Shown: piece by piece, positions 1 through 64,000 of the stretch | Layout: each line of letters starts with the position of its first letter | Position numbering within the stretch: position 1 is the first letter of the stretch | NCBI GenBank assembly: GCA_020723995.1 | Contig: DYHT01000003.1 | Coordinates: 1 to 64,000 of the forward strand | Direction of reading: 5' to 3' | Source of the DNA: Chloroflexus sp. | GTDB lineage: Bacteria > Chloroflexota > Anaerolineae > Anaerolineales > Villigracilaceae | DNA: 64,000 nt | The notes under the pieces: model-generated | Database searches by the model: none | What the model saw: only the letters and a program-made list of their open reading frames with translations | What the model was told of the DNA's origin: nothing | Program-made: the position numbers and the translations under genes

Positions 1-87
1 GGTGTGTGCGGGCGGTCGCGAAGCATACCCGAAGGGTGCGAAGCCGCCCGCACACCCCCCATCCTCCCCTACTTATTGAGAAGATAC
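1..87. repeat. MITE-like palindromic element, copy 1 (left end cut by window)
   Basis: The right arm ends in TTATTGAGAAGATAC, the same 15-base terminus as the complete copy at 50690-50803. The inner part is a GC-rich hairpin with arms GGTGTGTGCGGGCGG and CCGCCCGCACACC around a 28-base loop. The loop is the exact reverse complement of the loop in the 50.7-kb copy, although the outer right arms have the same orientation. The left terminus lies outside the window, so a target duplication cannot be checked. A 67-codon open frame over this element has no coding character and is not annotated. Confidence 0.85.
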
Positions 88-217
88 CAACAAAAAAACA
101 CTACGGACTGCTATGGCGGTTTAGTAGCGAGATTTTTACCCCAACTTTCTAAAAAAATCAAGGTCAACGGAGATCCAGGACAGGCATCGGATGAATCCGA
201 CGCCTGATCCCCCTGAA

Positions 218-321
218 AACCCGCTGAAGCGGGTTGCGAGCGGCAATTCGAACCCGCTTTCGCGAAGCACCCTTTAGGGTAGCAGGTTTATGGCCTTTTT
301 AGACACCGATTTCAATCGGTG
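218..321. repeat. Cluster of short tetraloop hairpins; intergenic 88-405 has no gene
   Basis: Three small perfect hairpins lie here. AACCCGC-TGAA-GCGGGTT is at 218-235, ACCC-TTTA-GGGT at 269-280 and CACCGAT-TTCA-ATCGGTG at 304-321. TGAA and TTCA are the same loop on opposite strands. Related hairpins occur at 13.4 and 30.6 kb. Between the MITE-like element and the lacI-type promoter I see no coding frame. Confidence 0.6.
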
Positions 322-405
322 GCGACCGGCGGCTGAGCAGTTACGTAAATCGCTGATACTCTCTCCAAGCTTCAACGCCAAGCGCACTGTGCGCACTGGT
401 AGATC

Positions 406-434
406 TTGACTTTTATCATGTTTTCCCTTATTAT
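406..434 (+). promoter_or_regulatory. Sigma-70-type promoter of the sugar operon
   Basis: TTGACT (406-411), a 17-base spacer and TATTAT (429-434) form a near-consensus promoter. Transcription should start near 441, inside the operator that follows and about 33 bases before the ATG at 474. The leader has no clear Shine-Dalgarno. Confidence 0.75.
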
Positions 435-435
435 T

Positions 436-463
436 AGGCAAACGTTGGTGCAAACGATTGCCT
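436..463. promoter_or_regulatory. LacI/GalR-type operator over the start site
   Basis: The inverted repeat AGGCAAACGTT - 6 bases - AACGATTGCCT has one mismatch per arm. It also contains GCAAACGATTGC, close to the GCAAACGTTTGC-like palindromes with a central CG bound by LacI-family repressors. It sits directly downstream of the -10 box and upstream of a LacI-family gene, so autorepression of the whole operon is the simplest reading. Confidence 0.7.
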
Positions 464-473
464 ATATTTCTAT

Positions 474-1517
474 ATGCCCAGACAAATCACGCTCAAGCAT
501 GTCGCCGCCAAGGCCGGTGTCAGGCCCGAGACCGTCTCCAAGGTCATCAACGGCAAGGCCCAGGTTTCGCCCGAGACCGAGGCCCGCATCCGGCAAGCGA
601 TTCGCGAGCTGGAATATCGCCCCAACCTCACCGCCCGCAGCTTGCGCACCCGCCAGAGCCGCATGATTGGCTACTCCTGGCGTCCAGTCCCCGCCGATCA
701 ATTCAACCCTATCCTCGACAAATTCCTGCAGAGCATGGTCGAGGCTGCCGGCCACTTCGGCTATCACATTCTCCCTTTCCCGTGTCCTCCCGATCACGTC
801 CAGGTGGAAGCCTACCAGGAAATGGTGGACACCAATCGCGTGGATGGCTTCATCCTCTCCAGCACCAACGTGGACGATCAACGCATCGCTTACCTGCAGA
901 AGATTCAGTTTCCCTTCGTCGCCTTTGGGCGCGCGAACGAGGACTGGGACTTCCCCTACATTGATGTGGATGGAACGGCCGGTTTGCGCGCCGCGACGGA
1001 GCATCTGCTCAGCCTTGGCCATCGCCGCATCGCGGCGATTGCGTGGCCGGAAGACTCGCACACCGGCACGCTGCGGCTTCAGGGCTACCGCGAGGCAATG
1101 GTCGCCGCCGACCTTCCCATTGACCCTGCCTGGATCACGCGCGGCCAACACAGCGCGGCTTTCGGCTGGAGCGCAACCGCCGGACTGCTCGATCTGCCCA
1201 CCAGCCGCTGCCCGACGGCGATCGTAGCGCTCAGCGACCTGATGGCGATCGGGGTTATGAACGCCATTCAAGACCGCGGTCTGGAGGTGGGGCGCGATGT
1301 GGCCGTAATCGGCTTTGACGACGTTCCGATGGCGCAGTACCTCCGGCCGCCGCTTACTACCATACGACAGCCGGTGTGGGAAATCGGCCAGAGGGCGATC
1401 GCCATGTTGTTACAACTCTTGAATGGTAAGCCACCCACCGAACGACACATCCTGATTGCGCCGGAACTCGTCCGGAGAGCCTCCAGCGGCGAGCCTGGAG
1501 CGGAGGCAACTGCGTGA
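474..1517 (+). CDS. LacI-family transcriptional repressor of the disaccharide operon
   Basis: The 347-residue protein has the standard LacI layout. The N-terminal helix-turn-helix (ITLKHVAAKAGVRPETVSKV, residues 5-24) is followed by a hinge helix (YRPNLTARSL) and a periplasmic-binding-protein-like sugar domain. That domain includes the conserved DVAVIGFDDVPMAQYLRPPL and TTIRQP stretches near the C terminus. It should bind the operator at 436-463 and release it when a sugar, probably the imported alpha-glucoside, is bound. The stop overlaps the next start by 4 bp (GTGA), so it is translationally coupled to the phosphorylase gene. The ligand cannot be read from sequence. Confidence 0.93.
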   Translation: MPRQITLKHVAAKAGVRPETVSKVINGKAQVSPETEARIRQAIRELEYRPNLTARSLRTRQSRMIGYSWRPVPADQFNPILDKFLQSMVEAAGHFGYHILPFPCPPDHVQVEAYQEMVDTNRVDGFILSSTNVDDQRIAYLQKIQFPFVAFGRANEDWDFPYIDVDGTAGLRAATEHLLSLGHRRIAAIAWPEDSHTGTLRLQGYREAMVAADLPIDPAWITRGQHSAAFGWSATAGLLDLPTSRCPTAIVALSDLMAIGVMNAIQDRGLEVGRDVAVIGFDDVPMAQYLRPPLTTIRQPVWEIGQRAIAMLLQLLNGKPPTERHILIAPELVRRASSGEPGAEATA

Positions 1518-3691
1518 GCGGCGTCACCTGGCGAGTGACAGAAGTTGTGTTTGACGCTGCGAGCCAACATGCTGGCGAGTCGCTCTTCGCTTTGGGAAAT
1601 GGCTATCTGGGCACGCGCGGGTCGTTCGAGGAAGGCTTCCCCGGCGATTGGCCCGCCACTTTCATTCACGGTGTCTACGACGATGTTCCCATCGGTCACA
1701 CCGAACTGGCGAATGTCTCTAATTGGCTGCCGTTCGATCTGTATGTGGAAGGAGAGCACTTTAGCCTCGACAGCGGAGAAGTCTTGAATTATCAGCGCGA
1801 ACTCGTTCTGCGTCAGGGTTTGCTCTCGCGCACCCTCCGCTGGCGCAGCCCGGCCGGCCGGACCGTGGACATCGCCGTCGAGCGTTTTGTCAGCCTGGCC
1901 GATGCGCACCTCTGTGCGATCCGCTATCAGGTTGTCCCACTTGATTTCGACGGCCAGATCGAGTGGCGCGCGGGGTTGAATGGTCACGTGGAGAATCGCG
2001 GCGTGTTGCACTGGGACAGACTTGGGCAGGGCGCGCAATCCGGGATCGTCTGGCTGCGCAGCCGTACGCGCGGCACGGGCATCGAGTTGGGGCAGGCCGG
2101 GCGCTTGAAGGTGACCGGCGCGGAGGATGTGACGCATTTCTGCCTGGACTGCGACGGCCAGCCCGTCGCGGCCGCGCGCGCCCGTGCCCGCGAAGGCCGG
2201 GCAATCGTGGCCGAAAAGACAGTGGCTATCTTCACCTCGCGCGAAACACCCGACCCATGCGCGGCGGCGATCGAGAAGCTGCAGAACCTGCGCGGCGGAT
2301 ATAACGATCTGCGGACCGCGCATCTTGCGGAATGGGAGAAGTACTGGGCGGTCTCGGATGCGATCATCGAGGGTGACGATGAAGTGCAGCGGGCTGTGCG
2401 CTTCGGCCTGTTTCATCTGCTGGCGGCTGCTCCCTGGGAGGATAAACATGTCAGCCTCGGTCCCAAGGCGCTGAGCGGCTTTGCATATCGCGGGCACGTG
2501 TTTTGGGATACCGAAGTCTTTATGCTCCCATTCTTCACACTAACCCAGCCGGGGCTGGCGCGCAACCTGTTGATGTACCGCTACCACACCCTACCCGGCG
2601 CGCGGCGCAAGGCCGCCGCCAACGGTTTCGCCGGCGCCCAGTATGCCTGGGAAAGCGCCGACACGGGAGACGAGGTCACCCCCACCTGGGTGCCGCGCCA
2701 GAATCAGCGCGATCCGGTGCGCATCTGGACCGGCGACCTGGAACTGCACATCTCCAGCGACGTGGCCTTTGCCGTCTGGCAATACTGGCAGGCCACCGGC
2801 GACGACAGTTTTATGGCCGATTACGGGGCGGAGATCATTCTGGATACCGCCGTTTTCTGGAGCAGCCGCGTCGAGTGGAATGCTGAAAAAAGTCATTACG
2901 AAATCACGAACGTCGTCGGGCCGGATGAATACCACGACCGAATAAACAACAACGCCTTTACCAATGACCTAGTGCGCTGGCACATGGAAACTGCCCAACA
3001 AGTGTGGCGCTGGCTGGAGCAGAAACATCCCGCCCGGGCCGCCGAACTTGCCGACAGACTCAAACTGCAGACTCAAACTCTCGCCAGGTGGGCCGAGGTG
3101 GCAACGCGCTTATGTTTGCCGGTTGATCCAAGCACCGGCCTGCTAGAGCAGTTCGAGGGCTACTTCCATCGCCGCGATGTGAACCTGGCCGAGTACGAAC
3201 CCCGGACGGTCTCGATGCAAGCCCTGCTTGGCATCGAAGAAGTCGGCAAGACTCAAATCCTAAAACAGCCAGACGTGCTAATGCTGTTTTTCATGCTGCG
3301 CGACCGATACGACCAGTGCTCTCTGCGGGCCAACTGGGATTACTATGTTCCGCGCACCGATCACACCTACGGCTCGTCGCTCGGCCCGCCGGTTCATGCG
3401 CTGCTGGCATGTGAGATAGGCGAGCCCGAGGCTGCTTACAGGCATTTCTGCCGCGCTGCGCAGGCCGACTTGGGCGACGTGCGCGGGAATACCGGTGACG
3501 GAATCCACGCCGCCTCCGCCGGAGGTTTGTGGCAAGCCGTCGTCTTCGGTTTTGGCGGGCTGCGCCTCACGCCTGAGGGCTGGTCGGCGACGCCGCGCCC
3601 ACCGGCTCACTGGCAGCGGCTGGCGTTTCGTTTTTACTATCGTGGAAAGTTGGAGGAGGTGGATTGGCGAAGAGAAACCCAAAGCAAATGA
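1514..3691 (+). CDS. Glycoside hydrolase family 65 disaccharide phosphorylase
   Basis: The 725-residue protein is a GH65 enzyme (maltose/trehalose/kojibiose/nigerose phosphorylase group). These use phosphate to split an alpha-glucoside into beta-glucose 1-phosphate and glucose. It shows the N-terminal beta-sandwich (GNGYLGTRGSFEEGFPGDWP) and the (alpha/alpha)6 barrel signature FRGHVFWDTEVFMLPFF in variant form (YRGHVFWDTEVFMLP). The catalytic acid lies in VVGPDEYHDRINNNAFTN (Glu472). The GTG start overlaps the lacI stop. The beta-phosphoglucomutase at the end of the operon fits a beta-glucose 1-phosphate product. Which disaccharide is the substrate cannot be decided here. Confidence 0.92.
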   Translation: MSGVTWRVTEVVFDAASQHAGESLFALGNGYLGTRGSFEEGFPGDWPATFIHGVYDDVPIGHTELANVSNWLPFDLYVEGEHFSLDSGEVLNYQRELVLRQGLLSRTLRWRSPAGRTVDIAVERFVSLADAHLCAIRYQVVPLDFDGQIEWRAGLNGHVENRGVLHWDRLGQGAQSGIVWLRSRTRGTGIELGQAGRLKVTGAEDVTHFCLDCDGQPVAAARARAREGRAIVAEKTVAIFTSRETPDPCAAAIEKLQNLRGGYNDLRTAHLAEWEKYWAVSDAIIEGDDEVQRAVRFGLFHLLAAAPWEDKHVSLGPKALSGFAYRGHVFWDTEVFMLPFFTLTQPGLARNLLMYRYHTLPGARRKAAANGFAGAQYAWESADTGDEVTPTWVPRQNQRDPVRIWTGDLELHISSDVAFAVWQYWQATGDDSFMADYGAEIILDTAVFWSSRVEWNAEKSHYEITNVVGPDEYHDRINNNAFTNDLVRWHMETAQQVWRWLEQKHPARAAELADRLKLQTQTLARWAEVATRLCLPVDPSTGLLEQFEGYFHRRDVNLAEYEPRTVSMQALLGIEEVGKTQILKQPDVLMLFFMLRDRYDQCSLRANWDYYVPRTDHTYGSSLGPPVHALLACEIGEPEAAYRHFCRAAQADLGDVRGNTGDGIHAASAGGLWQAVVFGFGGLRLTPEGWSATPRPPAHWQRLAFRFYYRGKLEEVDWRRETQSK

Positions 3692-3831
3692 AGCAATGCA
3701 AGAGGCCACCCGACCTGCCCTTGATAAGAGGAGCGGGTAGCCTCTCGGTATCCTGCCCACCCCACGAAATAGGGTGACACATGGACAGGCGGAATTATAA
3801 CCGCCAACTCGACCCTATTCAAGATCAGAAT

Positions 3832-3850
3832 CCAGCGCGACTCGCGCTGG
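3832..3850. promoter_or_regulatory. Perfect intercistronic hairpin before the binding-protein gene
   Basis: CCAGCGCGA-C-TCGCGCTGG is a perfect 9-bp stem, 26 bases before the binding-protein ATG. A second weaker stem (GGCGG...CCGCC) lies just upstream. There is no T-run, so this is more likely an mRNA-stabilising or processing element that raises binding-protein expression than a terminator. This is inference. Confidence 0.5.
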
Positions 3851-3876
3851 CAGTGTAAAGTGAAAAGGAGTACATC

Positions 3877-5217
3877 ATGTGCAAGCAGACGATTTTCCGC
3901 TGGTTGGCCCTCTGGACGATCCTCGCCCTGATGGCCGCCTGTGGCCCGGCCGCAACCCCGACGCCGGCCACGATTATCCAAACCGTGGAAGTTCCTGTCA
4001 CGGTGGCTCCTGAGGTAACTGAGCCGCCGCCACCCGTGACCATCGTGTTTCAAGAGCCCTGGTCGCTCACCTCAGACCGAGGTAAGGTTGTGCAGCAGAT
4101 CATCTCTGACTTCATGACTGCCAACCCTGACATCCGCGTGGTCATCAAGGACGTCGCCGTGAATAGCGCCGTGTTCACCACCGAGGTACTGGCCGGCAGC
4201 GCCTCCGATGTGGTGATGTTCAGCGAAGACGGCGTGTCCCTCTTCGCTCCGCAAGACGCCTTCGTGGACCTGACCCCCTACGTCGCGACGTGGGACGCTT
4301 CCAAGCGAAACGACTTCTACGAGTCGATTTGGGCCTTCGGTGGTTACGAGGGCAAGCAGTACGGCATCCCCTGGATCGCCCACAGCATGGCGCTGATCTA
4401 TAACAAGGGGATGTTCGAAGCCGCCGGTCTAGACCCGAATAAGCCGCCCACGACGTGGGACGAGTTGTACGAGTACGCGATGGCGCTCACCTCCGGCGAG
4501 CAGTATGGCTACGGCTTGGTAGGCAAGCAGGGCCACGATATGGCCTGGAGTTGGTATAACTTCGTCCGGCAAAATGGCGGCGACCTTGCGACGGAAACGG
4601 GCGGCCAGTGGACTGTGGCGCTCAACTCGCCGGCGGCGCTGGAGGCCCTCGAGTTCTACCTCAAGATGAAGGACGTTGCCCCACCCGAGACCACAACTAC
4701 CGGAGGCGGCGAGGCCAACACCCTCTTCATCCAGAAGCGGGTGGCGATGTACGTCATGGGGCCGTGGGCGGTGGCCAGCATCCGCAAGGACGCGCCCGAC
4801 ATCGAGGTCGGCGTAGCGCCGCTGCCCTATAGCCAGCAGCTGGCGACCACAGTCGGCGCCGGCTTGCTGACCGTTCCGCGCACCACGCAGAACCCCGATG
4901 CGGCCTGGCGGCTGATTGACTACCTGACCGAAGTCGAGAACCAGGTCAAATTGGTCTCTACGGGCTTCGCCTTCCGCATCCCCACCCGCCAGTCCGCCGT
5001 GCAGGATGCCTGGTTCCAACAGAATCCGGAGTACATCCCGTTCGTGGAAGGGCTGGGCTACGGCCACGTACCCACCGTGCTGGCCATCGCCATGAAGTAC
5101 AACCAGGTGCACAACGAGGTCGTGCAGCCGGCGCTCTCGAAGGCCTTCATCGGCGAGCTGACCCCGGCCGACGCCCTGGCCGAGATGGAGACTAACGGCA
5201 ACCCGCTACTTAGATAG
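3877..5217 (+). CDS. Sugar ABC transporter substrate-binding lipoprotein
   Basis: The 446-residue protein is an extracellular solute-binding protein of family 1 (MalE-like). The signal peptide ends in a lipobox, LMAAC with Cys22, followed by a Thr/Pro-rich linker. The mature protein should be membrane-anchored and capture the sugar outside the cell. Family features include WIAHSMALIYNKGMFEAAG, GPWAVASI and the C-terminal hinge region. AAGGAG stands 8 bases before the ATG. The two permeases that follow make a CUT1-type importer, but no ATPase gene is in this window; a shared MsmK/MalK-type ATPase encoded elsewhere is expected. Confidence 0.93.
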   Translation: MCKQTIFRWLALWTILALMAACGPAATPTPATIIQTVEVPVTVAPEVTEPPPPVTIVFQEPWSLTSDRGKVVQQIISDFMTANPDIRVVIKDVAVNSAVFTTEVLAGSASDVVMFSEDGVSLFAPQDAFVDLTPYVATWDASKRNDFYESIWAFGGYEGKQYGIPWIAHSMALIYNKGMFEAAGLDPNKPPTTWDELYEYAMALTSGEQYGYGLVGKQGHDMAWSWYNFVRQNGGDLATETGGQWTVALNSPAALEALEFYLKMKDVAPPETTTTGGGEANTLFIQKRVAMYVMGPWAVASIRKDAPDIEVGVAPLPYSQQLATTVGAGLLTVPRTTQNPDAAWRLIDYLTEVENQVKLVSTGFAFRIPTRQSAVQDAWFQQNPEYIPFVEGLGYGHVPTVLAIAMKYNQVHNEVVQPALSKAFIGELTPADALAEMETNGNPLLR

Positions 5218-5389
5218 CGCAACGCGCTACCACACAAGCGCAGCACTGAGGGCGAGGCCGCAGCCTCGCCCTCGTAGAACCCTTGCTTCATAAAACACCT
5301 TTTGAGGTATTTTCCGAGGAATTATCTGTTGCACTTGTAACTTGAAACCAAGGAAAGAAATAGATGAGCAATTGTCCGAGAAACCAGTG

Positions 5390-6196
5390 ATGATGCGATT
5401 CGGGGTTAAATCATTCACGCACGAGCCGCCGCGTTGGATAGAAGAAGTCTTGCAAATGCCGTCCGGCTTTGACAGTTTCACTCTAGATTGTCCCTTCCCG
5501 TTGCCGGAAATCTCCGCGTCAGTCATGCGCGAGTTGAGAACGATACAGCTACAGCGCGGCATCGCCTACCTTGTTCACATGCCGGCGATGATAATCGCGT
5601 TGGGTGATCTGGATGCCACAGTGCGCTACACTTCAATCGAGGAAGTGAGACGCGCCATCGCTCTGGCTAAACAGATCAGCGCCGCGCTGATCACGGTTCA
5701 TCCAACCCCGTGCCGTGATTCCGAGTGCGATAGTCTGGTGCAAAGAGAGCGCTTGCAGCGAGACGCGCTAAGCGAGATTTGCGCGGATGCTGAAGCGCAG
5801 GGCGTAGTTGTGGCGATAGAGAATATGCTGCCGCGCAATGTTTATGCGCCCGCGTATAGCAGTCTCGACGGCTTGTTCGTGTTGCTCGAGGAAATCGGCA
5901 CGCTGGGGGTCACGCTCGACGTGGGCCACGCGAACATGGCTGGTGTTTCTCTGCGCGCTGTGGTGCCCCGACTGGGTCGGCGATTGTGCCACATCCATAT
6001 TCATGACAACGATGGTTCAGCCGATCAACATCTGCCCGTCGGGCGCGGCACAGTGGATTGGCGCGGTCTCATTCAGTCGCTTTCACAGAGCGGTTATGCG
6101 GGGCTGCTGGAGATGGAGTTCCAAGGCGAAGCCGCTCTTTTGGCTTCAAAGAGGCATTTGGAGCGTTTGTCCCAAGGGAGAATGTCTCTCAGATGA
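5390..6196 (+). CDS. Sugar phosphate isomerase/epimerase-like TIM-barrel protein
   Basis: The 268-residue protein resembles the xylose-isomerase-like AP endonuclease 2 fold. Visible signatures are VHMPA, TVHPTPCRDS, VAIENML, VTLDVGHAN, CHIHIHDNDG and LLEMEFQ, which carry the His, Glu and Asp metal ligands of the family. It probably isomerises, epimerises or otherwise modifies the imported sugar; the reaction is unknown. I chose ATG 5390 because family similarity starts at MRFGVKSF; an upstream TTG (5342) is possible. An 8-codon frame (5364-5390) with a good Shine-Dalgarno ends in TGATG over this start. The stop overlaps the next gene (ATGA). Confidence 0.8.
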   Translation: MMRFGVKSFTHEPPRWIEEVLQMPSGFDSFTLDCPFPLPEISASVMRELRTIQLQRGIAYLVHMPAMIIALGDLDATVRYTSIEEVRRAIALAKQISAALITVHPTPCRDSECDSLVQRERLQRDALSEICADAEAQGVVVAIENMLPRNVYAPAYSSLDGLFVLLEEIGTLGVTLDVGHANMAGVSLRAVVPRLGRRLCHIHIHDNDGSADQHLPVGRGTVDWRGLIQSLSQSGYAGLLEMEFQGEAALLASKRHLERLSQGRMSLR

Positions 6197-7122
6197 CGAT
6201 GAGTCCGACGATGAAGCCCGGGCCTTTGCTCCGGCGCGTTGCCCTCGCCGTCTACCGCGAGGTGCGCTTCAACTACTGGCCGTACCTGTTCGTCCTGCCG
6301 GCGCTGGCGATCCTGGGGGCGTTCCTCCTCTACCCCGCACTGTACGCCTTCCGTATGAGTTTCTACGACTGGCAAGCGCTGGGCGAGTCCGAGTTCGTCG
6401 GGCTGGAGAACTACCAGCGTTTCCTTGAGATGCCCAACGTGCGCCTGGCGGTGAGCAACACTCTCTACTATACTGCGCTCAACGTCCCCAGCACGCTCTT
6501 CGTCTCCCTGTTCGTCGCCCTGCTACTCAACGCCGAAATCCGCGCCCGGGCTTGGTTCCGCGTGCTGTTCTATTTGCCGGTCATCTCCTCGGATGTCGCT
6601 GTGGCGCTGTTGTGGAAATGGATTTACTGGGCCGGGGCGCGCGGCCTGCTCAACAACCTGATCGGCGTCTTCGGCCTCCCGCCTCAGGATTGGCTGGGCG
6701 ACCCCAAACTCGCCATGCCAGCCATCGTGCTGCTGACAATCTGGAAAGGGATGGGTAGCAATGTGCTGATATTCCTGGCCGGGCTGCAATCCATCCCACC
6801 GGAACTGTACGAGGCGGCGATGATAGACGGAGCTGGGGTGTGGGCGCGGTTTCGGCATGTCACCTGGCCATTGCTTCGTCCGGTCACGCTTATCGTGCTG
6901 CTGCTACTGACAATCGGCTCGCTGCAAGTCTTCACGCCGGTGTTCGTGATGACCGGCGGCGGCCCGGCCAATCACACCCTGACGATTGCGTTTTACATCT
7001 ACAACCTGGCTTTCGGCAGCGGGCTGTATGGCTTCGCTTCCGCTGTCAGTTACCTGCTTTTTGCCGCCATCCTCGGCATCACCGTCATTCAACGCCGCTA
7101 CTTCAGTGACGTGGTGTATTGA
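6193..7122 (+). CDS. Sugar ABC transporter permease (MalF-like)
   Basis: The 309-residue protein is a binding-protein-dependent permease with about six membrane segments, the first at LFVLPALAILGAFLLYPALY. The cytoplasmic EAA loop that docks the ATPase reads EAAMIDGAGVWARFRHVTWP. The ATG at 6193 overlaps the previous stop by 4 bp (ATGA), which fixes the start. With the next gene it forms the membrane channel of the importer fed by the lipoprotein at 3877. Confidence in family is high; the sugar is inferred from the operon. Confidence 0.93.
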   Translation: MTMSPTMKPGPLLRRVALAVYREVRFNYWPYLFVLPALAILGAFLLYPALYAFRMSFYDWQALGESEFVGLENYQRFLEMPNVRLAVSNTLYYTALNVPSTLFVSLFVALLLNAEIRARAWFRVLFYLPVISSDVAVALLWKWIYWAGARGLLNNLIGVFGLPPQDWLGDPKLAMPAIVLLTIWKGMGSNVLIFLAGLQSIPPELYEAAMIDGAGVWARFRHVTWPLLRPVTLIVLLLLTIGSLQVFTPVFVMTGGGPANHTLTIAFYIYNLAFGSGLYGFASAVSYLLFAAILGITVIQRRYFSDVVY

Positions 7123-7131
7123 GAGGTGCCT

Positions 7132-8004
7132 ATGTCCCGCATGTCCCTCCCCTTCTACCGCCGCCGGCAATTCGGCGACGCCGTTGGCAAGCTGGCGGTT
7201 TATGCCCTGCTGATCGTCGGGGCTTTGCTTGCGTTCTTTCCGTTTGTCTGGATGGTCTCGACCGCGCTCAAGACCCCGCCGCAGGTGCTGGATGTCCCCA
7301 TCCGCTGGCTTCCCGACCCCATCACTGGGGAGAATTTTGCCGCCGCCTGGTGGCGCTTCGACTTCGCCCGCTATTTCCTCAACACGCTCTTCATCTCCAG
7401 CGCGGTCACCATACTCAGCGTGACAATATGCTCGATGGCCGGCTACGCCTTTGCCAAGAAGCACTTCTGGGGGCGAGAGATGATCTTCAACATGCTGCTG
7501 GCGACGCTGACCATCCCCGGCGCGGTGCTGATGATCCCACTGTTTCTGACGATCCTCAAACTCGGCTGGATCAACAAATTCATCGGCATTATCGTCCCGT
7601 TCTGTGTGAGCGTGACCAACATCTTCCTCATGCGCCAGTACATCAGCACGATCCCCACCGAGCTAGAAGAAGCCGCCCGCATTGACGGCGCGTCGGACTT
7701 CACCATCTGGTGGCGCATCATCCTGCCCTTGAGCAAGCCGGCCATGGCGACAGTGGCGATCTTCAGTTTCGTCGGCGCGTGGGACGGGTTCCTGTGGCCG
7801 CTGATCGTGCTCAAAGACAAGGCGATGTGGACGCTCAACGTAGCCCTCGGCCTGCTGCAAATTGAATACATCGCCGCTGAAGGCTCGCCGTGGGGCGTGA
7901 TGATGGCCGGCAGCGTGCTGGTTGTCCTGCCGCTCATCGGCGTTTTCCTCACCCTACAGCGCTACTTCATGAAGGGGCTGATAATTGGCGCGGTGAAGGG
8001 GTAG
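7132..8004 (+). CDS. Sugar ABC transporter permease (MalG-like)
   Basis: The 290-residue protein is the second permease, with six membrane segments beginning VYALLIVGALLAFFPFVWMV. The EAA loop reads EAARIDGASDFTIWWRIILP. The start is ATG 7132, preceded at 6-base spacing by GAGAGG, in preference to GTG 7126. It lies 9 bases after the MalF-like gene and partners with it. Confidence 0.93.
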   Translation: MSRMSLPFYRRRQFGDAVGKLAVYALLIVGALLAFFPFVWMVSTALKTPPQVLDVPIRWLPDPITGENFAAAWWRFDFARYFLNTLFISSAVTILSVTICSMAGYAFAKKHFWGREMIFNMLLATLTIPGAVLMIPLFLTILKLGWINKFIGIIVPFCVSVTNIFLMRQYISTIPTELEEAARIDGASDFTIWWRIILPLSKPAMATVAIFSFVGAWDGFLWPLIVLKDKAMWTLNVALGLLQIEYIAAEGSPWGVMMAGSVLVVLPLIGVFLTLQRYFMKGLIIGAVKG

Positions 8005-8015
8005 AGTGGCGCGTC

Positions 8016-9206
8016 ATGGGCTACACTGCGATCTTGGAAAACCGCGCCTTCGTCGCACTCTGGCTCGGGGAGTCCGTCTCTGCGATGGGAGACCGGATCA
8101 ATACCCTGGGCTTGATATTGCTCGTGTATGAGCTGACCGGCTCTGGGTTGGCCGTGGGCGCGTTCACCCTCGTACAGGCCGTGCCGACGCTGGCCCTGGG
8201 GCTGGCGGCCGGGGTGGTGGTGGACCGCTACCCTCGAAGGGCGATCTTGATCCTCTCGAATGTCCTCCGCGGGCTAATCGTCCTGACTTTACCTTTGGCA
8301 CAGGGAATGACCCACATCTATCTCGTGGCCTTTACCCTCAGTAGTGTCGCCGCCTTTTTCACCCCCGCCCTTCAGGCCAGCCTGCCCTCCGTCGTCGGCG
8401 CGCCCAATCTCACGGCGGCCAACAGCCTGCTCAAGTTGACGCGAGAAACCATGCTGATGATTGGAGCGGCCGTGGGAGGCACCCTCGTCGCGAAGTACGG
8501 CGGGGCGGCCGCCTTCGTGATCAACGCGCTGACCTTCTTTTTCGCGGCGACCTGCGTGGCGTTCGTACGGTTGCCGCCCCTGTCTTCGGCCTTGCCACAG
8601 ACGAGTGGCTCACGAGTGATGTGGAACGAGATACTGCAAGGAGTAGGCTTTCTGCGCCGCCACTTTGCGCTGATTCGCCTCCAGGCGGTTGCCCTCCTGT
8701 TTGCCGCGGCGTCCGGCATGACTGGCCCACTCGTCGTCGTCCTGACCAAAGACCGCCTCGATCTCGGGGCACAGAGCTTCGGTTTCATTTTATCGGGGAT
8801 GAGCGCCGGCGCCCTGGCGGGGGCAGCGCTCACCAGCTGGCTGGGAGCGCGTTTTTCACAGGGGCGTCTGTTGGGATGGTCCATGCTCGCCCTGGGGGCC
8901 GCGCTGCTCGGCGCGGCGAGCGCGACCAATTTGCTTGTGGCCCTGGGAGCTTTCACCCTCTACGGCCTAGCCAGTGTCGTCAGCGGAATCGCCTATCAAA
9001 CGGCGGTGCAGGCCATGACACCGGATGTGTTGCGTGGCCGAGTACTGAGCAGCCTGGGCTTGACCTACACACTGGCGTCACTCGCCGCTCTCGTGCTGGG
9101 GGGATGGCTGAATGACTTGATGGGAGTGCAGCCAGTGTTCGTACTGGCCGGTGTTCTGGCGCTCACCGCGGGGAGCGCGGCATCGAGATTGCTACGGGAG
9201 TGCTGA
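8016..9206 (+). CDS. Major facilitator superfamily transporter
   Basis: The 396-residue protein has 12 predicted membrane helices and the MFS_3-type layout seen in EntS-like exporters and macrolide efflux proteins. It opens NRAFVALWLGESVSAMGDRI and carries the loop-2/3 motif VVDRYPRRAIL. It begins 11 bases after the MalG-like gene. Its cargo is unknown. In this operon it could export glucose or another end product, or simply be a passenger. Confidence 0.82.
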   Translation: MGYTAILENRAFVALWLGESVSAMGDRINTLGLILLVYELTGSGLAVGAFTLVQAVPTLALGLAAGVVVDRYPRRAILILSNVLRGLIVLTLPLAQGMTHIYLVAFTLSSVAAFFTPALQASLPSVVGAPNLTAANSLLKLTRETMLMIGAAVGGTLVAKYGGAAAFVINALTFFFAATCVAFVRLPPLSSALPQTSGSRVMWNEILQGVGFLRRHFALIRLQAVALLFAAASGMTGPLVVVLTKDRLDLGAQSFGFILSGMSAGALAGAALTSWLGARFSQGRLLGWSMLALGAALLGAASATNLLVALGAFTLYGLASVVSGIAYQTAVQAMTPDVLRGRVLSSLGLTYTLASLAALVLGGWLNDLMGVQPVFVLAGVLALTAGSAASRLLREC

Positions 9207-9254
9207 TTGGATAATCGGCTGGGACTGGGAACTTTGTAACTTGGGCGTTGGGAT

Positions 9255-9908
9255 TTGATCAAAGCCTTCATCTTCGACCTGGACGGCGTCCTGACCGACA
9301 CCGCCGAATACCACTACCGCGCCTGGAAGCGCCTCGCTGACGAGGAAGGCTTGCCCTTCACCCGCGGTGACAACGAGCGCCTGCGCGGCATCTCCCGGCG
9401 CGACTCGCTCATGCTGATCCTCAAAGACCGCGTCTATCCCGAAGAGGAAATCCAGGCGATGCTGGCCCGCAAGAACGGCTATTATCTTGAATTCATCAAG
9501 GGAATCTCACCGCGCGACCTGCTGCCCGGCGCGAAGGAGCTGCTGGAGGAAATCCGCGCCGCCGGGCTGAAGAGCGCCATCGGCTCGGCCAGCCAGAACG
9601 CAGGCGAGGTGATTGACCGCCTCGGCCTCCGCCTCCTGCTCAACGCGATTTCCGACGGCCACAGTGTCGAGCAGCCAAAGCCCGCGCCAGATCTGTTCCT
9701 CCACGCCGCCACGCAACTCGGCCTGCCTCCGGCCGAGTGCGTCGTCGTCGAAGATGCCGCCGCCGGAATCGAGGCGGCCAAAGCGGGCGGCTTCCGCACG
9801 GTCGGCCTCGGGCCGCGCCAGCGCGTGGGCAGGGCAGAAGTGGTCGCCCCCAGCCTGACCGGCGTCCACCTTGGCGATTTGCTCGCTGCGCTGACTTGCC
9901 GCCTGTAG
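9255..9908 (+). CDS. pgmB: Beta-phosphoglucomutase (HAD superfamily)
   Basis: The 217-residue protein converts beta-glucose 1-phosphate to glucose 6-phosphate, completing the pathway that GH65 begins. The HAD motif I FDLDGVLTDT (residues 7-16) holds both catalytic aspartates. Cap-domain residues YHYRAWKRLADEEG and LRGISRRDSL are typical of PgmB. Motif II lies in IGSASQNA, motif III Lys in VEQPKPAPDLF and motif IV in VVEDAAAGIEAA. Similarity begins at IKAFIFDLD, so the TTG at 9255 is the start. The 48-bp gap before it contains degenerate 7-base words. Confidence 0.92.
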   Translation: MIKAFIFDLDGVLTDTAEYHYRAWKRLADEEGLPFTRGDNERLRGISRRDSLMLILKDRVYPEEEIQAMLARKNGYYLEFIKGISPRDLLPGAKELLEEIRAAGLKSAIGSASQNAGEVIDRLGLRLLLNAISDGHSVEQPKPAPDLFLHAATQLGLPPAECVVVEDAAAGIEAAKAGGFRTVGLGPRQRVGRAEVVAPSLTGVHLGDLLAALTCRL

Positions 9909-9945
9909 CAACCCACTGCTCTTATGGCTAGTATTTGCGCTAGCG

Positions 9946-10092
9946 ATGTCGCTCATCGGCGTGTTGCTCGGTCTCGGTTGGCGCGTGATCCGGCGCGATG
10001 GAGCAGGCTCGTCACATTCTGACCTTTCCCGGGAGCAGGCGCGAGATGATCGAGAGAAATTATTAGATTGCGCGACAACATTTTTCGCTTGA
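9946..10092 (+). CDS. Possible 48-residue single-pass membrane protein
   Basis: An open frame starting MSLIGVLLGLGWRVIRRDG gives one short hydrophobic segment followed by a charged, Arg/Asp-rich tail. The hydrophobic run extends upstream in frame without a start. I see no Shine-Dalgarno and recognise no family. It may be real or the tail of a decayed membrane gene. Confidence 0.25.
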   Translation: MSLIGVLLGLGWRVIRRDGAGSSHSDLSREQARDDREKLLDCATTFFA

Positions 10093-10195
10093 GGCACTGG
10101 AAAAAACTGAGGCACGTACTGGCTTCTTTTTCAGACAGTAGATACAAGGATGTACAACAGAAACATGCTTGATCCAAAGGAACGCATCCGTTTGC

Positions 10196-10306
10196 ATAGG
10201 AAGCCGCGTGCGCCTTGGGGAAACCGTAACCCGCGAATGCCACCATCATCTCCCACACCCGCTCGCCGGTCTCAGGTGGAACGCCGCTGCGGGATTGTGC
10301 CTGGGC
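10196..10306 (-). pseudogene. Remnant of DNA polymerase III alpha (DnaE-type)
   Basis: A minus-strand frame reads GVPPETGERVWEMMVAFAGY and continues GFPKAHAASYA. This matches the conserved AE-IWE-FAGYGFNKSHAAAYA block in the polymerase part of DnaE-type enzymes. Only about 37 codons are recognisable, the flanks in the same frame do not continue the alignment, and there is no gene-sized frame. It is a fragment left by deletion or transfer. Confidence 0.7.
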
Positions 10307-10484
10307 AACGAACTTCCCAGGGTACAATCTTATGAGCACTTTCATCAAGTTCACCCCATAAAGGGGGGTTTCAAAACGCGCCTAGGTTTGGTGAAGCGCA
10401 TCGCCGCACTGGCGGACGGTGTGGTGGATTTTTCGAAGGCCGAGGATTGTAGCTAGAAACGTAACAGATGCACACTCTCATCGT

Positions 10485-10490
10485 TATAAT
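10485..10490 (+). promoter_or_regulatory. -10 box upstream of the ECF sigma gene
   Basis: A perfect TATAAT lies 12 bases before the ATG at 10503, so the transcript would be nearly leaderless. No good -35 is present at 16-18 bases. Confidence 0.45.
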
Positions 10491-10502
10491 GAGCGTATTT
10501 CT

Positions 10503-11066
10503 ATGAACTCGATCGACAGTGCCACATCGCATCAGGTGGCAGGTGAACCGGACCTCGTGCGCCAAGCCCAGGCTGGTGACGAAAATGCCTTCGCCCGGTT
10601 GTACGATGCTTATCTAGAGCGTATCTATCGTTATATTTATTTCCGCGTAGCAGAGGAGCAGGTCGCCGAGGACATCACCTCGCAAGTCTTTCTCAAAGCC
10701 TGGGAGACCCTGGATCGCTATCGTATCACTGGTTCACCCTTCATCGCCTGGTTATACCGGATTGCTCGCAACGCCGTGATAGACCATTACCGCACCCAGA
10801 AATCAATAGTTGGGTTGGAGGAAGTCGCTCCGGCCCGCGCCAGTTATTCTGGAGATTTAGACGAGAAGCTGGATCTGCAATTCGCGGCGCGTGACTTGCG
10901 CCTGGCACTCCAGCAACTCACCGAGGAGCAGCAGCAAGTTTTGATCTTGAAATTCATCTCTGATTTTTCTACGCTGGAGATTGCCAAGCAAATGGGCAAG
11001 CGCCAGGGCGCGGTACGCGCATTGCAGATGCGTGCCTTGCAGGCGCTGGCAAAAGCCATGGGATGA
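10503..11066 (+). CDS. ECF-type RNA polymerase sigma factor
   Basis: The 187-residue protein has sigma region 2 (ARLYDAYLERIYRYIYFRV, then AEDITSQVFLKAWETL) and the RIARNAVIDHYR stretch that follows it. Region 4 is LTEEQQQVLILKFISDFSTLEIAKQMGKRQGAVRALQMRAL in two halves, with a helix-turn-helix at the end. It should redirect RNA polymerase to a small regulon. The next gene, 15 bases on, is a membrane protein of the DUF5667 type often found beside such sigmas, so it may control sigma activity. ATG 10503 is preferred because upstream in-frame residues have no sigma character. Confidence 0.92.
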   Translation: MNSIDSATSHQVAGEPDLVRQAQAGDENAFARLYDAYLERIYRYIYFRVAEEQVAEDITSQVFLKAWETLDRYRITGSPFIAWLYRIARNAVIDHYRTQKSIVGLEEVAPARASYSGDLDEKLDLQFAARDLRLALQQLTEEQQQVLILKFISDFSTLEIAKQMGKRQGAVRALQMRALQALAKAMG

Positions 11067-11081
11067 AGACGGAGTTTAGAT

Positions 11082-11882
11082 ATGGGCCGCTTTGAACGTG
11101 CATTGGATGATTGCCTCGAACGCCTGATGGGTGAGGAAGCCGGCCTGGAGGATTGTCTACAAGGCTATCCTGAATTTGCAGATGAACTCCGTCCTCTGTT
11201 AAAAGCCGCCAGCCAAGTCAAACGCGGCGCGGAGGCGCAGCCCTCGCCGGAGTTTAGGCGGCGCGGGCGTGCCCAGTTGATGACGCATATGCGCGCCCAC
11301 CCCCGTCGGTCAGTCACTTACCGGACCCGCGGCCTGGCTCCGGCATATCGGCTGGCCATCGGCCTGACCACACTCGTATTGGCAGTCTTTGTTACCGGCA
11401 CGGCCTTCGCCCAATCCGCCATGCCGGGTGACCTGTTATATGGCTGGAAACTAGCTAGTGAGTCAGCCTGGCGGGCTGTCTCTCCCGATCCTGTGGCGAC
11501 TGACCTGGCCCTGGCGGGACGCCGCACGCAGGAACTGCTGGCTGTCTCCGGGCCTGATCGGGGTATAGCACTGCAGGGCTATCAGCAAGTGTTGAACCGT
11601 CTTGTCAGCCAGACCGATCCGGTCGGTCAGCAGCGCATTTTCCCCATACTGACTGTCCAGCGCGAGCGTCTGGCGCAATCCGGGATCTTGGTGCCGGACC
11701 TGGATAAGTATCTGTCTTCTCATTCTGTCCCAACGCCGTTACCTCAACCCTCGAACCTGACGCCATCGCCTCAGCCGTCAATCCCGACGTCGGCGTTACC
11801 AAATTTGACCTCTACGCCTGCGTTACCGCTTGAACTGCCTACACTGGACCTTCCGTCGATTCTGGCAACCCCCACGCCCTGA
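11082..11882 (+). CDS. DUF5667-type membrane protein, possible anti-sigma factor
   Basis: The 266-residue protein has an N-terminal cytoplasmic part (FERALDDCLERLMGEEAGLE, ELRPLLKAA) and one membrane helix (LAIGLTTLVLAVFVTGTAFA). The external part begins AMPGDLLYGWKLASESAWRA, the hallmark of DUF5667. The C terminus is a Pro/Thr/Ser-rich tail. It follows the ECF sigma gene and should be cotranscribed. Control of the sigma factor by sequestration is inferred from position and topology only. Confidence 0.75.
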   Translation: MGRFERALDDCLERLMGEEAGLEDCLQGYPEFADELRPLLKAASQVKRGAEAQPSPEFRRRGRAQLMTHMRAHPRRSVTYRTRGLAPAYRLAIGLTTLVLAVFVTGTAFAQSAMPGDLLYGWKLASESAWRAVSPDPVATDLALAGRRTQELLAVSGPDRGIALQGYQQVLNRLVSQTDPVGQQRIFPILTVQRERLAQSGILVPDLDKYLSSHSVPTPLPQPSNLTPSPQPSIPTSALPNLTSTPALPLELPTLDLPSILATPTP

Positions 11883-11976
11883 TAAGATTCCCCCGTAACA
11901 CTTTGGCAGCTACCTCGTTATGCACAATGAAGGCCTCGTGGGAGGCCAACATTCAAATCAATCGGAGGTAGTTACT

Positions 11977-12417
11977 ATGTTCAAAACTTTAGCTCAAATC
12001 GTCCTTTCGCTGGCTTTGAGCCTGGGGCTTGCAACGGGCTTCAACCCGGATATGCGCGCTCACCTGAAGCAGGCCTTGAACAAGGTCGAAACGACCGTCA
12101 CCCAGACGGCTGATCTGGTCACCCAGAGCGTCAATGACCTTATGGCGGACATCTCAGGTCAGGTGGCGATCAGTGCTTCAGCCAATGCTGGGGCGGACAC
12201 ATCCGCGAACGCCCCAACGAGCGGCAATACTGGTCTGGAGACCACGCTTTCGGGCCAATCTGATAGCCAGGCACAATCTGGCGTCAATGGCAGCGTGAAC
12301 GCCAATGCTCAAGCCAGCGGCTCAGTCCAGTCGACGGCTAAGGGCGGGTCCCCCTGGGACTTCCTGTTCGGCGGCGGTGCGAACGGCGACCTCGACTTTA
12401 GCCTGGGCGGTAAGTAA
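11977..12417 (+). CDS. Small secreted Ser/Ala/Asn-rich protein of unknown function
   Basis: The 146-residue protein opens with a signal peptide (FKTLAQIVLSLALSLGLATG). A short amphipathic helix (LKQALNKVETTVTQTADLVT) and a low-complexity Ala/Ser/Asn/Gly-rich region follow, and it ends GGGANGDLDFSLGGK. GGAGG stands 8 bases before the ATG at 11977. It is last in the sigma/DUF5667 operon and just before a strong terminator, so it may be a target or sensor partner of that sigma system. I recognise no named family. Confidence 0.65.
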   Translation: MFKTLAQIVLSLALSLGLATGFNPDMRAHLKQALNKVETTVTQTADLVTQSVNDLMADISGQVAISASANAGADTSANAPTSGNTGLETTLSGQSDSQAQSGVNGSVNANAQASGSVQSTAKGGSPWDFLFGGGANGDLDFSLGGK

Positions 12418-12437
12418 TCAGCCTTGCCAGATTGACA

Positions 12438-12471
12438 ACACAGGGTAGCCATGAGGCTACCCTGTGTTTTT
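12438..12471 (+). terminator. Rho-independent terminator of the sigma operon
   Basis: A perfect 13-bp stem (ACACAGGGTAGCC / GGCTACCCTGTGT) with loop ATGA is followed by TTTTC. Confidence 0.9.
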
Positions 12472-12613
12472 CAAAAATGTTGTGAGGATAATTATCCAAA
12501 CTGTTCTGCGAAGCACCTACACAGCAGGAATTTTCCTGCTGACATCCAAAACGCCCTCGCGGCGCCGCTCGGGAACTCCCACCCGTCACGTTTATTCGCC
12601 ATTTCGGGCGTGA

Positions 12614-13054
12614 AACACAACAATCGCCAACATCGGCAAGCGCCTGGTGAAATCGCCAAAGGTCTATTTCGTGGATACTGGGCTGTTGTGTTACCTGGTC
12701 GGGCTGCGGGATGCTGAACATGCCGCCTCCGGCCCGATGGGGGGCGCGATTTTCGAAAACCTGGTCGTCGCAGATCTCTTCAAGACCTTCACGCACCGCG
12801 GCGAGGAGCCGGCGCTGTATTACTGGCGCACCGCAGCCGGGTCCGAGGTGGATGTGGTAATCGAGACCCAGGACAAATTGATCCCAATTGAAATCAAGCA
12901 GTCGGAAACGCCGCGCCCGGAGATGGCCAGAGAAATCGTGAATTTCCAGCGGGATTTTGAAGACAAGGCCGGACAGGGATATGTGATCCATCCCGGAAAA
13001 ATGACCCTGCCGCTGGGTAACGGTGTGATCACACTGCCGCTTGCAAAGCTGTAG
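12614..13054 (+). pseudogene. 3' fragment of an AAA ATPase with DUF4143 C-terminal domain
   Basis: The frame after a TGA at 12611 reads TIANIGKRLVKSPKVYFVDT then GLLCYLVGL, FENLVVADLFKTF, YYWRTAAGSEVDVVI and PIEIKQSETP. This is the DUF4143 domain of a large bacterial ATPase family, including the ExD-QxK-like nuclease-type residues. The N-terminal AAA domain, usually about 250 residues, is missing and upstream frames do not contain it. The longest intact piece starts at GTG 12647 (135 codons). It is a truncated remnant. Confidence 0.85.
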
Positions 13055-13337
13055 GGAACGCCACCCAACTCGAACAGCCAGCGCATCTTCCGTTCCGCCA
13101 GAGCAAATCGTCCGGGCGGTCGTGGATGTAAGCGCGTGAGTTGCTGGTCGTGCGCCCATACTGCTCCGGCCGCTGGTCTGCCAGGTCGTAGGCGTCAGTC
13201 TCCAGGGAGAGGAAGGCAATGCGTTCTCCTTCCCAGCCCCAGGTTACTGTGCCGACGAATCTACAGGGCTTGGCAAACGTGCCCGCGATCAGCCGTATTT
13301 CCTCCCAACCACGCGGGTGGTCGTCCGGTGTGCACCA
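13055..13337. other. No confident gene; degenerate stretch beside the 60-bp repeat
   Basis: A minus-strand frame (13029-13382, 117 codons) contains VGTVTWGWEGERIAFLSLET and SNSRAYIHDRPDDLLWRNG. Its first 14 codons lie in the 60-bp repeat and its last ones run into the DUF4143 remnant. It may hold part of an old gene. I recognise no family. Confidence 0.3.
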
Positions 13338-13397
13338 GAGATTTCCGCCAATCGCAGTCCGTCGGGTTAACCGAAAAACCATAGCCTGAAGGACTAT
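13338..13397. repeat. 60-bp direct repeat, left copy (possible attachment site)
   Basis: These 60 bases are identical to 18598-18657. The two copies bracket about 5.2 kb carrying HigBA, MntA-HepT, the 486-residue protein and a truncated tyrosine recombinase. The repeat ends in an interrupted hairpin (CATAG ... CTATG in the right copy). Confidence 0.8.
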
Positions 13398-13425
13398 CAG
13401 TAGTTCACGAAAAGGTTTCGTAGTG

Positions 13426-13463
13426 GCGACTTTAGTCGCTTTTTAGCCGAACGACTGAAGTCG
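13426..13463. repeat. Pair of tetraloop hairpins
   Basis: GCGAC-TTTA-GTCGC (13426-13439) and CGAC-TGAA-GTCG (13452-13463) belong to the same small hairpin class seen near 0.2 kb and 30.6 kb. The second one forms the end of the small gene on the minus strand. Confidence 0.6.
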
Positions 13464-13583
13464 GATTGGCGGATGGTCAGCCGCACCCAGGCTGGTGAGC
13501 AGCAGAAAGGCGGCCAGGAAGATGACCACCGATACACCCAGTACAACGATGTTCACACCGGCATTGGCAATTCGTTTGAGCAT
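13443..13583 (-). CDS. Small single-pass membrane protein (46 residues)
   Basis: An open frame reads MLKRIANAGVNIVVLGVSVV and continues into IFLAAFLLLTSLG, one clear membrane helix. GGAGG stands 8 bases before its ATG. It starts 18 bases after the stop of the gene at 13602-14186 on the same strand, so the two form a probable operon. The last ten residues are encoded by a hairpin repeat, which suggests the original 3' end was replaced. The function is unknown. Confidence 0.55.
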   Translation of the reverse strand: MLKRIANAGVNIVVLGVSVVIFLAAFLLLTSLGAADHPPIRLQSFG

Positions 13584-13601
13584 GTTTCGGTCCTCCAAAA
13601 A

Positions 13602-14186
13602 TTAGTCTTGCCAGCCTGCGCCGCTTTGCCGCAGCGTCTGCTGGTATGCGGGAGTTTGGGAAATGATCTGGTTCAAGCGTTCCTGAGTCTGGCGAAGGAA
13701 ACCCCAGAATGTCACTACAACAAAGTCCGAGCGGAATGGCTGAGATACGAACAGGCTCTCGTGCACCTGCAGGACGGAGCGCAGTCCCTCCATTGCCGGG
13801 GCGCTGGCCAGCGCCTCGGCCGCCAGGCGCGGCATGTCCGGATAGCACGACTGGATGAGGGCGGTCAGGGCAGGGATGGCAGCCGTGTCGATCGCCGATA
13901 CAGCCGATGCAGTAAGTCTCCCGTTATCTTCGAACTGTGCTGGTTTATTACCGGCCGGCAGTAGTTCATCGAGTGATGCGTTCGGGTTCTGATTCAACAA
14001 CTGCACCGCTTGAGCCAGGCGTTTCAAGCCGCGATCCAGTGACTGCGCCAGGGCATCCTGAGCGACCGGAGACAAGTCGGCGACTGCCTTGGCGTTGCGC
14101 AGCGATATGCGATTGCGCAAATTGGCCGGCAGGCTGTCCAGGGCTTTCTGCATGCGCACACGCTTGGCCGGGTAGTTCTCAGTCAT
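13602..14186 (-). CDS. Hypothetical protein, helical, unknown function
   Basis: The 194-residue protein starts MTENYPAKRVRMQKALDSLP. It is predicted to be mainly helical, with Leu/Ala/Gln-rich segments (DALAQSLDRGLKRLAQAVQL, ALTALIQSCYPDMPRLAAEA) and no membrane segment or signal peptide. ATG 14186 is preferred because upstream in-frame residues look random. I recognise no family. The small membrane protein encoded 18 bp downstream may be its partner. Confidence 0.55.
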   Translation of the reverse strand: MTENYPAKRVRMQKALDSLPANLRNRISLRNAKAVADLSPVAQDALAQSLDRGLKRLAQAVQLLNQNPNASLDELLPAGNKPAQFEDNGRLTASAVSAIDTAAIPALTALIQSCYPDMPRLAAEALASAPAMEGLRSVLQVHESLFVSQPFRSDFVVVTFWGFLRQTQERLNQIISQTPAYQQTLRQSGAGWQD

Positions 14187-14325
14187 AGGGGCAATGATAT
14201 AGAACTGTATCGAGGGGTGCCTGAAGAATGTCGCTGAAGCGCAACGGTAAACCAACCCTCGTGAGCAGACAGCCTTGTGCAATTTATTTCTTGACGATAT
14301 TATCGCTTGATGATACTATTGAAAT

Positions 14326-14610
14326 GTGATTGAGTCCTTCGCGTCTGAAGAAACAAAAAAGATTTTCCTCGGCAAAGTCTCCACAAAACTGCCAAAGGAC
14401 ATTCAACGCACTGCCAGACGCAAGTTGCTTTACCTGGATGATGTGGAGGATTTACAAGACTTAATTGCTCCCCCAGGGAACAGGCTCGAAAAACTCAAAG
14501 TCAACCGGTCCGGGCAATACAGTATTCGAGTCAATGACCAGTGGAGAATTTGTTTTGAGTGGGTTGCAAACAAGGCCAGAAACGTGGAAATTGCGGACTA
14601 TCATTCTTGA
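14326..14610 (+). CDS. higB: HigB-type toxin (RelE/ParE superfamily)
   Basis: The 94-residue protein is a host-inhibition-of-growth toxin of the RelE superfamily, which cleaves mRNA on the ribosome. Family landmarks are KLLYLDDVEDLQDL, LEKLKVNRSGQYSIRVNDQW and the C-terminal RICFEW...VEIADYH. The C-terminal His and the basic residues fit an active fold. The start is GTG 14326. The antitoxin follows after 12 bases, the reversed toxin-first order usual for higBA. Confidence 0.92.
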   Translation: MIESFASEETKKIFLGKVSTKLPKDIQRTARRKLLYLDDVEDLQDLIAPPGNRLEKLKVNRSGQYSIRVNDQWRICFEWVANKARNVEIADYHS

Positions 14611-14622
14611 AGGTAAAAAAAT

Positions 14623-14934
14623 ATGGACAAAACCCTATCCCCCATCCACCCCGGTGAAGTGCTTCTGGAAGACTTCATGAAGCCGCTAGGATTAAGCCAA
14701 TATCGCTTGGCAAAAGATCTGGGCGTTACACCCATTCGCATTAGTCAGATTGTAAATGGTCAACGCTCGATCACTGTAGACACCGCATTGAGACTGGCAC
14801 GCTATTTTGGTACGAGTGCATCGGTTTGGTTGCGACTTCAAGTCCGCTATGATCTTGAGGTTTCTGAAAGTGAATTGAGCAACCGCATCAAACGCGAAGT
14901 AAAGGTTTTACACCAGCCTGTTACCAGCGTCTAA
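14623..14934 (+). CDS. higA: HigA-type antitoxin (XRE helix-turn-helix)
   Basis: The 103-residue protein opens LSPIHPGEVLLEDFMKPLGL, typical of HigA. The helix-turn-helix is LSQYRLAKDLGVTPIRISQI and continues VNGQRSITVDTALRLARYFG. It should neutralise HigB and repress the higBA promoter. Both members look complete, so this addiction pair may help to keep the surrounding island. Confidence 0.93.
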   Translation: MDKTLSPIHPGEVLLEDFMKPLGLSQYRLAKDLGVTPIRISQIVNGQRSITVDTALRLARYFGTSASVWLRLQVRYDLEVSESELSNRIKREVKVLHQPVTSV

Positions 14935-15323
14935 AACACGAAAAGACAGCCTGCTGATTACTTCAGCGCCAAGGTTTAGGTAGAAAACCGGGACGAAAAT
15001 CTTATTCCTATTTTCGTAGTAAAACAAGGCCGTCAACGACCACTTGCTTTTAGCGGGTGGTCGTTGATTTCAATACCGAAAGGCGCACGAAAACATGCTG
15101 AAAAGGGGTCAGTACACACAAAGGAGACAAAATTACCTGCACAAACCATCTATACCGCGCACGGTCACAAATTGCGGTTTTGAGAATCGACAAAATTGAA
15201 CCGCGAAGCACGCTAAGAACGCTAAGATAAGAGCATTTCTTCGCGCTCTTTGCGCTCTTAGCGGTAAGAAAAAAGCGCAGAAAGTGACCGTGTTCAGTAT
15301 ACACATCCGAAGAGGACGACTAC
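14935..15323. other. Intergenic stretch with a terminator-like hairpin and word repeats
   Basis: TCAACGACCAC (15033-15043) pairs with GTGGTCGTTGA (15057-15067), followed by TTTCA, and may end higBA transcripts. At about 15190-15270 the sequence repeats words such as CGCTAAGAACGCTAAGA and GCGCTCTTTGCGCTCTTAGC, part of the 7/8-base word family found elsewhere in the window. No gene is visible. Confidence 0.5.
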
Positions 15324-15602
15324 GTGGTCATCCTCTCACCCGGACTCGACCCGCAGGAATTCTGCCAGAAGGGCTATGCAGTGTCTCACGTCCTGGACAT
15401 TGGCGCGGCGGGTGACTTCCCGGCGGATGTCATCCTGAAACCGGTGTACGGTTTCCCCGAACCGGACATCGAACCGGACGAAGGCCTGCTGGTAGAGCAG
15501 TTCAAGAGTGCCTCGCGGGTACACCCCCGAAGTGCAGGGGTACATGACGACGACTGGCTCGAATCTGCCTACGAAGATCGTGTAAGCGGGGACGAGGAAT
15601 AA
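15324..15602 (+). CDS. Hypothetical protein, probably a 3' gene fragment
   Basis: The 92-residue frame begins at GTG with VILSPGLDPQEFCQKGYAVS and ends in an acidic tail (YEDRVSGDEE). The same frame is open upstream (SEEDDYVV) without an obvious start, and there is no Shine-Dalgarno. It therefore looks like the tail of a longer gene cut by rearrangement. I do not recognise a family. Confidence 0.35.
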   Translation: MVILSPGLDPQEFCQKGYAVSHVLDIGAAGDFPADVILKPVYGFPEPDIEPDEGLLVEQFKSASRVHPRSAGVHDDDWLESAYEDRVSGDEE

Positions 15603-15664
15603 TGGCTTTCGAGTTTGACAAAACACCGATTATTCGCTATGCTTAGAGTGACGAAAGGTGATCC

Positions 15665-15958
15665 ATGAAACGTGATGAAGTGCTTCGCATTCTCCGTGAG
15701 CAACGAAATGACTTGACAAAACGCTACAGTGTGGCGTCTCTATCCGTGTTCGGCTCGGTAGCGCGCGACGAAGCCCGCCCTGGTAGCGATGTCGACCTGC
15801 TGGTCGAGTTTACGCAACCGGTGGGATTGTTCCGGTTTATTGAACTTCAACAGCGGCTGGAGTCTTTGCTTGGTTGTAAAGTGGATTTGGGCACACCGCG
15901 TTCCCTCAAGCCGCGTATCAAAGAACACGTCTTGCAGGAGACTGTCCGTGTCGCCTAG
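15665..15958 (+). CDS. mntA: MntA-type minimal nucleotidyltransferase antitoxin
   Basis: The 97-residue protein has the minimal nucleotidyltransferase signature GSVARDEARPGSDVDLLVEF (Gly-Ser ... Asp-x-Asp). In MntA-HepT systems this enzyme AMPylates and so silences the HEPN RNase. It opens MKRDEVLRILREQRNDLTKR after GAAAGGTG. The downstream hepT overlaps it by 11 bp but is disrupted, so this antitoxin is probably left without a functional toxin. Confidence 0.88.
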   Translation: MKRDEVLRILREQRNDLTKRYSVASLSVFGSVARDEARPGSDVDLLVEFTQPVGLFRFIELQQRLESLLGCKVDLGTPRSLKPRIKEHVLQETVRVA

Positions 15959-16281
15959 AACATGGCAGGAACGCATCGAAGATATCCTGGCATGCGCCCG
16001 CAACGTGCAGGACTTCACGGCAGGCATGAGCCTGGACGACTTTTGGATGATCCCCGCACTGTGCGCGCGGTGGCGTTTTAATTCACAACCATCGGCGAAG
16101 CCACGCGCGCCATCCCAGCAGAGGTTCAGGAACGTTATCCGCAAGTTCCCTGGGGAAAGATGCAGGGTATCCGCAATATGCTGGTACACGAGTATTTCCG
16201 GCTCGATGAGGAAATTCTTTAGAAAGCCATCCAGGAAGATATTCCCCCGCTGATTACAGCTTTAGAAAAACTGACCGGTTG
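15948..16281 (+). pseudogene. hepT: Disrupted HepT-type HEPN toxin gene
   Basis: The gene opens with a GTG overlapping mntA: TWQERIEDILACARNVQDFT then AGMSLDDF, as in HepT (DUF86). Around 16040 one base appears missing, shifting the frame. The alignment resumes as TTIGEATRAIPAEVQERYPQ, VPWGKMQGIRNMLVHEYFRL, then DEEIL-stop-KAIQEDIPPL. A TAA near 16078 and a TAG near 16220, where the family usually has Trp, also interrupt it. The RNase motif (R-N-x-x-x-H) is still legible in RNMLVH. Confidence 0.85.
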
Positions 16282-16285
16282 ATAC

Positions 16286-16475
16286 CAATCAACCTAACCC
16301 GGACAAGCCGGAACCAAACAGGTTAAACGGAGAGAGGGAAAGTTGCTCAAAAAGGACGGGGCACAAGGCACCCTACACAAGTCAACGAGAGACAAGCCCA
16401 AAGGCTTTCTCAGACTTGAGAAACGAGGCAAGCGGATAGCTTCCTCAAGGTTTGGCGACTTTCCCTCCCAGTGAT
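16286..16475 (+). ncRNA. Predicted structured RNA upstream of the 486-residue protein
   Basis: A 13-bp helix with a single G-U pair closes about 108 bases: GAGGGAAAGTTGC (16334-16346) with GCGACTTTCCCTC (16455-16467). Inside it AAGCC-loop-GGCTT (16394-16407) is extended by GAGA/TCTC across a 3-base bulge, and CTTGAG (16415-16420) pairs with CTCAAG (16444-16449). A separate stem, AACCT ... AGGTT enclosing CCGG-acaag-CCGG, lies just upstream (about 16288-16325). No coding frame explains this. Mobile elements with an RNA component often have such a leader; the role here is inference. Confidence 0.45.
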
Positions 16476-16566
16476 TGTAGCATGAGATGGGATGTATTTG
16501 CATCTTGAAATCTGCGCAGATTGTGGTTAGATTGCTCAATTCACCTGATGAGACTGGAGTTGAGCG

Positions 16567-18027
16567 ATGGCAGACGAACTACTTTCGGATCGATATGCTG
16601 ACATTCTGGATGGTGTGCTCAGGAGCTATGACCGGATAGTGATCACGGGCAGTTTGCAGCCATTGTGTTATGCCCAGGGGATGACCCGTTATTTGTATGC
16701 GCAGGGCATCCGCATCTTTGACTATGCCCGGTTTGCCGAGCCGCTGCGCGAACGTATCCGGGAGCATGCCGAAGCGCTGGCCCAGGCGAACGGTCTGACG
16801 ATTGAGTTCGTTCGCAAGAAAAACTTTCGCAAAGAAGACCGTGTTCGTGAGATATTGAAGGCACGTGGCGAACACCCGGGTCTGGTGCACATCTTTGCCG
16901 CCATGGAACCTTGCCCATCGTACCGTCCCTGGCACGACAAAAAGACGGGCAAAACATACTTGAAGCCGGACAGTGGCAAATGTTTGCACTACTATTTCAT
17001 GGACGAGCAACTGGGGCTGTGCTATCTGCGTGTGCCCACCTGGTGCCCGTTCCGGCTACAGTTCTATTTCAATTTTCACGCCTGGCTGGCTGCTCAACTA
17101 CGGGAACGCGGCATCGCCTTCGACCTGCTGGACAATGCCTTCACGCACATCGCCGACTATGACTTGGCCAACCAACTGGCAGATGAGTTCGACGTTGAGA
17201 AGTTGCATCAGCGTCTGGATGAATTGGCCCGCCAGTATTGCCCAGTAGCCCACAACTTGGAGTTGACCTATCATTGGAGCATCATGCAGGCCGAGTACGC
17301 CACGGATCTGGTGTTCAAAAGCCAAGACGCTTTACAAGCCTTCTACCCGCATCTCCTGGAAACCCTTATTCGGGCGGTCAAACCCACCGATATTGCCACC
17401 TTTCTCGGTCGCAAGCTGCACGGCAACTACCAAGGAGAGATGGGCAATCGCTTCAACAAACGCTGGCTCGGCAGTCGGGTCAAACACCAGATGGGGCCGG
17501 TCTCGATCAAGATCTATGACAAGTTCGGCCTCATCCTGCGTATCGAGACCACTGTCAACAATGTCTCGTTCTTCAGACACTACCGCCAGGTGCAGCATCG
17601 CGACGGAACGTCCAGCATGCGGTGGGCGCCCATGAAGAAGACCATCCACAGCTTACCGGCTTTGCAGGAAGCGCTCTCCGCTGCCAACCAACGTTACCTC
17701 AAGTTCATCTCGTCCATCGCTACCCCGGAAGTAGGCGTGGAAAAACTTCACCGGTTGGCTGAAACCAAGACTGAGAACAATCGCCGTCACAAGGGCTTCA
17801 ATCTCTTCTCGGAAGAGGATACCTGTTTGTTCCGTACCTCGTTGAGCGGCGAGTTCTTCATCAGCGGTTTCACCAACAAGGAGTTGCGTCGCCACTTCCC
17901 CAATAAGAATTCGGGCCAGATCACCCGCCTACTCAGCCGCTTGCGGGCACATGACGTGATCAAAAAAGTCGGCAAACGCTACAAATACTACCTCACCGAG
18001 TTCGGTCGCCAGGCTGCCGCTAAGTAA
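16567..18027 (+). CDS. 486-residue protein of a widespread unnamed, multi-copy family
   Basis: It opens LLSDRYADILDGVLRSYDRI. Conserved-looking blocks are DRIVITGSLQPLCYAQGMTR, RKKNFRKEDRVREILKARGE, VHIFAAMEPCPSYRPWHDKK, LHYYFMDEQLGLCYLRVPTW and CPFRLQFYFNFHAWLA. The C-terminal 100 residues look like a winged helix (GEFFISGFTNKELRRHFPNK ... ITRLLSRLRAHDVIKKVGKR). From memory, relatives occur in many copies in diverse bacteria without an assigned role. No DDE, DEDD, HNH, serine or tyrosine recombinase motif is visible. A structured leader precedes it. Its 3' end abuts a tyrosine recombinase gene cut in mid-domain, consistent with insertion of a mobile unit. Confidence 0.75.
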   Translation: MADELLSDRYADILDGVLRSYDRIVITGSLQPLCYAQGMTRYLYAQGIRIFDYARFAEPLRERIREHAEALAQANGLTIEFVRKKNFRKEDRVREILKARGEHPGLVHIFAAMEPCPSYRPWHDKKTGKTYLKPDSGKCLHYYFMDEQLGLCYLRVPTWCPFRLQFYFNFHAWLAAQLRERGIAFDLLDNAFTHIADYDLANQLADEFDVEKLHQRLDELARQYCPVAHNLELTYHWSIMQAEYATDLVFKSQDALQAFYPHLLETLIRAVKPTDIATFLGRKLHGNYQGEMGNRFNKRWLGSRVKHQMGPVSIKIYDKFGLILRIETTVNNVSFFRHYRQVQHRDGTSSMRWAPMKKTIHSLPALQEALSAANQRYLKFISSIATPEVGVEKLHRLAETKTENNRRHKGFNLFSEEDTCLFRTSLSGEFFISGFTNKELRRHFPNKNSGQITRLLSRLRAHDVIKKVGKRYKYYLTEFGRQAAAK

Positions 18028-18611
18028 ACTATTCTTCCCTTGCCGCCTTTGGCCCCTCCTTCGACGCCATGTTTGATTTCAACTTTCCCTCGTTTAGCAT
18101 CCACATCTCCGATTTTCAAAGCGGATACTTCAGACGCTCGCAGTCCGGTATCCAGCAAGACCAGGAGGATTGCCCGGTCGCGGTTAGCGGTCGCTCGACG
18201 CATGACGAACTTATGTCGCTGGTCAGTATTTGCTTCTCGAGTGTAGACACAAGCTTTTAGCATGCGCTCAACCTCATCCTGGGTGAAAGGATCCGTTTGT
18301 GTCTTCTGGAATTTCGGCGCCGGGACCTCCTTTACCGGATTGGGAAGCGCGAACTCTCGGCTGGCCCAGGTAAAGAATGAGGAAAGCGTGACCCATACGT
18401 TACGGATCGTCTTGGGAGAGAGTGGGGTCGTTTTTCCGTTGAAACGCTGCGGCGTGTACTCTGTCCGAAGCCAGGTGAGGTACGTGCTTATATCTTGGGC
18501 AGCAATTTTGCCGACCATGATTTCCCTCATGTACTCCGCCCAGTGATTCAACAATCGCTCGTAGGATTGGACCGAGCGATCGGCGAGGCCTTCGTTTGAG
18601 ATTTCCGCCAA
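18021..18611 (-). pseudogene. Tyrosine recombinase/integrase, C-terminally truncated
   Basis: The fragment has the N-terminal SAM-like core-binding domain (SVQSYERLLNHWAEYMREIM, KTIRNVWVTLSSFFTWASRE) and the start of the catalytic domain with the first catalytic Arg (LLDTGLRASEVSALKIGDVD, Arg158). It stops right after the beta-strand GGAKGGKGRIVYL. The rest of the frame is antisense to the end of the 486-residue gene, so the HxxR and Tyr parts are gone. The missing half is not found upstream of that gene either. The start (TTG 18611) lies in the 60-bp repeat. Confidence 0.85.
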
Positions 18612-18657
18612 TCGCAGTCCGTCGGGTTAACCGAAAAACCATAGCCTGAAGGACTAT
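18598..18657. repeat. 60-bp direct repeat, right copy (possible attachment site)
   Basis: It is identical to 13338-13397, 13 bp from the 3' end of the tRNA-fMet gene, and contains the start of the truncated integrase. Here the hairpin AACCATAG-CCTGAAGG-(A)CTATGGTT is complete. Position next to a tRNA and an integrase is what an att site would show; this is inference. Confidence 0.8.
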
Positions 18658-18670
18658 GGTTTGTGAATAG

Positions 18671-18742
18671 TAGCGGGGGCTGGACTCGAACCAGCGACCT
18701 CCGGGTTATGAGCCCGACGAGCTGCCACTGCTCTACCCCGCG
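18671..18742 (-). tRNA. tRNA-fMet (initiator, anticodon CAT)
   Basis: A full cloverleaf can be drawn. Acceptor CGCGGGG has a mismatched first pair, the anticodon stem carries GGG/CCC around CTCATAA, and the T-arm is CTGGTTCGAGTCCAG. The mismatched 1-72 pair and three consecutive G-C pairs in the anticodon stem are initiator hallmarks. The 3' CCA is not encoded. Confidence 0.95.
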
Positions 18743-18841
18743 TCATTTTACTGCTCCGCAGTATTTCAGAGCGGAGGGAAATTGTATCACTGCCCCCAGC
18801 CTCCGTCAAGTAAAAAATTCATAAAAAGAATTTTGGTTGGC

Positions 18842-18953
18842 GGCTGCCGACCGAGTACATCGTCCTGACACTTGCACCTGCTGCAAGTGCAGGTGTGTCC
18901 TTGCGGGAGGTGCTGCCATAGGCCTACTCGGCCAAGTCCCATCGGGAAGCCAC
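18842..18953. repeat. Inverted-repeat element, copy A
   Basis: The first 90 bases match the reverse complement of 35350-35439 with two mismatches, and weaker similarity continues to 18953. Internal structure includes CACTTGCA-CCTGC-TGCAAGTG and CCGAGTA ... TACTCGG. It lies between the tRNA and the lipoprotein gene. Confidence 0.9.
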
Positions 18954-18954
18954 T

Positions 18955-19944
18955 TTATGGGATGAGGTAAACTTCCTGGCTGAAAAGGTACATTGTCCCC
19001 GCGATGCGCTCATCGGACTGGCGAATCGTCAACCGCACCCAGGTGGCTGAAGGGATGCTGTAGGTTAAGTCAACCGTAAATGGGATATAACCGCCGTCCG
19101 GGGCCGGTTGGACAGCGACCATTTTCGAGCCAACGACTGCACCGCTGGGAGTGATCAGTTCGATGACCAAAGGTTGGCTGTTTAATGGACGCATCTGGCC
19201 GCTCACGGTCAGCTTTCCTTTCGAGACCCGCGTGCCCGCTGAAGGCGACTCCAGCACGCAGCGCTCATCCAGATTACCTGGTGGGTTGATCTCTTCGTAA
19301 CCTGCCGAAAGTAGCAAGAGGTGGACGGATATCAGCGCGCGGGGGCGCCCGAATTGATCCTGCGTGTTGATCTGCAAGCGCGCCACTTCGGCAGCGGCCT
19401 GCACCTCGAAGGGGATTTCGACCGAAAGATAAGCCCACTTAGCCAAGGTGTAAAGGCGGAGAAGTCGACGCGCCAGCAGGCGGCCATCTTCGCCGTAGAG
19501 TTCGATCCGCGCCAGGTTATCGTAACCTGGGACGACATAACTGTGTAACTTGATGGGCGAGCGTACTTTAGAAAGCGGCCCGGGGGTCAAGATTTGAATA
19601 GCCGCCGCTGATGCTGGCGCAGGCGTAAAATCAGGAAGCGGCGTATCGGTAGGAATGATACTCGAAAGCGGAAAGGGCGTCAGAGAGACTGTCGGAGAAG
19701 GCAGAGGAGAAGGTTCAGGAGAAGGCTCAGGTGTAGTACTCGGCTCAATGGCCGGCGTGCCGGTCACAGGTGCGGGGAGCGCCGGCTGCGTCGGGGTGGG
19801 GAGAGCGGCCATGGTCAGGGCCACTGCTGTGGGCAGGTAACCGGCCGGCCAGGGGGTCGGCAGCGAATTTCCCCACAGAGGATTACAGCTGGCCAGGATG
19901 ATGAGGGACAAACCAATCAACGTAAGAAATCGGACGATTATCAT
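18955..19944 (-). CDS. Secreted lipoprotein with Thr/Pro linker, unknown function
   Basis: The 329-residue protein starts at ATG 19944 (MIIVRFLTLIGLSLIILASC), with the lipobox LIILASC placing the lipidated Cys at 20. A long Pro/Thr/Ser-rich spacer (about residues 45-130) is followed by two beta-rich domains. One begins QILTPGPLSKVRSPIKLHSY and the other CVLESPSAGTRVSKGKLTVS; both resemble Gmad2-like or Ig-like immunoglobulin folds. It is probably anchored outside the membrane. It sits 58 bp after the M32 peptidase gene on the same strand. Confidence 0.75.
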   Translation of the reverse strand: MIIVRFLTLIGLSLIILASCNPLWGNSLPTPWPAGYLPTAVALTMAALPTPTQPALPAPVTGTPAIEPSTTPEPSPEPSPLPSPTVSLTPFPLSSIIPTDTPLPDFTPAPASAAAIQILTPGPLSKVRSPIKLHSYVVPGYDNLARIELYGEDGRLLARRLLRLYTLAKWAYLSVEIPFEVQAAAEVARLQINTQDQFGRPRALISVHLLLLSAGYEEINPPGNLDERCVLESPSAGTRVSKGKLTVSGQMRPLNSQPLVIELITPSGAVVGSKMVAVQPAPDGGYIPFTVDLTYSIPSATWVRLTIRQSDERIAGTMYLFSQEVYLIP

Positions 19945-20002
19945 AATTGCTGATCGCGCAGCACACTTCGTGGAGACGCCCGGCTGGGCGTCTCTACTTG
20001 TT

Positions 20003-21505
20003 TTATAGACCATAGATTTGACCGAATTTCTGGTTCAGATAGCGCAAGTAAGGCGCTGCGTCAATCTTGGAGCCGGTGACTTTCTGCACCAGTTCCTGCG
20101 GCTCGAACTTGCGACCGTGCCGGTGGATCTTCTCACGCAGCCAGCCGAGTAGGGCATCAAATTTGCCCTGACGGATTTGTTCAGGCAAATCGGGAATAGC
20201 GCGGTTTATCACCTCCCAAAGTTGGGCGGAGACCAGGTTGCCCAGGGCATAGGTGGAGAAATAGCCCATATATCCACTAAACCAGTGGATGTCCTGTAAG
20301 ACGCCCCTGGCATCGTCCGGCGGGACGACGCCCAGGTATTCCTGCATCTTGGTGTTCCAGACTTCAGGCAGGTCCTTGATAGCCAGCTTGCTCTCCATCA
20401 GGGCGATCTCGATTTCCAGCCGAAGCATGATGTGCAGGTTGTAGGTGGCCTCGTCGGCCTCCACGCGGATGAGCGACGGCTGGACTTTGTTGATGCCCTG
20501 GTAGAATTTCTCCAGCGGGACATTGCCCAACTGCGATGGGAAGGTTTCCTGCAAGCGCGGGTAGAAGTGTTCCCAGAAGGGCAGCGAACGCCCGACCAGG
20601 TTCTCCCACATGCGGGATTGCGACTCGTGCACCGCCAGCGAGGCGCCACCATCCAGGGTGATACGCTCCAAGGCATCCGGTGAACCCAGGCCGTACAATG
20701 CGTGGCCGCACTCGTGCATGGTGCTGAAAATCATCGAATTGAGGAAGTTCGGGGCGACACGCGTGGTGATGCGGACATCGTGGTTGCTAAAGCCGGTGGT
20801 GAACGGGTGGGCGGCCTTGTCCTGGCGGCCGCAGTTCCAGTCGTAACCGAATTTGGTAATGATATCCACGCCAAAGTCCCACTGTTTTTTCTCGTCGAAA
20901 GCCTGGTGCAGGAAAGAATCGTCCACCTGCGGCTTCTGGGCAATGGCCTTGATCAGTTCCACCTGCTTTGGGCGCAGGGCGTCAAAAATCGCCTTGACAT
21001 CCGCCGTTTTCATGCCCGGCTCAAAGTTATCCAGCAAGATATCGTATGGATGGTCGGCCTTTGGGAAGAACGAAATATAGCGATGACCTAGTTCGACGAT
21101 TTTTTCCAGGTGCGGACTGAACATGGGGAAATCCGATTTTGCCCTGGCTTCCATCCAGGCCTGCTGGGCCAAGGTGGTCACTTGCGCAAATTCAACCACC
21201 CACTCGGAGGGGACGCGGGTAGCTTTCTCGTAATCCCTGGCAACAACTTTTACCAGGCGGGCGTCGTCCGAATCAGGGTCAAGGGTGGCTGCGAAGGGTT
21301 TTAATTCTGTGAGCAAATTACCTAACTCAGACGAGGTCTGGCGTTCGTGAGCCAGGCGCTGCAGGGTTCCCAGTTGGTTGCCGCGCGCTTCCGCCCCACC
21401 GGGCGGCATGTAGGTTTGCTGGTCCCAACTGAGCAGGTCCGCAGCCCCTTTGATGTCGGAAATCTCGGCCAGGATGGTTTTGAGTTGTGCGAGTTTTTGG
21501 TTCAT
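20003..21505 (-). CDS. M32 family metallocarboxypeptidase (carboxypeptidase Taq)
   Basis: The 500-residue length is normal for M32. The zinc motif is HECGH (264-268), with family blocks DHPYDILLDNFEPGMKTADV, HPFTTGFSNHDVRITTRVAP and LHIMLRLEIEIALMESKLAI. It removes C-terminal amino acids from peptides in the cytoplasm, with no signal peptide. The start is ATG 21505. Confidence 0.95.
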   Translation of the reverse strand: MNQKLAQLKTILAEISDIKGAADLLSWDQQTYMPPGGAEARGNQLGTLQRLAHERQTSSELGNLLTELKPFAATLDPDSDDARLVKVVARDYEKATRVPSEWVVEFAQVTTLAQQAWMEARAKSDFPMFSPHLEKIVELGHRYISFFPKADHPYDILLDNFEPGMKTADVKAIFDALRPKQVELIKAIAQKPQVDDSFLHQAFDEKKQWDFGVDIITKFGYDWNCGRQDKAAHPFTTGFSNHDVRITTRVAPNFLNSMIFSTMHECGHALYGLGSPDALERITLDGGASLAVHESQSRMWENLVGRSLPFWEHFYPRLQETFPSQLGNVPLEKFYQGINKVQPSLIRVEADEATYNLHIMLRLEIEIALMESKLAIKDLPEVWNTKMQEYLGVVPPDDARGVLQDIHWFSGYMGYFSTYALGNLVSAQLWEVINRAIPDLPEQIRQGKFDALLGWLREKIHRHGRKFEPQELVQKVTGSKIDAAPYLRYLNQKFGQIYGL

Positions 21506-21540
21506 GGTTTGTCCTGTGATTCACGTAGTTCTGCCGCTGG

Positions 21541-21585
21541 TAGCAACTTCTTGATATTAGTGGGCATAGCCTTGCTCCTATTTCA
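21541..21585 (-). pseudogene. Duplicated 5' stub of a nucleotidyltransferase gene
   Basis: About 45 bases here repeat the start region of the nucleotidyltransferase gene at 22246-22291, with a few mismatches. They encode MPTNIKKLL where the intact gene has MLTNIKKLL, then run into unrelated sequence. It is a remnant of a second copy whose body was deleted. Confidence 0.7.
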
Positions 21586-21958
21586 CGCCGAGACACTTCT
21601 TAGCCTCTGCCAGAAAATCCCAGCCCCATGCAATCGTCTCACGCACATCTTCGGATGCTAACCGCGCGCTTTCGTCATAATCACCAACCATGCGGCGATT
21701 GAAAGCACGCACAAGCCGCTCGTGATATTTCGCATCAAAAATCCCGGTTTTAATGTATTGCAAGGCAAACGCGCCATGCAAGCCGCCGTGTTTCTTTAGC
21801 CTTACTTCTTTTTCACTGAGCAATGCTTCGGCGATATAAAACATACCGTAATAGGCGCGGTTGGTAGCATCTCGCAAATAACCATCTTCGAGCAGGGACT
21901 CGGCGGCGTGGATTGTCTCTTCGGCGTTTGCCAGCAACCTGCTTGAGGACTCTTTCAT
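21578..21958 (-). CDS. HEPN-domain protein of a HEPN/MNT pair
   Basis: The 126-residue helical protein has the HEPN signature DATNRAYYGMFYIAEALLSE and LHGAFALQYIKTGIFD. HEPN partners of minimal nucleotidyltransferases are often toxic RNases. Its ATG overlaps the nucleotidyltransferase stop by 4 bp (ATGA), so the two are coexpressed. The R-x4-6-H RNase motif is not clearly visible, so toxicity is uncertain. Confidence 0.85.
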   Translation of the reverse strand: MKESSSRLLANAEETIHAAESLLEDGYLRDATNRAYYGMFYIAEALLSEKEVRLKKHGGLHGAFALQYIKTGIFDAKYHERLVRAFNRRMVGDYDESARLASEDVRETIAWGWDFLAEAKKCLGVK

Positions 21959-22275
21959 ACAGGCACACCTTCCGCTTGCACGTTGCGGAGCAATGGTTTT
22001 TCACCTTTCAGCCAATCCTGTTCCCGCAAAAAAACAGGGCTGACGGTGATAAGATATTCCAACGAGAGGCTACCAATGAGTTTGGCCGTGCGGTTAATTT
22101 CTGCACCGCAGTATTCGTAATCCCTCAAGACGACCAATACATCCAAATCCGACCCCTCTTCGTAATCCTCGCGCGCGTACGAGCCATATAGATAGACGGC
22201 CTTCAACTGCTCCCCGTAAATGCGGAGGAGCCCTTTCTTCAACTCGCGCAGTAACTTCTTGATATTGGTGAGCAT
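21955..22275 (-). CDS. Minimal nucleotidyltransferase of a HEPN/MNT pair
   Basis: The 106-residue protein has YLYGSYAREDYEEGSDLDVL, the Gly-Ser ... Asp-x-Asp nucleotidyltransferase core. Known relatives act as antitoxins or AMPylating partners of HEPN proteins. It is upstream of and overlaps the HEPN gene. The first 45 bases are duplicated as a stub at 21541-21585. Confidence 0.88.
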   Translation of the reverse strand: MLTNIKKLLRELKKGLLRIYGEQLKAVYLYGSYAREDYEEGSDLDVLVVLRDYEYCGAEINRTAKLIGSLSLEYLITVSPVFLREQDWLKGEKPLLRNVQAEGVPV

Positions 22276-22375
22276 GGCATTGCTCCTGTCTCTATCTTAC
22301 CGTTTTTGAGATAGTTTCTTAGCCCGCCGGCTAAAGTGGCCGGGAAGTTACAATGAATTTTACACCAGTTTTTGT

Positions 22376-22840
22376 TCAGCGCTTTTCGATTTCTGCCACC
22401 ATAGCCAGGCTCTCGTCATCAACAGGATTGGGTTGGTAGGAGGTATTGAACCAGGTATGCAGGATCTCCTGGGCAATTACCTCCGAAGTACGCCGCATGG
22501 ATAGACACAAGACGTTGGCGTTATTCCATAGTTTTGCGCCGCGCGCCGTCTCTGCGTCATCGCACAACGCAGCCCGGACGCCCTTCACTTTGTTCGCCGC
22601 GATGCTGACGCCTGTGCCAGTCCAACAGAACAGGATGCCGTTCTCGACGCGGTCAGCAGCCACATCTTCAGCCACCAGGCGCGCCGCCTTTGGCCAGGGC
22701 ATGGTCTCCCGCAAGGACATCGGGACAATGTGGCGCGGTTCTGGACCGTGCCAGATGACCTCATGCCCTTGTTCTGCGAGCAATTCCAGAACGACATCCA
22801 CGATATGCAGACGTTCGTCTGCGCCGACCGAGAGTTTCAT
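22376..22840 (-). CDS. RpiB/LacAB-type sugar-phosphate isomerase
   Basis: The 154-residue protein begins MKLSVGADERLHIVDVVLEL. Family landmarks are AEDVAADRVENGILFCWTGT and GVSIAANKVKGVRAALCDD, followed by NNANVLCLSMRRTS. RpiB enzymes interconvert ribose and ribulose 5-phosphates; LacAB act on galactose 6-phosphate. The catalytic-loop Cys is present, but CWTGTG replaces the usual CGTGIG, so substrate is uncertain. GGAGG before ATG 22840 fixes the start. Confidence 0.82.
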   Translation of the reverse strand: MKLSVGADERLHIVDVVLELLAEQGHEVIWHGPEPRHIVPMSLRETMPWPKAARLVAEDVAADRVENGILFCWTGTGVSIAANKVKGVRAALCDDAETARGAKLWNNANVLCLSMRRTSEVIAQEILHTWFNTSYQPNPVDDESLAMVAEIEKR

Positions 22841-22854
22841 AGCAGCCTCCTGAT

Positions 22855-22975
22855 AGCAGATGGCGAATGGCAAATGGCGGATAGCCGGTAGCAATCTGCC
22901 ATTCGCTGCGCGCCATCCACCATCCGACCACCCGACTACTCGACCACTCGACTACAAGACCACGCTACTATTCGT
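22855..22975. repeat. Array of degenerate 7/8-base words
   Basis: The gap is built from words such as GCAGATG-GCGAATG-GCAAATG, then CCACCAT-CCGACCA-CCCGACTA-CTCGACCA-CTCGACTA. The second half is partly the inverse of the first. No gene is present. Similar arrays occur near 9.2, 42.6, 48.1, 53.75 and 56.08 kb. Confidence 0.6.
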
Positions 22976-24197
22976 ATCTCAGCGCCTCCACCGGTTCGAG
23001 ATTGGCAGCGCGCGTAGCCGGGTAGATGCCGAAGAACAAGCCAACTGCGGCCGAGAAGAGCGTGGCCAGCAAAACCGCGTCGAGACTGATCAGCGGCGTG
23101 AGCGGCGTCCCGGAGTTGGCGGCGATGCGCCCGACGATGAACGAGATCAACCAGCCCAGGGCGATCCCGATCAAACCGCCAATCAACGTGAGCATGGACG
23201 ACTCGGTCAGGAATTGGACCAGGATATCGCGTTTGTGCGCGCCAAGCGCCTTGCGCAGGCCGATCTCGCGCGTCCGCTCGGTCACTGAAACCAGCATGAT
23301 GTTCATCACGCCGATTCCGCCCACCAGCAGGGAAATAGCCGCGATACCGCCCAGGAAGATGGTCATGACGCTGAGAATGGTCGTCGCAGTGGAGAGCATA
23401 TCGGCCTGGGAAAAGATGGTGAAATCATCCACCCCGATTTCCGTGCGATGCCGCTGGCGCAGGATTTGGGCGACCTCATCGCTAGCTAACGGCACCGCGT
23501 CTGCGCTGACCGCCTGCACCAGGAGTTGGTCAATTTGCCGCAGGCCAGAACGGTGGATCAGGCGCGCCTGCGCTGTGCTGAACGGGACAATGACGCTGTT
23601 GTCCTGGCTGCCAAACATGCCGCCGCCCCTGGAGGCCAACAGGCCGACAATGCGGAAGGGTTGTCCCTCGATGCGCACCGTCTCGCCGATCACGCCATCC
23701 CGGCGGTCGAACAACTTGTCCGCCACGCCCGGGCCGATGACGGCCACCGAGGCGCGTCCCAATTCCTGATCCTGGGTCAGGAAGTCGCCCTCGAGCAAAG
23801 AATAGTTTTGCATGGAAAAGTACTCCGGCGTAGTTCCAGTAATACTGATATTCATAGACTGGCCGCCAGCCGTGATCGTCCCACTGCCCTGGATGACCGG
23901 CGCGACCATGGCCACGTCCGGCGCGGACAAGGGATCGGCAATAGCCTGCGCGTCGGCCAGGGTCAGCGGCTTGGCGTTGCGCACATCCGCAGCCCGGTTG
24001 CCAGAGGAGACGAACAGCAGGTTGGTGCCGATGCTCGTGATGGCGCCGGTGATGCTGGATTGGGCGCCTTGTCCAATCGCCAGCATGGCGATCACCGCAC
24101 CGACGCCGATGACGATGCCCAGGATGGTCAGGCCAGAGCGCAATTTGTTGGCGTTCAGGCTTTCGAGCGCCTCGAGAATAGATTGTGTGATGTTCAT
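22968..24197 (-). CDS. MacB-like ABC exporter permease
   Basis: The 409-residue protein has the FtsX/MacB layout. A first membrane helix ([20 protein letters not shown]) is followed by a large extracellular MacB_PCD domain and three C-terminal helices. The motif [20 protein letters not shown] links it to the ATPase. In MacAB-type systems the permease moves substrate by mechanotransmission with the adaptor. Its ATG overlaps the ATPase stop. It is last in an adaptor-ATPase-permease operon. Confidence 0.94.
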
Positions 24198-24874
24198 GTT
24201 TCATTCTCCAGCAGACCGTCCATCAGGCGGATGACGCGTTGGGTGTGTTTGGCGATAGCCGGGTCGTGGGTTACGATGATCAATGTCGTTCCCCGTTCGC
24301 GATTCAAAGCAAGCAGTAAATTCATGATCTCGTGGCCCGACTTGGAATCCAGGTTTCCGGTCGGCTCGTCCGCCAGGATGATGGCCGGGTTATTGACCAG
24401 GGCACGGGCGATGGCAACGCGCTGCTGCTCGCCGCCGGAAAGCTCCGTTGGGCGGTGACCTATGCGGTCACCCAGATCAACCGATTCCAGGGCGGCGCGC
24501 GCCCGCGCTTTGCGATCGCTGGTGACCCCCGCGTAGCGCAAAGGCAGTTCGACGTTTCCCAGGGCTGTGGTGCGCGCAAGCAGGTTGAAGATCTGGAAAA
24601 CGAAACCGACCTTCCGGTTGCGGATGGTTGCCAATTGATCGTCGTTGAGCGTGGAAACCGTCTCCCCATCCAGGAAATATTCCCCGGAAGATGGCCGATC
24701 GAGGCAGCCCAGCAGATTCATCAACGTGGACTTACCCGAGCCGGACGGCCCCATAATGGCAACCACTTCGCCGCGCTGGATGGTCAGCGATACGCCGCAC
24801 AAAGCATGGACTTCCACCTCGCCCATTTTATAGACTTTGGTCAGGTTTTCGGCAACGATAACTGGGTTTTCCAT
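24194..24874 (-). CDS. MacB/LolD-type ABC exporter ATPase
   Basis: The 226-residue protein has Walker [10 protein letters not shown], signature [20 protein letters not shown], Walker [13 protein letters not shown] and H-loop His in [12 protein letters not shown]. It powers the permease encoded immediately downstream. Start and stop overlap both neighbours by a few bases. Confidence 0.96.
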
Positions 24875-26310
24875 TAATCGCCTCCGCCCATGCCTCCACC
24901 GAAGGGACCCCCATCGCCGTCACTACCCGGGCCGAACGTCGTCGCCGGCGGGTTCAGGATGATCAAATCACCCTCTTTCAGATCGCCGGCCACAACCTCA
25001 CTCACCGTGTCGGACGACGCGCCGAGCGTGATCTTGACTTCCACGGGTTGACCATAGCGCAGCACATAGACCACGCGCTGGCCGTCCACCAGGCGCACGG
25101 CCCGGTTGAGCACCAGCAATACGTCTTTCAGAGCATTGACCACCACGTTGACGGCGGCAGTCATGCCGGGTTTGACCTGAGCATCTGCGTCGCTTATCTC
25201 GACTGTGACAGTAAAGTTGACCGCGCCCTGGGCAACATCCCCGACCTGGGCTACCTGGGTCACCTGACCGTGATATTCCTTGCCGAAGATGGCATCAAAG
25301 GTGATGACCACCGGCTGCCCAACCTTGACGCTGTTGATATCCACTTCTGAGACCTGCACATCTGCCAGGAGAAGTGAAAGGTCGTCGAGACGAAAACCAT
25401 TTGCGCCGGTTTTGACCTGATCACCTGGCATTACGTTCACAACATTGATTGTCCCGGCAAAGGGCGCTGTCAGGCGCGCCATGTTCAAAGTCGCCTGGAT
25501 GGCAGCTATTTTGGCACGCGCGGCTTCGACATCTGCCGCAGCCGGACCGTCCTTCAAACGCTCCCACTCGCGTTGAACGTCTTCCAATTGCGCTTGAGCC
25601 AGGGCGAGATTGGCGCGGGCTGCATCTATATCGCGGCTGCCGGGTACGAGCAGGAAGAAATTCAAATTGTTCTGGGCGCTTTTGAGCGACTGCTCGGCGT
25701 TGTAGAGGTTCGTGTACGCCTGGGCTTTGCGCGCATCGTCATCCGGCAGGTCTTTTACGTAATCATAGGCTGTCCTGGCCTGATCGTAACTCTTCTGCGC
25801 CAGGGTGTATTTCGCCTGGGCGTTCTGAATGTCGGCCGAGGTGCCGCCGCGGTTTGCACCCAGCAAGCCATCCAGGGTGGCTTTGGCGCTGTTGTAACTT
25901 TTTTGAGCCTGGACTAGGTTCACTTGCGCCTGGGCACGCTGTGTGTTGGAGTCAAGCAGATTATCCAGATTGCGCTGGGCAGTCACCAGGTCGGCTTGCG
26001 CCAGGATGACGTTTTGGGGCAGGGAAGTCTCCGCAAGCGTTGCCAGCACGTCGCCCGCCGCAACCGAGTCTCCGATGATGATATTTACCTTTTCCACGCT
26101 GCCGCTGGTTTGCCAGGTCAGGATGGCGGTCTGGTGGGCGCGCACCGTACCGGTCGCCCCGATGGTGGCGGTCAGCGAGCCGCGTTCAGCCTTAACCGTC
26201 TGAAATTGACCAGCGGCTGCAACCTGATTACGGGTGTTGAGCCAGAATGCGCCCGCGATTAGCGCAATGATCACAACCGCGCCAATGATGATCCACGTCT
26301 TTTTCTTCAT
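24874..26310 (-). CDS. MacA-like periplasmic adaptor (membrane fusion protein)
   Basis: The 478-residue protein has an N-terminal membrane anchor ([20 protein letters not shown]) and split biotinyl-lipoyl halves ([20 protein letters not shown] ... [11 protein letters not shown]). Between them is an unusually long coiled-coil hairpin (about residues 95-270), and a beta-barrel region follows ([20 protein letters not shown]). It ends in a Gly/Asp tail. It joins the ABC permease to the outside. It is first in the operon, preceded by a truncated membrane gene. Confidence 0.94.
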
Positions 26311-26372
26311 TATCGTTTCTTCCTCCGTAAAATAAAGATATTTGATAGTCTCGAAATTTTTTGCTTGATTTG

Positions 26373-27180
26373 CTAAAGAGTCGCTTCAACGGGGGTGAGC
26401 GTTTCCAGGGCTTTGATTTCCCGGTAGGTGAGTGTCCAGACGCTGGATTCGTAGATATTGTACCAGCCGCTAATCAGGAATAGAGGCGAGAACAGCACCA
26501 GGAAGAAGAACGGCAGGGCGACGAGGATGGCGATGATCCAAGTCAGAGGACCGCTGGCGAAGAGACTGGTGACGCCAAAGGCGACCAGGCCAGGGATGGC
26601 GGCGACGATCAGGCCCGCCAGTCCGGTAATCAGGTAAACTGGAATGAGCAGGAAGAATAGGAGCATCACACCGATCCCGAAGCCGATGCCGATGCCGAGC
26701 ATGACCAGCCACATCAGCGCGGCGCTCTTCCAGTTGCGTTTGAACATTGCCCAGCCGCGGCTGAAAGACTCACCCACGCCGGCATCCTCCAGCGCCGCTT
26801 CCCGCACGAAGAATTGGCGCAGCAGGCCCAGGAAGATCATCAGGATGATGAAGGCGAAGATGAACAGAAAGGCGCACCCGATGGCGGCGACCGTCCCGCC
26901 GAAGGCCAGACCGTTGCTGCCACTCTCCACACTGAAGAAGAACAGCACACCCACGCCAATGATCAGCAAAACGAAGAGGATGGCCGGCAGGCTGATGATC
27001 AGGTCAATCACCCACATGCGGAAGGCGCGCCGCGACCAGCCCAGTTTCCAGCCCTGCTTGAAGCCAACCCTGGTGCCGGTCTGCTCATAATCGTCCACCA
27101 TGCGGAGGATTGCGGTTTCCGACACGTAGCGGACAAAGGTCATGATTACAGCCAGGATGAGGATGAACCCGGCGAGTGGC
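26373..27180 (-). pseudogene. Multi-pass membrane protein lacking its N terminus
   Basis: From ATG 27143 the frame gives 256 residues with five or more hydrophobic segments, including WVIDLIISLPAILFVLLIIG. The frame is open further upstream with hydrophobic residues (GFILILAVIMTFVRYV), showing that the real protein began earlier and that its first part is missing. The upstream sequence is the middle of a sigma factor gene. It could still be translated from 27143. It resembles poly-helical DUF4013/DUF7544-like proteins; the function is unknown. Confidence 0.65.
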
Positions 27181-27448
27181 GCAGCGTGTCCAGCGCGGCG
27201 TTGACGGCGATGCGGTACAGCCAGTTGCGCAGGGGAGAGACCGGGCGGTAGGATGCCAGCTTCAGCCAGGCGCGGATAAAAGCTTCCTGGGCGGCATCTT
27301 CAGCCAGTTGTACGTCGCCGCACAGTCGGTAGACCACGTTCACCACACCAGCCTGGTGGCGGCGGACTAGTTCCCCAAAAGCACTGCGGTCACCTTTTTG
27401 CGCCTTTGCGACCAGGCTGGCTTCGGTTTCCGCAGGAGATGTCATCAA
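27146..27448 (-). pseudogene. ECF sigma factor gene truncated after region 2
   Basis: The 100-residue frame has sigma region 2 (LVRRHQAGVVNVVYRLCGDV, AEDAAQEAFIRAWLKLASYR, PLRNWLYRIAVNAALDTLRH). It then ends in SPGSSSSWL, which is out-of-frame membrane-protein sequence. Region 4, needed for -35 recognition, is absent. The junction near 27180 fuses it by deletion to the membrane gene. Confidence 0.82.
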
Positions 27449-27689
27449 CGCCGTCCATCCTTTCTGCTCTTGGCTGCTACTCTATTAACGGGATATAACT
27501 CAATTTTATTCGGAAACAGGGTTATGTCACAGGAAATGAGTGAATCCCGCACCCTTTTTGACAGGAATCTTATATAATACATTGTGATTATTGTCGCAAG
27601 CATTGGTGACATTAAAGCCTGTGTGTCGAATAAAAGATTGGGTATCATGTTATTGATACTATTGGTATTGTCAACATGTTGGAGGCTCA

Positions 27690-29126
27690 ATGCAAACGAT
27701 CCCTGGCGAATATTTGGAAATAGACCGCAAAGCGCGCGTCTACATGCCCTACCAGGACCTGACCCTGCGCTCAGCAACAGAACGGGTATGTGACTTTGGC
27801 GATGTAGTCATCCCACTTGATTCGGATCGGGCCATGCTGGAAGCTTCGCGCTGCATTCACTGCCCCGACCCGGCGCCGTGCATGTTGGCCTGCCCGTGCC
27901 ACAACGACATCCCCTCAGCCATGTGGCTGATCGAACAAGGGCGGTATGTCGAAGCCGCTCAATTGTACCGGCAAACCAGTTCACTGCCTGAAATTTGCTC
28001 ACGTGTTTGCCCGCACGAACAACTTTGCCAGGGTTCCTGCGTACTCAACAAGACCCACGAACCGGTGCTGTGCGGCCCGCTGGAAACCTTCGTCACCTGC
28101 TACGAGCGCAAGATGGAGGGTGTGGCCATCCCGGTCGGCCCGCCAAGCGGCAGGAAAGTCGCCATCGTCGGCGCGGGCCCGGCCGGCCTGGGTTGCGCTG
28201 AGAGTCTGATCCAGAAAGGCCATGCCGTAACCTTCTTCGATAGCAAGCCGGCCCCCGGAGGCCTGCTCGTCTATGGCATCCCCAACTTCAAACTGGCCAA
28301 GGAAGTCTTCTTCTGCCGCTGGGGCGATTACGAAAAGGCGGGCGCCAAATTCGTCGGTAACACCTATATCGGTAATGACAAGACCATTGATGACTTGTTC
28401 AAAGAAGGTTTCGAGGCCGTGTTCATCGGCGTGGGCGTTGGCATCGACGCCAAGATGGAAGTGCCCGGCGAAGACCTGCCCGGCGTATACGAAGCCACCG
28501 ATTTCCTGATGCGCGGCAACACCGACCTGAACCTGCTCCCGGAAGATCAGCGCGAGCGACCTTCCATCGGCAAACGCGTGGCGGTCATCGGCGGCGGCGA
28601 TACGGCTTCCGACTGCCTGCGCACCGCCCTGCGCATTGGCGCGGAACAGGTCATCTGCCTCTACCGCCGCACTGAAAAGGAAATGCCCGGCGGCAAGAAA
28701 GACCGCCAGATGGCGAAAGAAGAAGGCGCCCAGTACCGCTTTTTAACCCAACCGGTGAAATTCATCGCCGGTGAAGACGGCCAACTGGCTGCCATCGAGT
28801 GCATCGAAATGAAACTGGGCGAGCCGGACGCCAAAGGCCGCCGCAAGCCGGTGCCGATCGAAGGCTCGAATTTCTCTGTGGCCGCCGATACGGCCATCAA
28901 GGCCCTTGGCTACTGGCCGGACCCGGTCATCGGCGAGTCCACCCCCGGCCTGGAGACGCACGACTGGGGCCTGATCAGCGTGGTGGACAAAGAGACCGGC
29001 GCCACCAGCCGGGCGGGCGTCTTCGCCGGCGGCGATGTCGTCACTGGTCCCGACCTGGTGGTCACGGCCATGGTGTCCGGCCGCAAGGCTGCCATAGCGA
29101 TGGATGAGTATTTGAGAGGCAAGTAA
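27690..29126 (+). CDS. GltD-like NAD(P)-dependent oxidoreductase
   Basis: The 478-residue protein matches the small subunit of glutamate synthase and related flavoproteins. Two N-terminal Cys clusters (CIHCPDPAPCMLACPC; CSRVCPHEQLCQGSC) should bind 4Fe-4S clusters. The FAD site is VAIVGAGPAGLGCAESLIQK, the NAD(P) site VAVIGGGDTASDCLRTALRI and the C-terminal FAD block GVFAGGDVVTGPDLVVTAM. No gltB large subunit is nearby, so it may serve another electron-accepting partner. GGAGG precedes ATG 27690. Confidence 0.92.
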   Translation: MQTIPGEYLEIDRKARVYMPYQDLTLRSATERVCDFGDVVIPLDSDRAMLEASRCIHCPDPAPCMLACPCHNDIPSAMWLIEQGRYVEAAQLYRQTSSLPEICSRVCPHEQLCQGSCVLNKTHEPVLCGPLETFVTCYERKMEGVAIPVGPPSGRKVAIVGAGPAGLGCAESLIQKGHAVTFFDSKPAPGGLLVYGIPNFKLAKEVFFCRWGDYEKAGAKFVGNTYIGNDKTIDDLFKEGFEAVFIGVGVGIDAKMEVPGEDLPGVYEATDFLMRGNTDLNLLPEDQRERPSIGKRVAVIGGGDTASDCLRTALRIGAEQVICLYRRTEKEMPGGKKDRQMAKEEGAQYRFLTQPVKFIAGEDGQLAAIECIEMKLGEPDAKGRRKPVPIEGSNFSVAADTAIKALGYWPDPVIGESTPGLETHDWGLISVVDKETGATSRAGVFAGGDVVTGPDLVVTAMVSGRKAAIAMDEYLRGK

Positions 29127-29170
29127 ACCTTCGCACCATATTCCGTTTACCAATGCGCATCATACTTCGT

Positions 29171-29206
29171 ACAGAGACGACCCGAAAGGTCGTCTCTGTT
29201 TCTTAT
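29171..29206 (+). terminator. Rho-independent terminator after the gltD-like gene
   Basis: ACAGAGACGACC-CGAAA-GGTCGTCTCTGT is a perfect 12-bp stem followed by TTCTTATTT. It stands 45 bases after the stop. Confidence 0.88.
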
Positions 29207-29226
29207 TTGTGGTTATAATCACCCGC

Positions 29227-30501
29227 ATGTTTGTTCACATCCTACATAAGGTCGAAATCGCCGTCTTTGCCATCTGTCTCAGCGCCTTGCTCGGCGGCAG
29301 CACCCTGCTGGCCCCCTCCGATGCGATCGACCGCACGCGCGCCTTCACCCGCCCGGTCGAATTCGATTACTTCGATTGGACGCTGGACGCCTTCGGCGTC
29401 AAATTCGCCCAAGCGGCCAGCGGAACCCCCTTTTATTTCAATGAAAGCGCCCAGCGCCAGATCGTCCGCGATTACCTGCGCCTGACAGAACAGATTTTAC
29501 AGGACGAGAACAAACTCAAACTGATCTACGCCAACCCGCAGGTGAAAAACCCGCAGGCCGTCTCGGCCGGCCTGCGGGCAACCTTGGCGAGTCTCTACGC
29601 GCGGCAGGGCGAACTGGCTCCAATCGCCGAAGCTGTGCTGCAGGAACAAATCAGCGCCCTGGTGAGCGAGCTGGGCCTGACAACCGGTGGCCAGCCCATC
29701 CCGCCGGTCCTATTTCACATCAGCCCGCTACCCTACAACCTGATCGTCTCGCCGCGCGACAAGATCCAAGAGGATGCCAGCATTTCACTGCTGCCCGACC
29801 TGACTGTTGACCACCAGGCCGCACTCGAAGCGCAGGTGGACAAAGCCCTCAATGTCTCCTCGCTGGTCGTGCCGGTGGGCGGCATCGGCTCGTATCCGAC
29901 CATGGTGATGCGCACCACTTCCCTGGATTGGCTTACGAACACCATCGCCCACGAGTGGATCCACAACTGGCTCACCCTGCGGCCGTTGGGATTGAACTAC
30001 GAAACCACCTCCGAACTGCGCACCATGAACGAGACAACCGCCTCCATCGCCGGAGGCGAGATCGGGGCGCTCATCATCCAGCGTTACTACCCCGAATTGA
30101 CTCAAGCCCTCATGCCTCAAACCGTGCAGATCGCCCTGCCGCTGGGCCGCCCCGACCCGAACGACTTGCGCAAGCCCTTCGACTTCCGCACCGAGATGCA
30201 CGCCACGCGCGTGACTGTGGATAATCTGCTGGCCGAGGACAAGATCGAAGAGGCCGAGGCTTATATGGAATTGCGCCGCCAACTCTTTTGGGAGAACGGT
30301 TATCCCATCCGCAAGCTCAACCAGGCTTATTTCGCCTTCTACGGCGCGTATGCGGATATTCCCGGCGGCGCGGCGGGCGCAGACCCGGTCGGCCCGGCAG
30401 TGCGTCAACTGCGCGCCCAAAGCGCCTCGCTGGGCGAGTTCCTGCGCTGCATCGCACAGATGTCCTCGTTCCAGCAGTTGCAAGCGGCGCTATCGAAATG
30501 A
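29227..30501 (+). CDS. Membrane-anchored putative zinc metallopeptidase
   Basis: The 424-residue protein has an N-terminal signal anchor (VEIAVFAICLSALLGGSTLL) and a large external domain. HEWIH in NTIAHEWIHNWLTLRPLGLN is a zinc HExxH motif, and a Glu in RTMNETTASIAGGEIG about 30 residues later could be the third ligand, as in gluzincins. I do not recognise a named family. The start is ATG 29227. Confidence 0.75.
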   Translation: MFVHILHKVEIAVFAICLSALLGGSTLLAPSDAIDRTRAFTRPVEFDYFDWTLDAFGVKFAQAASGTPFYFNESAQRQIVRDYLRLTEQILQDENKLKLIYANPQVKNPQAVSAGLRATLASLYARQGELAPIAEAVLQEQISALVSELGLTTGGQPIPPVLFHISPLPYNLIVSPRDKIQEDASISLLPDLTVDHQAALEAQVDKALNVSSLVVPVGGIGSYPTMVMRTTSLDWLTNTIAHEWIHNWLTLRPLGLNYETTSELRTMNETTASIAGGEIGALIIQRYYPELTQALMPQTVQIALPLGRPDPNDLRKPFDFRTEMHATRVTVDNLLAEDKIEEAEAYMELRRQLFWENGYPIRKLNQAYFAFYGAYADIPGGAAGADPVGPAVRQLRAQSASLGEFLRCIAQMSSFQQLQAALSK

Positions 30502-30513
30502 TTTACGATTGAC

Positions 30514-30606
30514 GATCACGTTTCCCTGCGTTTCGACAGGCCGGGCGTGGTCGGCATGTCCAACGCGGGGCCGGGCACCAACGGCAGCCAGCTCATCAGG
30601 GGATGA
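30514..30606 (+). pseudogene. Remnant of a cyclophilin-type peptidyl-prolyl isomerase
   Basis: The frame reads RFDRPGVVGMSNAGPGTNGS then QL before a stop. This is the highly conserved cyclophilin block RHDRPGxxSMANAGPNTNGSQFFIT. Only about 30 codons remain, with no start or body. It ends exactly where a hairpin repeat region begins. Confidence 0.8.
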
Positions 30607-30628
30607 ATCCCCCTGCTGAGTTCATGAA

Positions 30629-30646
30629 AGTCGGCTGAAGCCGACT
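30629..30646. repeat. TGAA tetraloop hairpin
   Basis: AGTCGGC-TGAA-GCCGACT is a perfect 7-bp stem, same class as 218-235 and 13452-13463. Confidence 0.65.
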
Positions 30647-30697
30647 CCGCTTCCGGCAGGCTGTTACAAGAAAGATAGGTAACCCCTAAAGGACAAA

Positions 30698-31912
30698 ATG
30701 CAAAGCCGATCTTACCACCTCCCCTCTCTATTCCTCGCCATCTTCAGCGGGCTGGGGATTCTTTTCACATTCAGCGGCGGGATGTTCATGCTCCTTTCGG
30801 GCGTACTCGCACTGGGCCGGCCAGCGCTTTTCCAAAATCTCGCTGCCGCGCCTGACAGTGATTTCCTCCTTGCTAACGGATTGTTCCTTTGTGCGGTATT
30901 GCTGACACCATCGCTGTACTACAGCCTGCGTAGAATAAGCGCTAAATCCATACAACCGGCTTCCATTCGCCCGATCCGCTTCTGGCAGGTAATCGTGATC
31001 CTGGCGCTTTGGGTTATTTCAGTCCTTTTGGGCGCCTGGCCGGGGAACCACCTCGAGGTAAGCTGGCCTGTGACGCCGCTCTTCTACCTGCCAGCGATTG
31101 CCCTGCCCGTACTGACCCTGCTCTGGATCGGCCTGGGCGGCCTGCCGCTCGGCTCCCGCCAGCGCCTGTGGGGCACCTTCGGGATAGGGATGCTGGCCGG
31201 CCCGGGCCTGGCCGCATTGGCCGAATCCGTGATCTACCTCAGCTTGGCGGTCTTAGGCCTCGGCCTGCTGGCTTTCCACCCCGAATGGATGGGGACTTTT
31301 ACGCAGATCGAGACACAATTAGCCTCAGCCAGAGACCTGGATACCATCCTGGCAGTCCTTGCACCCTACCTGATGAATCCGCTCGTGATCCTGCTGGCAG
31401 TCTTCGTCATGGCGGGCCTGGTGCCGTTGATCGAGGAGCTGGTCAAGCCCATCGCGGTTTGGTTGCTGGCGGGTCGTCTGCGCAGCCCGGCCCAGGGTTT
31501 CGCACTGGGCATATTGAGCGGGGCGGGATTCGCGCTGGTGGAGGGCTTGGTGGCGGCCAGCAGCGCCGGAGAAGACTGGAGTGTGTTGGCCGTGGCACGC
31601 GCTGGCGGGAGCCTTATGCACATCCTGGCAACCGGGCTGATGGGCTGGGGAATCGCCTCGGCCTGGCAGGAACGTCGTATCCTGCGTCTGATCGGCTCAT
31701 ACGCGCTATCCGTCAGCATTCACGGCCTGTGGAACGGCATGACGGTGATGATCGTGTTCGGAGGCTTGCGCGCCTTCCTCGCCGGGGCAAGCCCGGATGT
31801 GCTGGGCACTTCGATCAGCATTGCCGGTGTGAGCCTGCTGGTCATCCTGTCCGCGTTCACGCTAATCACCCTGGTGCTGCTCAACCGAAAGCTCAGGCCG
31901 GTTACACCATGA
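30698..31912 (+). CDS. PrsW-family intramembrane metalloprotease
   Basis: The 404-residue protein has about nine membrane segments. PrsW motifs are present: EELVKP (EExxK), GFALVEG, HILATGLMGW and HGLWNG. These hold the Glu and His residues thought to bind metal. In Bacillus PrsW cleaves an anti-sigma factor; a related signalling role is possible here but unproven. AAAGGAC precedes the ATG. Confidence 0.85.
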   Translation: MQSRSYHLPSLFLAIFSGLGILFTFSGGMFMLLSGVLALGRPALFQNLAAAPDSDFLLANGLFLCAVLLTPSLYYSLRRISAKSIQPASIRPIRFWQVIVILALWVISVLLGAWPGNHLEVSWPVTPLFYLPAIALPVLTLLWIGLGGLPLGSRQRLWGTFGIGMLAGPGLAALAESVIYLSLAVLGLGLLAFHPEWMGTFTQIETQLASARDLDTILAVLAPYLMNPLVILLAVFVMAGLVPLIEELVKPIAVWLLAGRLRSPAQGFALGILSGAGFALVEGLVAASSAGEDWSVLAVARAGGSLMHILATGLMGWGIASAWQERRILRLIGSYALSVSIHGLWNGMTVMIVFGGLRAFLAGASPDVLGTSISIAGVSLLVILSAFTLITLVLLNRKLRPVTP

Positions 31913-31959
31913 GATAATGTTGTATAATCGCCCAGCCTACTTCAAAATAAGGATAGATC

Positions 31960-32613
31960 ATGCAAATTCTTCTTCAAGTCGTTGACATTTTTTTTCACCT
32001 GGACATATACCTGAGGGATGTCATCTCCACTTACGGCGTATGGACCTATGCTCTGCTTTTCTTCGTCATTTTCCTGGAGACCGGCTTCGTGGTGACCCCC
32101 TTCCTGCCCGGCGATTCGCTGCTCTTCGCCGCCGGGACGTTTGCCGCGCTGGGGGCGCTCAACCCGTTCGTGCTTTTCATTTTGCTGACCGCGGCAGCCA
32201 TCCTGGGCGATACGGTCAACTACTGGATCGGTCACGCCATCGGGGCTCGTGCCTTCAGCGGCGAGATCAAATGGATCAAAAAGGAATACATGGAGCGCAC
32301 GCACGCCTTCTTCGAGAAGCATGGCGGCAAGACCATTTTCCTGGCGCGCTTTGTGCCTATCGTGCGCACCTTCGCCCCTTTCGTGGCCGGGGTGGGCAGG
32401 ATGTCGTATGGTTATTTTATTTCCTACAACGTGTTCGGCGGGATTGTCTGGGTGGCGCTGTTCGTGGCGGCCGGTTTTTTCTTCGGCAATATTGACTTCG
32501 TCAAGCACAACTTCTCGCTGGTTATCATGGCCATCATCCTCATTTCAATCGTGCCGATGGTGGTGGAGGCTGTGAAGGCGAGGAGAGAGAAACGAGTGAA
32601 AAGTAACGAGTAG
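31960..32613 (+). CDS. DedA-family membrane protein
   Basis: The 217-residue protein has the DedA/SNARE-associated (VTT) layout. It includes FLETGFVVTPFLPGDSLLFA, ILGDTVNYWIGHAIGARAF and ARFVPIVRTFAPFVAGVGRM with conserved Arg residues. DedA proteins are linked to lipid flipping and membrane homeostasis. A TATAAT (31923-31928) stands about 30 bases upstream. Confidence 0.92.
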   Translation: MQILLQVVDIFFHLDIYLRDVISTYGVWTYALLFFVIFLETGFVVTPFLPGDSLLFAAGTFAALGALNPFVLFILLTAAAILGDTVNYWIGHAIGARAFSGEIKWIKKEYMERTHAFFEKHGGKTIFLARFVPIVRTFAPFVAGVGRMSYGYFISYNVFGGIVWVALFVAAGFFFGNIDFVKHNFSLVIMAIILISIVPMVVEAVKARREKRVKSNE

Positions 32614-32640
32614 AAAAAAACCAATTGCGTGGAAACGTTG

Positions 32641-35184
32641 TTACGGCACCAATTTTAAGTGTGCTTCAGCGTTGCTGACCACCGCCTGTTCGTTCCACAA
32701 CATCGGGTAATACAAGATATTGCGCCAAAGATCAGCCATGTCAATATAGTGGGGATGATAGGCGTGGCCGGATTGGCCGGTGGGATGCACAGTGAGCGAA
32801 TTGCGCAGGTCGCCCAGGTCAACGATCATGCGCATGGAGGGGACGGAGGTGACCTCGAAACCTTTGGATGCATTCCAGCCGGTAGCGTTCACAATCGAAG
32901 CGCCGCCCGCGGTGGGGAATGGCCCACGGTTGAACAGGGCTTCGATCGGCGCCACACCGGATTTGCCAAGCGTCTGGTTCTCGAAGGTGGAGGTGTGCAG
33001 GTCGCCCCAGCGCCATTTGGCCGGGTCTTTACCCAGGGCTTCCTGCACATCAGCGACAGCTTGGGCGAAGGATTGCTTGAAGATATCCTCACGCGTCTCG
33101 ACTTTGTCGGTGGTCAATTGCGAGTCCCACCAGTGGCTGTTGGGCTGCTCGGCTATGTTGCGTACAACTTCGAACCAGCGGCTGGAACCGCCCGGTTGGC
33201 GGTCCTCGGGCAGGTCATCGCCAAAGGTGTTGGCCAGGATTCGGCGCCAGAAGGCAGCATACAGCGCGGCCGGCGGTGAGTCCATGCTGTCCTGATAGTC
33301 CCAGCCATTGAAGATGGCGCGCATCTCTTCCAGCTTTTTGTCGTCCAAGTCCACCTGCATTAATAACGGGAGGAGGACAGCTGCGCTGGCGTCGTAGTTG
33401 TCACCGTGCATCTTCTGGACGTAAGCAATATCAATCGCGCCGGGGGCGTTCTCGATCATCTCCACGATGCGTTGGGCGCGGAAGCCAAAATCCCAATCGG
33501 TGGTGATCAGGTAGGGATAATCCCAGGGATTGACCTGGTTGTTGGCCGTGGCAACGTAACCGGAAGCCGGGTTGTAAACGTAGGGCAGTTCTTCAAAGGG
33601 GATGTAACCTTGCCAGTCGTATTCGCCCGTCCAACCTGGCACAGGCAGGCGGCCATCGCCGTTCTTGCGCAGCGGGATATTGCCGGGCATTTGGTAGCCA
33701 ATGTTGCCGTTCACATCCGCGTAGACCAGGTTCTGGGCCGGGACGACGAAGTCGCGCGCTGCCGTGCGGAACTCTTCCCAGTTCTGCGCTCTACTGAAGC
33801 CCCAGATGGCGTTGAAGAGCTGGGTGGGTTCGAGGGCTGTCCAACGCAAGGCGATGGCATACCGCTCAGGCAGGTCAATACCGGCTTTTTCGGTGAAAGA
33901 CTGCTTGCCGGCCTCGACCTGCTGCATGAGCGGACCGTAGCTGTCGGAAATGATCGGGCCATGGATTGTCGTGCGGACAATCAATTCCAGCGGCTCGCCG
34001 CCGCCGACCAGGATGATTTCGGTATGAATCTCCATATCCATCCACTTGCCCATGTATTCATACTGGTTCGGGTTATCGGGATTGATCTTCTCGATAAACA
34101 GGTCCATCACGTCGGGACCGACGTTAGTCACGCCCCAGGCGATGCGGTCATTGTGGCCGATGACCACGCCCGGCACACCCGCGAAGGAGAAGCCGGTCAC
34201 CGCGTAAGGACAGGCCTCGTTCTTAGGCCGGCAGTGCAGGCCAATCTGATACCAGATGGACGGCATCTGGATGCCCAGGTGGGGATCATTAGCCAGCAAG
34301 GGCATGCCGCTGGCAGTGCGGGAACCGGCGATCACCCAGTTATTGGAGCCGATCTCCCCACCGGCCGGGCCAAGCAGGCTGTCGAGCAAAGCGAAACGGG
34401 CTGCGATGGTTGCGAGTTGCGAGTTAGGGGTTAGGAGTTGCGGATCGTATCCCGCAACCCGCATCTCGCCACTCGAAAATCCGCCGATGGCCGGGACGAT
34501 GACAGGATGGTTGTCTGGGTAGGGTGGGTAGAGTTCGTCCACGTACTCCACCGGCAGAGTCTTGAGCAGTATGGCGCGCTCGATCTCGGCGCCCATATTA
34601 CCGCCCAGGTCCCAGGCCATGGATTTGGCCCAGGTCAGCGTATGCACCGGAGTCCAGGGTTCAGGCTTGTAGTCCGGGTTTAGCAGTTTCAAGACGCCGT
34701 ACTCCAGGCTGAGTTTGGTCCCGCCATGTTCGGCCAGGTAAACATTGACGCCCTGCGCGTAAGCCTCGAGCATGGCTATAGCGCCCGGGTCTGCAACGGC
34801 GTATTCCTGTTCAGCAAGCTGTCGCCAGCCCAACGTGCGCAGGAAGGCATCTGTCTTAAGCTGCGACTCGCCGAACATCTCGGACAGCCGCCCGGAGCCA
34901 ACGTGCCGCCAGAAGTCCATCTGCCAGAAGCGATCCTGGGCGTGGACGTAGCCCTGGGCCATGAACAGGTCATGCGCGCTGGTGGCATAGATGTTCGGGA
35001 TGCCCAGGCTGTCGCGGTAGACACCCACCGCGCCGTCCAGTCCCTTGAGCTGGATTTGACCCTCCACCTGCGGGAAGGAACGACGGGCGCTGTAAACGCC
35101 AAAGGTGGTCAGCAGCAGGGTCAGAACGACCAGCACACTGACCACCCAGATCAAAATACGGGACCTTATCTTGCTTTTAGACAT
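32641..35184 (-). CDS. Penicillin acylase family protein (peptidase S45)
   Basis: The 847-residue precursor starts MSKSKIRSRILIWVVSVLVV, a signal anchor, with GGAGGAG before ATG 35184. The Ntn-hydrolase nucleophile is Ser280 in GSNNWVIAGSRTASGMPLLA, where autocleavage would separate the alpha and beta chains. Likely acylase, lactonase or beta-lactam amidase activity cannot be distinguished. Just before the cleavage site, 34405-34480 encodes an extra segment (YDPQLLTPNSQLAT) made of 7-base words, apparently an in-frame insertion in the spacer region. Confidence 0.93.
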   Translation of the reverse strand: MSKSKIRSRILIWVVSVLVVLTLLLTTFGVYSARRSFPQVEGQIQLKGLDGAVGVYRDSLGIPNIYATSAHDLFMAQGYVHAQDRFWQMDFWRHVGSGRLSEMFGESQLKTDAFLRTLGWRQLAEQEYAVADPGAIAMLEAYAQGVNVYLAEHGGTKLSLEYGVLKLLNPDYKPEPWTPVHTLTWAKSMAWDLGGNMGAEIERAILLKTLPVEYVDELYPPYPDNHPVIVPAIGGFSSGEMRVAGYDPQLLTPNSQLATIAARFALLDSLLGPAGGEIGSNNWVIAGSRTASGMPLLANDPHLGIQMPSIWYQIGLHCRPKNEACPYAVTGFSFAGVPGVVIGHNDRIAWGVTNVGPDVMDLFIEKINPDNPNQYEYMGKWMDMEIHTEIILVGGGEPLELIVRTTIHGPIISDSYGPLMQQVEAGKQSFTEKAGIDLPERYAIALRWTALEPTQLFNAIWGFSRAQNWEEFRTAARDFVVPAQNLVYADVNGNIGYQMPGNIPLRKNGDGRLPVPGWTGEYDWQGYIPFEELPYVYNPASGYVATANNQVNPWDYPYLITTDWDFGFRAQRIVEMIENAPGAIDIAYVQKMHGDNYDASAAVLLPLLMQVDLDDKKLEEMRAIFNGWDYQDSMDSPPAALYAAFWRRILANTFGDDLPEDRQPGGSSRWFEVVRNIAEQPNSHWWDSQLTTDKVETREDIFKQSFAQAVADVQEALGKDPAKWRWGDLHTSTFENQTLGKSGVAPIEALFNRGPFPTAGGASIVNATGWNASKGFEVTSVPSMRMIVDLGDLRNSLTVHPTGQSGHAYHPHYIDMADLWRNILYYPMLWNEQAVVSNAEAHLKLVP

Positions 35185-35326
35185 TTCTCCTCCATTTGGC
35201 AAAATCGAGAGATTAATACTCATTGCAAAATCAGGAGATTTTGCACTCCGATGAGAACGCCTAAATTATAAACCCACATACAATTTTCTCCCTCCATCAA
35301 AGGTTATTTTGCGATAAAATCATCGC

Positions 35327-35439
35327 GTGGCTGCCCGATAGGCCTTGCGCCGAGTAGGCCTATGGCAGCACCTCCAGCAAGGACACACCTGCACTTGCAG
35401 CAGGTGCAAGTGTCGGGACGATGTACTCGGTCGGCAGCC
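35327..35439. repeat. Inverted-repeat element, copy B
   Basis: This is the reverse complement of copy A: 90 bases (35350-35439) with two mismatches, then weaker similarity to 35327. It lies between the divergent penicillin acylase and lysozyme genes and may affect either promoter region. Confidence 0.9.
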
Positions 35440-35460
35440 GCAACCGTCCGTTTGGTTCTC

Positions 35461-35486
35461 TAATGGTAGCCTACTGGCTACCATTA
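35461..35486. promoter_or_regulatory. Perfect hairpin upstream of the lysozyme gene
   Basis: TAATGGTAGCC-TACT-GGCTACCATTA has an 11-bp perfect stem, 18 bases before the ATG at 35505. It could be a transcription stop, an operator or a fold that exposes the ribosome site; sequence does not decide. Confidence 0.55.
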
Positions 35487-35504
35487 TTCAAGAAAGGAAA
35501 AACT

Positions 35505-36293
35505 ATGACCAGAGCACATGGCGTTGACTTGAGCAGGTGGGATGTGGCCTTTGATCCGTCAAAAGCAACCGGCCAGATTGATTTTGCCATCATGAAAGCC
35601 AGCGAAGGCACTGTCAAAGACAACAAATTTGCCGAGATCTGGGCCGGAGTCCAGAAAGTCCCGCTGCGCGGCGCATATCACTATCTGCGTTCGGAATACG
35701 AGTGGCAACCCCAAGCCGACTTTTTCATCTCGGTTGTGAGTGGGTTCGGTTTCCATTTCTACGCCTTGGACTTCGAGGGTATCGGCAACACGATGGGCGC
35801 CCCATTCGCAAGTTCGGCGCGCAAATGGATCGAATATGTGCGCGCCAAAACAGGAAAAATCGTCCTCCTATACACCAACCCATCGCACTACGACGCAGAT
35901 CTGAGTCCATACGGCGATTGGATGAAAGATTACCCTCTGTGGATTGCCCAGTACTGGAAGGAGCCTTCGCCAGACAAGAACCCCGGAATGCCAAAAACCC
36001 GTAAAAAAGACGACTGGACGATTTACCAATACGCCTGTGAGGTCAATTTTCCGGGACGCGCCAAGGAATATGGTACCTCCGCCAATAGCGTAGACCTGAA
36101 CGTTTTCAATGGCACAGCAGCGGACATGCGCGCCTGGCTGAAGCTGGAACCTGCCCCCACACCGACACCCACTCCAACGCCCACACCCACGCCAGTTCCC
36201 CCAGACAATACAGTCGCCGCTCAGATCGCGATCATTGACTGGATGATGGCGCAATTGGCCGCCAAGAAAGCAGAGCTATCGGGCGAAGGATAA
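35505..36293 (+). CDS. GH25 family lysozyme-like muramidase
   Basis: The 262-residue protein has the GH25 barrel: GVDLSRWD, DFAIMKASEG, GAYHYLR and YALDFEG with the catalytic acid pair region, then WIAQYW and WTIYQYA. It would cleave N-acetylmuramic bonds of peptidoglycan. A TP-repeat linker (about residues 215-232) leads to a short helical tail. No signal peptide is evident from ATG 35505 (GAAAGGA upstream), which is odd for a wall hydrolase. Confidence 0.88.
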   Translation: MTRAHGVDLSRWDVAFDPSKATGQIDFAIMKASEGTVKDNKFAEIWAGVQKVPLRGAYHYLRSEYEWQPQADFFISVVSGFGFHFYALDFEGIGNTMGAPFASSARKWIEYVRAKTGKIVLLYTNPSHYDADLSPYGDWMKDYPLWIAQYWKEPSPDKNPGMPKTRKKDDWTIYQYACEVNFPGRAKEYGTSANSVDLNVFNGTAADMRAWLKLEPAPTPTPTPTPTPTPVPPDNTVAAQIAIIDWMMAQLAAKKAELSGEG

Positions 36294-36295
36294 AA

Positions 36296-38800
36296 TTACT
36301 TCACATTTCCTAACAGCCGTGGATACCAATACCACAGGATATCCGCAGCCTGTTTGCCATGGATAGAAGCCGATTTATCCTGCAAGAGCGTTGGCGGGTA
36401 ATAGCCGCGGCTGATGAAACCCGCGATCCATGCCCGCGAATTGACTGCATTTAGCAGCGCCTGGTAGATATCTGCCTGGCTTTTCATATCCACATTGAAA
36501 GCCGGATTATCCGGCGCCGGCTGGCTGAGCGCCGTCCAGGGCAGGCAGCCGCCCCTACCATCCGGCAGACAGGCACTCGCCGCACCGGAGACCGAGGGAT
36601 AAGCCACGGCCAGCACCAGCGGCTTTTGCAGGGCTGACTGAAAAGGCAGAATATCCCGATCCAGCAATTGCCCGGCCTGAACCTGCATCTCTTCGACTGA
36701 GGCCACCGCCGAAATGCTCAAGGGTGCGTACCAGAGCAGGTAGATGCCGTCCAACTCTTTGATGAAATCCGGCGCGGTCTGAAAACCGGCGGGGTAGGGC
36801 AAGGCCCAGTAAATACTGCCGCCATAGTGATTGCGCACCTCCGCCAACAGGTTACGCCAGCGCGCATCTGCATCAGCGGGAACGTTGGAGTTGACCCCAT
36901 TGGCCAGCCGGCCGCCGGGCAGGGCCGGAGCCAGCCACTCACCGCCCAGGATGAGGCTCCCCGCGCCGGACTTCGCTGCCAGGTCGGCATAATAGACGGC
37001 AAAGGCCTGGTAACGCGCAAACCAGGCGTCCCACCAACCGGCGTCGCGCGGCGAGGCAGCCCACCACTCATCCGCTGAGATTGGGAAATTGGCAGATGGG
37101 AAGAGTCCGACGTTCAGGTTGAGCGCGCGCGCCCGGCTGATGGTCTCTTGCGTATCGGCTGTGAGCGGATCGTTCCCCGCTACAGGTGTAAAGACAAGCG
37201 GGAAGAGGCGGCTATAAGTCCAGGTGGGCGTTAAAACGACCCAATTCGAACCGATTGCCTGGATGTTTTGAAAGGCCTGGGGCATGAACGCCTGCCATGA
37301 GGGATCATAATAAGCCTGGAGTTCAATGCCAGCCCAGAAGCCGGCCGCGCGGGGAGCCACCTGCAGGCCGACCAGCGTGCCAGGCGTGGAGGCCGGCAGC
37401 CAGGTCCAACCATTGACCGTATCCTGCAGGTTTTGCGCAGTCAGGCTGGTGGCGACCAGCCGGCCGCGCCGCCCGGGTGGTGTGGCCAGATCATCCGCGC
37501 TGCCGCACTGATCGTTGCGGCAATAGCGGTATTCGAACGAACCCAGCATGTTCAATGGGCTGAAGAGCATATAGACCCAACGGTTGTCCCCAAGCGGCCA
37601 CATCGGGATCGGCACAGTCCAACCATACGGGTTGAATTGAATGGAAACCACATCCGTAACCGGCGTATTGACCGGCGCGCTGACATCGAACAGGATCGGC
37701 GCCGAGGGGCCAGCCTGCCAGGTTTCGACTACGTCCTCGACAATGGCGCTGGCCGGCGGGACAATCAACTGGCGGACGACAAACTCGCCGTTCTGCCTGT
37801 GCTCAGCGTTCCAGAATCCGTCCCCCAGGCTGTATTTATAGCGGATATCTGCTCCGGCCGGCAGCATCAAAGAGAGCGTAAAGCGGCCATCCGGCAGCGG
37901 CGCAAGCACCGGCATACGCGTGGCGACCGTGCTCAACCCCCCCTCCAGGTCGCCAAAGGTATTCCCCAATTGATAGAGATTGCCGGCCAGGCGGATCGGC
38001 GCGGTCGGGACGGTGTTACGGGGTACGATCACGGTAAAGACGACGTTGACCAGCGCGGCGGGAGTCAACGTGACCTTGACCGGCGTAGGCTTACCCTCCG
38101 CCACGACCGCGCCTTGCTGAAAGGTCTGGTACATCCCGTCCAGGGCATAAGCCACCAGGTTGTGCGTTCCAGGCAGCAGGTCTTCGAGAGAAAAATTACC
38201 GCTTGAATCGGTCAAGGTCTGCAAACCACCGGCGGCTACCAGGATGTCGGGGATGGGTGTTCCGTCCGCAGCGTTGACCACCTGACCAACGATGCGGCCA
38301 GTTTGACCTGAGAACGGGCTATCGTTCCAACCAGCGACCACATCCTGCGCCGCCAGCGGGCCGGTGACATAGACCATGCGGTAGCGTACAGCCTGATCGG
38401 CCGAGTTATGCTCAAAGATGGGCAGTGTCGTCTCCCGCAGGTAGCGGTATTTCACCACACTGTTCACCGGCAGCGGTCGGGCGAGGCTATAATGCAACGC
38501 ATCCCTGCCTTGCATGGGATAATTGACGGCGTTCAACGCCAGGCCGGTGACTTCATCCACGAGGCTCAGGAAAAGCGTCTCGCCCGGCAGCAAAGGCGCC
38601 GGCAGACTCACCTCGAAAGTTACTTCTGCATGGGGCTGGGGCGTGGCCGTGGGCGGGATGATGAACGGCAGGGTGGGGGTCGCCGGGAGGATGCCAAAAA
38701 TATCAATCGGCGAAAGCGTGCAGCTATTCAGTAACAGCGCGATCAGGCTGGTCAGGACAGCCAGTCGAAAAATTAGGTGGTTGGCGGGTTGATTTTTCAT
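36296..38800 (-). CDS. Large lipoprotein with starch-binding-like and TIM-barrel domains
   Basis: The 834-residue protein has a lipobox (LIALLLNSC, Cys27). It has two or more CBM20-like modules (VKYRYLRETTLPIFEHNSAD; IRYKYSLGDGFWNAEHRQNG; GSFEYRYCRND) and one carboxypeptidase-regulatory-like repeat (GRIVGQVVNAADGTPIPDIL). The C-terminal 350 residues look like a GH113-type barrel (IQAIGSNWVVLTPTWTYS, ILGGEWLAPALPGG, IHGKQAADILWYW). It is probably a cell-surface polysaccharide-binding or -degrading protein. It overlaps the tatC stop by 4 bp. Confidence 0.75.
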   Translation of the reverse strand: MKNQPANHLIFRLAVLTSLIALLLNSCTLSPIDIFGILPATPTLPFIIPPTATPQPHAEVTFEVSLPAPLLPGETLFLSLVDEVTGLALNAVNYPMQGRDALHYSLARPLPVNSVVKYRYLRETTLPIFEHNSADQAVRYRMVYVTGPLAAQDVVAGWNDSPFSGQTGRIVGQVVNAADGTPIPDILVAAGGLQTLTDSSGNFSLEDLLPGTHNLVAYALDGMYQTFQQGAVVAEGKPTPVKVTLTPAALVNVVFTVIVPRNTVPTAPIRLAGNLYQLGNTFGDLEGGLSTVATRMPVLAPLPDGRFTLSLMLPAGADIRYKYSLGDGFWNAEHRQNGEFVVRQLIVPPASAIVEDVVETWQAGPSAPILFDVSAPVNTPVTDVVSIQFNPYGWTVPIPMWPLGDNRWVYMLFSPLNMLGSFEYRYCRNDQCGSADDLATPPGRRGRLVATSLTAQNLQDTVNGWTWLPASTPGTLVGLQVAPRAAGFWAGIELQAYYDPSWQAFMPQAFQNIQAIGSNWVVLTPTWTYSRLFPLVFTPVAGNDPLTADTQETISRARALNLNVGLFPSANFPISADEWWAASPRDAGWWDAWFARYQAFAVYYADLAAKSGAGSLILGGEWLAPALPGGRLANGVNSNVPADADARWRNLLAEVRNHYGGSIYWALPYPAGFQTAPDFIKELDGIYLLWYAPLSISAVASVEEMQVQAGQLLDRDILPFQSALQKPLVLAVAYPSVSGAASACLPDGRGGCLPWTALSQPAPDNPAFNVDMKSQADIYQALLNAVNSRAWIAGFISRGYYPPTLLQDKSASIHGKQAADILWYWYPRLLGNVK

Positions 38801-39681
38801 ATCCTCTCCGTGGACTGGCGTCTCCGCCCAATCATGGCCATGTAGCTCAGGCCGATGCTGAGAAAATAGAGCAGAACCATCGGGCCCATGACCAGCGCCA
38901 TGTTGACCGGGTCAACCGTCGGCGTGATCGCTGCGGCCAGGACGGCGATCACCAACACCGCAATACGCCAGTTGTGAGCCAGAAAGCGCGGCTTTACGAT
39001 GCCCATCAGAGTCAACACGTAGATGACAAGCGGAAATTCGAAGGCGACGCCAAGCCAGAATAAGAGACCGGTAACGAAATTGATATACGAGGATGGGCGT
39101 GGGATGGTCTGGATTCCCATGAAGTTGAGCAAAAAAGGCAACGCGGTCGGTAGCAGGAAGATATAGGAAAATGCCATCCCGCCCACGAAGAAAATCCCAG
39201 CCAGAGGAATGCCCAACAGGCCCATGCGTCGCGCCCTTGCGCTCAATCCCGGTGCGGCGAACAACCAGACCTCGAAAGCAATATAAGGTAATACGACTGT
39301 GAAGCCCCCCAGCAAAACCACGCGCATGTACACGCCCACCGATTCGGTCACATCAATGGCCTTAAGCGCACTAATGCCTCCGATTGGTTTCGATAGAAAG
39401 TCAATGATCTGGGTCGTAAAGGTTGCACACAGTAAAATCCCCAAGACGATTGCGAGCAACATCCGGAATAGATGTTTGCGAAGTGCATCCAGATGATCAA
39501 GTAAAGCGCCCGGCTTTGTGAGGCTGTCGGCAAAGGCCTCCCCAATTGGCCGGTCTTCGGGTTCGTCGGTCAGGAAGGTGTAGGCTTTTTTGTATAGTTT
39601 GAACGGCAGGGCGACAAGCCATCCAATTGCCCGAAAAGGGAAGGAGATGATTCGCCAGGCTATGATGAAGAATTTCCGCAT
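38797..39681 (-). CDS. tatC: Sec-independent translocase TatC
   Basis: The 294-residue protein carries six membrane helices and the TatC landmarks LDALRKHLFRMLLAIVLGIL, FTVVLPYIAFEVWLFAAPGL and the pre-helix FPLVIYVLTLMGIV. The N terminus has an extra 60-residue hydrophobic/amphipathic part (ISFPFRAIGWLVALPFKLYK) beyond the usual start. TatC recognises twin-arginine signal peptides and partners with TatA, encoded 101 bp upstream with a MITE-like element in between. Confidence 0.95.
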   Translation of the reverse strand: MRKFFIIAWRIISFPFRAIGWLVALPFKLYKKAYTFLTDEPEDRPIGEAFADSLTKPGALLDHLDALRKHLFRMLLAIVLGILLCATFTTQIIDFLSKPIGGISALKAIDVTESVGVYMRVVLLGGFTVVLPYIAFEVWLFAAPGLSARARRMGLLGIPLAGIFFVGGMAFSYIFLLPTALPFLLNFMGIQTIPRPSSYINFVTGLLFWLGVAFEFPLVIYVLTLMGIVKPRFLAHNWRIAVLVIAVLAAAITPTVDPVNMALVMGPMVLLYFLSIGLSYMAMIGRRRQSTERI

Positions 39682-39707
39682 AAAACCTCGAAGCCATGTT
39701 TCGTCGC

Positions 39708-39797
39708 GTAACTTCGCAATAATGAGGAGCTGTGGGGTTGTGGACAGGCAAAATCCATCCGCAACCCGACAATCTCCCCGACTTATTGAGAGGTTAC
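39708..39797. repeat. MITE-like element, copy 3, between tatA and tatC
   Basis: The termini GTAACTTCGCAATAA and TTATTGAGAGGTTAC match the 50.7-kb copy at 13 of 15 bases each. The 90-bp element is flanked by an exact 8-bp direct repeat TTCGTCGC (39700-39707 and 39798-39805). It ends inside tatA. Confidence 0.8.
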
Positions 39798-40184
39798 TTC
39801 GTCGCTCTTTTCTTGCGCTGCAAGAGGCTTTGTGGGTTCCGGTGGATTCTCAGGAGCATTCGTGACCGGCGCAGGTTGAGTTGTCCAAGCCTCAAACGGT
39901 TTCTGGATTTCCTGGACTGTCCTGGAAAGCTGCTGGGAGATCGTTTTTTGCTGAAGGCCTGACGACAGTTCTTCCAGATTCGCCTCACGCATCAGTTGTT
40001 GAGGTAATGTGCGCAGCTTTTGAGTTGCCTGGGTCATTGTTTTCCAGGTATCGGAGCGGACGAGTTGATTCAACCCCTTGCCGATTGTCTTAGCTGTCTT
40101 CTCCATATCTTTTGGTCCCAGAAGAATCAGCCCGAGGAGCATTATGAGCAGCAGTTCAAGGGGACCGACACCCAGCAATTCCAT
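39783..40184 (-). CDS. tatA: TatA/TatB-type translocase subunit
   Basis: The 133-residue protein has one membrane helix (LGVGPLELLLIMLLGLILLG), the GPKDM hinge and a long amphipathic helix (KTAKTIGKGLNQLVRSDTWK), then a Pro/Glu-rich tail. The Glu in GPLELL is TatB-like, as in single Tat A/B proteins. The final residues VTSQ and the stop are encoded by the terminal repeat of the MITE-like element, so the original C terminus was probably different. It starts 5 bp after nusB. Confidence 0.92.
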   Translation of the reverse strand: MELLGVGPLELLLIMLLGLILLGPKDMEKTAKTIGKGLNQLVRSDTWKTMTQATQKLRTLPQQLMREANLEELSSGLQQKTISQQLSRTVQEIQKPFEAWTTQPAPVTNAPENPPEPTKPLAAQEKSDEVTSQ

Positions 40185-40189
40185 AAATA

Positions 40190-40633
40190 CTATTTGCCTT
40201 TTTTTGTTACTTGAAATACCTGAAAGATTTCGTTCTGATGAGCGGCCAGGCTGCCGAGCACACCGTTGACAAAGCGCGCGGCATTGTCCGAGCCATATTG
40301 CTTGGCCAGTTCGACTGCCTCGTTGATGGCAACCTTGACAGGCGTGTATTTTTGCACGCCAAATTCCCAGGCAGCCAAACGCAGGATGTTCCGGTCAATG
40401 ATCGCGATCTGATCGAGCGGCCATTCAGGCGCATATTTGGTCAAGATGATATCCAGTTGTTCACGAATTGGGAGAACGCCAAAGATAATCTGGCGGGCAA
40501 ATTCAGCCAGATCATCGCTGAGGGGCTCGGTCTCCAGGCGTTCTTTAAGAACATCCAGCGGGGGATGGCCGACCAGGTCAATTTCGTAAAGTACTTGCAG
40601 GGCTAAACCGCGCGCCCTGGTTCGTGCTTTCAT
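40190..40633 (-). CDS. nusB: Transcription antitermination factor NusB
   Basis: The 147-residue all-helical protein shows ARGLALQVLYEIDLV, EWPLDQIAIIDRNILRLAAW and VAINEAVELAKQYGSDNAAR then FVNGVLGSL. NusB with NusE binds boxA RNA in rRNA antitermination. It lies 6 bp after the Asp23 gene, a common order. Confidence 0.97.
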   Translation of the reverse strand: MKARTRARGLALQVLYEIDLVGHPPLDVLKERLETEPLSDDLAEFARQIIFGVLPIREQLDIILTKYAPEWPLDQIAIIDRNILRLAAWEFGVQKYTPVKVAINEAVELAKQYGSDNAARFVNGVLGSLAAHQNEIFQVFQVTKKGK

Positions 40634-40639
40634 AAACTG

Positions 40640-40987
40640 TTAACCCTCATTGTTTGGGTAGTGAATATCCTCGATGTGGATATTAACGTGGCCGACTTCG
40701 AGCGCGGTCATTTCAATGATGGCGCGCGCCACCTGAAGTTGGACTTTCCGGCTGACTTCGCGGATATTGACATCGTTCTTCAGCACCAGATAGATATCAA
40801 CGAAGACGTTATCATCCTCGATCTCCATCCGCACCCCGTCATGGCCGCGGCCAAACAGACGGTTGACGCCGCCGCGCACGGCCGCCAGGCCATAAACGCC
40901 TTCCACTTCCAGGGCCGCCATGCGGGCAATGATCAGGATAACATCAGCAGCCAGAGTGGTCTTGCCTTTAGAACGATAATCGGTCAT
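40640..40987 (-). CDS. Asp23/Gls24 family protein
   Basis: The 115-residue protein has the Asp23 layout: IARMAALEVEGVYGLAAVRG, VFVDIYLVLKNDVNIREVSR and VQLQVARAIIEMTALEVGHV. It is linked to envelope homeostasis in Gram-positives and often sits before nusB. The start is ATG 40987 with CGGAGG upstream. Confidence 0.93.
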   Translation of the reverse strand: MTDYRSKGKTTLAADVILIIARMAALEVEGVYGLAAVRGGVNRLFGRGHDGVRMEIEDDNVFVDIYLVLKNDVNIREVSRKVQLQVARAIIEMTALEVGHVNIHIEDIHYPNNEG

Positions 40988-41104
40988 TAAAGCCTCCGTT
41001 TTCAATATGCCATTGCGAGTCGTCCCTTTGTTTCTATATGGATGTGATAGCAGTTGCACTGCTGGACATCCAAGAGATTGTGGCGAATATGATTATTCCG
41101 GAAA

Positions 41105-41878
41105 TTAAATTATCATGCCGCCATCCACCTTTAATATCTCGCCGGTGATGAATGCTGCCTCGTCGGAGACAAAAAAGGCTACGGCAACGGCCACATCCTC
41201 CGGCTTTCCAAACCTGCCCACCGGCGTCAATTTGATCGCCGCGTCCTTAAGTTCCTGGGGCAGACCTGCAGTCAGGTCGGTCTCAATGAATCCCGGCGCT
41301 ACGGCGTTCACGGTAATATTGCGGGAGCCGACTTCCTTGGCCAGGGCTTTGGTGAAGCCAATCAGGCCGGCTTTCGAGGAAGAGTAGTTCGTCTGCCCCG
41401 CCTGGCCGCTCACGCCTGAAACAGATGTGATATTGACAATACGGCCATAATGCTGTTTCATCATCGTCCGGACAACCGCTTGAGAGCAATTAAAAGCACC
41501 TTTGAGGTTGATGTTCAGCACCAAATCCCAATCTTCCTCTTTCATGCGCAGGATGAGATTGTCACGGGTGATGCCGGCATTATTCACCAGTATGTCCACG
41601 CGGCCAAACTCCTCGACGACACGGCCGATCAGCGCCCTGGCGCTGGCGTTATCGGCTACGTCCACCTGGGCGGCAATCGCCCGCCGGCCGGTATTTGCAG
41701 TTATTTCGCTGGCGGTCGCCTCGGCCTTTTCAACCCGCAAGTCAGCCACGACGACGTTTGCCCCGTAGCGGGCCAATCTCTCGGCAATGGCCTTGCCAAT
41801 GCCCTGAGCGCCTCCGGTGACAATTGCCACGCGGTCTTGTAACGATGCGAAGTACCTACTCGGTAAGAATTCTGACAT
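41105..41878 (-). CDS. fabG: 3-oxoacyl-ACP reductase (short-chain dehydrogenase)
   Basis: The 257-residue protein has the NADP site TGGAQGIG, NNAG in ILVNNAGITRDNLILRMKEE and the catalytic Ser/Tyr/Lys in SVSGVSGQAGQTNYSSSKAG. It reduces 3-oxoacyl-ACP in fatty acid synthesis. The NNAGITRD block is typical of FabG or PhaB. It is not beside other fab genes. Confidence 0.9.
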   Translation of the reverse strand: MSEFLPSRYFASLQDRVAIVTGGAQGIGKAIAERLARYGANVVVADLRVEKAEATASEITANTGRRAIAAQVDVADNASARALIGRVVEEFGRVDILVNNAGITRDNLILRMKEEDWDLVLNINLKGAFNCSQAVVRTMMKQHYGRIVNITSVSGVSGQAGQTNYSSSKAGLIGFTKALAKEVGSRNITVNAVAPGFIETDLTAGLPQELKDAAIKLTPVGRFGKPEDVAVAVAFFVSDEAAFITGEILKVDGGMII

Positions 41879-41956
41879 CTGTCTGCTCCTTTGAAAGAAT
41901 TATACACCACGCAGGGACACGATATGCCGTGACCTACGACATACATACATAACACC

Positions 41957-42610
41957 CTATCTTGCTTTTGGCCTCAGCCCCAGCGCCAATCCCAGCCCGC
42001 CGCCCACCGCGATGACGCCGACAATGATAAAGGTATCCTGCCAGAAACGAATAGGGAACAAACGGATAAGGGTATCAGAATGATAGAACAGCCACGAATC
42101 GCCCTCGAAGAAGAGGGCATGGAAATAGGTAAAGAATTGCCAGAAACTGACCTCGGCGAAGATGGCGATGGCAGCCACTAACCCGACCGTCAGCCAGCCG
42201 CCGCGCCCAAGTCCGCGACGATAATCCGGCCACCAGTTCCTCCACCGCGCCCATATCCCCAGCCCCAGAATGATGGACCAGAGGCCATAACCAATTTTAA
42301 GCACCGGCTGGACCACCTTCTTGACATCCTGCATGTGAACCAGTTCGCGGGCATTATAAACAGGTGTACCGTCCGAAAAAGCCAAGTCGCCCAGGAAATC
42401 TATATCTGCATCATTGACCAGGTACTGAAGCGCAATTTTCGACCAATGCAGACGATCCTGGAGGGTGAAGCCATACTTATCCGTCGGAAAACCGGGGATG
42501 CGGTATTCTATATGCAAGTACAGCGGCGTGAGCAGGAGGCGCACACCGAGGACGACCAGCGCAACGGGGACGAGCAGGGTGATGAGGTAGGAGAGAAAGG
42601 CGGTTTTCAT
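41957..42610 (-). CDS. TIGR01906-type integral membrane protein (DUF1461)
   Basis: The 217-residue protein has four membrane segments and the family region YGFTLQDRLHWSKIALQYLV plus NARELVHMQDVKKVVQPVLK. The role is unknown in the family. The start is ATG 42610; the region before it consists of 7/8-base words (42615-42680). Confidence 0.85.
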   Translation of the reverse strand: MKTAFLSYLITLLVPVALVVLGVRLLLTPLYLHIEYRIPGFPTDKYGFTLQDRLHWSKIALQYLVNDADIDFLGDLAFSDGTPVYNARELVHMQDVKKVVQPVLKIGYGLWSIILGLGIWARWRNWWPDYRRGLGRGGWLTVGLVAAIAIFAEVSFWQFFTYFHALFFEGDSWLFYHSDTLIRLFPIRFWQDTFIIVGVIAVGGGLGLALGLRPKAR

Positions 42611-42681
42611 GGGAGAAGAGAAGCCGGGGGCAAGAGTGCAGGGGAGTAATGGGGGCAGGGAAGCAAGGGTGAGGGAGAGCG

Positions 42682-44247
42682 TCAATGGAGGGTTTCCACT
42701 TCGCCATGCAGGACGAAGTTCAGGATCATGTCGTTGGTGATCCATTCGATCGGCGCCAGGTCATCGCTAAAGACCCGCGTGTACTGCCGAAGGCCTAACG
42801 AAGGCAGGGGCTGGAGGTTCGCCCGGGCCAGGGAGATGGATGCCAGCAAGAGCGGAGACGCGTCCCCGTGCCTCGAAAGGGCAAGCAGGTTTTCGTCCAG
42901 GTTCGCTGCGTCGGTTGGCAGGCGCGTGGCGTAGATCATCGAGTTGAACGTACCGGGAATGTCCACCACGTATACGGAGGGGAAAACCGTCCCGATGGTA
43001 GTCGCCAAGCCATCAATCAGACGCCGGTCGCCATGGGCGCTGCCGACGTTGATGACCAACACGCCCTGCTCCGTCAAGTGATCTGCGACGATCTGGAAGA
43101 ACTCCTGCGTGGTCATGTGCCAGGGGATATAGGGCGGGCGGTAAGCATCCACGCCGACCAAGTCATACTTTTGCCGGCTGTGGGCCAGCCCCCAACGGCC
43201 ATCCTGTACAATGACATTCAAATTGGGGAGATTCATATCGAAATACTGGCGGCCAACTTTTTCGATTTTGGGGTCAATTTCAAAGCCGTCAATGATCACA
43301 TCTGGGAAGACAGCCGCAGCCTGCCGGGCAGTCGTCCCGGCTGCCAGGCCGAGGATGGCGATCCGGCGCACGTCTGCAGTCTGACGGTCCTGGTAAAAGA
43401 ACGGCCCGACCAGGAATTGCTGCCATGGCCCGCCATAATCGAGCGTTTCCGGGTGATAGATCGAGTGGATGCCCTGCCCCTCATTCAAACGCAAGTAGCG
43501 GTAGCCGTCAACTTCCAATACTTGAATGTAGTTGTAAGCCGATTCCGTCTCGAATATCTGACCGGAAGTTTTTTTAATGCCGTTGCGCCCGGCAAGGAAA
43601 GCAACCCCAGCCAAAATGGCCGCCATTAAAAGATACGGCAGCAGTATTTTACGTCCCGCGCTCATGCCCAGGCCTGCCAGCGCCACGCACAGCAGGGAAA
43701 CGCTGAATACCAGGAAAGTCCTGGTTGTACCGATGGTTGGGATCAGCGCCAGCACAGCCAGGTACGTGCCGAGGAACGAGCCGAGCGTGGAGATGGCGTA
43801 AATGTTACCGGAGACGTTGCCGGCGCGATTTGCATCCTGTAGGCTCAGGCGGATGGCGAAGGGTGAGATCATCCCCAACAGCGTGACCGGGACACTGAAC
43901 AGGACTAGGACGGCCACGAAAGACCCAAGGAGGATACCCACCTGCAACCCATCAAAGGCCGCCGCGGCCGCTTGCAGAACAGGCCGGGCAATATACGGCA
44001 CGATACCCAGCGTGAACGCACCCCAGGCGAGGATGCTGTACATCGTTTTTGGATATGGCGATCGGTCCGCCCAGCGGCCGCCGATGAAATATCCCAGGGT
44101 GAGGTAGATGAGGATCAGGCCAATGATCGCCGCCCAGACCAGGTTGCTCGTCCCGAAGACGTTGCCCAAGAGGCGCGAGGCGCTAAATTCGGCCGCCAGA
44201 GTGGTCATGCCTGAGACGAAGACGGTGAAGTAGATGTATTTGCGCAT
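42682..44247 (-). CDS. Membrane-fused spermidine-synthase-like protein
   Basis: The 521-residue protein has seven to eight N-terminal membrane helices (from YIYFTVFVSGMTTLAAEFSA) fused to a SpeE-like Rossmann domain (about residues 235-490). That domain includes YNYIQVLEVDGYRYLRLNEG, RIAILGLAAGTTARQAAAVF and DVIIDGFEIDPKIEKVGRQY, then YDLVGVDAYRPPYIPWHMTT. The usual GGGDGG motif is replaced by GLAAGT and the catalytic Asp region is modified. Aminopropyl transfer is therefore doubtful. Confidence 0.85.
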   Translation of the reverse strand: MRKYIYFTVFVSGMTTLAAEFSASRLLGNVFGTSNLVWAAIIGLILIYLTLGYFIGGRWADRSPYPKTMYSILAWGAFTLGIVPYIARPVLQAAAAAFDGLQVGILLGSFVAVLVLFSVPVTLLGMISPFAIRLSLQDANRAGNVSGNIYAISTLGSFLGTYLAVLALIPTIGTTRTFLVFSVSLLCVALAGLGMSAGRKILLPYLLMAAILAGVAFLAGRNGIKKTSGQIFETESAYNYIQVLEVDGYRYLRLNEGQGIHSIYHPETLDYGGPWQQFLVGPFFYQDRQTADVRRIAILGLAAGTTARQAAAVFPDVIIDGFEIDPKIEKVGRQYFDMNLPNLNVIVQDGRWGLAHSRQKYDLVGVDAYRPPYIPWHMTTQEFFQIVADHLTEQGVLVINVGSAHGDRRLIDGLATTIGTVFPSVYVVDIPGTFNSMIYATRLPTDAANLDENLLALSRHGDASPLLLASISLARANLQPLPSLGLRQYTRVFSDDLAPIEWITNDMILNFVLHGEVETLH

Positions 44248-44277
44248 TAGCGCAATTATACCCGCCGATTGCCCGCC

Positions 44278-44306
44278 TTGACGAAACTCGATAAGGCGGC
44301 TAAAAT
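44278..44306 (+). promoter_or_regulatory. Promoter with 17-base spacer
   Basis: TTGACG (44278-44283), 17 bases, TAAAAT (44301-44306). Transcription would start near 44313, directly at the first hairpin of the leader below. Confidence 0.75.
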
Positions 44307-44312
44307 GACAGC

Positions 44313-44353
44313 ACGTTTTGAGAAACGTCTCCCCCGCGGAGGCGCGTTTTTTT
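44313..44353 (+). terminator. Leader terminator/attenuator with an overlapping alternative hairpin
   Basis: Hairpin 1 is ACGTTT-TGAG-AAACGT (44313-44328). Hairpin 2 is CGTCTCC-CCCGC-GGAGGCG (44326-44344) followed by CG and seven T. They share CGT, so they exclude each other. With the promoter just upstream, most transcripts may stop after about 40 bases unless read through into the gene at 44385. Confidence 0.7.
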
Positions 44354-44384
44354 GCCAGCCCCAGGTAATGAACCGGAGAAATAT

Positions 44385-44918
44385 ATGGCCCGCAAGACAC
44401 AGCCTTCAGAAGAAGAAACCTCGCTGCCGCAAGTCATCAACTTGACCCATACGCGAACCCAGCAGGTTGTAGCTGAACTGATCCGCGTTCACCAAAGCCC
44501 AGTCAGTCGTGTGGCTGCCGGGGAAGTTGACCTGCAGCAGAGCGTTGCGCTGCAAATTTCGGCCCAGAACATATCGGCGCAGACAACATTCATTGGCGCC
44601 GCGCGGGCCGAAGCGTTCTCCATGAATGAGAGCGCAGTGGCCGCTGTCCGTGCAACCCAGGCTGATTTGGACGGTCACGCCGGCCTCATCCTGGCGCAAA
44701 GCGCGACGATGGGCGCAGGTTCCCGCAGCGGTCTTTTGGTCGCCAACCAGGTGAGAGCCGAACAGGTGCATACCGGCATCCTTTTGGCGCGGCAAGTCGA
44801 GGGTGCGGTAGAGACGGCGATGGATACCCGTCAAGTGTTACTCGCCAGCCTGGTGGCAGGCATCGCCGCAGGAACTGTCATTTTACTGGGTCAGTTCCTA
44901 TTCAGACGTAAGGCGTAA
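44385..44918 (+). CDS. Hypothetical tail-anchored protein with repetitive Ala/Val/Gln helix
   Basis: The 177-residue protein starts MARKTQPSEEETSLPQVINL. A long region with repeated short units follows (VDLQQSVALQISAQNISAQT, AVRATQADLDGHAGLILAQS, LVANQVRAEQVHTGILLARQ), probably beta-solenoid-like or helical. It ends with one membrane helix and a basic tip (LLASLVAGIAAGTVILLGQF then LFRRKA). The topology suggests a C-tail anchor with the body in the cytoplasm. I recognise no family. CCGGAGA precedes the ATG. Confidence 0.65.
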   Translation: MARKTQPSEEETSLPQVINLTHTRTQQVVAELIRVHQSPVSRVAAGEVDLQQSVALQISAQNISAQTTFIGAARAEAFSMNESAVAAVRATQADLDGHAGLILAQSATMGAGSRSGLLVANQVRAEQVHTGILLARQVEGAVETAMDTRQVLLASLVAGIAAGTVILLGQFLFRRKA

Positions 44919-45027
44919 ATACCCTGGCAGTCGCCGGGTAAATTCAATATGAGAGCGAAGGTAACCCCTTGGCTGTAGCCCTTCCAGGGTTTCTGCTCAG
45001 GGTGAGAGGCGCTCGAGGAAGAATAGA

Positions 45028-45678
45028 ATGGAAAACGTAGTTGTCAAAGCAACCCATCGAACAGTGATCGGCAAGCAGGTCCGCGCCTTGCGCCGCGCCG
45101 GTCAACTGCCGGGAGTACTCTATGGGCGTCATATAGAACCTGCTCCAATCTCAATGGATGCACGCGAGGCCTCGCGTATCCTATCCCGCCTGACGTCCTC
45201 CAGCCTGGTGACGATTGACCTGGAAGGCAAGGAATACCCATCGCTGGTGCGCGAAAGCCAGCGCAATCCGATCAAGCGCAACCTGTTGCATGTAGATTTC
45301 CAGGTCGTCTCGCTGACTGAGACGCTGCGCACACACGTCAGGATCGAAGTGGCTGGCATCTCTCCAGCGGTCAAAGATTTCAACGCGGTACTCGTCACCA
45401 GCCTCGACGAGCTCGAGGTCGAGTGCTTCCCCCAACACCTGCCAGAACGTATCGTGGTAGATATCTCCAGGCTGGCAAATATTGGTGACAGCATCCATGT
45501 TCGCGATATCATCCTCTCGGAAAACGTAAAGATCCTGAATGATCCAGAAGAGATGGTCGTCGTGGTGACTGCCTCCAAAGCAGAAGAAGAGGTCGCTGCT
45601 GTAGCTATCCCTGGCCAGGAAATGGCTGAACCCGAGGTCATCGAGAAGGGCAAGAAGGAAGAGGAAGCACCCGAGTAG
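45028..45678 (+). CDS. rplY: 50S ribosomal protein L25 (general stress protein Ctc form)
   Basis: The 216-residue protein has the L25 domain (VKATHRTVIGKQVRALRRAG then QLPGVLYGRHIEP) and the TL5-type C-terminal domain (FPQHLPERIVVDISRLANIG ... DSIHVRDI). It ends in an acidic tail. It binds 5S rRNA. A GAGGAAG lies before ATG 45028, and the leader has a stem ACCC-GGC/GCC-GGGT. Confidence 0.96.
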   Translation: MENVVVKATHRTVIGKQVRALRRAGQLPGVLYGRHIEPAPISMDAREASRILSRLTSSSLVTIDLEGKEYPSLVRESQRNPIKRNLLHVDFQVVSLTETLRTHVRIEVAGISPAVKDFNAVLVTSLDELEVECFPQHLPERIVVDISRLANIGDSIHVRDIILSENVKILNDPEEMVVVVTASKAEEEVAAVAIPGQEMAEPEVIEKGKKEEEAPE

Positions 45679-45717
45679 GGCGAGAAGAAGTAGTTTTGTA
45701 TTTTGCCCCCACCCCTG

Positions 45718-45747
45718 CCCCTCCCCCAATAATGGGGGAGGGGGTTT
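45718..45747. terminator. Terminator between convergent rplY and Nudix genes
   Basis: CCCCTCCCCCA-ATAA-TGGGGGAGGGG is an 11-bp stem followed by GTTTCTT on the plus strand. Confidence 0.85.
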
Positions 45748-45748
45748 C

Positions 45749-46369
45749 TTATAACAGATCCAGCACTTCCAGAAAATCTTGCGTCATCCTGGCGCTGGCG
45801 CCCCACAGGATTTCACCATCATACAGATGGTAGGTGATGACTGGGAAAGTGCGCTGCGCCCCATCTGGCATGAAATTATGCTCTTCCCAGTTTTCGCGGC
45901 GGGACAGCCACAGCAGCGGGATGGTAAACACGCGACTGACCTCAATCCTGGCAAGATGAAACTTGTAAGGCCAGGGGATGACCCCAACAAGCGGCGTGAC
46001 GCGGTAGTGCGTTATTGTCACCACCTCATTCAACCGCCCCAAAATGCGGACACCTGCCGGACGCAGTCCAATTTCCTCCTCGGCCTCACGCAAGGCAGTC
46101 TGCTCGGCTGTCTCACCCGCCTCGCACGCGCCGCCGGGAAATGAAACTTGGCCTTTATGATTCTCCACCCGGTCAGTGCGGCGGGTGAACAGCAAATGCC
46201 ATTCATCCTCTTTCCAGGCGAGCGGCATCAATACAGCTGCGCAGGTCAATTGCTGGCCAGATTGTGAAGTTGCCAGCGCGGCATACCCATCGGTGGAGGC
46301 GATCCCGCCGGGCTGGTAGGCGCGCTGAAGTTTTTTCGCGATGATTTCCTCGGTGAGGATTCGTGTCAT
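45749..46369 (-). CDS. CoA pyrophosphatase-type Nudix hydrolase
   Basis: The 206-residue protein has the Nudix box [20 protein letters not shown] then IGL. Just before it is [20 protein letters not shown], the motif of the CoA-specific subgroup. It probably hydrolyses CoA or similar nucleoside diphosphates. Confidence 0.92.
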
Positions 46370-46503
46370 GAGGTTAGTTTACCGCGAAGGAGCGAAGTGC
46401 GCGAAGAGATTCTCTGGGGACGCGAAGAAAACCTTCGCGGTCATCAAGAGAACTTCGCGCTCGCCTGCCCCCGGTCTTGGGGGGTCGTCGCTTCGCGGTT
46501 AAT
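46370..46503. repeat. Degenerate CGCGAAG-type word repeats
   Basis: The gap between two minus-strand genes repeats GCGAAGGAGCGAAG, GCGCGAAGAG and TTCGCGGT in both orientations. This is the same word style as at 15.2 kb. No gene is visible. Confidence 0.5.
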
Positions 46504-47073
46504 TTATTCCGCCCGCACCGCGCTGCCGCAGTAGGGACATTCAACAGTGTTCTCATCCACCCATTCCACTTCGTCAGCACGGATGGGACCACCGCAGGCG
46601 GAGCAAAGGATCGGCAGCAACGGCTTGGATTTCTCAGCCAGCGCGGCTGAATCTGTCGAAGCGGGTCCAACAGTGCCACCGGGCATGGGCAGAAGCCTGG
46701 CAATGAGATAATCCTGGATTTGCTGCGCCTCTTCAGTCTGGCCGCGCTGGTTGAGGAAGGCAATGGTATGCTGGCCTGCGCGGTGAAGTTGCGGCCATTG
46801 TTGGCGTGCGGCAAAGAGGCTAATGCCCTGCTTGAGGTGTCCCATCCCAACAACCGCCTGTCCAGCCAAAATGCGCGCTTGCCCGGCTTGAAGCAACAAG
46901 ATCGGGGCACGCGGTCCGTTGCGGGCGATCGCGCCGCGCGCTAGTTCCTCAAAGGCGACCGCCGCGCCAGAATAGTCGCCAATGGCCAGCAGCTCGTTGG
47001 CGCGCTGGAGGGCGGGAGGAATGTCCACTATCATGCGTTGCAAGGGACGACCAAAGCCGCGTCGTCTGAACAT
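46504..47073 (-). CDS. TPR-like protein with C-terminal zinc ribbon
   Basis: The 189-residue protein starts MFRRRGFGRPLQRMIVDIPP. Helical, TPR-like repeats follow (ALQRANELLAIGDYSGAAVA), and a zinc ribbon closes it (CSACGGPIRADEVEWVDENT then VECPYCGS). It may scaffold protein contacts; no function is known to me. It begins 7 bp after trmI and is probably in the same operon. Confidence 0.75.
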   Translation of the reverse strand: MFRRRGFGRPLQRMIVDIPPALQRANELLAIGDYSGAAVAFEELARGAIARNGPRAPILLLQAGQARILAGQAVVGMGHLKQGISLFAARQQWPQLHRAGQHTIAFLNQRGQTEEAQQIQDYLIARLLPMPGGTVGPASTDSAALAEKSKPLLPILCSACGGPIRADEVEWVDENTVECPYCGSAVRAE

Positions 47074-47080
47074 CTGTTCC

Positions 47081-48028
47081 TCACATAGTAATCGGCCATT
47101 CATCCACATTTAAAGCCAGACCTTCATCCGCCAGTTTCTGCTCGTACTGCGGGTTCAATTTGGCCGCTTCACGCCCCAGACAGCTGCCTTCCATCATGCC
47201 TCCCTGCTCCTCCAATAACTCCATCGCCCGTTCATCCTGGCTCAACTCGATGCGCCGCGCAAAGGTCAAAAAGCCGGTATGCGCCACCATTCTATCCGTG
47301 GGGCGCAGGCGGACGGGTTCCGGTTTGTAGTAGCGCAACAATATCTCGCACACTTCAATGAAGGCAAAGCGCTCACGGCGCAAGGCGTAGAGCAGGTTCT
47401 CAATTTGATTGAAGGTTGGGACGAGGCCGCAGAAAAATCCGCCGGGCTTGAGCGCAGTGCGGACTTGTTTGATGTAATCCCACGGATTCGCCACGTCCAG
47501 AAACATGGCATCCACGTCGGTTTCAGTGAAGCCTTCGGCGATATCGCCCAGTTTGAAGTCCACGCGCGCCTCGAGTCCCAGGCGGGTGAGATTCTTCTGC
47601 GCCAATTTCTGAAATTCCGGGCGGATTTCATAGGAAATCACCCGTCCCTGCGGGCCAACGGCGTACGCCAAGGCAATCGTCATCGAGCCGGAGCCGGTGC
47701 CGGCCTCCAGCACGCGCTGGCCGGGGCCGATGCCCATTGTGATCAGGATGAAGCCGATATCCTTGGGGTACATGATCTGCGTGCTGCGCTTCAGGTCAAT
47801 CAGCAGATTGGACAGCGAGGGTTGGAGCATGAAAAACGGGCTGCCCTGATGGCTGAAGATCTGGCTGCCCCACGGCTTGCCGATCAATTCATCGTGATTC
47901 AAGATACCGCGATGGGTGTGAAACATCCCGCCGGGGATGAGCGGGAAGATGAAATGCTTGTGCCGCAGGCCGACCAGGAGGGCCAGGTCGCCGGGCTGAG
48001 CGTGAGTGGTGTTCAGATTCCAGGGCAT
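47081..48028 (-). CDS. trmI: tRNA (adenine-58-N1)-methyltransferase TrmI
   Basis: The 315-residue protein has the GCD14/TrmI form: PLIPGGMFHTHRGILNHDEL (N-terminal barrel), RSTQIMYPKDIGFILITMGI and the SAM site VLEAGTGSGSMTIALAYAVG. DAMFLDVANPWDYI holds the catalytic Asp. It makes m1A58 in the T-loop. A C-terminal extension of about 50 residues is present. Confidence 0.93.
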   Translation of the reverse strand: MPWNLNTTHAQPGDLALLVGLRHKHFIFPLIPGGMFHTHRGILNHDELIGKPWGSQIFSHQGSPFFMLQPSLSNLLIDLKRSTQIMYPKDIGFILITMGIGPGQRVLEAGTGSGSMTIALAYAVGPQGRVISYEIRPEFQKLAQKNLTRLGLEARVDFKLGDIAEGFTETDVDAMFLDVANPWDYIKQVRTALKPGGFFCGLVPTFNQIENLLYALRRERFAFIEVCEILLRYYKPEPVRLRPTDRMVAHTGFLTFARRIELSQDERAMELLEEQGGMMEGSCLGREAAKLNPQYEQKLADEGLALNVDEWPITM

Positions 48029-48044
48029 GGGTTGGGTGTTAGAT

Positions 48045-48155
48045 AAGCAAGTAACCGGTATACAGGTAGACAAGTAGCAGGTAAACAGGAAATAGGAGAA
48101 GATCCTAACTGTTTCCTTGTTTACTTGTTTACTTATTTACCTGCTTACCTGTCTC
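48045..48155. repeat. Inverted array of 7/8-base words
   Basis: The left half has GGTATACAGGTAGACAAGTA and GCAGGTAAACAGGAAATAGG. The right half has TGTTTCCT-TGTTTACT, TGTTTACT-TATTTACC and TGCTTACC-TGTCTCCT. The halves are approximate inverse copies, so the transcript could fold. This is not a CRISPR array, since there are no spacers. Confidence 0.65.
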
Positions 48156-48159
48156 CTTC

Positions 48160-50070
48160 CTACGGTTTCAGATATTTGGCAAAGAAATCGGTGATGGCGT
48201 TGTAGCACGCCACGCGGTTTTCGTATTTCAGCACATCGTGGCCTTCATCCTCGAAGACCAGTATCTCGATATCCTTGCCTTTTTTCTTCAAGTCACTGAC
48301 CAAATCTTCTGATTCCTTGGCGACCACGCGCGGGTCGTTGCGCCCCTGGATAACCAGCATTGGGCAGGCCAGGTTATCCAGATACGTCTTGGGCGAGCGC
48401 TCGGTCAGGAAGGCGCGGCCTTCAGGCGTGGCTGGGTCGCCCAACGCGATCCTGAAATACGGCTTCCACGTCTCCGGGATGCGCTCGGAGAAGGTGATCA
48501 GGTCGTAGGGACCGAACATGTCACAGGCAGCCGACCACAGCTGCGGGTGACGCCCGGCCTGCATCAGGGTCATGTAGCCGCCGTACGAGCGTCCCACCAC
48601 CGCGGCGCGTTTGACGTCCAGCCGCTTATCCTTCGACAAGACTTTCGTCATAGCATGGACATGGTCGAGCCGGTCCTGGCCGCCCCAGTCGCGGTCCACG
48701 TGCTTGGTGTAAGCCAGGCCGTAACCGGTGGAACCGCGCACGTTGGGCACAAAGACGGCGAAGCCGCGCAGGGTCAGGAATTGGATGAGCGGCATCGAGA
48801 ACCAGGCGAAATCAGGGCGCTCCTGCGACTGCGGCCCGCCGTGGATGTAATAGACCAGTGGACGCGGGCCGGCAAAGCCGAGCGATTCGGCCGGCAGATA
48901 GAGGCGCGCCGAGACCCGTAGCCCGTCATGCGAGACGAAGGAGGCGTCCTCACCTTTCGAGAGCTGCGCCTCCGGGATGCCCAGGATTTTCTCCTCGGTG
49001 TGCATGACGATAGCGGCGCGATCCTTGCCCTCCACCGTGTAAATCTGGCTGGGCGAGACAGCAGTGGAAAACGAGATCACGAAGCGGTCGCCTTTCTTGT
49101 CGTAGTGAGCATGCTCGAGGACGCCGTCCGAAAGGTCGCCGTCGCCGCAGATGACGGTTTTCAGCGTCATGACACGCTTGGCTTCGTTGTAATAGCCCTC
49201 GTAGAGCCAGTCACAGCTGTCAATGTTGAAGCCGAGGGCGTAGCGCGTGCCTTTCAGGTGCGAGAGACCGGTCATCTCGCCCACGCCAGTGTGGACGACG
49301 CCTTCCAGTTTGACCGGCAGCATCTCATTCGGTTTGGCCAGGTCAATCACGCCCAGGCTGTATTTGTCATCGAACACGGCGCTCGTTGTCAGCGCCTGTG
49401 ATCCGTTCGGCGTGAACTCGGAGGAACCCAGTCCGTTGAGGGGCACCGTTTCCCCCTCTTCGCGCTGCTCAATCAGCTTGCCGTATAGTACGCTTTTACT
49501 GCCATCTTCCAGCAGGTAAAGCACGTTGTCGCCAAAAGTGTACCCATCACTAATGAAGACTTTTGTATGCTCTTCATTGTGACCGGACGGATAAGCCCCC
49601 CACTCGGATTGGGCCAGTTTTTCCAGTTTATTTGTCCGCAGGTCAGCGCGGTAAGCTTCCTGGATCGGCTTGTCGCGCCGTTCAGCGTTGAAATAGAGGA
49701 TATTTTTCTCGATATCGCAATGCCCCATGTGAACGCGATATTTCTCGAAGAAATTATCGAAAGCTGGTGCGGGGAATCCGCCTTCCAGCGGGATGTGCAT
49801 CGGCTGGTAGTTCTCGTCGCCGTCGCAATCAATCATGACCACGATTTTGTCCAAACCAGGGAAAACGTAGAACGAGTGCCCGCCGATGAGATGTGGATTC
49901 TGCAAAGCGATATTGGGCGGCAGGAGCGGCTCCGGTACTGATCCGCCGTAGTACATGGCATACAGGCTGAGCTTGCCGGAAAGGTTGCTGACGAAATAGA
50001 TACGGTCACCGACAATCTGCGGGACAAGATGCAGGCGGGCGGAGAGGAAGGATTCGATTCGGGAGGGCAT
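48160..50070 (-). CDS. S9 family prolyl-oligopeptidase-type peptidase
   Basis: The 636-residue protein has a seven-bladed beta-propeller N-terminal part and an alpha/beta-hydrolase C-terminal domain. The nucleophile Ser495 is in GRSYGGYMTL. The acid is in QGRNDPRVVAKESEDLVSDL and the His in EDEGHDVLKYENR. It probably removes acyl- or amino-acids from peptides. No signal peptide is seen. The start is ATG 50070. Confidence 0.93.
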   Translation of the reverse strand: MPSRIESFLSARLHLVPQIVGDRIYFVSNLSGKLSLYAMYYGGSVPEPLLPPNIALQNPHLIGGHSFYVFPGLDKIVVMIDCDGDENYQPMHIPLEGGFPAPAFDNFFEKYRVHMGHCDIEKNILYFNAERRDKPIQEAYRADLRTNKLEKLAQSEWGAYPSGHNEEHTKVFISDGYTFGDNVLYLLEDGSKSVLYGKLIEQREEGETVPLNGLGSSEFTPNGSQALTTSAVFDDKYSLGVIDLAKPNEMLPVKLEGVVHTGVGEMTGLSHLKGTRYALGFNIDSCDWLYEGYYNEAKRVMTLKTVICGDGDLSDGVLEHAHYDKKGDRFVISFSTAVSPSQIYTVEGKDRAAIVMHTEEKILGIPEAQLSKGEDASFVSHDGLRVSARLYLPAESLGFAGPRPLVYYIHGGPQSQERPDFAWFSMPLIQFLTLRGFAVFVPNVRGSTGYGLAYTKHVDRDWGGQDRLDHVHAMTKVLSKDKRLDVKRAAVVGRSYGGYMTLMQAGRHPQLWSAACDMFGPYDLITFSERIPETWKPYFRIALGDPATPEGRAFLTERSPKTYLDNLACPMLVIQGRNDPRVVAKESEDLVSDLKKKGKDIEILVFEDEGHDVLKYENRVACYNAITDFFAKYLKP

Positions 50071-50074
50071 GAGG

Positions 50075-50270
50075 TTATTCCTTGAATGGATTTTTAACTT
50101 GCACACCTTCATAGATTTGACCATCGCTCAAGTCTTCGGACCAGAGGATGGCGCAACCCAATTTGGAGGCACTGTTGACGATAAGCGCATCCCAAAAGGA
50201 CATGCGGTAACGCTGTTGGATTTCAATCGCGTGTCCAGGGAATTTTTCCTTCTGTGCCGAGATTGTATTT
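50075..50270 (-). pseudogene. C-terminal fragment of a PIN-domain toxin (VapC-like)
   Basis: A minus-strand frame contains IEIQQRYRMSFWDALIVNSA then SKLGCAILWSEDLSDGQ. This is the second half of a PIN domain with its late acidic residues (WDALI, SEDL). The first half with the first acidic residue is missing, and the fragment overlaps the 3' end of the antitoxin gene in another frame. Confidence 0.8.
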
Positions 50271-50447
50271 TCCCAGACGCTCCATGTTGCGGCACATGGC
50301 GTCCTCGTATTCCTTTTGGCCGGAAACCTCCTCTGCCAGCAGGTTGATAACGTAGCGCGATAGAGACATTTCTTGCTTTGTTGTAAGTAGTTTAAGTTCA
50401 TGCAAAATATCTTTGGGAACAGCCAGGGTTACATTTTGTGTTTTCAT
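50223..50447 (-). CDS. Ribbon-helix-helix antitoxin (VapB-like)
   Basis: The 74-residue protein starts MKTQNVTLAVPKDILHELKL and includes SLSRYVINLLAEEVSGQKEY, a ribbon-helix-helix DNA-binding domain. It ends abruptly in KIPWTRD, where relatives continue a few residues more before a separate PIN toxin gene. A deletion appears to have joined the two genes. It could still bind the palindrome upstream. Confidence 0.75.
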   Translation of the reverse strand: MKTQNVTLAVPKDILHELKLLTTKQEMSLSRYVINLLAEEVSGQKEYEDAMCRNMERLGKYNLGTEGKIPWTRD

Positions 50448-50470
50448 ACGTACCTCCGTGAACATATTAT

Positions 50471-50484
50471 CACGTATATACGTG
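50471..50484. promoter_or_regulatory. Operator-like palindrome of the antitoxin gene
   Basis: CACGTATATACGTG is a perfect 14-bp palindrome 23 bases before the antitoxin start, next to ATATTATC. Ribbon-helix-helix antitoxins bind such sites for autorepression. Confidence 0.65.
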
Positions 50485-50527
50485 AATGGCAATTGCCTTG
50501 CCAAATATTAGCACCAAATTAAAAACC

Positions 50528-50640
50528 TTGACGGAATTTCCCCCGCCTGATAGACTCTGACTGTCAAAGTGCAAGTGTTCGTGCTGGAATTGTCAGGGAG
50601 CCGGCAAGGACAAAGCTCCACGTTCAGGCTGGCGTTTTTT
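50528..50640 (+). promoter_or_regulatory. Promoter and terminator-like leader of the cold-shock gene
   Basis: TTGACG (50528-50533), 17 bases, TAGACT (50551-50556) predict a start near 50563 and a 5' leader of about 285 bases. GCCGGC (50600-50605) can pair with GCTGGC (50628-50633) before six T, an early stop or attenuator. Long leaders are normal for cspA-type genes. Confidence 0.65.
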
Positions 50641-50689
50641 ATGCTCGCGACGCCGCAAATACCTCAACCGCACAGAATACATATCGCAA

Positions 50690-50803
50690 GTATCATCTCA
50701 ATAACTTGGGGAGTGGGGTGTGTGCGGGCGGCTTCGCACCCTTCGGGTATGCTTCGCGACCGCCCGCACACACCCTATCCTCCCCTACTTATTGAGAAGA
50801 TAC
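50690..50803. repeat. MITE-like palindromic element, copy 2 (complete, in csp leader)
   Basis: The 114-bp element has terminal inverted repeats GTATCATCTCAATAA and TTATTGAGAAGATAC (14 of 15 paired). GC-rich inner arms (GTGTGTGCGGGCGG) and a 28-base asymmetric loop lie between them. An exact 7-bp direct repeat ATCGCAA flanks it (50683-50689, 50804-50810). The whole unit can fold into one long hairpin in the csp mRNA leader. Confidence 0.88.
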
Positions 50804-50849
50804 ATCGCAACAAATTCTTTTTTTCAATCTCAGTAAGGAGAAGTAACAA

Positions 50850-51059
50850 ATGAACGAGCGTGTGACTGGAACGATCAAATGGTTCAACGCCGCGAAGGGC
50901 TACGGCTTCATCGCGCGCGAGGGCGGCCCGGACGTTTTTGTCCACTACTCCGCTATTCAGTCCGACGGCTTCAAGACCCTGCAAGAAGGCCAGCAAGTGG
51001 AATTCACCATTGAACAAGGCCCCAAAGGTCTGCAGGCGGCCGACGTCAGGCCAATGTAA
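50850..51059 (+). CDS. Cold-shock protein (CspA family)
   Basis: The 69-residue OB-fold protein has RNP1 KGYGFIA and RNP2 VFVHYSAI. It binds single-stranded RNA and DNA as a chaperone. AAGGAG stands 9 bases before the ATG. Its mRNA would carry the long leader with the MITE-like hairpin, which could alter temperature control. Confidence 0.97.
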
Positions 51060-51078
51060 TCCCTGAATATAAACCTGG

Positions 51079-51110
51079 AATCCCTCCCAATTTTTGGGAG
51101 GGATTTTTTA
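51079..51110 (+). terminator. Terminator of the cold-shock gene
   Basis: AATCCCTCCC-AATTTTT-GGGAGGGATT then TTTTA; a 10-bp stem. Confidence 0.92.
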
Positions 51111-51377
51111 TTTCTGCTGAACCTCAACCTGGCTCAACCAATTGCCTACAAAAAGGACAACCGCGCTGCCCAGTGTGGCCATCCCGGTGTTGATCGGGCC
51201 GATGGCAAAGAACGTCCATCCGAGCTTGCCGCCCACCAGGTGACCGGCCCAGAAACCCACCCAGGCAAAAACGATAAGAAGGAGCAGCTTCATCAGACTG
51301 CCGCCTTTCCAGAAATGAAATGCCGCGCCGTATAGACTGGACAATAATAAGCCGAAGAATAGAGCTGGAAGGGTCAT
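51108..51377 (-). CDS. Small membrane protein, unknown function
   Basis: The 89-residue protein has three hydrophobic segments: LPALFFGLLLSSLYGAAFHF, LLLLIVFAWVGFWAGHLVGG and ATLGSAVVLFVGNWL. It resembles small GlsB/YeaQ-like membrane proteins in topology only. GAGGAG precedes ATG 51377. Confidence 0.7.
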   Translation of the reverse strand: MTLPALFFGLLLSSLYGAAFHFWKGGSLMKLLLLIVFAWVGFWAGHLVGGKLGWTFFAIGPINTGMATLGSAVVLFVGNWLSQVEVQQK

Positions 51378-51437
51378 GGTGTACTCCTCGAAAACTTACA
51401 CGTGAATGAATACTTCGGTTCTGGCTATGCGCATTTC

Positions 51438-52529
51438 TCAGACAATGATGCCGCCGCCGAGCAACTCCTCCCCATCATAGAACACCGCGGCCTGACCGGG
51501 TGTGATAGCGCGCTGCGGCGCGTCAAAGCGCACCCTTACATTATCCTCACAGCCGGCGTTGACATGCTTGTCAATTTCGAGGGATATAACCTCTGCCCAG
51601 GTTTCTTTGGCTGTATAGCGGATCTTGACTTCAGCGCGAAACGACCCTTTTGGGGCTTGGCCCGAAATCCAATTGATATCTTTTGCAATCAATTCACGCG
51701 AACCGAGTTCGTCCCGTGTCCCGACAACGAGAGAATTCGTGGTTGCATCCTTTTCCAATACATAGACCGGTTGCGTGAGACCGGCACCCAGTCCTTTGCG
51801 CTGGCCGATGGTGTAATAAGCCAATCCCTGGTGCTGGCCGAGGATCCTGCCCTCACGGGTCATGATTGGGCCGGGATGGCCGCCTGCAGCCGGCGCGTTG
51901 CAGCGGATGAAATTACGGTAGTCCTCCCCAGCCAGGAAACACAAATCCTGGCTATCGGCGCGGGCGGCGGTGGGCAGGCCAAGTGATTCGGCGAGTCTGC
52001 GAATCTCTGACTTGGGGTAATCGCCGATTGGAAACAAGGACTTTGCCAGTTTTTCCTGCGTCAGCACATGCAAGACATAGGATTGATCTTTCGTTCGGTC
52101 AACGGCACGCAGCAATTGCTGTCGTCCATCGTCCATCGTCCGTTGTCTTACGTAGTGACCGGTAGCCATGAATTCTGCGCCGAGCGCCAGGGCATGGTTG
52201 AGCAAAAATTCCCAACGGATTACACGGTTACATATCAAACAAGGATTTGGTGTAACTCCCTGAGCGTAACCATCCAGGAAATATTGCACGACAATGGAAT
52301 GAAAGATTTCCTTTGCATCCAGCACATAAAAGGGGATATCGAGTATCGCCGCCACGCGCCGCGCCTGCGCCATGGCATCCGGTGTGCAGCAGCGGTTGGT
52401 GTCTTCCTTGCCTGGCTCGCTCCACAATCGCAGCATCATGCCGATGACATCATAGCCCTGCTGTTTGAGCAAAGCTGCGGCGACGGAGGAGTCTACGCCT
52501 CCAGACATGGCGACAACGACTTTGGACAT
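51438..52529 (-). CDS. mnmA: tRNA-specific 2-thiouridylase MnmA
   Basis: The 363-residue protein has the PP-loop SGGVDSSVAAALL, the first catalytic Cys in NPCLICNRVIRWEFLL and the second in RADSQDLCFL. It thiolates U34 of Lys, Glu and Gln tRNAs using sulfur from the cysteine desulfurase encoded 64 bp upstream. A loop near residue 130 (RTMDDGRQQ) is encoded by 7-base words (CGTCCAT repeated). Confidence 0.97.
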   Translation of the reverse strand: MSKVVVAMSGGVDSSVAAALLKQQGYDVIGMMLRLWSEPGKEDTNRCCTPDAMAQARRVAAILDIPFYVLDAKEIFHSIVVQYFLDGYAQGVTPNPCLICNRVIRWEFLLNHALALGAEFMATGHYVRQRTMDDGRQQLLRAVDRTKDQSYVLHVLTQEKLAKSLFPIGDYPKSEIRRLAESLGLPTAARADSQDLCFLAGEDYRNFIRCNAPAAGGHPGPIMTREGRILGQHQGLAYYTIGQRKGLGAGLTQPVYVLEKDATTNSLVVGTRDELGSRELIAKDINWISGQAPKGSFRAEVKIRYTAKETWAEVISLEIDKHVNAGCEDNVRVRFDAPQRAITPGQAAVFYDGEELLGGGIIV

Positions 52530-52593
52530 TAATCCAGTTCCGCAGTAGTCATCAATCACCTCGTTTTTCCGGACTCAAAACGTTCATCTCTAT

Positions 52594-53748
52594 TCATCTC
52601 CGGTGAATCGCTCTGACCTTTTCCACCAGAGTCGGTAAAACCTTAAGAAAAGCATCTATGTGCGCGGGCGTTGTGCTGCTGCCTAGAGTGACACGCAGCG
52701 ACCCCAGCGCCCACTCACGCGGCAGCCCAAGGCTGGACAGTACATCCGATGGTTCGGGATTACCCGTCTTACACGCCGAGCCGGACGAGCAGGCAAAGCC
52801 AGCCGCATCCAGCAGGGTCAGGAGCAGGTTGCCGTCCACATCTTTGAAGGCAAAAGAGGCGTGATTGGGGAGTCTGGATTCAGGATGCCCGCTCAGACGG
52901 GAATCCGGTATTCCCTCCAACAGTGTGCCGATGATATGGTCGCGCAATGGTTTAAGAGCGGCTGTCCGCTGGCCCCGTTCCTCGGCCGTCAGGCGCAGCG
53001 CCTCAGCAAAACCGACTATGTACGGCACGTTCTGTGTCCCCGCCCGCAGACCAAACTCCTGACCGCCGCCGGTTTGCGCAGGGACGAGCGGCGTCCCTTT
53101 GCGGACGTAGAGCGCGCCGACGCCCTTGGGACCATAGAATTTGTGCCCGCCGAGCGAGAGCAAGTCCACACCAAGAGACTGCACATCCACTGGCAAATAG
53201 GCCGCCGCCTGGACCGCGTCGGTATGGAACAGTACACCCTGACGGTGGCAGACTTCGGCAATCGCTTTTATCGGGTTGATCGTGCCAATTTCGTTATTGG
53301 CGTACATGACCGAGACGAGCCCCGTCCCGCCGCAAATCGCTTTCTCAACCGCTTCCGGTGTGACCATACCGTACTCGTCCAGTTCCAACCATTCAACCTG
53401 GAAACCGTATAATTTTCCCAATTGTTCGGCTGTCCTGCTGACGGCATGATGCTCGGCTTTGGAGGTGAGAATCCATTTTGCACCGGTTTTCTGTCGCATG
53501 GCAAACGCCGCCCCGCGCAGGGCAAGGTTATCGGACTCAGAACCGCACGAGGTGAAAATGATCTCGTCGGGCCGGCAGTTCAGCACAGATGCCACGTTTT
53601 CGCGTGCAGAATCGACTGCCGCCTCGGCTTGCTGTCCATAACGGTGGACGGAGGACGGGTTGCCGAAGGTTTCGGCGAAATATGGCAGCATGGCGTTTAG
53701 CACGCGCGGGTGGACGGGGGTGGTAGCGGCGTAATCGAGATAAATCAT
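52594..53748 (-). CDS. iscS: Cysteine desulfurase (IscS/NifS)
   Basis: The 384-residue PLP enzyme begins MIYLDYAATTPVHPRVLNAM. The PLP Lys is in LLSLGGHKFYGPKGVGALYV and the catalytic Cys in CSSGSACKTGNPEPSDVL. It supplies sulfur for tRNA thiolation by MnmA and for Fe-S clusters. ATG 53748 is preferred; upstream residues are word repeats. Confidence 0.95.
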   Translation of the reverse strand: MIYLDYAATTPVHPRVLNAMLPYFAETFGNPSSVHRYGQQAEAAVDSARENVASVLNCRPDEIIFTSCGSESDNLALRGAAFAMRQKTGAKWILTSKAEHHAVSRTAEQLGKLYGFQVEWLELDEYGMVTPEAVEKAICGGTGLVSVMYANNEIGTINPIKAIAEVCHRQGVLFHTDAVQAAAYLPVDVQSLGVDLLSLGGHKFYGPKGVGALYVRKGTPLVPAQTGGGQEFGLRAGTQNVPYIVGFAEALRLTAEERGQRTAALKPLRDHIIGTLLEGIPDSRLSGHPESRLPNHASFAFKDVDGNLLLTLLDAAGFACSSGSACKTGNPEPSDVLSSLGLPREWALGSLRVTLGSSTTPAHIDAFLKVLPTLVEKVRAIHRR

Positions 53749-53898
53749 GGTTGAAGGTTGCAGGTTGAAAGTTGAAAGTGGATAAGATGGGGTGATTATA
53801 CCGCATGCGGTACGATGTACCGCTACGCGGTACGATGCTGCATGGGCGTAACGTACATCATTCCTGAATAGTATTGTGTATTGTAGTAATATACAAGC
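53749..53898. repeat. 7-base word array and GGTAC palindromes
   Basis: GTTGAAG-GTTGCAG-GTTGAAA-GTTGAAA precedes the iscS start. Further on, TACCGCATGCGGTA is a perfect palindrome and GCGGTAC-GAT-GTACCGC a perfect hairpin. TGTATTGTAGTAATATACA (53877-53895) may be the brnTA operator. Confidence 0.55.
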
Positions 53899-54198
53899 GT
53901 GATTGACCTGAACAGCATTGTCTGTTTCGACTGGGATGAAGGCAACCGAGTAAAGAACTGGCTCAAGCATCATGTGGCAACGAGCGAGTGCGAGGAAACC
54001 TTCTTCAACCTACCCCTACTCTTGCAGGCCGACTCATCACACTCGCAAGCCGAGTCACGTAATTTCGTTCTGGGTCAGACCAATGCAGGACGATATTTAT
54101 CTGTCGCCTTCACCCTTAGAAACAATAAAATCCGTGTTATCCCCGCACGTGATATGAGCCAAAGAGAAAGCGCTGCCTATGAACAAGCCAATTCCTGA
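53899..54198 (+). CDS. brnT: BrnT-type toxin
   Basis: The 99-residue protein has the BrnT/DUF497 form: FDWDEGNRVKNWLKHHVATS, SQAESRNFVLGQTNAGRYLS and [18 protein letters not shown]. BrnT is a RelE-like RNase toxin. The start is GTG 53899. It overlaps the antitoxin gene by 20 bp. Confidence 0.88.
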   Translation: MIDLNSIVCFDWDEGNRVKNWLKHHVATSECEETFFNLPLLLQADSSHSQAESRNFVLGQTNAGRYLSVAFTLRNNKIRVIPARDMSQRESAAYEQANS

Positions 54199-54502
54199 AT
54201 TCGAGAACGAAGACGAAGAGCGCGCTTTCTGGGCGGAGCACGACTCCAGCGAATACGTGGACTGGAGCAAGGCAAGGTGGGCTGTCTTCCCTAACCTGAA
54301 ACCGTCCACGCGCGCCATCTCGCTGCGCCTGCCTGAATCGATGCTGAACGAATTGCGCCAGCTTGCAAACCAACGCGATGTGCCGTATCAGTCGCTTATC
54401 AAAATCTTCCTGCGTGAGCGGATAGACCAGGAATACCGCAACCCGTCAAACCTGGCAGTGGCCGAAGGGAAAGCCAACTACCACACCCCTAAGCAGAAAT
54501 AA
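54179..54502 (+). CDS. brnA: BrnA/CopG-type antitoxin
   Basis: The 107-residue protein has an acidic N-terminal part ([20 protein letters not shown]) and a C-terminal ribbon-helix-helix ([20 protein letters not shown] ... [13 protein letters not shown]). It should bind BrnT and repress the promoter. The partner order and overlap are typical. Confidence 0.85.
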
Positions 54503-54614
54503 CTATCCCCTGGGCAGCCACCACGCCGATTCTCAAAGAGCCCAGGTCTATTTCTTTCTCCTCGACCCTCTACCTGTTATAATACCCCCGTCATTATCTT
54601 ATTCAGGAGTCCAC

Positions 54615-56057
54615 ATGGCAACAAAAATTTACTTTGGCACCGACGGCTGGCGCGGCGTGATCGCCGAAGACTATACCTTCGATAGTGTCCGCCGCTGCGC
54701 GCAGGGGTTTGCCACTTACTTGCTCGAAAAGGGTAAAAAAGACCGGTGGGTGGTCGTCGGGTACGACAAACGCTTCGGCTCGGAGAATTTCGCCGCGGCC
54801 GTCGCCGAAGTGCTGGCGGGTAACGGGTTGAAAGTCCACCTGACGGAGGACGCCACCCCCACGCCGGTCATCGCCTTCTCGGTGGTCAAGAAGCAAGCCT
54901 GCGGCGCGGTCAACATCACCGCCTCGCATAATCCGGCCAGCGATAACGGCTTCAAGGTGCGCGACGAAAACGGTGGCGCGATTGATCCCGATGGGTTGAA
55001 ACAAATCGAGTCACTTATTCCCGATGACCTGTCCAAAGTCAAACGTCTGACGTTCAACGTTGGGCTCACTGACGGAAAGATTGTGAAATTCGACCCCGCG
55101 CCGGATTACATCGCTCATTTGCAAAACTTGATTGATTTACAACCCATCAAAGACGCCGGCCTGACTATTCTTGTTGACGCCATGTGGGGCAATGGCGCGG
55201 GCTGGTTTACCCGGCTGTTGGCAGGCGGCAGAACGCGCGTCATCGAGATCCACAGCCACCGCAACCCAATCTTCCCAGAGATGAAACGCCCCGAACCGAT
55301 TCCGCCCAACATCAACGTCGGCCTGCAAGCCACCCTGGATCACAAAGCCGACGTGCTGATCGTCACCGACGGCGACGCCGACCGGCTGGGCGTGGGCGAT
55401 GAGCAGGGTGAATTCATCAACCAATTGCGCATGTATGGCCTGCTGGCCTATTACCTGCTCGAAATTCGCGGCCAACGCGGCCCGATCGTCAAGACAATCT
55501 CCACCACCACCATGCTCAACAAACTGGGGATGCTCTATAACGTGCCGGTTTACGAGACCGGCGTCGGCTTCAAGTACGTCGCTCCGAAGATGCTCGAGAC
55601 CGACGCTCTGATTGGCGGCGAGGAGAGCGGCGGCTACGCCTTCCGCGGCAATGTCCCCGAGCGAGATGGCATCCTGGCCGGCCTGTACCTGCTTGACTTC
55701 ATGGTCAAGACCGGCAAGAAGCCCTCTCAACTGCTCGACCTGCTCTTCGCTAAGGTCGGCGTGCATTATTACGACCGCATTGACACGCCCTTCACAGGCA
55801 ATCGCGAGGATCGCGAAGCGCTCATCCTGGCCGCCAACCCCAAGACCATCGGCGGGCTGAAGGTCAGCGAGCAGGTCACACTGGACGGCTACCTCTTCCG
55901 CTTGCACGAAGTGTCTAGCGGAGAGGATGGCGGCTGGATGCTGATCCGCTTTTCCGGCACCGAGTCGATCATGCGCGTCTACTGCGAGACCACCCACGCT
56001 GATAAAGTTAAGGCAATCCTTGAGGATGGGTTGAAGATTGCAGGTTTGAAGGTTTAA
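54615..56057 (+). CDS. Phosphohexomutase (phosphoglucomutase/phosphomannomutase)
   Basis: The 480-residue alpha-D-phosphohexomutase has the phosphoserine loop in [16 protein letters not shown] and the Mg loop [16 protein letters not shown]. The sugar-binding loop is [20 protein letters not shown] and the phosphate loop [14 protein letters not shown]. It interconverts hexose 1- and 6-phosphates for wall or glycogen precursors. CAGGAG precedes ATG 54615 and TATAAT lies at 54578-54583. Confidence 0.95.
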
Positions 56058-56062
56058 CAACC

Positions 56063-56102
56063 GACGCCCAACCTTCAACCTTCAACTTGAAACTTGAAAC
56101 TT
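56063..56102. repeat. 7-base word array before tatD
   Basis: CAACCTT-CAACCTT-CAACTTG-AAACTTG-AAACTTA fills the gap and supplies the TTG start of the next gene. It is the reverse complement of the array at 53.75 kb. Confidence 0.65.
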
Positions 56103-56966
56103 ACAGACACCCACTGCCACCTGGACTTTAATAAATTCGACGTGGATCGAGACGAGGTGTTGGGTCGCGCCTGGGAGGCCGGCCTGACCCGCATCCTGAT
56201 CCCCGGCATCACGCTACCCGCCAGCCGGTCCGCCGTCAAACTGGCCGAGAGCCACCCCAGGCTATTCGCGGCAATCGGCATCCACCCAAATGACTCGCTG
56301 ACCTGGGCATCAGAAACGAAAAACGAGTTGCGAGTGCTGGCAGGCCCTCACCCCATCCCCACGTCCGACAGTACAACTGTCGGACGATCAAATAAAGTTG
56401 TTGCCATTGGGGAGATCGGCCTTGATTATTACTGGGATTCTGCGCCCCACGTCCACCAGCAAATGGTATTGAATGAGCAGCTTGCCCTGGCTATGGAACT
56501 TCGTCTGCCTGTGGTGCTCCATTGCCGCGAAAAAGGCGACGCCCTGCACGGCGCTTGTGCTGAGGATTTGATAGAAATCCTGGAGAAATGGGTGGACAGG
56601 CTAAGGGTGGAAAAGAGTCTGCTGGCAGAACGCCCGGGTGTGTTACACTCGTTCAGTGGCTCACGCGAAACGGCGCAGCGTGCGATCCGGCTTGGATTTT
56701 ACATCGGTGTGACAGGCCCGGTCACATACAAGAACGCGCTAAAACGGCAGGAAGTGAGTGGGGCTTTACCGCTCGAACGTTTACTCATCGAAACGGATGC
56801 GCCCTTCCTTGCCCCACATCCACAGCGCGGCCGGCGTAACGAGCCTGCGTTCGTCGTCGAAATTGCTGATAAAATTGCACAGCTAAATTCCCGCAGCCTG
56901 GATGAAGTGGCCGCCATCACCAGCGCCAACGCGGCCCGTCTCTTCTCCTGGGGAGAAATGGATTGA
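56094..56966 (+). CDS. tatD: TatD-family metal-dependent hydrolase
   Basis: The 290-residue protein has TDTHCHLDFNKF with the metal His pair, AAIGIHPND, VAIGEIGLDYYWDSA, VVLHCRE, VLHSFSGS and LIETDAPFLAPHP. TatD enzymes are 3'-5' DNases and D-aminoacyl-tRNA hydrolase-like proteins. The start is TTG 56094 because family similarity begins at LTDTHCH. An in-frame palindrome at 56363-56385 (GTCCGACAGT-ACA-ACTGTCGGAC) adds about 20 residues before the GEIGLDYY block. Confidence 0.93.
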   Translation: MKLTDTHCHLDFNKFDVDRDEVLGRAWEAGLTRILIPGITLPASRSAVKLAESHPRLFAAIGIHPNDSLTWASETKNELRVLAGPHPIPTSDSTTVGRSNKVVAIGEIGLDYYWDSAPHVHQQMVLNEQLALAMELRLPVVLHCREKGDALHGACAEDLIEILEKWVDRLRVEKSLLAERPGVLHSFSGSRETAQRAIRLGFYIGVTGPVTYKNALKRQEVSGALPLERLLIETDAPFLAPHPQRGRRNEPAFVVEIADKIAQLNSRSLDEVAAITSANAARLFSWGEMD

Positions 56967-57931
56967 GCATCACTACATTTTTTACTCCTGTTCAAGAGAA
57001 TATGCGCCTAGTCGAAGAATTGATGCGCGCCCAGGCGGATGAACATCATCCCGAACTGCGCGCCGCGTTGCATCATCTGCTGGGCGCGGGGGGAAAGCGC
57101 ATCCGACCGACCCTGGTCCTGCTGGTCGGCAATATGCTGGGCGCCGACCCCAACAAGCTGATCACCCTGGCTGCGGCCGTTGAATTGCTGCACACGGCCA
57201 CGCTGGTGCATGACGATCTGATTGATGGCGCGTTGTTGCGGCGCGGCAACCCGACCTTGAACGCGCGTTGGACTCCGGCCGCCACCGTACTGACCGGCGA
57301 TTTTGTCTTCGCCCGCGCCGCCAAACTGGCCGCCGAGACCGACTGCCTGCCGCTCATGCGTCTGTTTGCCGAAACATTGGCGATCATCGTCAACGGCGAA
57401 TTAACCCAACTCTTCACCAGCCGCGGCATTGCCAGCCGCGAGAATTACAATCAACGCATATACGCCAAGACAGCTTCGCTCTTTGAAATGTCAGCGCGGG
57501 CAGCCGCCATGATCAGCCCGGTGGACGAAGCCAGCATCGAAGCCTTGCGCAATTATGGCTACCAGGTTGGGATGGCTTTCCAAATCGTTGATGACATCCT
57601 GGATTTTACCGGTGAGCAGGCCGAGGTCGGTAAGCCAGTCGGCAGCGACCTGCTGCATGGGCTGATTACCCTCCCCACCCTTCATTACATCGAAAACCAT
57701 CCAAGCGATCCGGATGTCAGCCTGCTTCTGAATGGAAATTACAGCCTCGAAAAGGAACGTATGTTCCGGCTGGTGCAATCCATCCGGCAGAGCGAAGCTA
57801 TATCGCAATCGTTGAGTGAGGCTGGGAAATACGTAGATGAGGCCTTAGGCACATTGGCAGATATGCCGGCCGGGATAGAAAAACAGTCCCTGGAAGACCT
57901 GGCACGTTATATCGTAGATAGAAGGTTGTAG
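56963..57931 (+). CDS. Polyprenyl diphosphate synthase
   Basis: The 322-residue trans-prenyltransferase has the first Asp-rich motif LVHDDLIDGALLRRGNPTLN and the second FQIVDDILDFTGE. It elongates farnesyl-type precursors to the chain for menaquinone or bactoprenol; chain length cannot be set here. TTG 56963 overlaps the tatD stop (TTGA). Confidence 0.95.
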   Translation: MSITTFFTPVQENMRLVEELMRAQADEHHPELRAALHHLLGAGGKRIRPTLVLLVGNMLGADPNKLITLAAAVELLHTATLVHDDLIDGALLRRGNPTLNARWTPAATVLTGDFVFARAAKLAAETDCLPLMRLFAETLAIIVNGELTQLFTSRGIASRENYNQRIYAKTASLFEMSARAAAMISPVDEASIEALRNYGYQVGMAFQIVDDILDFTGEQAEVGKPVGSDLLHGLITLPTLHYIENHPSDPDVSLLLNGNYSLEKERMFRLVQSIRQSEAISQSLSEAGKYVDEALGTLADMPAGIEKQSLEDLARYIVDRRL

Positions 57932-57971
57932 GGAATTCGCATGAAAGAGGGGGATGTGAAAAAGCCAAGAG

Positions 57972-58055
57972 TGGGGCGGGTGGGGGTCGAACCCACAAGA
58001 CCTCACGGCCGGTGGATTTTAAGTCCACTGCGTCTGCCAATTCCGCCACCGCCCC
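57972..58055 (-). tRNA. tRNA-Leu (anticodon TAA)
   Basis: The cloverleaf has a 7-bp acceptor (GGGGCGG/CCGCCCC), anticodon loop GACTTAAAATC, a long variable arm (GGCCGTGAGGTC) typical of class II, and T-arm GTGGGTTCGACCCCCAC. The 3' CCA is not encoded. Confidence 0.97.
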
Positions 58056-58088
58056 ACGGGGATGATTCTACCCGAAGTACTTGATTCG

Positions 58089-58778
58089 TCAAGGCGGACG
58101 AACAACATCATCCCAACAATGCCCCATTCGTTTGTGAGAACTTGCATAGCGCGAGGCAAAATGCACCCACCACGGCGACAGTCTTGCCTGGATTTTTGCC
58201 CCCCCGATGACCGCCCGCAGCTCATCCGAGCCATCGAACTGCGGCAGCAGCATAAGAGCCGACCCCAATTCTAAGGCGGCATGTGCATCCGAGCCGGCCG
58301 TGCCAGGAAGGTTGTATTCTTGGGCGAATTGAGCAGCTTTCCGATTGGATCCCGGCCACATACAGCGGGCGTTGAAAACCTCGATCGCGTCCACCAGCGG
58401 AGCGATCTCCAGTAAATCTTCGAGCGTCCAATGACCGCTGCGCAGCGCGTCGAAGGGATGCGACACGCTGATGAATGCCCCCTGGCCGCGTAATCGTTTG
58501 ATCGTCTCCTTTGGCGAAAGGCCGGGTGGCACATCTTCGGTCACATAAGCAGCCAGGATTTCGCCGCGCGTGGTCATGATCTCCTCGCCGAGGATGATCA
58601 GCTCTGGGTCCAGTTCTTGGGCCTCGCGCGCCCCGGCAACGGTATTGTGATCGGTCACCACAAGGCGGTCAATCCCCCTACGGCGACAGGTTTGAACCAA
58701 CCTTTCGAGGCTGGTCAAGGAATCTTTGGAGAAAATGGTATGGGTATGAAAGTCAATTTGCAGTAAGGATGGTTTCAT
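58089..58778 (-). CDS. PHP-domain phosphoesterase
   Basis: The 229-residue protein has the PHP metal motifs IDFHTHTIFSKDSLTSLERL, VTDHNTVAGAREA, GEEIMTTRGEILAAYV, VSHPFD and GSDAHAALELG. It is a likely metal-dependent phosphoesterase like YciV/TrpH or RNase AM; the substrate is unknown. The start is ATG 58778. Part of the C terminus (HFASRYASSHKRMGHC) is unusual. Confidence 0.9.
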   Translation of the reverse strand: MKPSLLQIDFHTHTIFSKDSLTSLERLVQTCRRRGIDRLVVTDHNTVAGAREAQELDPELIILGEEIMTTRGEILAAYVTEDVPPGLSPKETIKRLRGQGAFISVSHPFDALRSGHWTLEDLLEIAPLVDAIEVFNARCMWPGSNRKAAQFAQEYNLPGTAGSDAHAALELGSALMLLPQFDGSDELRAVIGGAKIQARLSPWWVHFASRYASSHKRMGHCWDDVVRPP

Positions 58779-58884
58779 CTGGGGTTTTTCGCCAATTGTA
58801 CCTTGCGGTTTGACAGTTTGGTGAAATTCTTGAGTTGTGAGTTCGCAAAAGAAATAATTTAAATTGACCAATTCTAAAAAGGTC

Positions 58885-58914
58885 TTTACAATAGCTCATT
58901 TGTTCTAGTATAAT
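58885..58914 (+). promoter_or_regulatory. Promoter giving a leaderless mRNA
   Basis: TTTACA (58885-58890), 18 bases, TATAAT (58909-58914). The GTG start is at 58921, so transcription and translation should begin at about the same base. Confidence 0.72.
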
Positions 58915-58920
58915 GCGGGG

Positions 58921-59343
58921 GTGAACCGCTTGTGCAGTTTTTTTCTTTCCCTGGGCATTCAAATACCCAACGCAAGAACTATCGCGATTGATGGTAACTT
59001 GCTGCAATTGCTCCAGGGTTTAGCTGACAAAGAAGGGATTTCTCTTGAAGAAATTTCTTTGAAGCTGCTCAATCAAGCCATAAAGGACCACCATGTTAAT
59101 CAGGAACTCTGGCAGCGTTGGCTGTCATTGAGTGCACGCGAACAACAAGTAGCTGCTTTGCTTTGTCTTGGTTACACCAATCAGCAGATCGCCGGCCAAC
59201 TGATAATATCGCCCGAGACTGTAAAAACTCATGTCCGAAACACGTTGCATAAATTCAAAGTCAAGACCAGATACGATCTTAAACTAGCCCTGGCAAATTG
59301 GGATTTCAGCGGATGGGATCATCAGAGAAGCATAGAAACATAA
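58921..59343 (+). CDS. LuxR-type DNA-binding regulator
   Basis: The 140-residue protein ends in a LuxR/GerE helix-turn-helix (LSAREQQVAALLCLGYTNQQ then IAGQLIISPETVKTHVRNTL). The N-terminal 70 residues are a short helical part (IDGNLLQLLQGLADKEGISL), not a response-regulator receiver domain. It is separated from the radical SAM operon by a terminator, and may control that operon. Confidence 0.85.
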   Translation: MNRLCSFFLSLGIQIPNARTIAIDGNLLQLLQGLADKEGISLEEISLKLLNQAIKDHHVNQELWQRWLSLSAREQQVAALLCLGYTNQQIAGQLIISPETVKTHVRNTLHKFKVKTRYDLKLALANWDFSGWDHQRSIET

Positions 59344-59376
59344 TACAATGGGTTAACCCAAAACTAACCTGCATCC

Positions 59377-59398
59377 TCCCCCACGCGGGGGATTTTTT
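59377..59398 (+). terminator. Terminator after the LuxR-type gene
   Basis: TCCCCC-ACGC-GGGGGA followed by six T. Upstream, TGGGTTAACCCA (59349-59360) is a perfect palindrome that may be an operator. Confidence 0.9.
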
Positions 59399-59454
59399 AT
59401 TGTTATAAGAGTGGGGTTTGCCGCCTTTATTATCAAGTTGGGAACTGGTTCAGG

Positions 59455-60084
59455 ATGAAAATGAACACATCAGAATATATAAATATTGCGGCAATTTGCC
59501 CGGCGACGAGTGTATTAGGTCCGGGGATACGCGCCGCGGTTTGGGTACAAGGGTGTCCCTTCCATTGTCCTGGTTGTATCGCGCCGGATTGGATTCCCTT
59601 TCAACAAGCTCAACTGATGCGCCCTGATGAAGTGGTTGCAGAGCTTTTTTCCGCAAGCGAAATAGATGGAATTACATTTTCAGGAGGTGAACCAATGCTG
59701 CAGGCTGAAGGTCTAGCAAAGGTCGCTCAAGCAGCCCGCCAACGGAAAGATGTTGACATTATTTGCTTTACAGGATATCGCTACGAAGATTTGCTCAAAA
59801 AGCCCCCATCAGCAGGCGTCACTGATTTTTTGCATTATATAGATGTGCTCATTGAAGGTGCTTACATCTCCAAGCACAATAATGGCATCGGTCTGAGAGG
59901 CAGCCATAACCAACGAGTTATGCACTTATCGACTCGATTGAGGTACTACGACTTTGAAAATTGTCTGCGCCATGTAGAGTTGCATATACGAGACGGGGAA
60001 ATTCTAGTTGTCGGTATACCTCAGAAAGACATTGAAAATCCGATGCGTCTGTTATCCAAATCGCTTATCGAAGGGAAGGGATGA
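59455..60084 (+). CDS. NrdG-like radical SAM activating-enzyme homologue
   Basis: The 209-residue protein carries the radical SAM cluster CPFHCPGC (Cys34, 38, 41), the GGEP motif (77-80), the TGY block ICFTGYRYEDLL and the YIDVLIEGAYISKHNNGIGL then RGSHNQRV region found in NrdG. NrdG makes the glycyl radical on anaerobic ribonucleotide reductase. No NrdD or other glycyl-radical enzyme is in the window, and the next genes are unrelated. The partner is probably novel. The start may be ATG 59455 or 59461. Confidence 0.88.
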   Translation: MKMNTSEYINIAAICPATSVLGPGIRAAVWVQGCPFHCPGCIAPDWIPFQQAQLMRPDEVVAELFSASEIDGITFSGGEPMLQAEGLAKVAQAARQRKDVDIICFTGYRYEDLLKKPPSAGVTDFLHYIDVLIEGAYISKHNNGIGLRGSHNQRVMHLSTRLRYYDFENCLRHVELHIRDGEILVVGIPQKDIENPMRLLSKSLIEGKG

Positions 60085-60085
60085 T

Positions 60086-61492
60086 ATGAGTGGGCACAAA
60101 CACGCTACGATAACCATCAGCGAAGATGAGTATCGGAGATTGCAGGAAGCAGAAATGAAATTGCGCTCTGAACGAAAAGAACGTGCAGATCAAGCGATGA
60201 CGATGTACACGCATGATGTATTCACCAAAGCATACGCTAGTATGGAGCAACGGCAAGCGTTTTTCGAACAAGAGATTGCATCCTTGGATTCAGTTCTAAG
60301 CGACTTGGAAAGAGAAACAGCACATGCGCTCATAGCTCAACAGTCTGATCTCTATCTTGAATTCGCAGAAAAAATGAACAATTCAAGGGAAAACACAGCC
60401 CAGATGATTGATGAGATTGCTCAAGGGTTTCAGAATATGCTCGAAAAGCAACACCACCGTCACCAGAATCAGTTAAGCAATGTCAACCAGCAGCTCATAA
60501 ATATACGAATTGATCAACGACAGAAATACACGCTGGCAGAAAACTGGATTAATTACGCATATACGCTGCGAGAATTCATCGAGAATCAATATGACTACAA
60601 TCGCTTCGTCCCTGGTCAAACACAAAAGCTCGACAATGAACTGACTCAGGCCCGGGAAAACCTGGGACAAGGTATGTCAGAAGCTGCATTTATTGGCGCA
60701 CAACAGGTATATACCAGTCTTTCAGTCTTTCGGCTCGAGATCGAAAAGGTAATGAGCGAATGGCAGGTTCTATTTCATACCACTTATCGAAATGCCCGCA
60801 GGTTGGACATAATGGCAAAGGAAAATCGCGAGGTTCCGGCAATAGACACAGATGGAAATGAAATACCATTTCAGATAAAAATAATAGACTGGGCAGGACA
60901 GGAGTATTTGCTAATAACTCAGCAAATAAATGACATACTCAATAAATTAAGAAATGATGCCCATCAATTATCCATTCAAGACCTCAGGAACTACTTATAT
61001 GAGGTCCTTCCGAAATTAGAAAAGGATTTAGACAACATCATCTATCAATCTCGCTTGGAAGTTATTAACTCCCAAATCCGAATCAATATCGCCGATTTAG
61101 CCCTTCAGGCTTTAGAGAAGCAAGGGTTTGTCTTGGACCAATGCGGTTATATCAATAACGACCGGCGCAAGTCTTTTTTTGCCTCCGTCCGCAATATAGA
61201 AGGCAGTGAAGTGGTTATTTACGTTGATCCTGCCAGGGAAAACGTAAATAATATTGTAATAGACTCAAAAGATAGGATCCCCCGCACCGAACATGAGTTA
61301 AGGAAACGTTTCCAAGATATCGCTCAGACCTTACTCCAATATGGTTTACAAGTAGGTGCGATGCAAGTAGATTATATGCCCGAGACGGACCGGGTTTTCA
61401 AGCCAAATTCATACATTAAAGAAACTCAACCTCCGCGCTTATTGGATACGAATGATGATCGCAAGAATCAGACAACCCCTGAAACAAAATAG
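60086..61492 (+). CDS. Coiled-coil protein of unknown function in the radical SAM/AAA+ operon
   Basis: The 468-residue protein begins MSGHKHATITISEDEYRRLQ. Residues 20-180 are a long Gln/Glu-rich coiled coil (EIASLDSVLSDLERETAHAL, FQNMLEKQHHRHQNQLSNVN) and 220-340 are helical. A C-terminal alpha/beta domain (QALEKQGFVLDQCGYINNDR, EGSEVVIYVDPARENVNNIV, LLQYGLQVGAMQVDYMPETD) and a disordered tail follow. No glycyl-radical RVxGY motif, membrane segment or known family is seen. AAGGGAAGGG precedes the ATG, two bases after the radical SAM stop. Confidence 0.75.
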   Translation: MSGHKHATITISEDEYRRLQEAEMKLRSERKERADQAMTMYTHDVFTKAYASMEQRQAFFEQEIASLDSVLSDLERETAHALIAQQSDLYLEFAEKMNNSRENTAQMIDEIAQGFQNMLEKQHHRHQNQLSNVNQQLINIRIDQRQKYTLAENWINYAYTLREFIENQYDYNRFVPGQTQKLDNELTQARENLGQGMSEAAFIGAQQVYTSLSVFRLEIEKVMSEWQVLFHTTYRNARRLDIMAKENREVPAIDTDGNEIPFQIKIIDWAGQEYLLITQQINDILNKLRNDAHQLSIQDLRNYLYEVLPKLEKDLDNIIYQSRLEVINSQIRINIADLALQALEKQGFVLDQCGYINNDRRKSFFASVRNIEGSEVVIYVDPARENVNNIVIDSKDRIPRTEHELRKRFQDIAQTLLQYGLQVGAMQVDYMPETDRVFKPNSYIKETQPPRLLDTNDDRKNQTTPETK

Positions 61493-64000
61493 AGGCAAGC
61501 GTTTTTTCATCCTTTATGGTGCTGGAATAGAGGATTTGTTTTTCACCTCATCTCATTCTAATAACTTTGAATTGACTATCGAGAACGTCCTTCTGGAAGA
61601 ACTGAAGGATGAGGGTTTTGAACGTGTCATTTTTACATCACCTCATCGTTCAATTTTTTTCTTGGACAACGAATCGGAGAAACTATCCTGGCCTAGAAAT
61701 AATGCAATGCGTCCAATTGATCATTCAAAAAACCAAATGCAATATTTGGATAACGGCCCACTGGCTACCATGTTGTTGTTCAAACCAGCCGTCAGAGTAA
61801 CCTCACAGACACCGCTTGAAAGCATGGGTGACGTTGTAGCTATCAGATTTTTAGATGCGATCATGAAAGATGAAACGATAAAATCCGCGGTAATCTTCCT
61901 TCAAGCTGAGAGCTCACTAAATTCATTCGAGTCTCCGAGAATTCTCTCGGGTCTTATCGGCGAATGGGCACGTTTACCCTCGAATAATAAAAATACTTGT
62001 TTTTTACTCTTCGCAGCCGGGAACCATGACCAACTGACGAAGATAGCAAATAGCTTGTCTGTGCCAGAACTTAGGAACTCGATACTGGATAAAAGTGATA
62101 AAGGTGGTAATCACGCTATAATCCAAATTGGAAGCCCGGAATATGAAGAGATTTTATGCCTAATAAATTACGTCCAGAAAACAACCGTAATCCAGGTTAA
62201 TCCTGATGATATCAATAAAATCAGTCATTGGATGGTCGCTGAAGGCATTAGTGCCCGCCAGTGGATTGACAGGTTTAGGTCCATCCAAAACCTAGATTTG
62301 CAGACCTTCCGTAAACAGCGTTGGAGCAAGGCATTCCAGGATGGAGAAATAAGCGGCGAAGAACGGCTAAATTCCCTGATTGGACTGCATGAGATAAAGA
62401 ACCGCATCCATGAATTAACTGCCTGGTTGTTAGTTTCATCTGAAAGAAAAACCAATCCCCAAACCTACCACCCCACCATGCACATGATCTTTACGGGAAA
62501 TCCGGGAACAGGCAAGACTACGGTGGCGCGTATTATCGGGGAAATTTTTCATGACATCGGTTTATTACGGAAAGGTCACCTGGTTGAAGCCAAAGGCAGC
62601 GATCTTGTCGCTGACCATGTTGGTGGAACTGCTATAAAAACAGATAATCTTATAAACCAAGCGATTGATGGTGTTCTCTTTATAGACGAGGCGTATGTTC
62701 TGACCGAAACTGAACGCGGCGGTTTCGGTCAGGAAGCTGTGGATACACTTCTTTCATACCTGGAAAACTACCGGGGAAAATTAGTCATTATCTTGGCGGG
62801 TTATCCAGAAAGAATGAGGCGTTTCATTCATTCGAATCCTGGATTAGCGCGGCGTTTCCCGGAAGATAACATTTTTCATTTTCCCGATTACACAACCCAG
62901 GAATTATGGGTGATCCTGGATCATATATTGCGAGAGATGGGTTTAACGTACACATCTGAAACTGAAGAGGCTTTGAAGAAAGTAATTGGTCGTCTGCATA
63001 TACTTCGCGATGAATCTTTCGGTAATGCCGGCGAAATGCGCAACCTGGCTGAGACATTGGACCGCCGCAGGGCAGCTCGGATCAAGCAAAAAGGAGAATC
63101 CTTCGACACACCTCTTTGCGCGGAAGATATTCCCGATAAATATTGTCACTTTCTCACCCAGGCAGTTCCTGGCCCGGAAATAATATTGAGTGAAATGAAT
63201 AACCTGGTTGGTTTGAAGAATGTAAAGGAAAACCTTCGAAATTTAGTTATTCGCGCCCAGTACGAAAATCTACGTGTTAAAGTGGATTCGAATTACACCA
63301 CAAACACGGGACTACAGCACATGGTTTTTGAGGGCAACCCAGGTACAGGAAAGACCACAGTTGCTCGATTGCTGGGGAAAATCTATCATTCGTTAGGTTT
63401 ATTGAGAAAAGGACATCTCGTGGAGGTCAGCCGGTCTGACCTGGTTGCCGGTCACGTGGGACAAACTGCTTTAAAAACCAAAGAAAAGATCAAGGAGGCG
63501 CTGGATGGGATTTTATTCGTAGACGAGGCTTATTCGCTTAACCAAGCAACGGGTAACGATTTTGGACATGAGGCAATTGACACCCTGGTTAAATCCATGG
63601 AAGATTATCGGCATAGATTAGTGGTTGTAGTCGCCGGTTATCCACGGCAAATGGCCGAGTTTATTGCCAGCAATCCGGGTTTGAGCTCCCGATTCGCAGT
63701 TATAATACATTTCCCTGATTTCAGCGCTCGTGAATTAATGGAAATTCTTATTAATCTGGCTCGAAGTGAAAAATATAGCTTAACCCCTCAAGTTCTTGAA
63801 GAAGCTTACCGATATCTTGAATTTACCTGGCAGGCACAAGACAATTATGGTAATGCACGTGCTGTGCGCAACTTATTTGATGGGATGAAGGCAGCACTAG
63901 CTGCAAGAATAATGAATAGAATAATGCGTGAAGGAAATGGTGCGCTTGACCCCGGTGAGATGGTTCGTTTTACGACAGGCGATATTCCTAGGCCAGCCTT
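61452..64000 (+). CDS. Tandem CbxX/CfqX-type AAA+ protein (3' end beyond window)
   Basis: At least 849 codons are open. ATG 61452 overlaps the coiled-coil gene by 41 bp. Residues 1-280 look like a degenerate P-loop domain: FFILYGAGIEDLFF where Walker A would be, SAVIFLQAES like Walker B, FLLFAAGN like sensor 1. Two CbxX-type AAA+ modules follow. Module 1 has Walker A GNPGTGKTT (349-357) and Walker B GVLFIDEAY (407-415). Module 2 has GNPGTGKTT (628-636) and GILFVDEAY (686-694). Relatives remodel enzymes (rubisco activase CbbX) or serve secretion (EccA). It probably remodels a partner in this operon. Confidence 0.88.
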   Translation, partial: MMIARIRQPLKQNRGKRFFILYGAGIEDLFFTSSHSNNFELTIENVLLEELKDEGFERVIFTSPHRSIFFLDNESEKLSWPRNNAMRPIDHSKNQMQYLDNGPLATMLLFKPAVRVTSQTPLESMGDVVAIRFLDAIMKDETIKSAVIFLQAESSLNSFESPRILSGLIGEWARLPSNNKNTCFLLFAAGNHDQLTKIANSLSVPELRNSILDKSDKGGNHAIIQIGSPEYEEILCLINYVQKTTVIQVNPDDINKISHWMVAEGISARQWIDRFRSIQNLDLQTFRKQRWSKAFQDGEISGEERLNSLIGLHEIKNRIHELTAWLLVSSERKTNPQTYHPTMHMIFTGNPGTGKTTVARIIGEIFHDIGLLRKGHLVEAKGSDLVADHVGGTAIKTDNLINQAIDGVLFIDEAYVLTETERGGFGQEAVDTLLSYLENYRGKLVIILAGYPERMRRFIHSNPGLARRFPEDNIFHFPDYTTQELWVILDHILREMGLTYTSETEEALKKVIGRLHILRDESFGNAGEMRNLAETLDRRRAARIKQKGESFDTPLCAEDIPDKYCHFLTQAVPGPEIILSEMNNLVGLKNVKENLRNLVIRAQYENLRVKVDSNYTTNTGLQHMVFEGNPGTGKTTVARLLGKIYHSLGLLRKGHLVEVSRSDLVAGHVGQTALKTKEKIKEALDGILFVDEAYSLNQATGNDFGHEAIDTLVKSMEDYRHRLVVVVAGYPRQMAEFIASNPGLSSRFAVIIHFPDFSARELMEILINLARSEKYSLTPQVLEEAYRYLEFTWQAQDNYGNARAVRNLFDGMKAALAARIMNRIMREGNGALDPGEMVRFTTGDIPRPA

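What the first reader, a model, noticed from the sequence alone, without database searches (positions are those of the whole stretch)
16286..18027. Structured RNA preceding a multi-copy protein family of unknown role
A 13-bp closing helix with internal stems lies in the 280 bases before a 486-residue protein that I recognise as widespread but unnamed. On the other side the unit stops inside a tyrosine recombinase gene. A conserved RNA plus one protein is the layout of RNA-guided or RNA-bridged mobile elements. The protein, however, lacks IS110, TnpB, IscB or reverse transcriptase motifs. It may be a new kind of mobile unit.
Basis: partly seen in the sequence, partly recalled or inferred. Interest (0 to 1): 0.75.

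Follow-up and report, generated by a model that had tools for sequence, protein, structure and literature searches.

The report
New jumping gene with plasmid-type nuclease
The unit is a decayed copy of an unnamed family of bacterial jumping genes that insert after the letters CCTA, and its protein, which databases call a regulator or hypothetical, is predicted to cut DNA with a nuclease fold so far known from plasmid replication and conjugation but, as far as I could find, not from insertion sequences.

Summary
The 13-bp closing helix (16334-16346 with 16455-16467) and the 486-codon ORF are there, and the 5' leader folds better than shuffles (z -4.5). But the RNA is optional: it lies upstream of only 6 of 12 relatives checked and is absent from the most active ones.

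The unit is a 3'-truncated copy (16293 to about 18019) of a real transposable element. In one relative, seven identical copies sit at seven unrelated sites. 148-151-bp non-autonomous copies share both ends. An empty site in a same-genus genome shows insertion at a single CCTA with no duplication. Both ends carry hairpins and are not inverted repeats. Four branches at 20-25% identity, in Chloroflexota, Betaproteobacteria and Actinomycetota, share hairpin left ends and CTA at both junctions.

The protein has no Pfam domain except, in relatives, a C-terminal winged helix. AlphaFold models of a full-length relative give a TBP-like saddle whose only non-TBP top matches are Rep_trans rolling-circle initiators. 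The Rep_trans catalytic pattern (D; R-x-D; R-x-Y-x-K; R-x-E) maps onto near-invariant D; Q-x-E; K-x-Y-x-K; R-x-E.

Best reading: a new insertion-sequence family working like IS200/IS605 with an unrelated, Rep_trans-type tyrosine nuclease. RNA guidance is not supported.

The parts
16293..16296 (+). CCTA target tetranucleotide at the left junction
   Evidence: Single CCTA in the empty site of a related copy; frame of a carboxypeptidase gene restored by a single CCTA at another copy; CCTA invariant in 28 distinct left ends, partly by selection
16293..16322 (+). Left end: CCTAAC-[CCGG ACAAG CCGG]-AACCAAACAGG, hairpin at 16299-16311
   Evidence: Shared by 19 places in H5_CFX5 and 6 in own genome, 0 in reversed-pattern control; compensatory C-G to U-A changes at two stem pairs, 10 cells against 3.3 in shuffles
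16334..16467 (+). Optional structured leader: 13-bp closing helix with internal stems
   Evidence: present in window, L009, L010, L011, L012, L027 only; no Rfam match above gathering score
16532..16569 (+). Hairpin TTGCTCAA...TTGAGCGA that would pair the ribosome-binding site and start codon
   Evidence: Predicted in window and most relatives despite different sequence
16567..18027 (+). Transposase-like protein, 486 aa; about the last 20-25 residues of full-length relatives lost, two residues missing from a conserved strand (HY--YF)
   Evidence: predicted active site in this protein's numbering: D22, Q241-x-E243, K315-x-Y317-x-K319, R325-x-E327
17509..17547 (+). Codons for K315-x-Y317-x-K319 and R325-x-E327 (predicted catalytic tyrosine at 17515-17517)
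   Evidence: Columns invariant or nearly invariant; same pattern as the Rep_trans active site (PMC4797284)
18011..18021 (.). Break point: element homology stops; right-end hairpin and ..GGTACTA terminus missing
   Evidence: Homology to L009, L010, L011, L014 ends at 18011-18019; complete relatives run about 90 bp further
17988..18611 (-). Tyrosine recombinase gene, C-terminal catalytic half lost at the same break
   Evidence: Pfam Phage_integrase match to profile positions 4-72 of 172 only

Best explanation
16293 to about 18019 is a 3'-truncated, probably immobile copy of an insertion sequence of a family that neither Pfam nor NCBIfam describes. Shown by sequence comparison: complete elements are about 1.67-1.84 kb, carry one ORF of 500-560 aa, begin with a hairpin just after CCTA (CTA in the whole family), end with a hairpin followed by about 20 nt ending in A(C/T)TA, have no terminal inverted repeats, and insert at a single CCTA(A) without duplicating it. 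Short derivatives with the same two ends move without a protein of their own. Inferred: the protein is the transposase. Its N-terminal 390 residues form a TBP-like, Rep_trans-type tyrosine nuclease (metal site D, E, E; nucleophile Y in K-x-Y-x-K; R-x-E) and its C-terminal winged helix helps to bind the ends. It would bind the folded ends on one DNA strand, cut after CTA at both ends through a covalent 5'-phosphotyrosine link, reseal the donor to CCTA plus right flank, join right end to left end as a circle, and reinsert after another CCTA. That is the logic of IS200/IS605 with a non-homologous enzyme. The RNA leader is inferred to be a 5'-UTR or insulator element of some members that, with the hairpin over the start codon, limits expression; it is not a guide.
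For: Mobility: seven copies with identical proteins in H5_CFX5, none in a same-genus genome; six compared over all 1,669 bp are identical at unrelated sites and the seventh has both ends. Pairs of identical 148-bp and 151-bp non-autonomous copies at different sites. Empty site: G402 aligns without a gap across flanks joined by a single CCTA (279 bp, 76%); second case by restored frame. A head-to-tail pair with right end abutting left end (L046). Generality: distant subfamilies in H5_CFX5, Caballeronia and Mycobacterium riyadhense show CTA at both junctions and a left-end hairpin. Nuclease: models with pLDDT 87.8 and 91.0; Foldseek gives 4cij with probability 1.00, E 7e-4; in the structural re-alignment ranks 1-39 are all TBP or Rep_trans (4cwc Z 7.3, 4cwe 7.3, 4cij 7.0), next row Z 6.0. 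Active site: D46, R140-x-D142, R189-x-Y191-x-K193, R212-x-E214 of Rep_trans (PMC4797284) against D21, Q242-x-E244, K316-x-Y318-x-K320, R326-x-E328 of L009, all 16/16 or 15/16 conserved and all on strands; the alignment of model 14-388 with 4cwc 39-239 puts D21 near D46. A 2026 paper made the same kind of argument for archaeal Rep-Arvir and confirmed it by mutation (PMC13107129).
Against: No sequence-level homology to Rep_trans: profile comparison gives nothing and PF02486 does not match the family. With the domain-only model Foldseek alone does not list Rep_trans among its top 50. Z 7-8 is middling, and TBPs score slightly higher. I matched the residues after seeing the conservation, so the chance figure is optimistic. 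The single-strand pathway, circle and covalent intermediate rest on end anatomy and analogy. Because both junctions carry CTA, a 3-bp duplication of a fixed CTA cannot be fully excluded from sequence; three right ends reading ATTA (L009, L022, L059) speak against it. Own genome and most relatives are metagenome-assembled.
Confidence: 0.77

Rival explanations
1. A transposable element with the same ends, but the protein works by another chemistry: the TBP-like domain only binds DNA, and cutting is done by a different active site or by a host enzyme.
For: No sequence homology to Rep_trans; TBPs score as high as Rep_trans; C-terminal winged helix resembles MarR/ArsR regulators.
Against: The invariant residues are catalytic types (D, Q, E, K, Y, K, R, E) in the Rep_trans pattern and on separate strands; a DNA-binding saddle would not need them. 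No second gene is in the element.
Confidence: 0.13
2. Double-strand site-specific recombination at a CTA core, with a circular intermediate and CTA at both junctions, as in IS607- or IS110-type elements.
For: CTA at both junctions in four divergent subfamilies; precise empty site; head-to-tail pair.
Against: No serine or tyrosine recombinase domain and no DEDD domain by Pfam; hairpins at both ends point to single-strand recognition; right ends ATTA in L009, L022, L059 do not match the CCTA at the left.
Confidence: 0.07
3. RNA-guided or RNA-bridged mobile element.
For: A structured leader with compensatory changes precedes the ORF in six members.
Against: RNA absent from the recently active H5_CFX5 element and at least five others; targets share only CCTA(A); no IS110, TnpB or IscB domain.
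Confidence: 0.02
4. A host regulator of the MarR/ArsR type, not mobile, as annotated in GenBank for one relative.
For: C-terminal winged helix; 'ArsR family transcriptional regulator' annotation in Paraburkholderia.
Against: Multi-copy, identical, at unrelated sites, with defined ends, empty site and non-autonomous copies.
Confidence: 0.01

Closest known systems
IS200/IS605 family (TnpA Y1)
   Same: Hairpin at each end, no terminal inverted repeats, short fixed target left of the element, no duplication, precise empty site, short non-autonomous copies; hairpin over the start codon of the transposase gene (the last recalled for IS200, from own knowledge).
   Different: TnpA is a 150-aa HUH enzyme of RRM-like fold; here 500-560 aa, no HUH signature, predicted TBP-like Rep_trans fold plus winged helix. 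Target CCTA instead of TTAC and the like.
Rep_trans rolling-circle initiators (pT181 RepC/RepD, RepSTK1) and MOB_T relaxases
   Same: Predicted TBP-like catalytic domain, same pattern of catalytic residues, hairpin substrate, separate DNA-binding part.
   Different: No detectable sequence homology and no PF02486 match; larger; found in insertion sequences with defined ends rather than as plasmid initiator or conjugation relaxase.
Rep-Arvir (DUF7845) of archaeal viruses and plasmids (PMC13107129)
   Same: Another sequence-divergent branch with Rep_trans-type active site recognised by structure; the same viral entry (A0A2N9QVX7) is a leading match in both viral searches.
   Different: Replication initiator of archaeal elements, not a transposase.
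IS91, ISCR and Helitrons (HUH Y2)
   Same: Asymmetric ends, hairpin near one end, fixed short target, no duplication.
   Different: HUH nuclease with rolling-circle movement; none of these motifs here.
IS110/IS1111 with bridge RNA
   Same: Structured RNA upstream of one ORF in part of the family, no long duplication.
   Different: DEDD plus serine-domain recombinase, RNA essential and target chosen by base pairing; here RNA optional and target four to five bases.

Membership tests
IS200/IS605 | HUH Y1 transposase (Y1_Tnp) | tested here: not met
   No Y1_Tnp match for any of 22 members at E up to 1; no invariant histidine pair
IS200/IS605 | Hairpins at both ends, no terminal inverted repeats | tested here: met
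   Left-end hairpin covaries; right-end CTTG..CAAG hairpin in copies
IS200/IS605 | Insertion next to a fixed short target without duplication | tested here: met
   CCTA; empty site, frame restoration, flank statistics
IS200/IS605 | Excision as a single-stranded circle | not testable with these tools
   Needs biochemistry; only a head-to-tail pair was seen
Rep_trans superfamily | TBP-like catalytic fold | tested here: met
   On predicted models:
Rep_trans superfamily | Catalytic pattern D; R-x-D; R-x-Y-x-K; R-x-E on separate strands | tested here: met
   Analogous D; Q-x-E; K-x-Y-x-K; R-x-E, with conservative exchanges; residue-level superposition not available here
Rep_trans (Pfam PF02486) | Match to the family model or sequence profile | tested here: not met
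   hence not filed as a member of PF02486
Rep_trans superfamily | Metal-dependent nicking with covalent phosphotyrosine | not testable with these tools
   Experiment required
IS110/IS1111 (bridge RNA) | DEDD recombinase | tested here: not met
   No such Pfam match
IS110/IS1111 (bridge RNA) | Conserved essential RNA whose loops match target and donor | tested here: not met
   RNA absent from active copies; targets share only CCTA(A)
IS91/Helitron | HUH Y2 Rep transposase | tested here: not met
   No matching Pfam family
MarR/ArsR regulators | Winged helix as main domain of a small regulator | tested here: not met
   Winged helix only in the C-terminal 110 of about 505 residues; element is mobile

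The most novel reading that the evidence does not exclude
Rep_trans-type (TBP-fold) tyrosine nucleases form a further catalytic class of bacterial transposases, beside DDE, HUH, serine, tyrosine-recombinase and DEDD types, in a family spread over at least Chloroflexota, Pseudomonadota and Actinomycetota; its members also spread some of the short palindromic repeats found in environmental genomes.
Probability: 0.6. Interest if true: 0.88.

Novelty: new variant of a known kind. Interest (0 to 1): 0.8.

Why it matters
If right, single-strand transposition of the IS200/IS605 kind arose a second time from an unrelated nuclease fold, and a widespread protein family now called 'hypothetical' or 'regulator' is a transposase. 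It would give IS annotation a new family with a simple signature (CTA plus hairpin at the left, hairpin plus about 20 nt ending A[CT]TA at the right), a compact single-protein system with a 4-5-base target for testing, and a source for some of the short palindromic repeats of environmental genomes. Literature searches in the held library found no description, but that library lacks most subscription journals.

Tried and rejected
RNA-guided reading: rejected (see rivals). Rfam for the leader: only two chance matches to animal lncRNAs far below cut-off. Profile-profile comparison with Rep_trans, with 3 and 8 sequences: no match, reported as evidence against. phmmer and hmmsearch against PDB sequences: only winged-helix matches at E about 0.1 and a weak chance match. 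Viral contigs and phage records: no relative. L016 flanks as a further restored frame: left and right look like different genes, not used. Base pairing of left-end CCT with AGG 3' of the hairpin as an IS608-like guide: those pairs never change on both sides, and the second subfamily shows no equivalent, so left as an idea. RNA label on the protein tree: two changes needed, so a single gain cannot be claimed. PADLOC was not searched.

Full report
WHAT THE WINDOW SHOWS. The ORF 16567-18027 (486 aa) has no match in Pfam or NCBIfam at a useful score. The 281 bases before it fold at -98.3 kcal/mol, z -4.54 against shuffles, with the closing helix 16334-16346/16455-16467. The unit is bounded on the right by a tyrosine recombinase gene that stops early.

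THE UNIT IS A TRANSPOSABLE ELEMENT, AND THIS COPY IS BROKEN. One scan of genome contigs found 16 relatives, eight of them in one genome (H5_CFX5). Seven full-length copies there have 100% identical proteins, and a same-genus genome has none. Six compared over the whole 1,669 bp are identical, and the seventh has both ends. They start at CCTAACCCGGACAAGCCGGAACCAAATAGG and end at CAAGAATCTCATTGTTTAGGCACTA, then unrelated sequence begins on both sides. The left end occurs 19 times in that genome and 6 times in the window's genome, never in the reversed control. The extra places are mostly 140-151-bp non-autonomous copies: left end, an imperfect palindrome, right-end hairpin..GGCACTA or ..GGTACTA. 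Two such pairs are identical copies at different sites. In 400 Chloroflexota genomes 12 have the left end within 3 mismatches, with no hit in the control. The window copy starts at 16293; its homology to complete copies stops at 18011-18019, so it lacks about 90 bp with the right end, about the last 20-25 residues, and two residues of a conserved strand.

TARGET AND EMPTY SITE. For the 151-bp copy L005, the flanks joined by a single CCTA align without a gap to G402, same genus (279 bp, 76%..TTCTACCGCTACCCTAACGGC..). For L018, a single CCTA restores an M32 carboxypeptidase frame. Among 63 left and 22 right flanks there is little information beyond CCTA, except A at +1 (18 of 22) and avoidance of G at -1. 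Left ends were collected with a pattern that begins with CCTA, so its invariance is partly selected; the empty site is independent of that. CTA lies at both junctions, so a fixed 3-bp duplication cannot be excluded outright; right ends reading ATTA in L009, L022 and L059 favour an element-encoded right end.

ENDS. The left-end stem covaries: C-G to U-A at two pairs, 10 cells changed on both sides against 3.3 in shuffles, and the slid controls fail. The right end has a CTTG..CAAG hairpin about 20 nt before the terminus. L046 shows one right end directly abutting another left end.

THE FAMILY IS BROAD. Relatives at 20-57% identity occur in Chloroflexota and on plasmids of Paraburkholderia, Caballeronia, Rhodococcus and Mycobacterium, and as a fragment in an Acidobacteriota genome with a recognisable left end. 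Multi-copy sets from three other branches give their own ends: H5_CFX5 subfamily 2 (CTA|CCCATTTGCTGAG..CTCAGCA .. ATCGACA..TTGTCGAT, 20 nt, GTGACTA), Caballeronia (TCTA|ACGAGGC TCC GCCTC .. GGAATCTA) and Mycobacterium riyadhense (CTA|CGCCGCCGCCGGG..CCCGGCGGCGG .. GCGGCTA). All have CTA at both junctions, a left-end hairpin and no duplication beyond CTA.

THE PROTEIN. AlphaFold models of the full-length relative L009 are confident (pLDDT 87.8 whole, 91.0 for residues 1-388). The C-terminal 110 residues are a winged helix (Z up to 9.9). The N-terminal domain is TBP-like: in the re-alignment of Foldseek's matches, ranks 1-39 are all TBPs (free or in complexes) or Rep_trans initiators (4cwc and 4cwe Z 7.3, 4cij Z 7.0), then Z falls to 6.0. 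With the whole model Foldseek lists 4cij with probability 1.00 and E 7e-4; with the domain alone it does not list it in the top 50. Rep_trans enzymes have this fold, with D46, D142 and E214 as metal ligands, Y191 as nucleophile and R189, K193, R140, R212 nearby (PMC4797284). The family's near-invariant D21, Q242-x-E244, K316-x-Y318-x-K320 and R326-x-E328 have the same order and spacing within motifs and lie on strands; the alignment range 14-388 to 39-239 puts D21 near D46. The matching was done after the conservation was known, and sequence profiles do not detect the link. A 2026 paper reports another such hidden branch, Rep-Arvir, confirmed by mutation (PMC13107129).

THE RNA. The leader structure is real in the members that have it: six leaders, 93.8% of cells paired, 6 pairs with changes on both sides against 2.6 in shuffles. 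It is limited to window, L009, L010, L011, L012 and L027, and in 400 Chloroflexota genomes only the window's genome and one same-genus genome score strongly. On the protein tree the label needs two changes. In nearly all members a separate hairpin covers the ribosome-binding site and start codon. The likeliest role is control of expression; this is inference.

MECHANISM. Shown: precise insertion at CCTA, both ends kept in non-autonomous copies, recent movement. Inferred: strand-specific cutting after CTA at both ends by Y318 (L009 numbering) with a covalent link, resealing of the donor, a circular intermediate, reinsertion. The single-strand route is preferred because of hairpin ends without inverted repeats and because Rep_trans enzymes act on such substrates.

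NOVELTY. Works like IS200/IS605; not a member, since the HUH transposase is missing. Shares the predicted Rep_trans fold and active-site pattern, but is not in PF02486. I rate it a new variant of a known kind, a single-strand-type insertion sequence with an unrelated nuclease; if the catalytic class is proven it would count as categorically new. No description was found in the papers held, which does not exclude one elsewhere.

Noticed in passing
window 13338-13397 and 18598-18657: Perfect 60-bp direct repeat bounding 5.3 kb that holds two toxin-antitoxin-like gene pairs, this element and the broken integrase; the right copy lies 13 bp from the 3' end of tRNA-Met (18670-18742). It looks like a small integrated island whose integrase was broken where the element now ends.
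   Followed up: partly
G400 (H5_CFX5), loci L100-L129: About 52 CGCAAAG-type palindromic repeats; many sit inside short non-autonomous elements with at least three different pairs of ends, one pair belonging to this family and another also ending in CTA.
   Followed up: partly
window 15199-15268: Palindromic AACCGCGAAGCACGC..CTCTTAGCGGTAAG repeat of the same general type, without this family's ends.
   Followed up: no
L092-L095 (G400): Second, 25%-identical subfamily in four copies in the same genome with its own ends.
   Followed up: yes
window 50692-51110: Rfam cspA thermoregulator match (88.8 bits, cut-off 78) in what appears to be a Chloroflexota genome.
   Followed up: no
window 14326-14934 and 15665-16253: HigB/HigA-like pair and a nucleotidyltransferase (MNT-like) gene followed by a frame-broken HEPN-like partner.
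   Followed up: no
L025: The otherwise invariant R-x-E glutamate is G in this copy; the Rep-Arvir paper reports the same E-to-G exchange in two viruses.
   Followed up: no
NZ_CP070610.1 (L159, L164): Two copies near opposite ends of a linear Rhodococcus plasmid share more than 3 kb at 99.9%, probably a terminal duplication rather than two insertions.
   Followed up: partly

Follow-up and report, generated by a model that had tools for sequence, protein, structure and literature searches.

The closest described relatives of the three-gene cluster analysed here are the NTP-dependent conflict systems, whose parts include Hsp70-like, zinc-ribbon, double-GTPase, GAP1-N2, vWA and DUF4407 proteins (Kaur et al. 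2020, PMC7159879). The section of that paper on GAP1-N2-type DO-GTPase systems mentions no trio of radical SAM, coiled-coil and CbxX-type proteins, and the trio is described nowhere in the literature that we searched (main texts, mostly of open-access papers). Taken singly, two of the three proteins resemble well-known ones: the AAA+ protein has modules of the type found in CbbX, the red-type rubisco activase, and in EccA of ESX, and the enzyme shares a fold family and a CX3CX2C motif with NrdG, the anaerobic ribonucleotide reductase activase. A comparable arrangement occurs in the AAA+/DUF1257/DUF2997/Hsp70 clusters (L155, L156, and Paenibacillus and Rhodococcus plasmids), where an NrdG-like enzyme also adjoins an AAA+ ATPase and sometimes Hsp70. 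These clusters, however, contain another type of AAA+ protein, lack the trio's coiled-coil family and carry a radical SAM protein that lies outside the trio's clade.

The window (the whole 64,000-nucleotide stretch of DNA analysed) carries the three genes as an earlier note on this DNA had described them, with an NrdG-like enzyme followed by a coiled-coil protein and a protein with two intact CbxX modules. The features of the locus are:

58921-59343, + strand: short LuxR-type HTH protein, 140 aa (ORF list, family model match)
59377-59392 plus T-tract, to 59400, + strand: intrinsic-terminator-like hairpin between the LuxR-type gene and the trio
59455-60084, + strand: NrdG-like radical SAM gene (ORF list, family models)
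60086-61492, + strand: coiled-coil protein gene (ORF list)
60086-60100, + strand: MSGxK N-terminus of the coiled-coil protein, MSGHK in the window (alignment of 42 relatives)
61452-64000 in the window, ending at 64088 on the contig, + strand: triple-module AAA+ gene
61452-62321, + strand: AAA+ N-terminal alpha/beta domain, residues 1-290, without Walker motifs
62334-63152, + strand: first intact CbxX-type AAA+ module, residues 295-567
63162-63998, + strand: second intact CbxX-type AAA+ module, residues 571-849

The ATG of the coiled-coil gene at 60086 lies one base past the radical SAM stop codon, and the AAA+ ORF, starting at 61452, overlaps the coiled-coil ORF by 41 bp. Extending the sequence past 64000, as the earlier note had proposed, shows from the contig that the AAA+ ORF continues for 88 bp and that the next gene is convergent, so the operon consists of exactly three genes. 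Past the convergent gene lie homologues of triosephosphate isomerase, PGK and GAPDH (judged by eye); rubisco genes are absent among the flanking ORFs of the locus, again by eye, and no ESX genes were seen beside the AAA+ gene. The LuxR-type gene placed just upstream by the earlier note is real, but it is probably a neighbour in a separate transcription unit outside the trio operon, because the terminator-like hairpin lies between them. The promoter-like -35/-10 pair at 58885 precedes the LuxR gene and not the trio, and among the loci examined such a gene adjoins the trio only in the window and in a sister genome (G002).

The radical SAM protein (209 aa) matches Fer4_12 with an E-value of 4.4e-33, and 25 relatives all keep its cluster motif (Cys34-X3-Cys38-X2-Cys41) and GGEP unchanged. 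It also carries a C-terminal RGSxNQ motif, which we take, from NrdG sequences, to be NrdG-type. The cluster motif, GGEP and the Fer4_12 match assign it to the glycyl-radical-activase branch of the radical SAM superfamily. NrdG is the best-scoring named model, as would be expected of an ordinary NrdG activase lying by chance beside an unrelated CbxX gene. Such an ordinary enzyme is ruled out by a score of 108.7 bits, under the equivalog cut-off of 126.1 bits, by the lack of NrdD and by phylogeny, in which NrdD-linked NrdG forms a clade separate from the trio enzyme (support 100/99); chance adjacency is likewise ruled out by linkage that is kept across phyla (see below), and we give this explanation next to no credence. 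NrdD is absent from the window's genome, as had been claimed for the window, and from all 80 related radical SAM loci (0/80), so that one condition which the earlier note had named as refuting its idea, relatives always next to nrdD, does not hold. Twelve of the 13 trio-bearing genomes lack NrdD, and the remaining one has an NrdD with its own adjacent activase.

Viperins make a modified nucleotide, and the radical SAM protein could similarly make a small molecule under the control of the other two proteins. The prokaryotic viperin models do match it weakly (E = 2.5e-4 and 3.7e-4, 18 bits only). There is no clear model match, however, and such a score is expected from shared radical SAM ancestry; its best matches are to enzymes that act on proteins, of the NrdG and PFL-activase types, and a small-molecule product is thus very improbable. 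The PADLOC defence models gave only generic AAA and HTH matches and no system-specific protein.

When only the radical SAM protein served as bait, counting its best relatives with enough downstream DNA, the coiled-coil gene occurs at most 2.6 kb downstream on the same strand in 65 of 75 cases, and both partners are present at 62 of 70 loci. Trio loci are found in Chloroflexota, Actinomycetota and Bacteroidota. In the window's order (251 genomes), ten genomes have the coiled-coil protein; those ten, and no others, give a radical SAM match above 225 bits, and the next-best match is at 167 bits. The three genes thus form one conserved unit, linked across phyla and common to very different, often filamentous bacteria; the earlier proposal of a single unit is borne out, and its other refuting condition, coiled-coil and AAA+ genes not conserved beside the enzyme, fails at the 62 loci that have both. 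Exceptions include one genome whose coiled-coil gene is not at the locus that holds the radical SAM and AAA+ genes (L157, L118), and several cyanobacteria in which the radical SAM gene lies beside Hsp70 and the coiled-coil/AAA+ pair is elsewhere or was not seen. The trio does not appear to be a conserved virus-borne system: neither phage records nor viral contigs scanned with the coiled-coil alignment gave a match, the radical SAM protein found two loci in viral contigs, a mini-locus and a divergent one linked to TerD, and the one plasmid-borne coiled-coil match is on a Calothrix plasmid.

The AAA+ protein (878 aa) has two intact CbxX/SpoVK modules after an N-terminal domain of about 290 aa. 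Two stretches match the SpoVK, CbbX and EccA models, AAA_lid_6 is matched twice, the first module contains Walker A GNPGTGKT and Walker B FIDEA, and the module motifs are invariant among the relatives compared. By these signatures the protein is classed as a CbxX/CfqX AAA+ ATPase with intact Walker A, Walker B and lid. In structure comparison both modules match CbbX and p97-type motors, and the closest solved structure to the second is CbbX (Z 28.4 over 269 residues, 41% identity). Unlike CbbX and EccA, the trio protein holds two motor modules and an additional N-terminal domain in a single chain, and no rubisco or ESX genes were seen beside it. The N-terminal domain was compared, as a possible decayed AAA module, with the intact modules by profile, without a significant result, and the structural matches barely cover that part. 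In two Chloroflexales the protein has a trypsin-like C-terminal extension (by eye).

The coiled-coil protein (468 aa) belongs to no known Pfam family: neither Pfam nor NCBIfam gave a match, Foldseek found nothing at E <= 0.001, its PDB sequence matches are generic helices, and no glycyl-radical motif was noticed by eye. It has a strand at the N-terminus and long helices, followed towards the C-terminus by a conserved alpha/beta domain at about residues 320-420. Conservation is strongest at the N-terminus: in 42 proteins from four phyla, with a mean identity of 35%, M1, S2 and K5 are invariant and G3 is near-invariant. An HMM built on the first 36 residues and run on 8,453 ORFs matched 73 coiled-coil proteins and only two other proteins below E = 1, of 165 and 166 aa, encoded, in a mobile element, directly 3' of a radical SAM gene that stands alone; these are near-identical copies, effectively one lineage, and one scores only E = 0.023. 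This suggests that the MSGxK segment is portable between proteins and makes it a candidate for the place that the radical SAM protein recognises or modifies. It could instead serve the AAA+ motor as a handle, although no motor was seen at the mini-locus with the small MSGxK protein. The earlier idea that the enzyme modifies a substrate, with the coiled-coil protein as scaffold or substrate, is suggested by this invariant, portable N-terminus, which points to modification of the coiled-coil protein itself. It is possible, if rather unlikely, that the same machine serves an outside substrate, namely a foreign or damaged protein captured by the coiled-coil protein, unfolded by the AAA+ protein and modified by the enzyme, with MSGxK only docking the latter. 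The conserved trio fits this reading, the long helices and C-terminal domain could bind clients, and Hsp70-like partners point to client handling, but conservation peaks at the N-terminus and not at a client-binding surface.

In other lineages the trio lies within larger operons with Hsp70-like, zinc-ribbon, double-GTPase, GAP1-N2, vWA or DUF4407 proteins, and to speak of a lack of known partners, as the earlier note did, was too strong, since Hsp70-like, GTPase, GAP1 and vWA partners accompany it in relatives. In one Saprospiraceae genome GAP1-N2 and DO-GTPase genes belong to the trio's operon; such genes also lie near the trio in Chloroflexales, Calothrix and actinomycetes (with weak DO-GTPase scores there), and the HSP70, ZnR and vWA parts recur around it. 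The trio and the GAP1-N2-type DO-GTPase systems both occur largely in filamentous or multicellular taxa. No FNIII gene, however, was identified with the trio, DO-GTPase was found only in some of its relatives, GAP1 was found at relatives' loci L108 and L150, and a GAP1-N2 assignment for an actinomycete protein (c4) is unsupported by Pfam or by profile comparison. Because neither DO-GTPase (PF19993) nor GAP1 (PF20013) was detected in the window's genome, which is 85% complete, its trio is not filed under these systems, and a conflict role is argued by analogy. The trio is probably a stress or defence machine; the earlier suggestion of a stress, conflict or modification system finds support among neighbours in other lineages but not in the window itself, where the trio is a stand-alone three-gene form.

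Some neighbours point elsewhere. In actinomycetes DUF4407 and vWA genes adjoin the trio, and in many Anaerolineae SPFH/Band-7-like membrane genes lie convergently downstream, as might be expected if the trio remodelled a coiled-coil membrane scaffold in envelope or membrane-complex assembly or repair, and not in immunity. We consider this unlikely: the SPFH-like family is too common to be specific to the system (92 of 251 genomes, against ten with the trio), and no SPFH-like, DUF4407 or vWA gene stands beside the trio in the window.

Our tentative preference, well short of confidence, is that the three proteins form the core of a machine that remodels proteins and has its own radical chemistry, in which the enzyme acts on the MSGxK N-terminus of the coiled-coil protein. 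The coiled-coil protein would form an elongated oligomer or sensor scaffold, which the AAA+ motor would engage and remodel, as CbbX does rubisco, exposing or positioning the N-terminus. The radical SAM enzyme would there abstract a hydrogen atom, leading to a radical-derived modification that may switch the assembly. In other lineages this switch would be connected to Hsp70-like, zinc-ribbon, DO-GTPase/GAP1, vWA, DUF4407 or trypsin-like parts, and by analogy with these conflict-type parts its likely role is to gate a response to a stress or an invader. In its fullest version this would be an undescribed multi-phylum system in which an NrdG-related activase places a radical, or a change derived from one, on MSGxK of a coiled-coil switch, a double-ring AAA+ remodeller gates this step, and filamentous bacteria share the whole as the core of their machines against stress or invaders. 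That version is doubtful as a whole. If it is true, an NrdG-type radical enzyme would have a function other than nucleotide reduction, and a single module found in four phyla would couple radical chemistry with AAA+ remodelling. The conflict systems of multicellular bacteria that are gated by chaperones and GTPases would also gain a core module not reported before, with the MSGxK N-terminus as a concrete, testable site.

Three genes close the window, and their spacing bears out the tight operon proposed in the earlier note:

59455-60084, NrdG-like radical SAM protein, first gene of the three-gene operon
60086-61492, coiled-coil protein of 468 residues, starting one base after the radical SAM gene
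to 64088, past the window and read from the full contig, AAA+ protein of 878 residues, overlapping the coiled-coil gene by 41 bp

The contig extends to 87,520 bp, and the AAA+ gene is followed there by convergent genes that are ordinary by eye (one for a membrane protein and, after it, homologues of triosephosphate isomerase, PGK and GAPDH); therefore, the operon consists of three genes. The LuxR-type gene reported just upstream is present, but an intrinsic-terminator-like hairpin (59377-59392) lies 3' of it, with a similar hairpin visible at the equivalent place in a sister genome, and on this sequence pattern the gene is treated as a neighbor of the trio. The window also carries a tRNA-Leu (taa) gene (57971-58055, minus strand) between a polyprenyl-synthase-like gene and a PHP-domain gene.

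The radical SAM protein has a Fer4_12 match (4e-33); its C34, C38, C41 and GGEP motif are invariant across 25 relatives. The coiled-coil protein has no family match in Pfam, NCBIfam or PADLOC; its predicted structure (mean pLDDT 77) has a short strand at the N-terminus, then long helices, and an alpha/beta domain at the C-terminus, and a fold search with this structure returned no significant match. The AAA+ protein contains two intact CbxX modules, the second of which aligns with the CbbX structure (Z 28.4, rmsd 4.2, 269 residues), and the pair aligns with p97/Cdc48-type double rings. Its residues 1-290 form a conserved alpha/beta domain that lacks Walker motifs, and a comparison of this domain with AAA modules gave no significant match.

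The order radical SAM, coiled-coil, AAA+ is kept among relatives of the same family and order despite differing genomic settings. In an unbiased linkage test, the radical SAM alignment alone served to search 84,980 named genomes, and the best 80 relatives came from Chloroflexota, Actinomycetota, Cyanobacteriota and Saprospiraceae. Among these, a coiled-coil gene lies on the same strand within 2.6 kb in 65 of the 75 loci whose downstream sequence reaches 1.5 kb or more (within 600 bp in 60), and both partners are present in 62 of the 70 loci with at least 4 kb; numerous similar Streptomyces weight the conservation seen within actinomycetes. Most of the exceptions are cyanobacteria, in which Hsp70 and a coiled-coil gene precede the radical SAM gene; in one Chloroflexota exception the radical SAM gene adjoins the AAA+ gene and the coiled-coil gene is elsewhere in the genome. 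The coiled-coil protein occurs in 10 of 251 Anaerolineales genomes, and exactly the same ten carry radical SAM matches above 225 bits, a line set post hoc once the gap to the next score (167) was visible. Thus, the trio is sporadic, occurring in about 4% of Anaerolineales genomes, and its genes are inherited as a set.

The radical SAM protein resembles NrdG in scoring 108.7 bits on the NrdG model, yet it falls below the 126.1 cut-off and has no NrdD link. The absence of an NrdD partner noted earlier extends to all 80 related loci; NrdD occurs in one of 13 trio genomes, where it is immediately followed by a separate activase match. In the tree, NrdD-linked viral NrdG proteins form one clade (100/99), and all trio, cyanobacterial-Hsp70 and mini-locus (see below) radical SAM proteins group with one TerD-linked protein at 91/92, a moderate support just below the tree program's starred level. 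An identity as NrdG was rejected on these grounds.

The coiled-coil protein is fast-evolving, its 42-row alignment averaging 35% identity per column; in the same alignment M1, S2 and K5 of its N-terminal MSGxK segment are invariant and G3 nearly so. A mobile element present in genome G073 and in one viral contig, representing one lineage, carries a lone trio-clade radical SAM gene followed within 15 bp by a gene for a 165/166-residue protein:

L158:8149-9356 (G073:C38), mini-locus in genome G073
L159:187-1380, mini-locus in the viral contig

These small proteins share only the MSGxK segment with the coiled-coil protein (BLASTP, 50% over 36 residues, E 6e-7 in a single comparison). They are near-identical to each other after about residue 23 and differ before it, and the neighborhood of the lone enzyme showed no CbxX gene. 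When a model built on residues 1-36 of the coiled-coil protein was run on 8,453 ORFs, it found 73 coiled-coil proteins, and the only other matches below E = 1 were the two mini-locus proteins (7e-9 and 0.023). The simplest reading of these sequences is that the segment may be recognized, and perhaps modified, by the radical SAM enzyme.

In other lineages the trio forms one part of longer operons. In Saprospiraceae (L108), it follows DUF4407, two unknowns, two DO-GTPase-like genes (one above the Pfam cut-off) and GAP1-N2. A Calothrix plasmid encodes dynamin-like, Hsp70, TPR, radical SAM, coiled-coil, AAA+ and zinc-ribbon proteins, with DO-GTPase genes nearby. In Chloroflexales, DO-GTPase-like and GAP1-N2 genes lie upstream, Hsp70 is immediately 5' of the trio and the AAA+ protein has a trypsin-like extension (by eye). 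Actinomadura-type operons contain DUF4407, the trio, a zinc-ribbon protein, a DO-GTPase-like protein and the protein labeled c4; Streptomyces-type operons contain zinc-ribbon, DO-GTPase-like (4.7e-5, below cut-off), c4, actin/Hsp70-like (by eye) and vWA genes, then the trio. A complete long form occurs in Anaerolineales as one co-oriented run (L120, G525:C11:33000-52000): actin/Hsp70-like, coiled-coil, radical SAM, coiled-coil, AAA+, zinc-ribbon, DO-GTPase-like (1.6e-4, below cut-off) and an 874-residue protein. In many Anaerolineae (L097:12570-16473 and similar loci), TPR and two membrane protein genes, one SPFH/Band-7-like, are convergent with the trio; the SPFH-like family is common (92/251 genomes). 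In G039, the surroundings of the trio include, at a distance of a few kb, ORFs that by eye resemble contractile-tail sheath and tube proteins (L010:12023-14898).

Parts such as these have been reported from the NTP-dependent conflict systems found in multicellular bacteria (Kaur et al. 2020, PMC7159879); the main text of that paper mentions a radical SAM domain solely for the FtsH ternary systems and contains no description of the trio. A profile search of the window's genome, which like the other assemblies is incomplete (85% complete), gave no DO-GTPase or GAP1-N2 match, and the window's trio is therefore not filed as a member.

A second radical SAM and AAA+ pairing is found in L155 (G302:C12), L156 (G617:C163) and the plasmid loci L240 and L244, where an NrdG-like gene without NrdD lies beside DUF1257/DUF2997-type genes and AAA+ ATPases, with Hsp70 also present in L155 and L156. 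In plasmid loci L241, L242 and L243 an AAA+ ATPase gene directly precedes the NrdG-like gene, which in L241 and L242 comes after genes encoding PIN-domain and large AAA-domain proteins; the L242 ATPase matches PADLOC candidates PDC-M37B and DolB. A possible further branch lies on a contig filed as viral (L175:3086-10574), where TerD-type genes are followed by a divergent radical SAM gene, genes for two coiled-coil proteins that match the family weakly, and a gene for an AAA+ protein that is only partial.

CbxX biology and the gene order suggest that the AAA+ protein would remodel an assembly of the coiled-coil protein. The partner genes and phyletic pattern suggest that the output may be anti-invader or stress defense.
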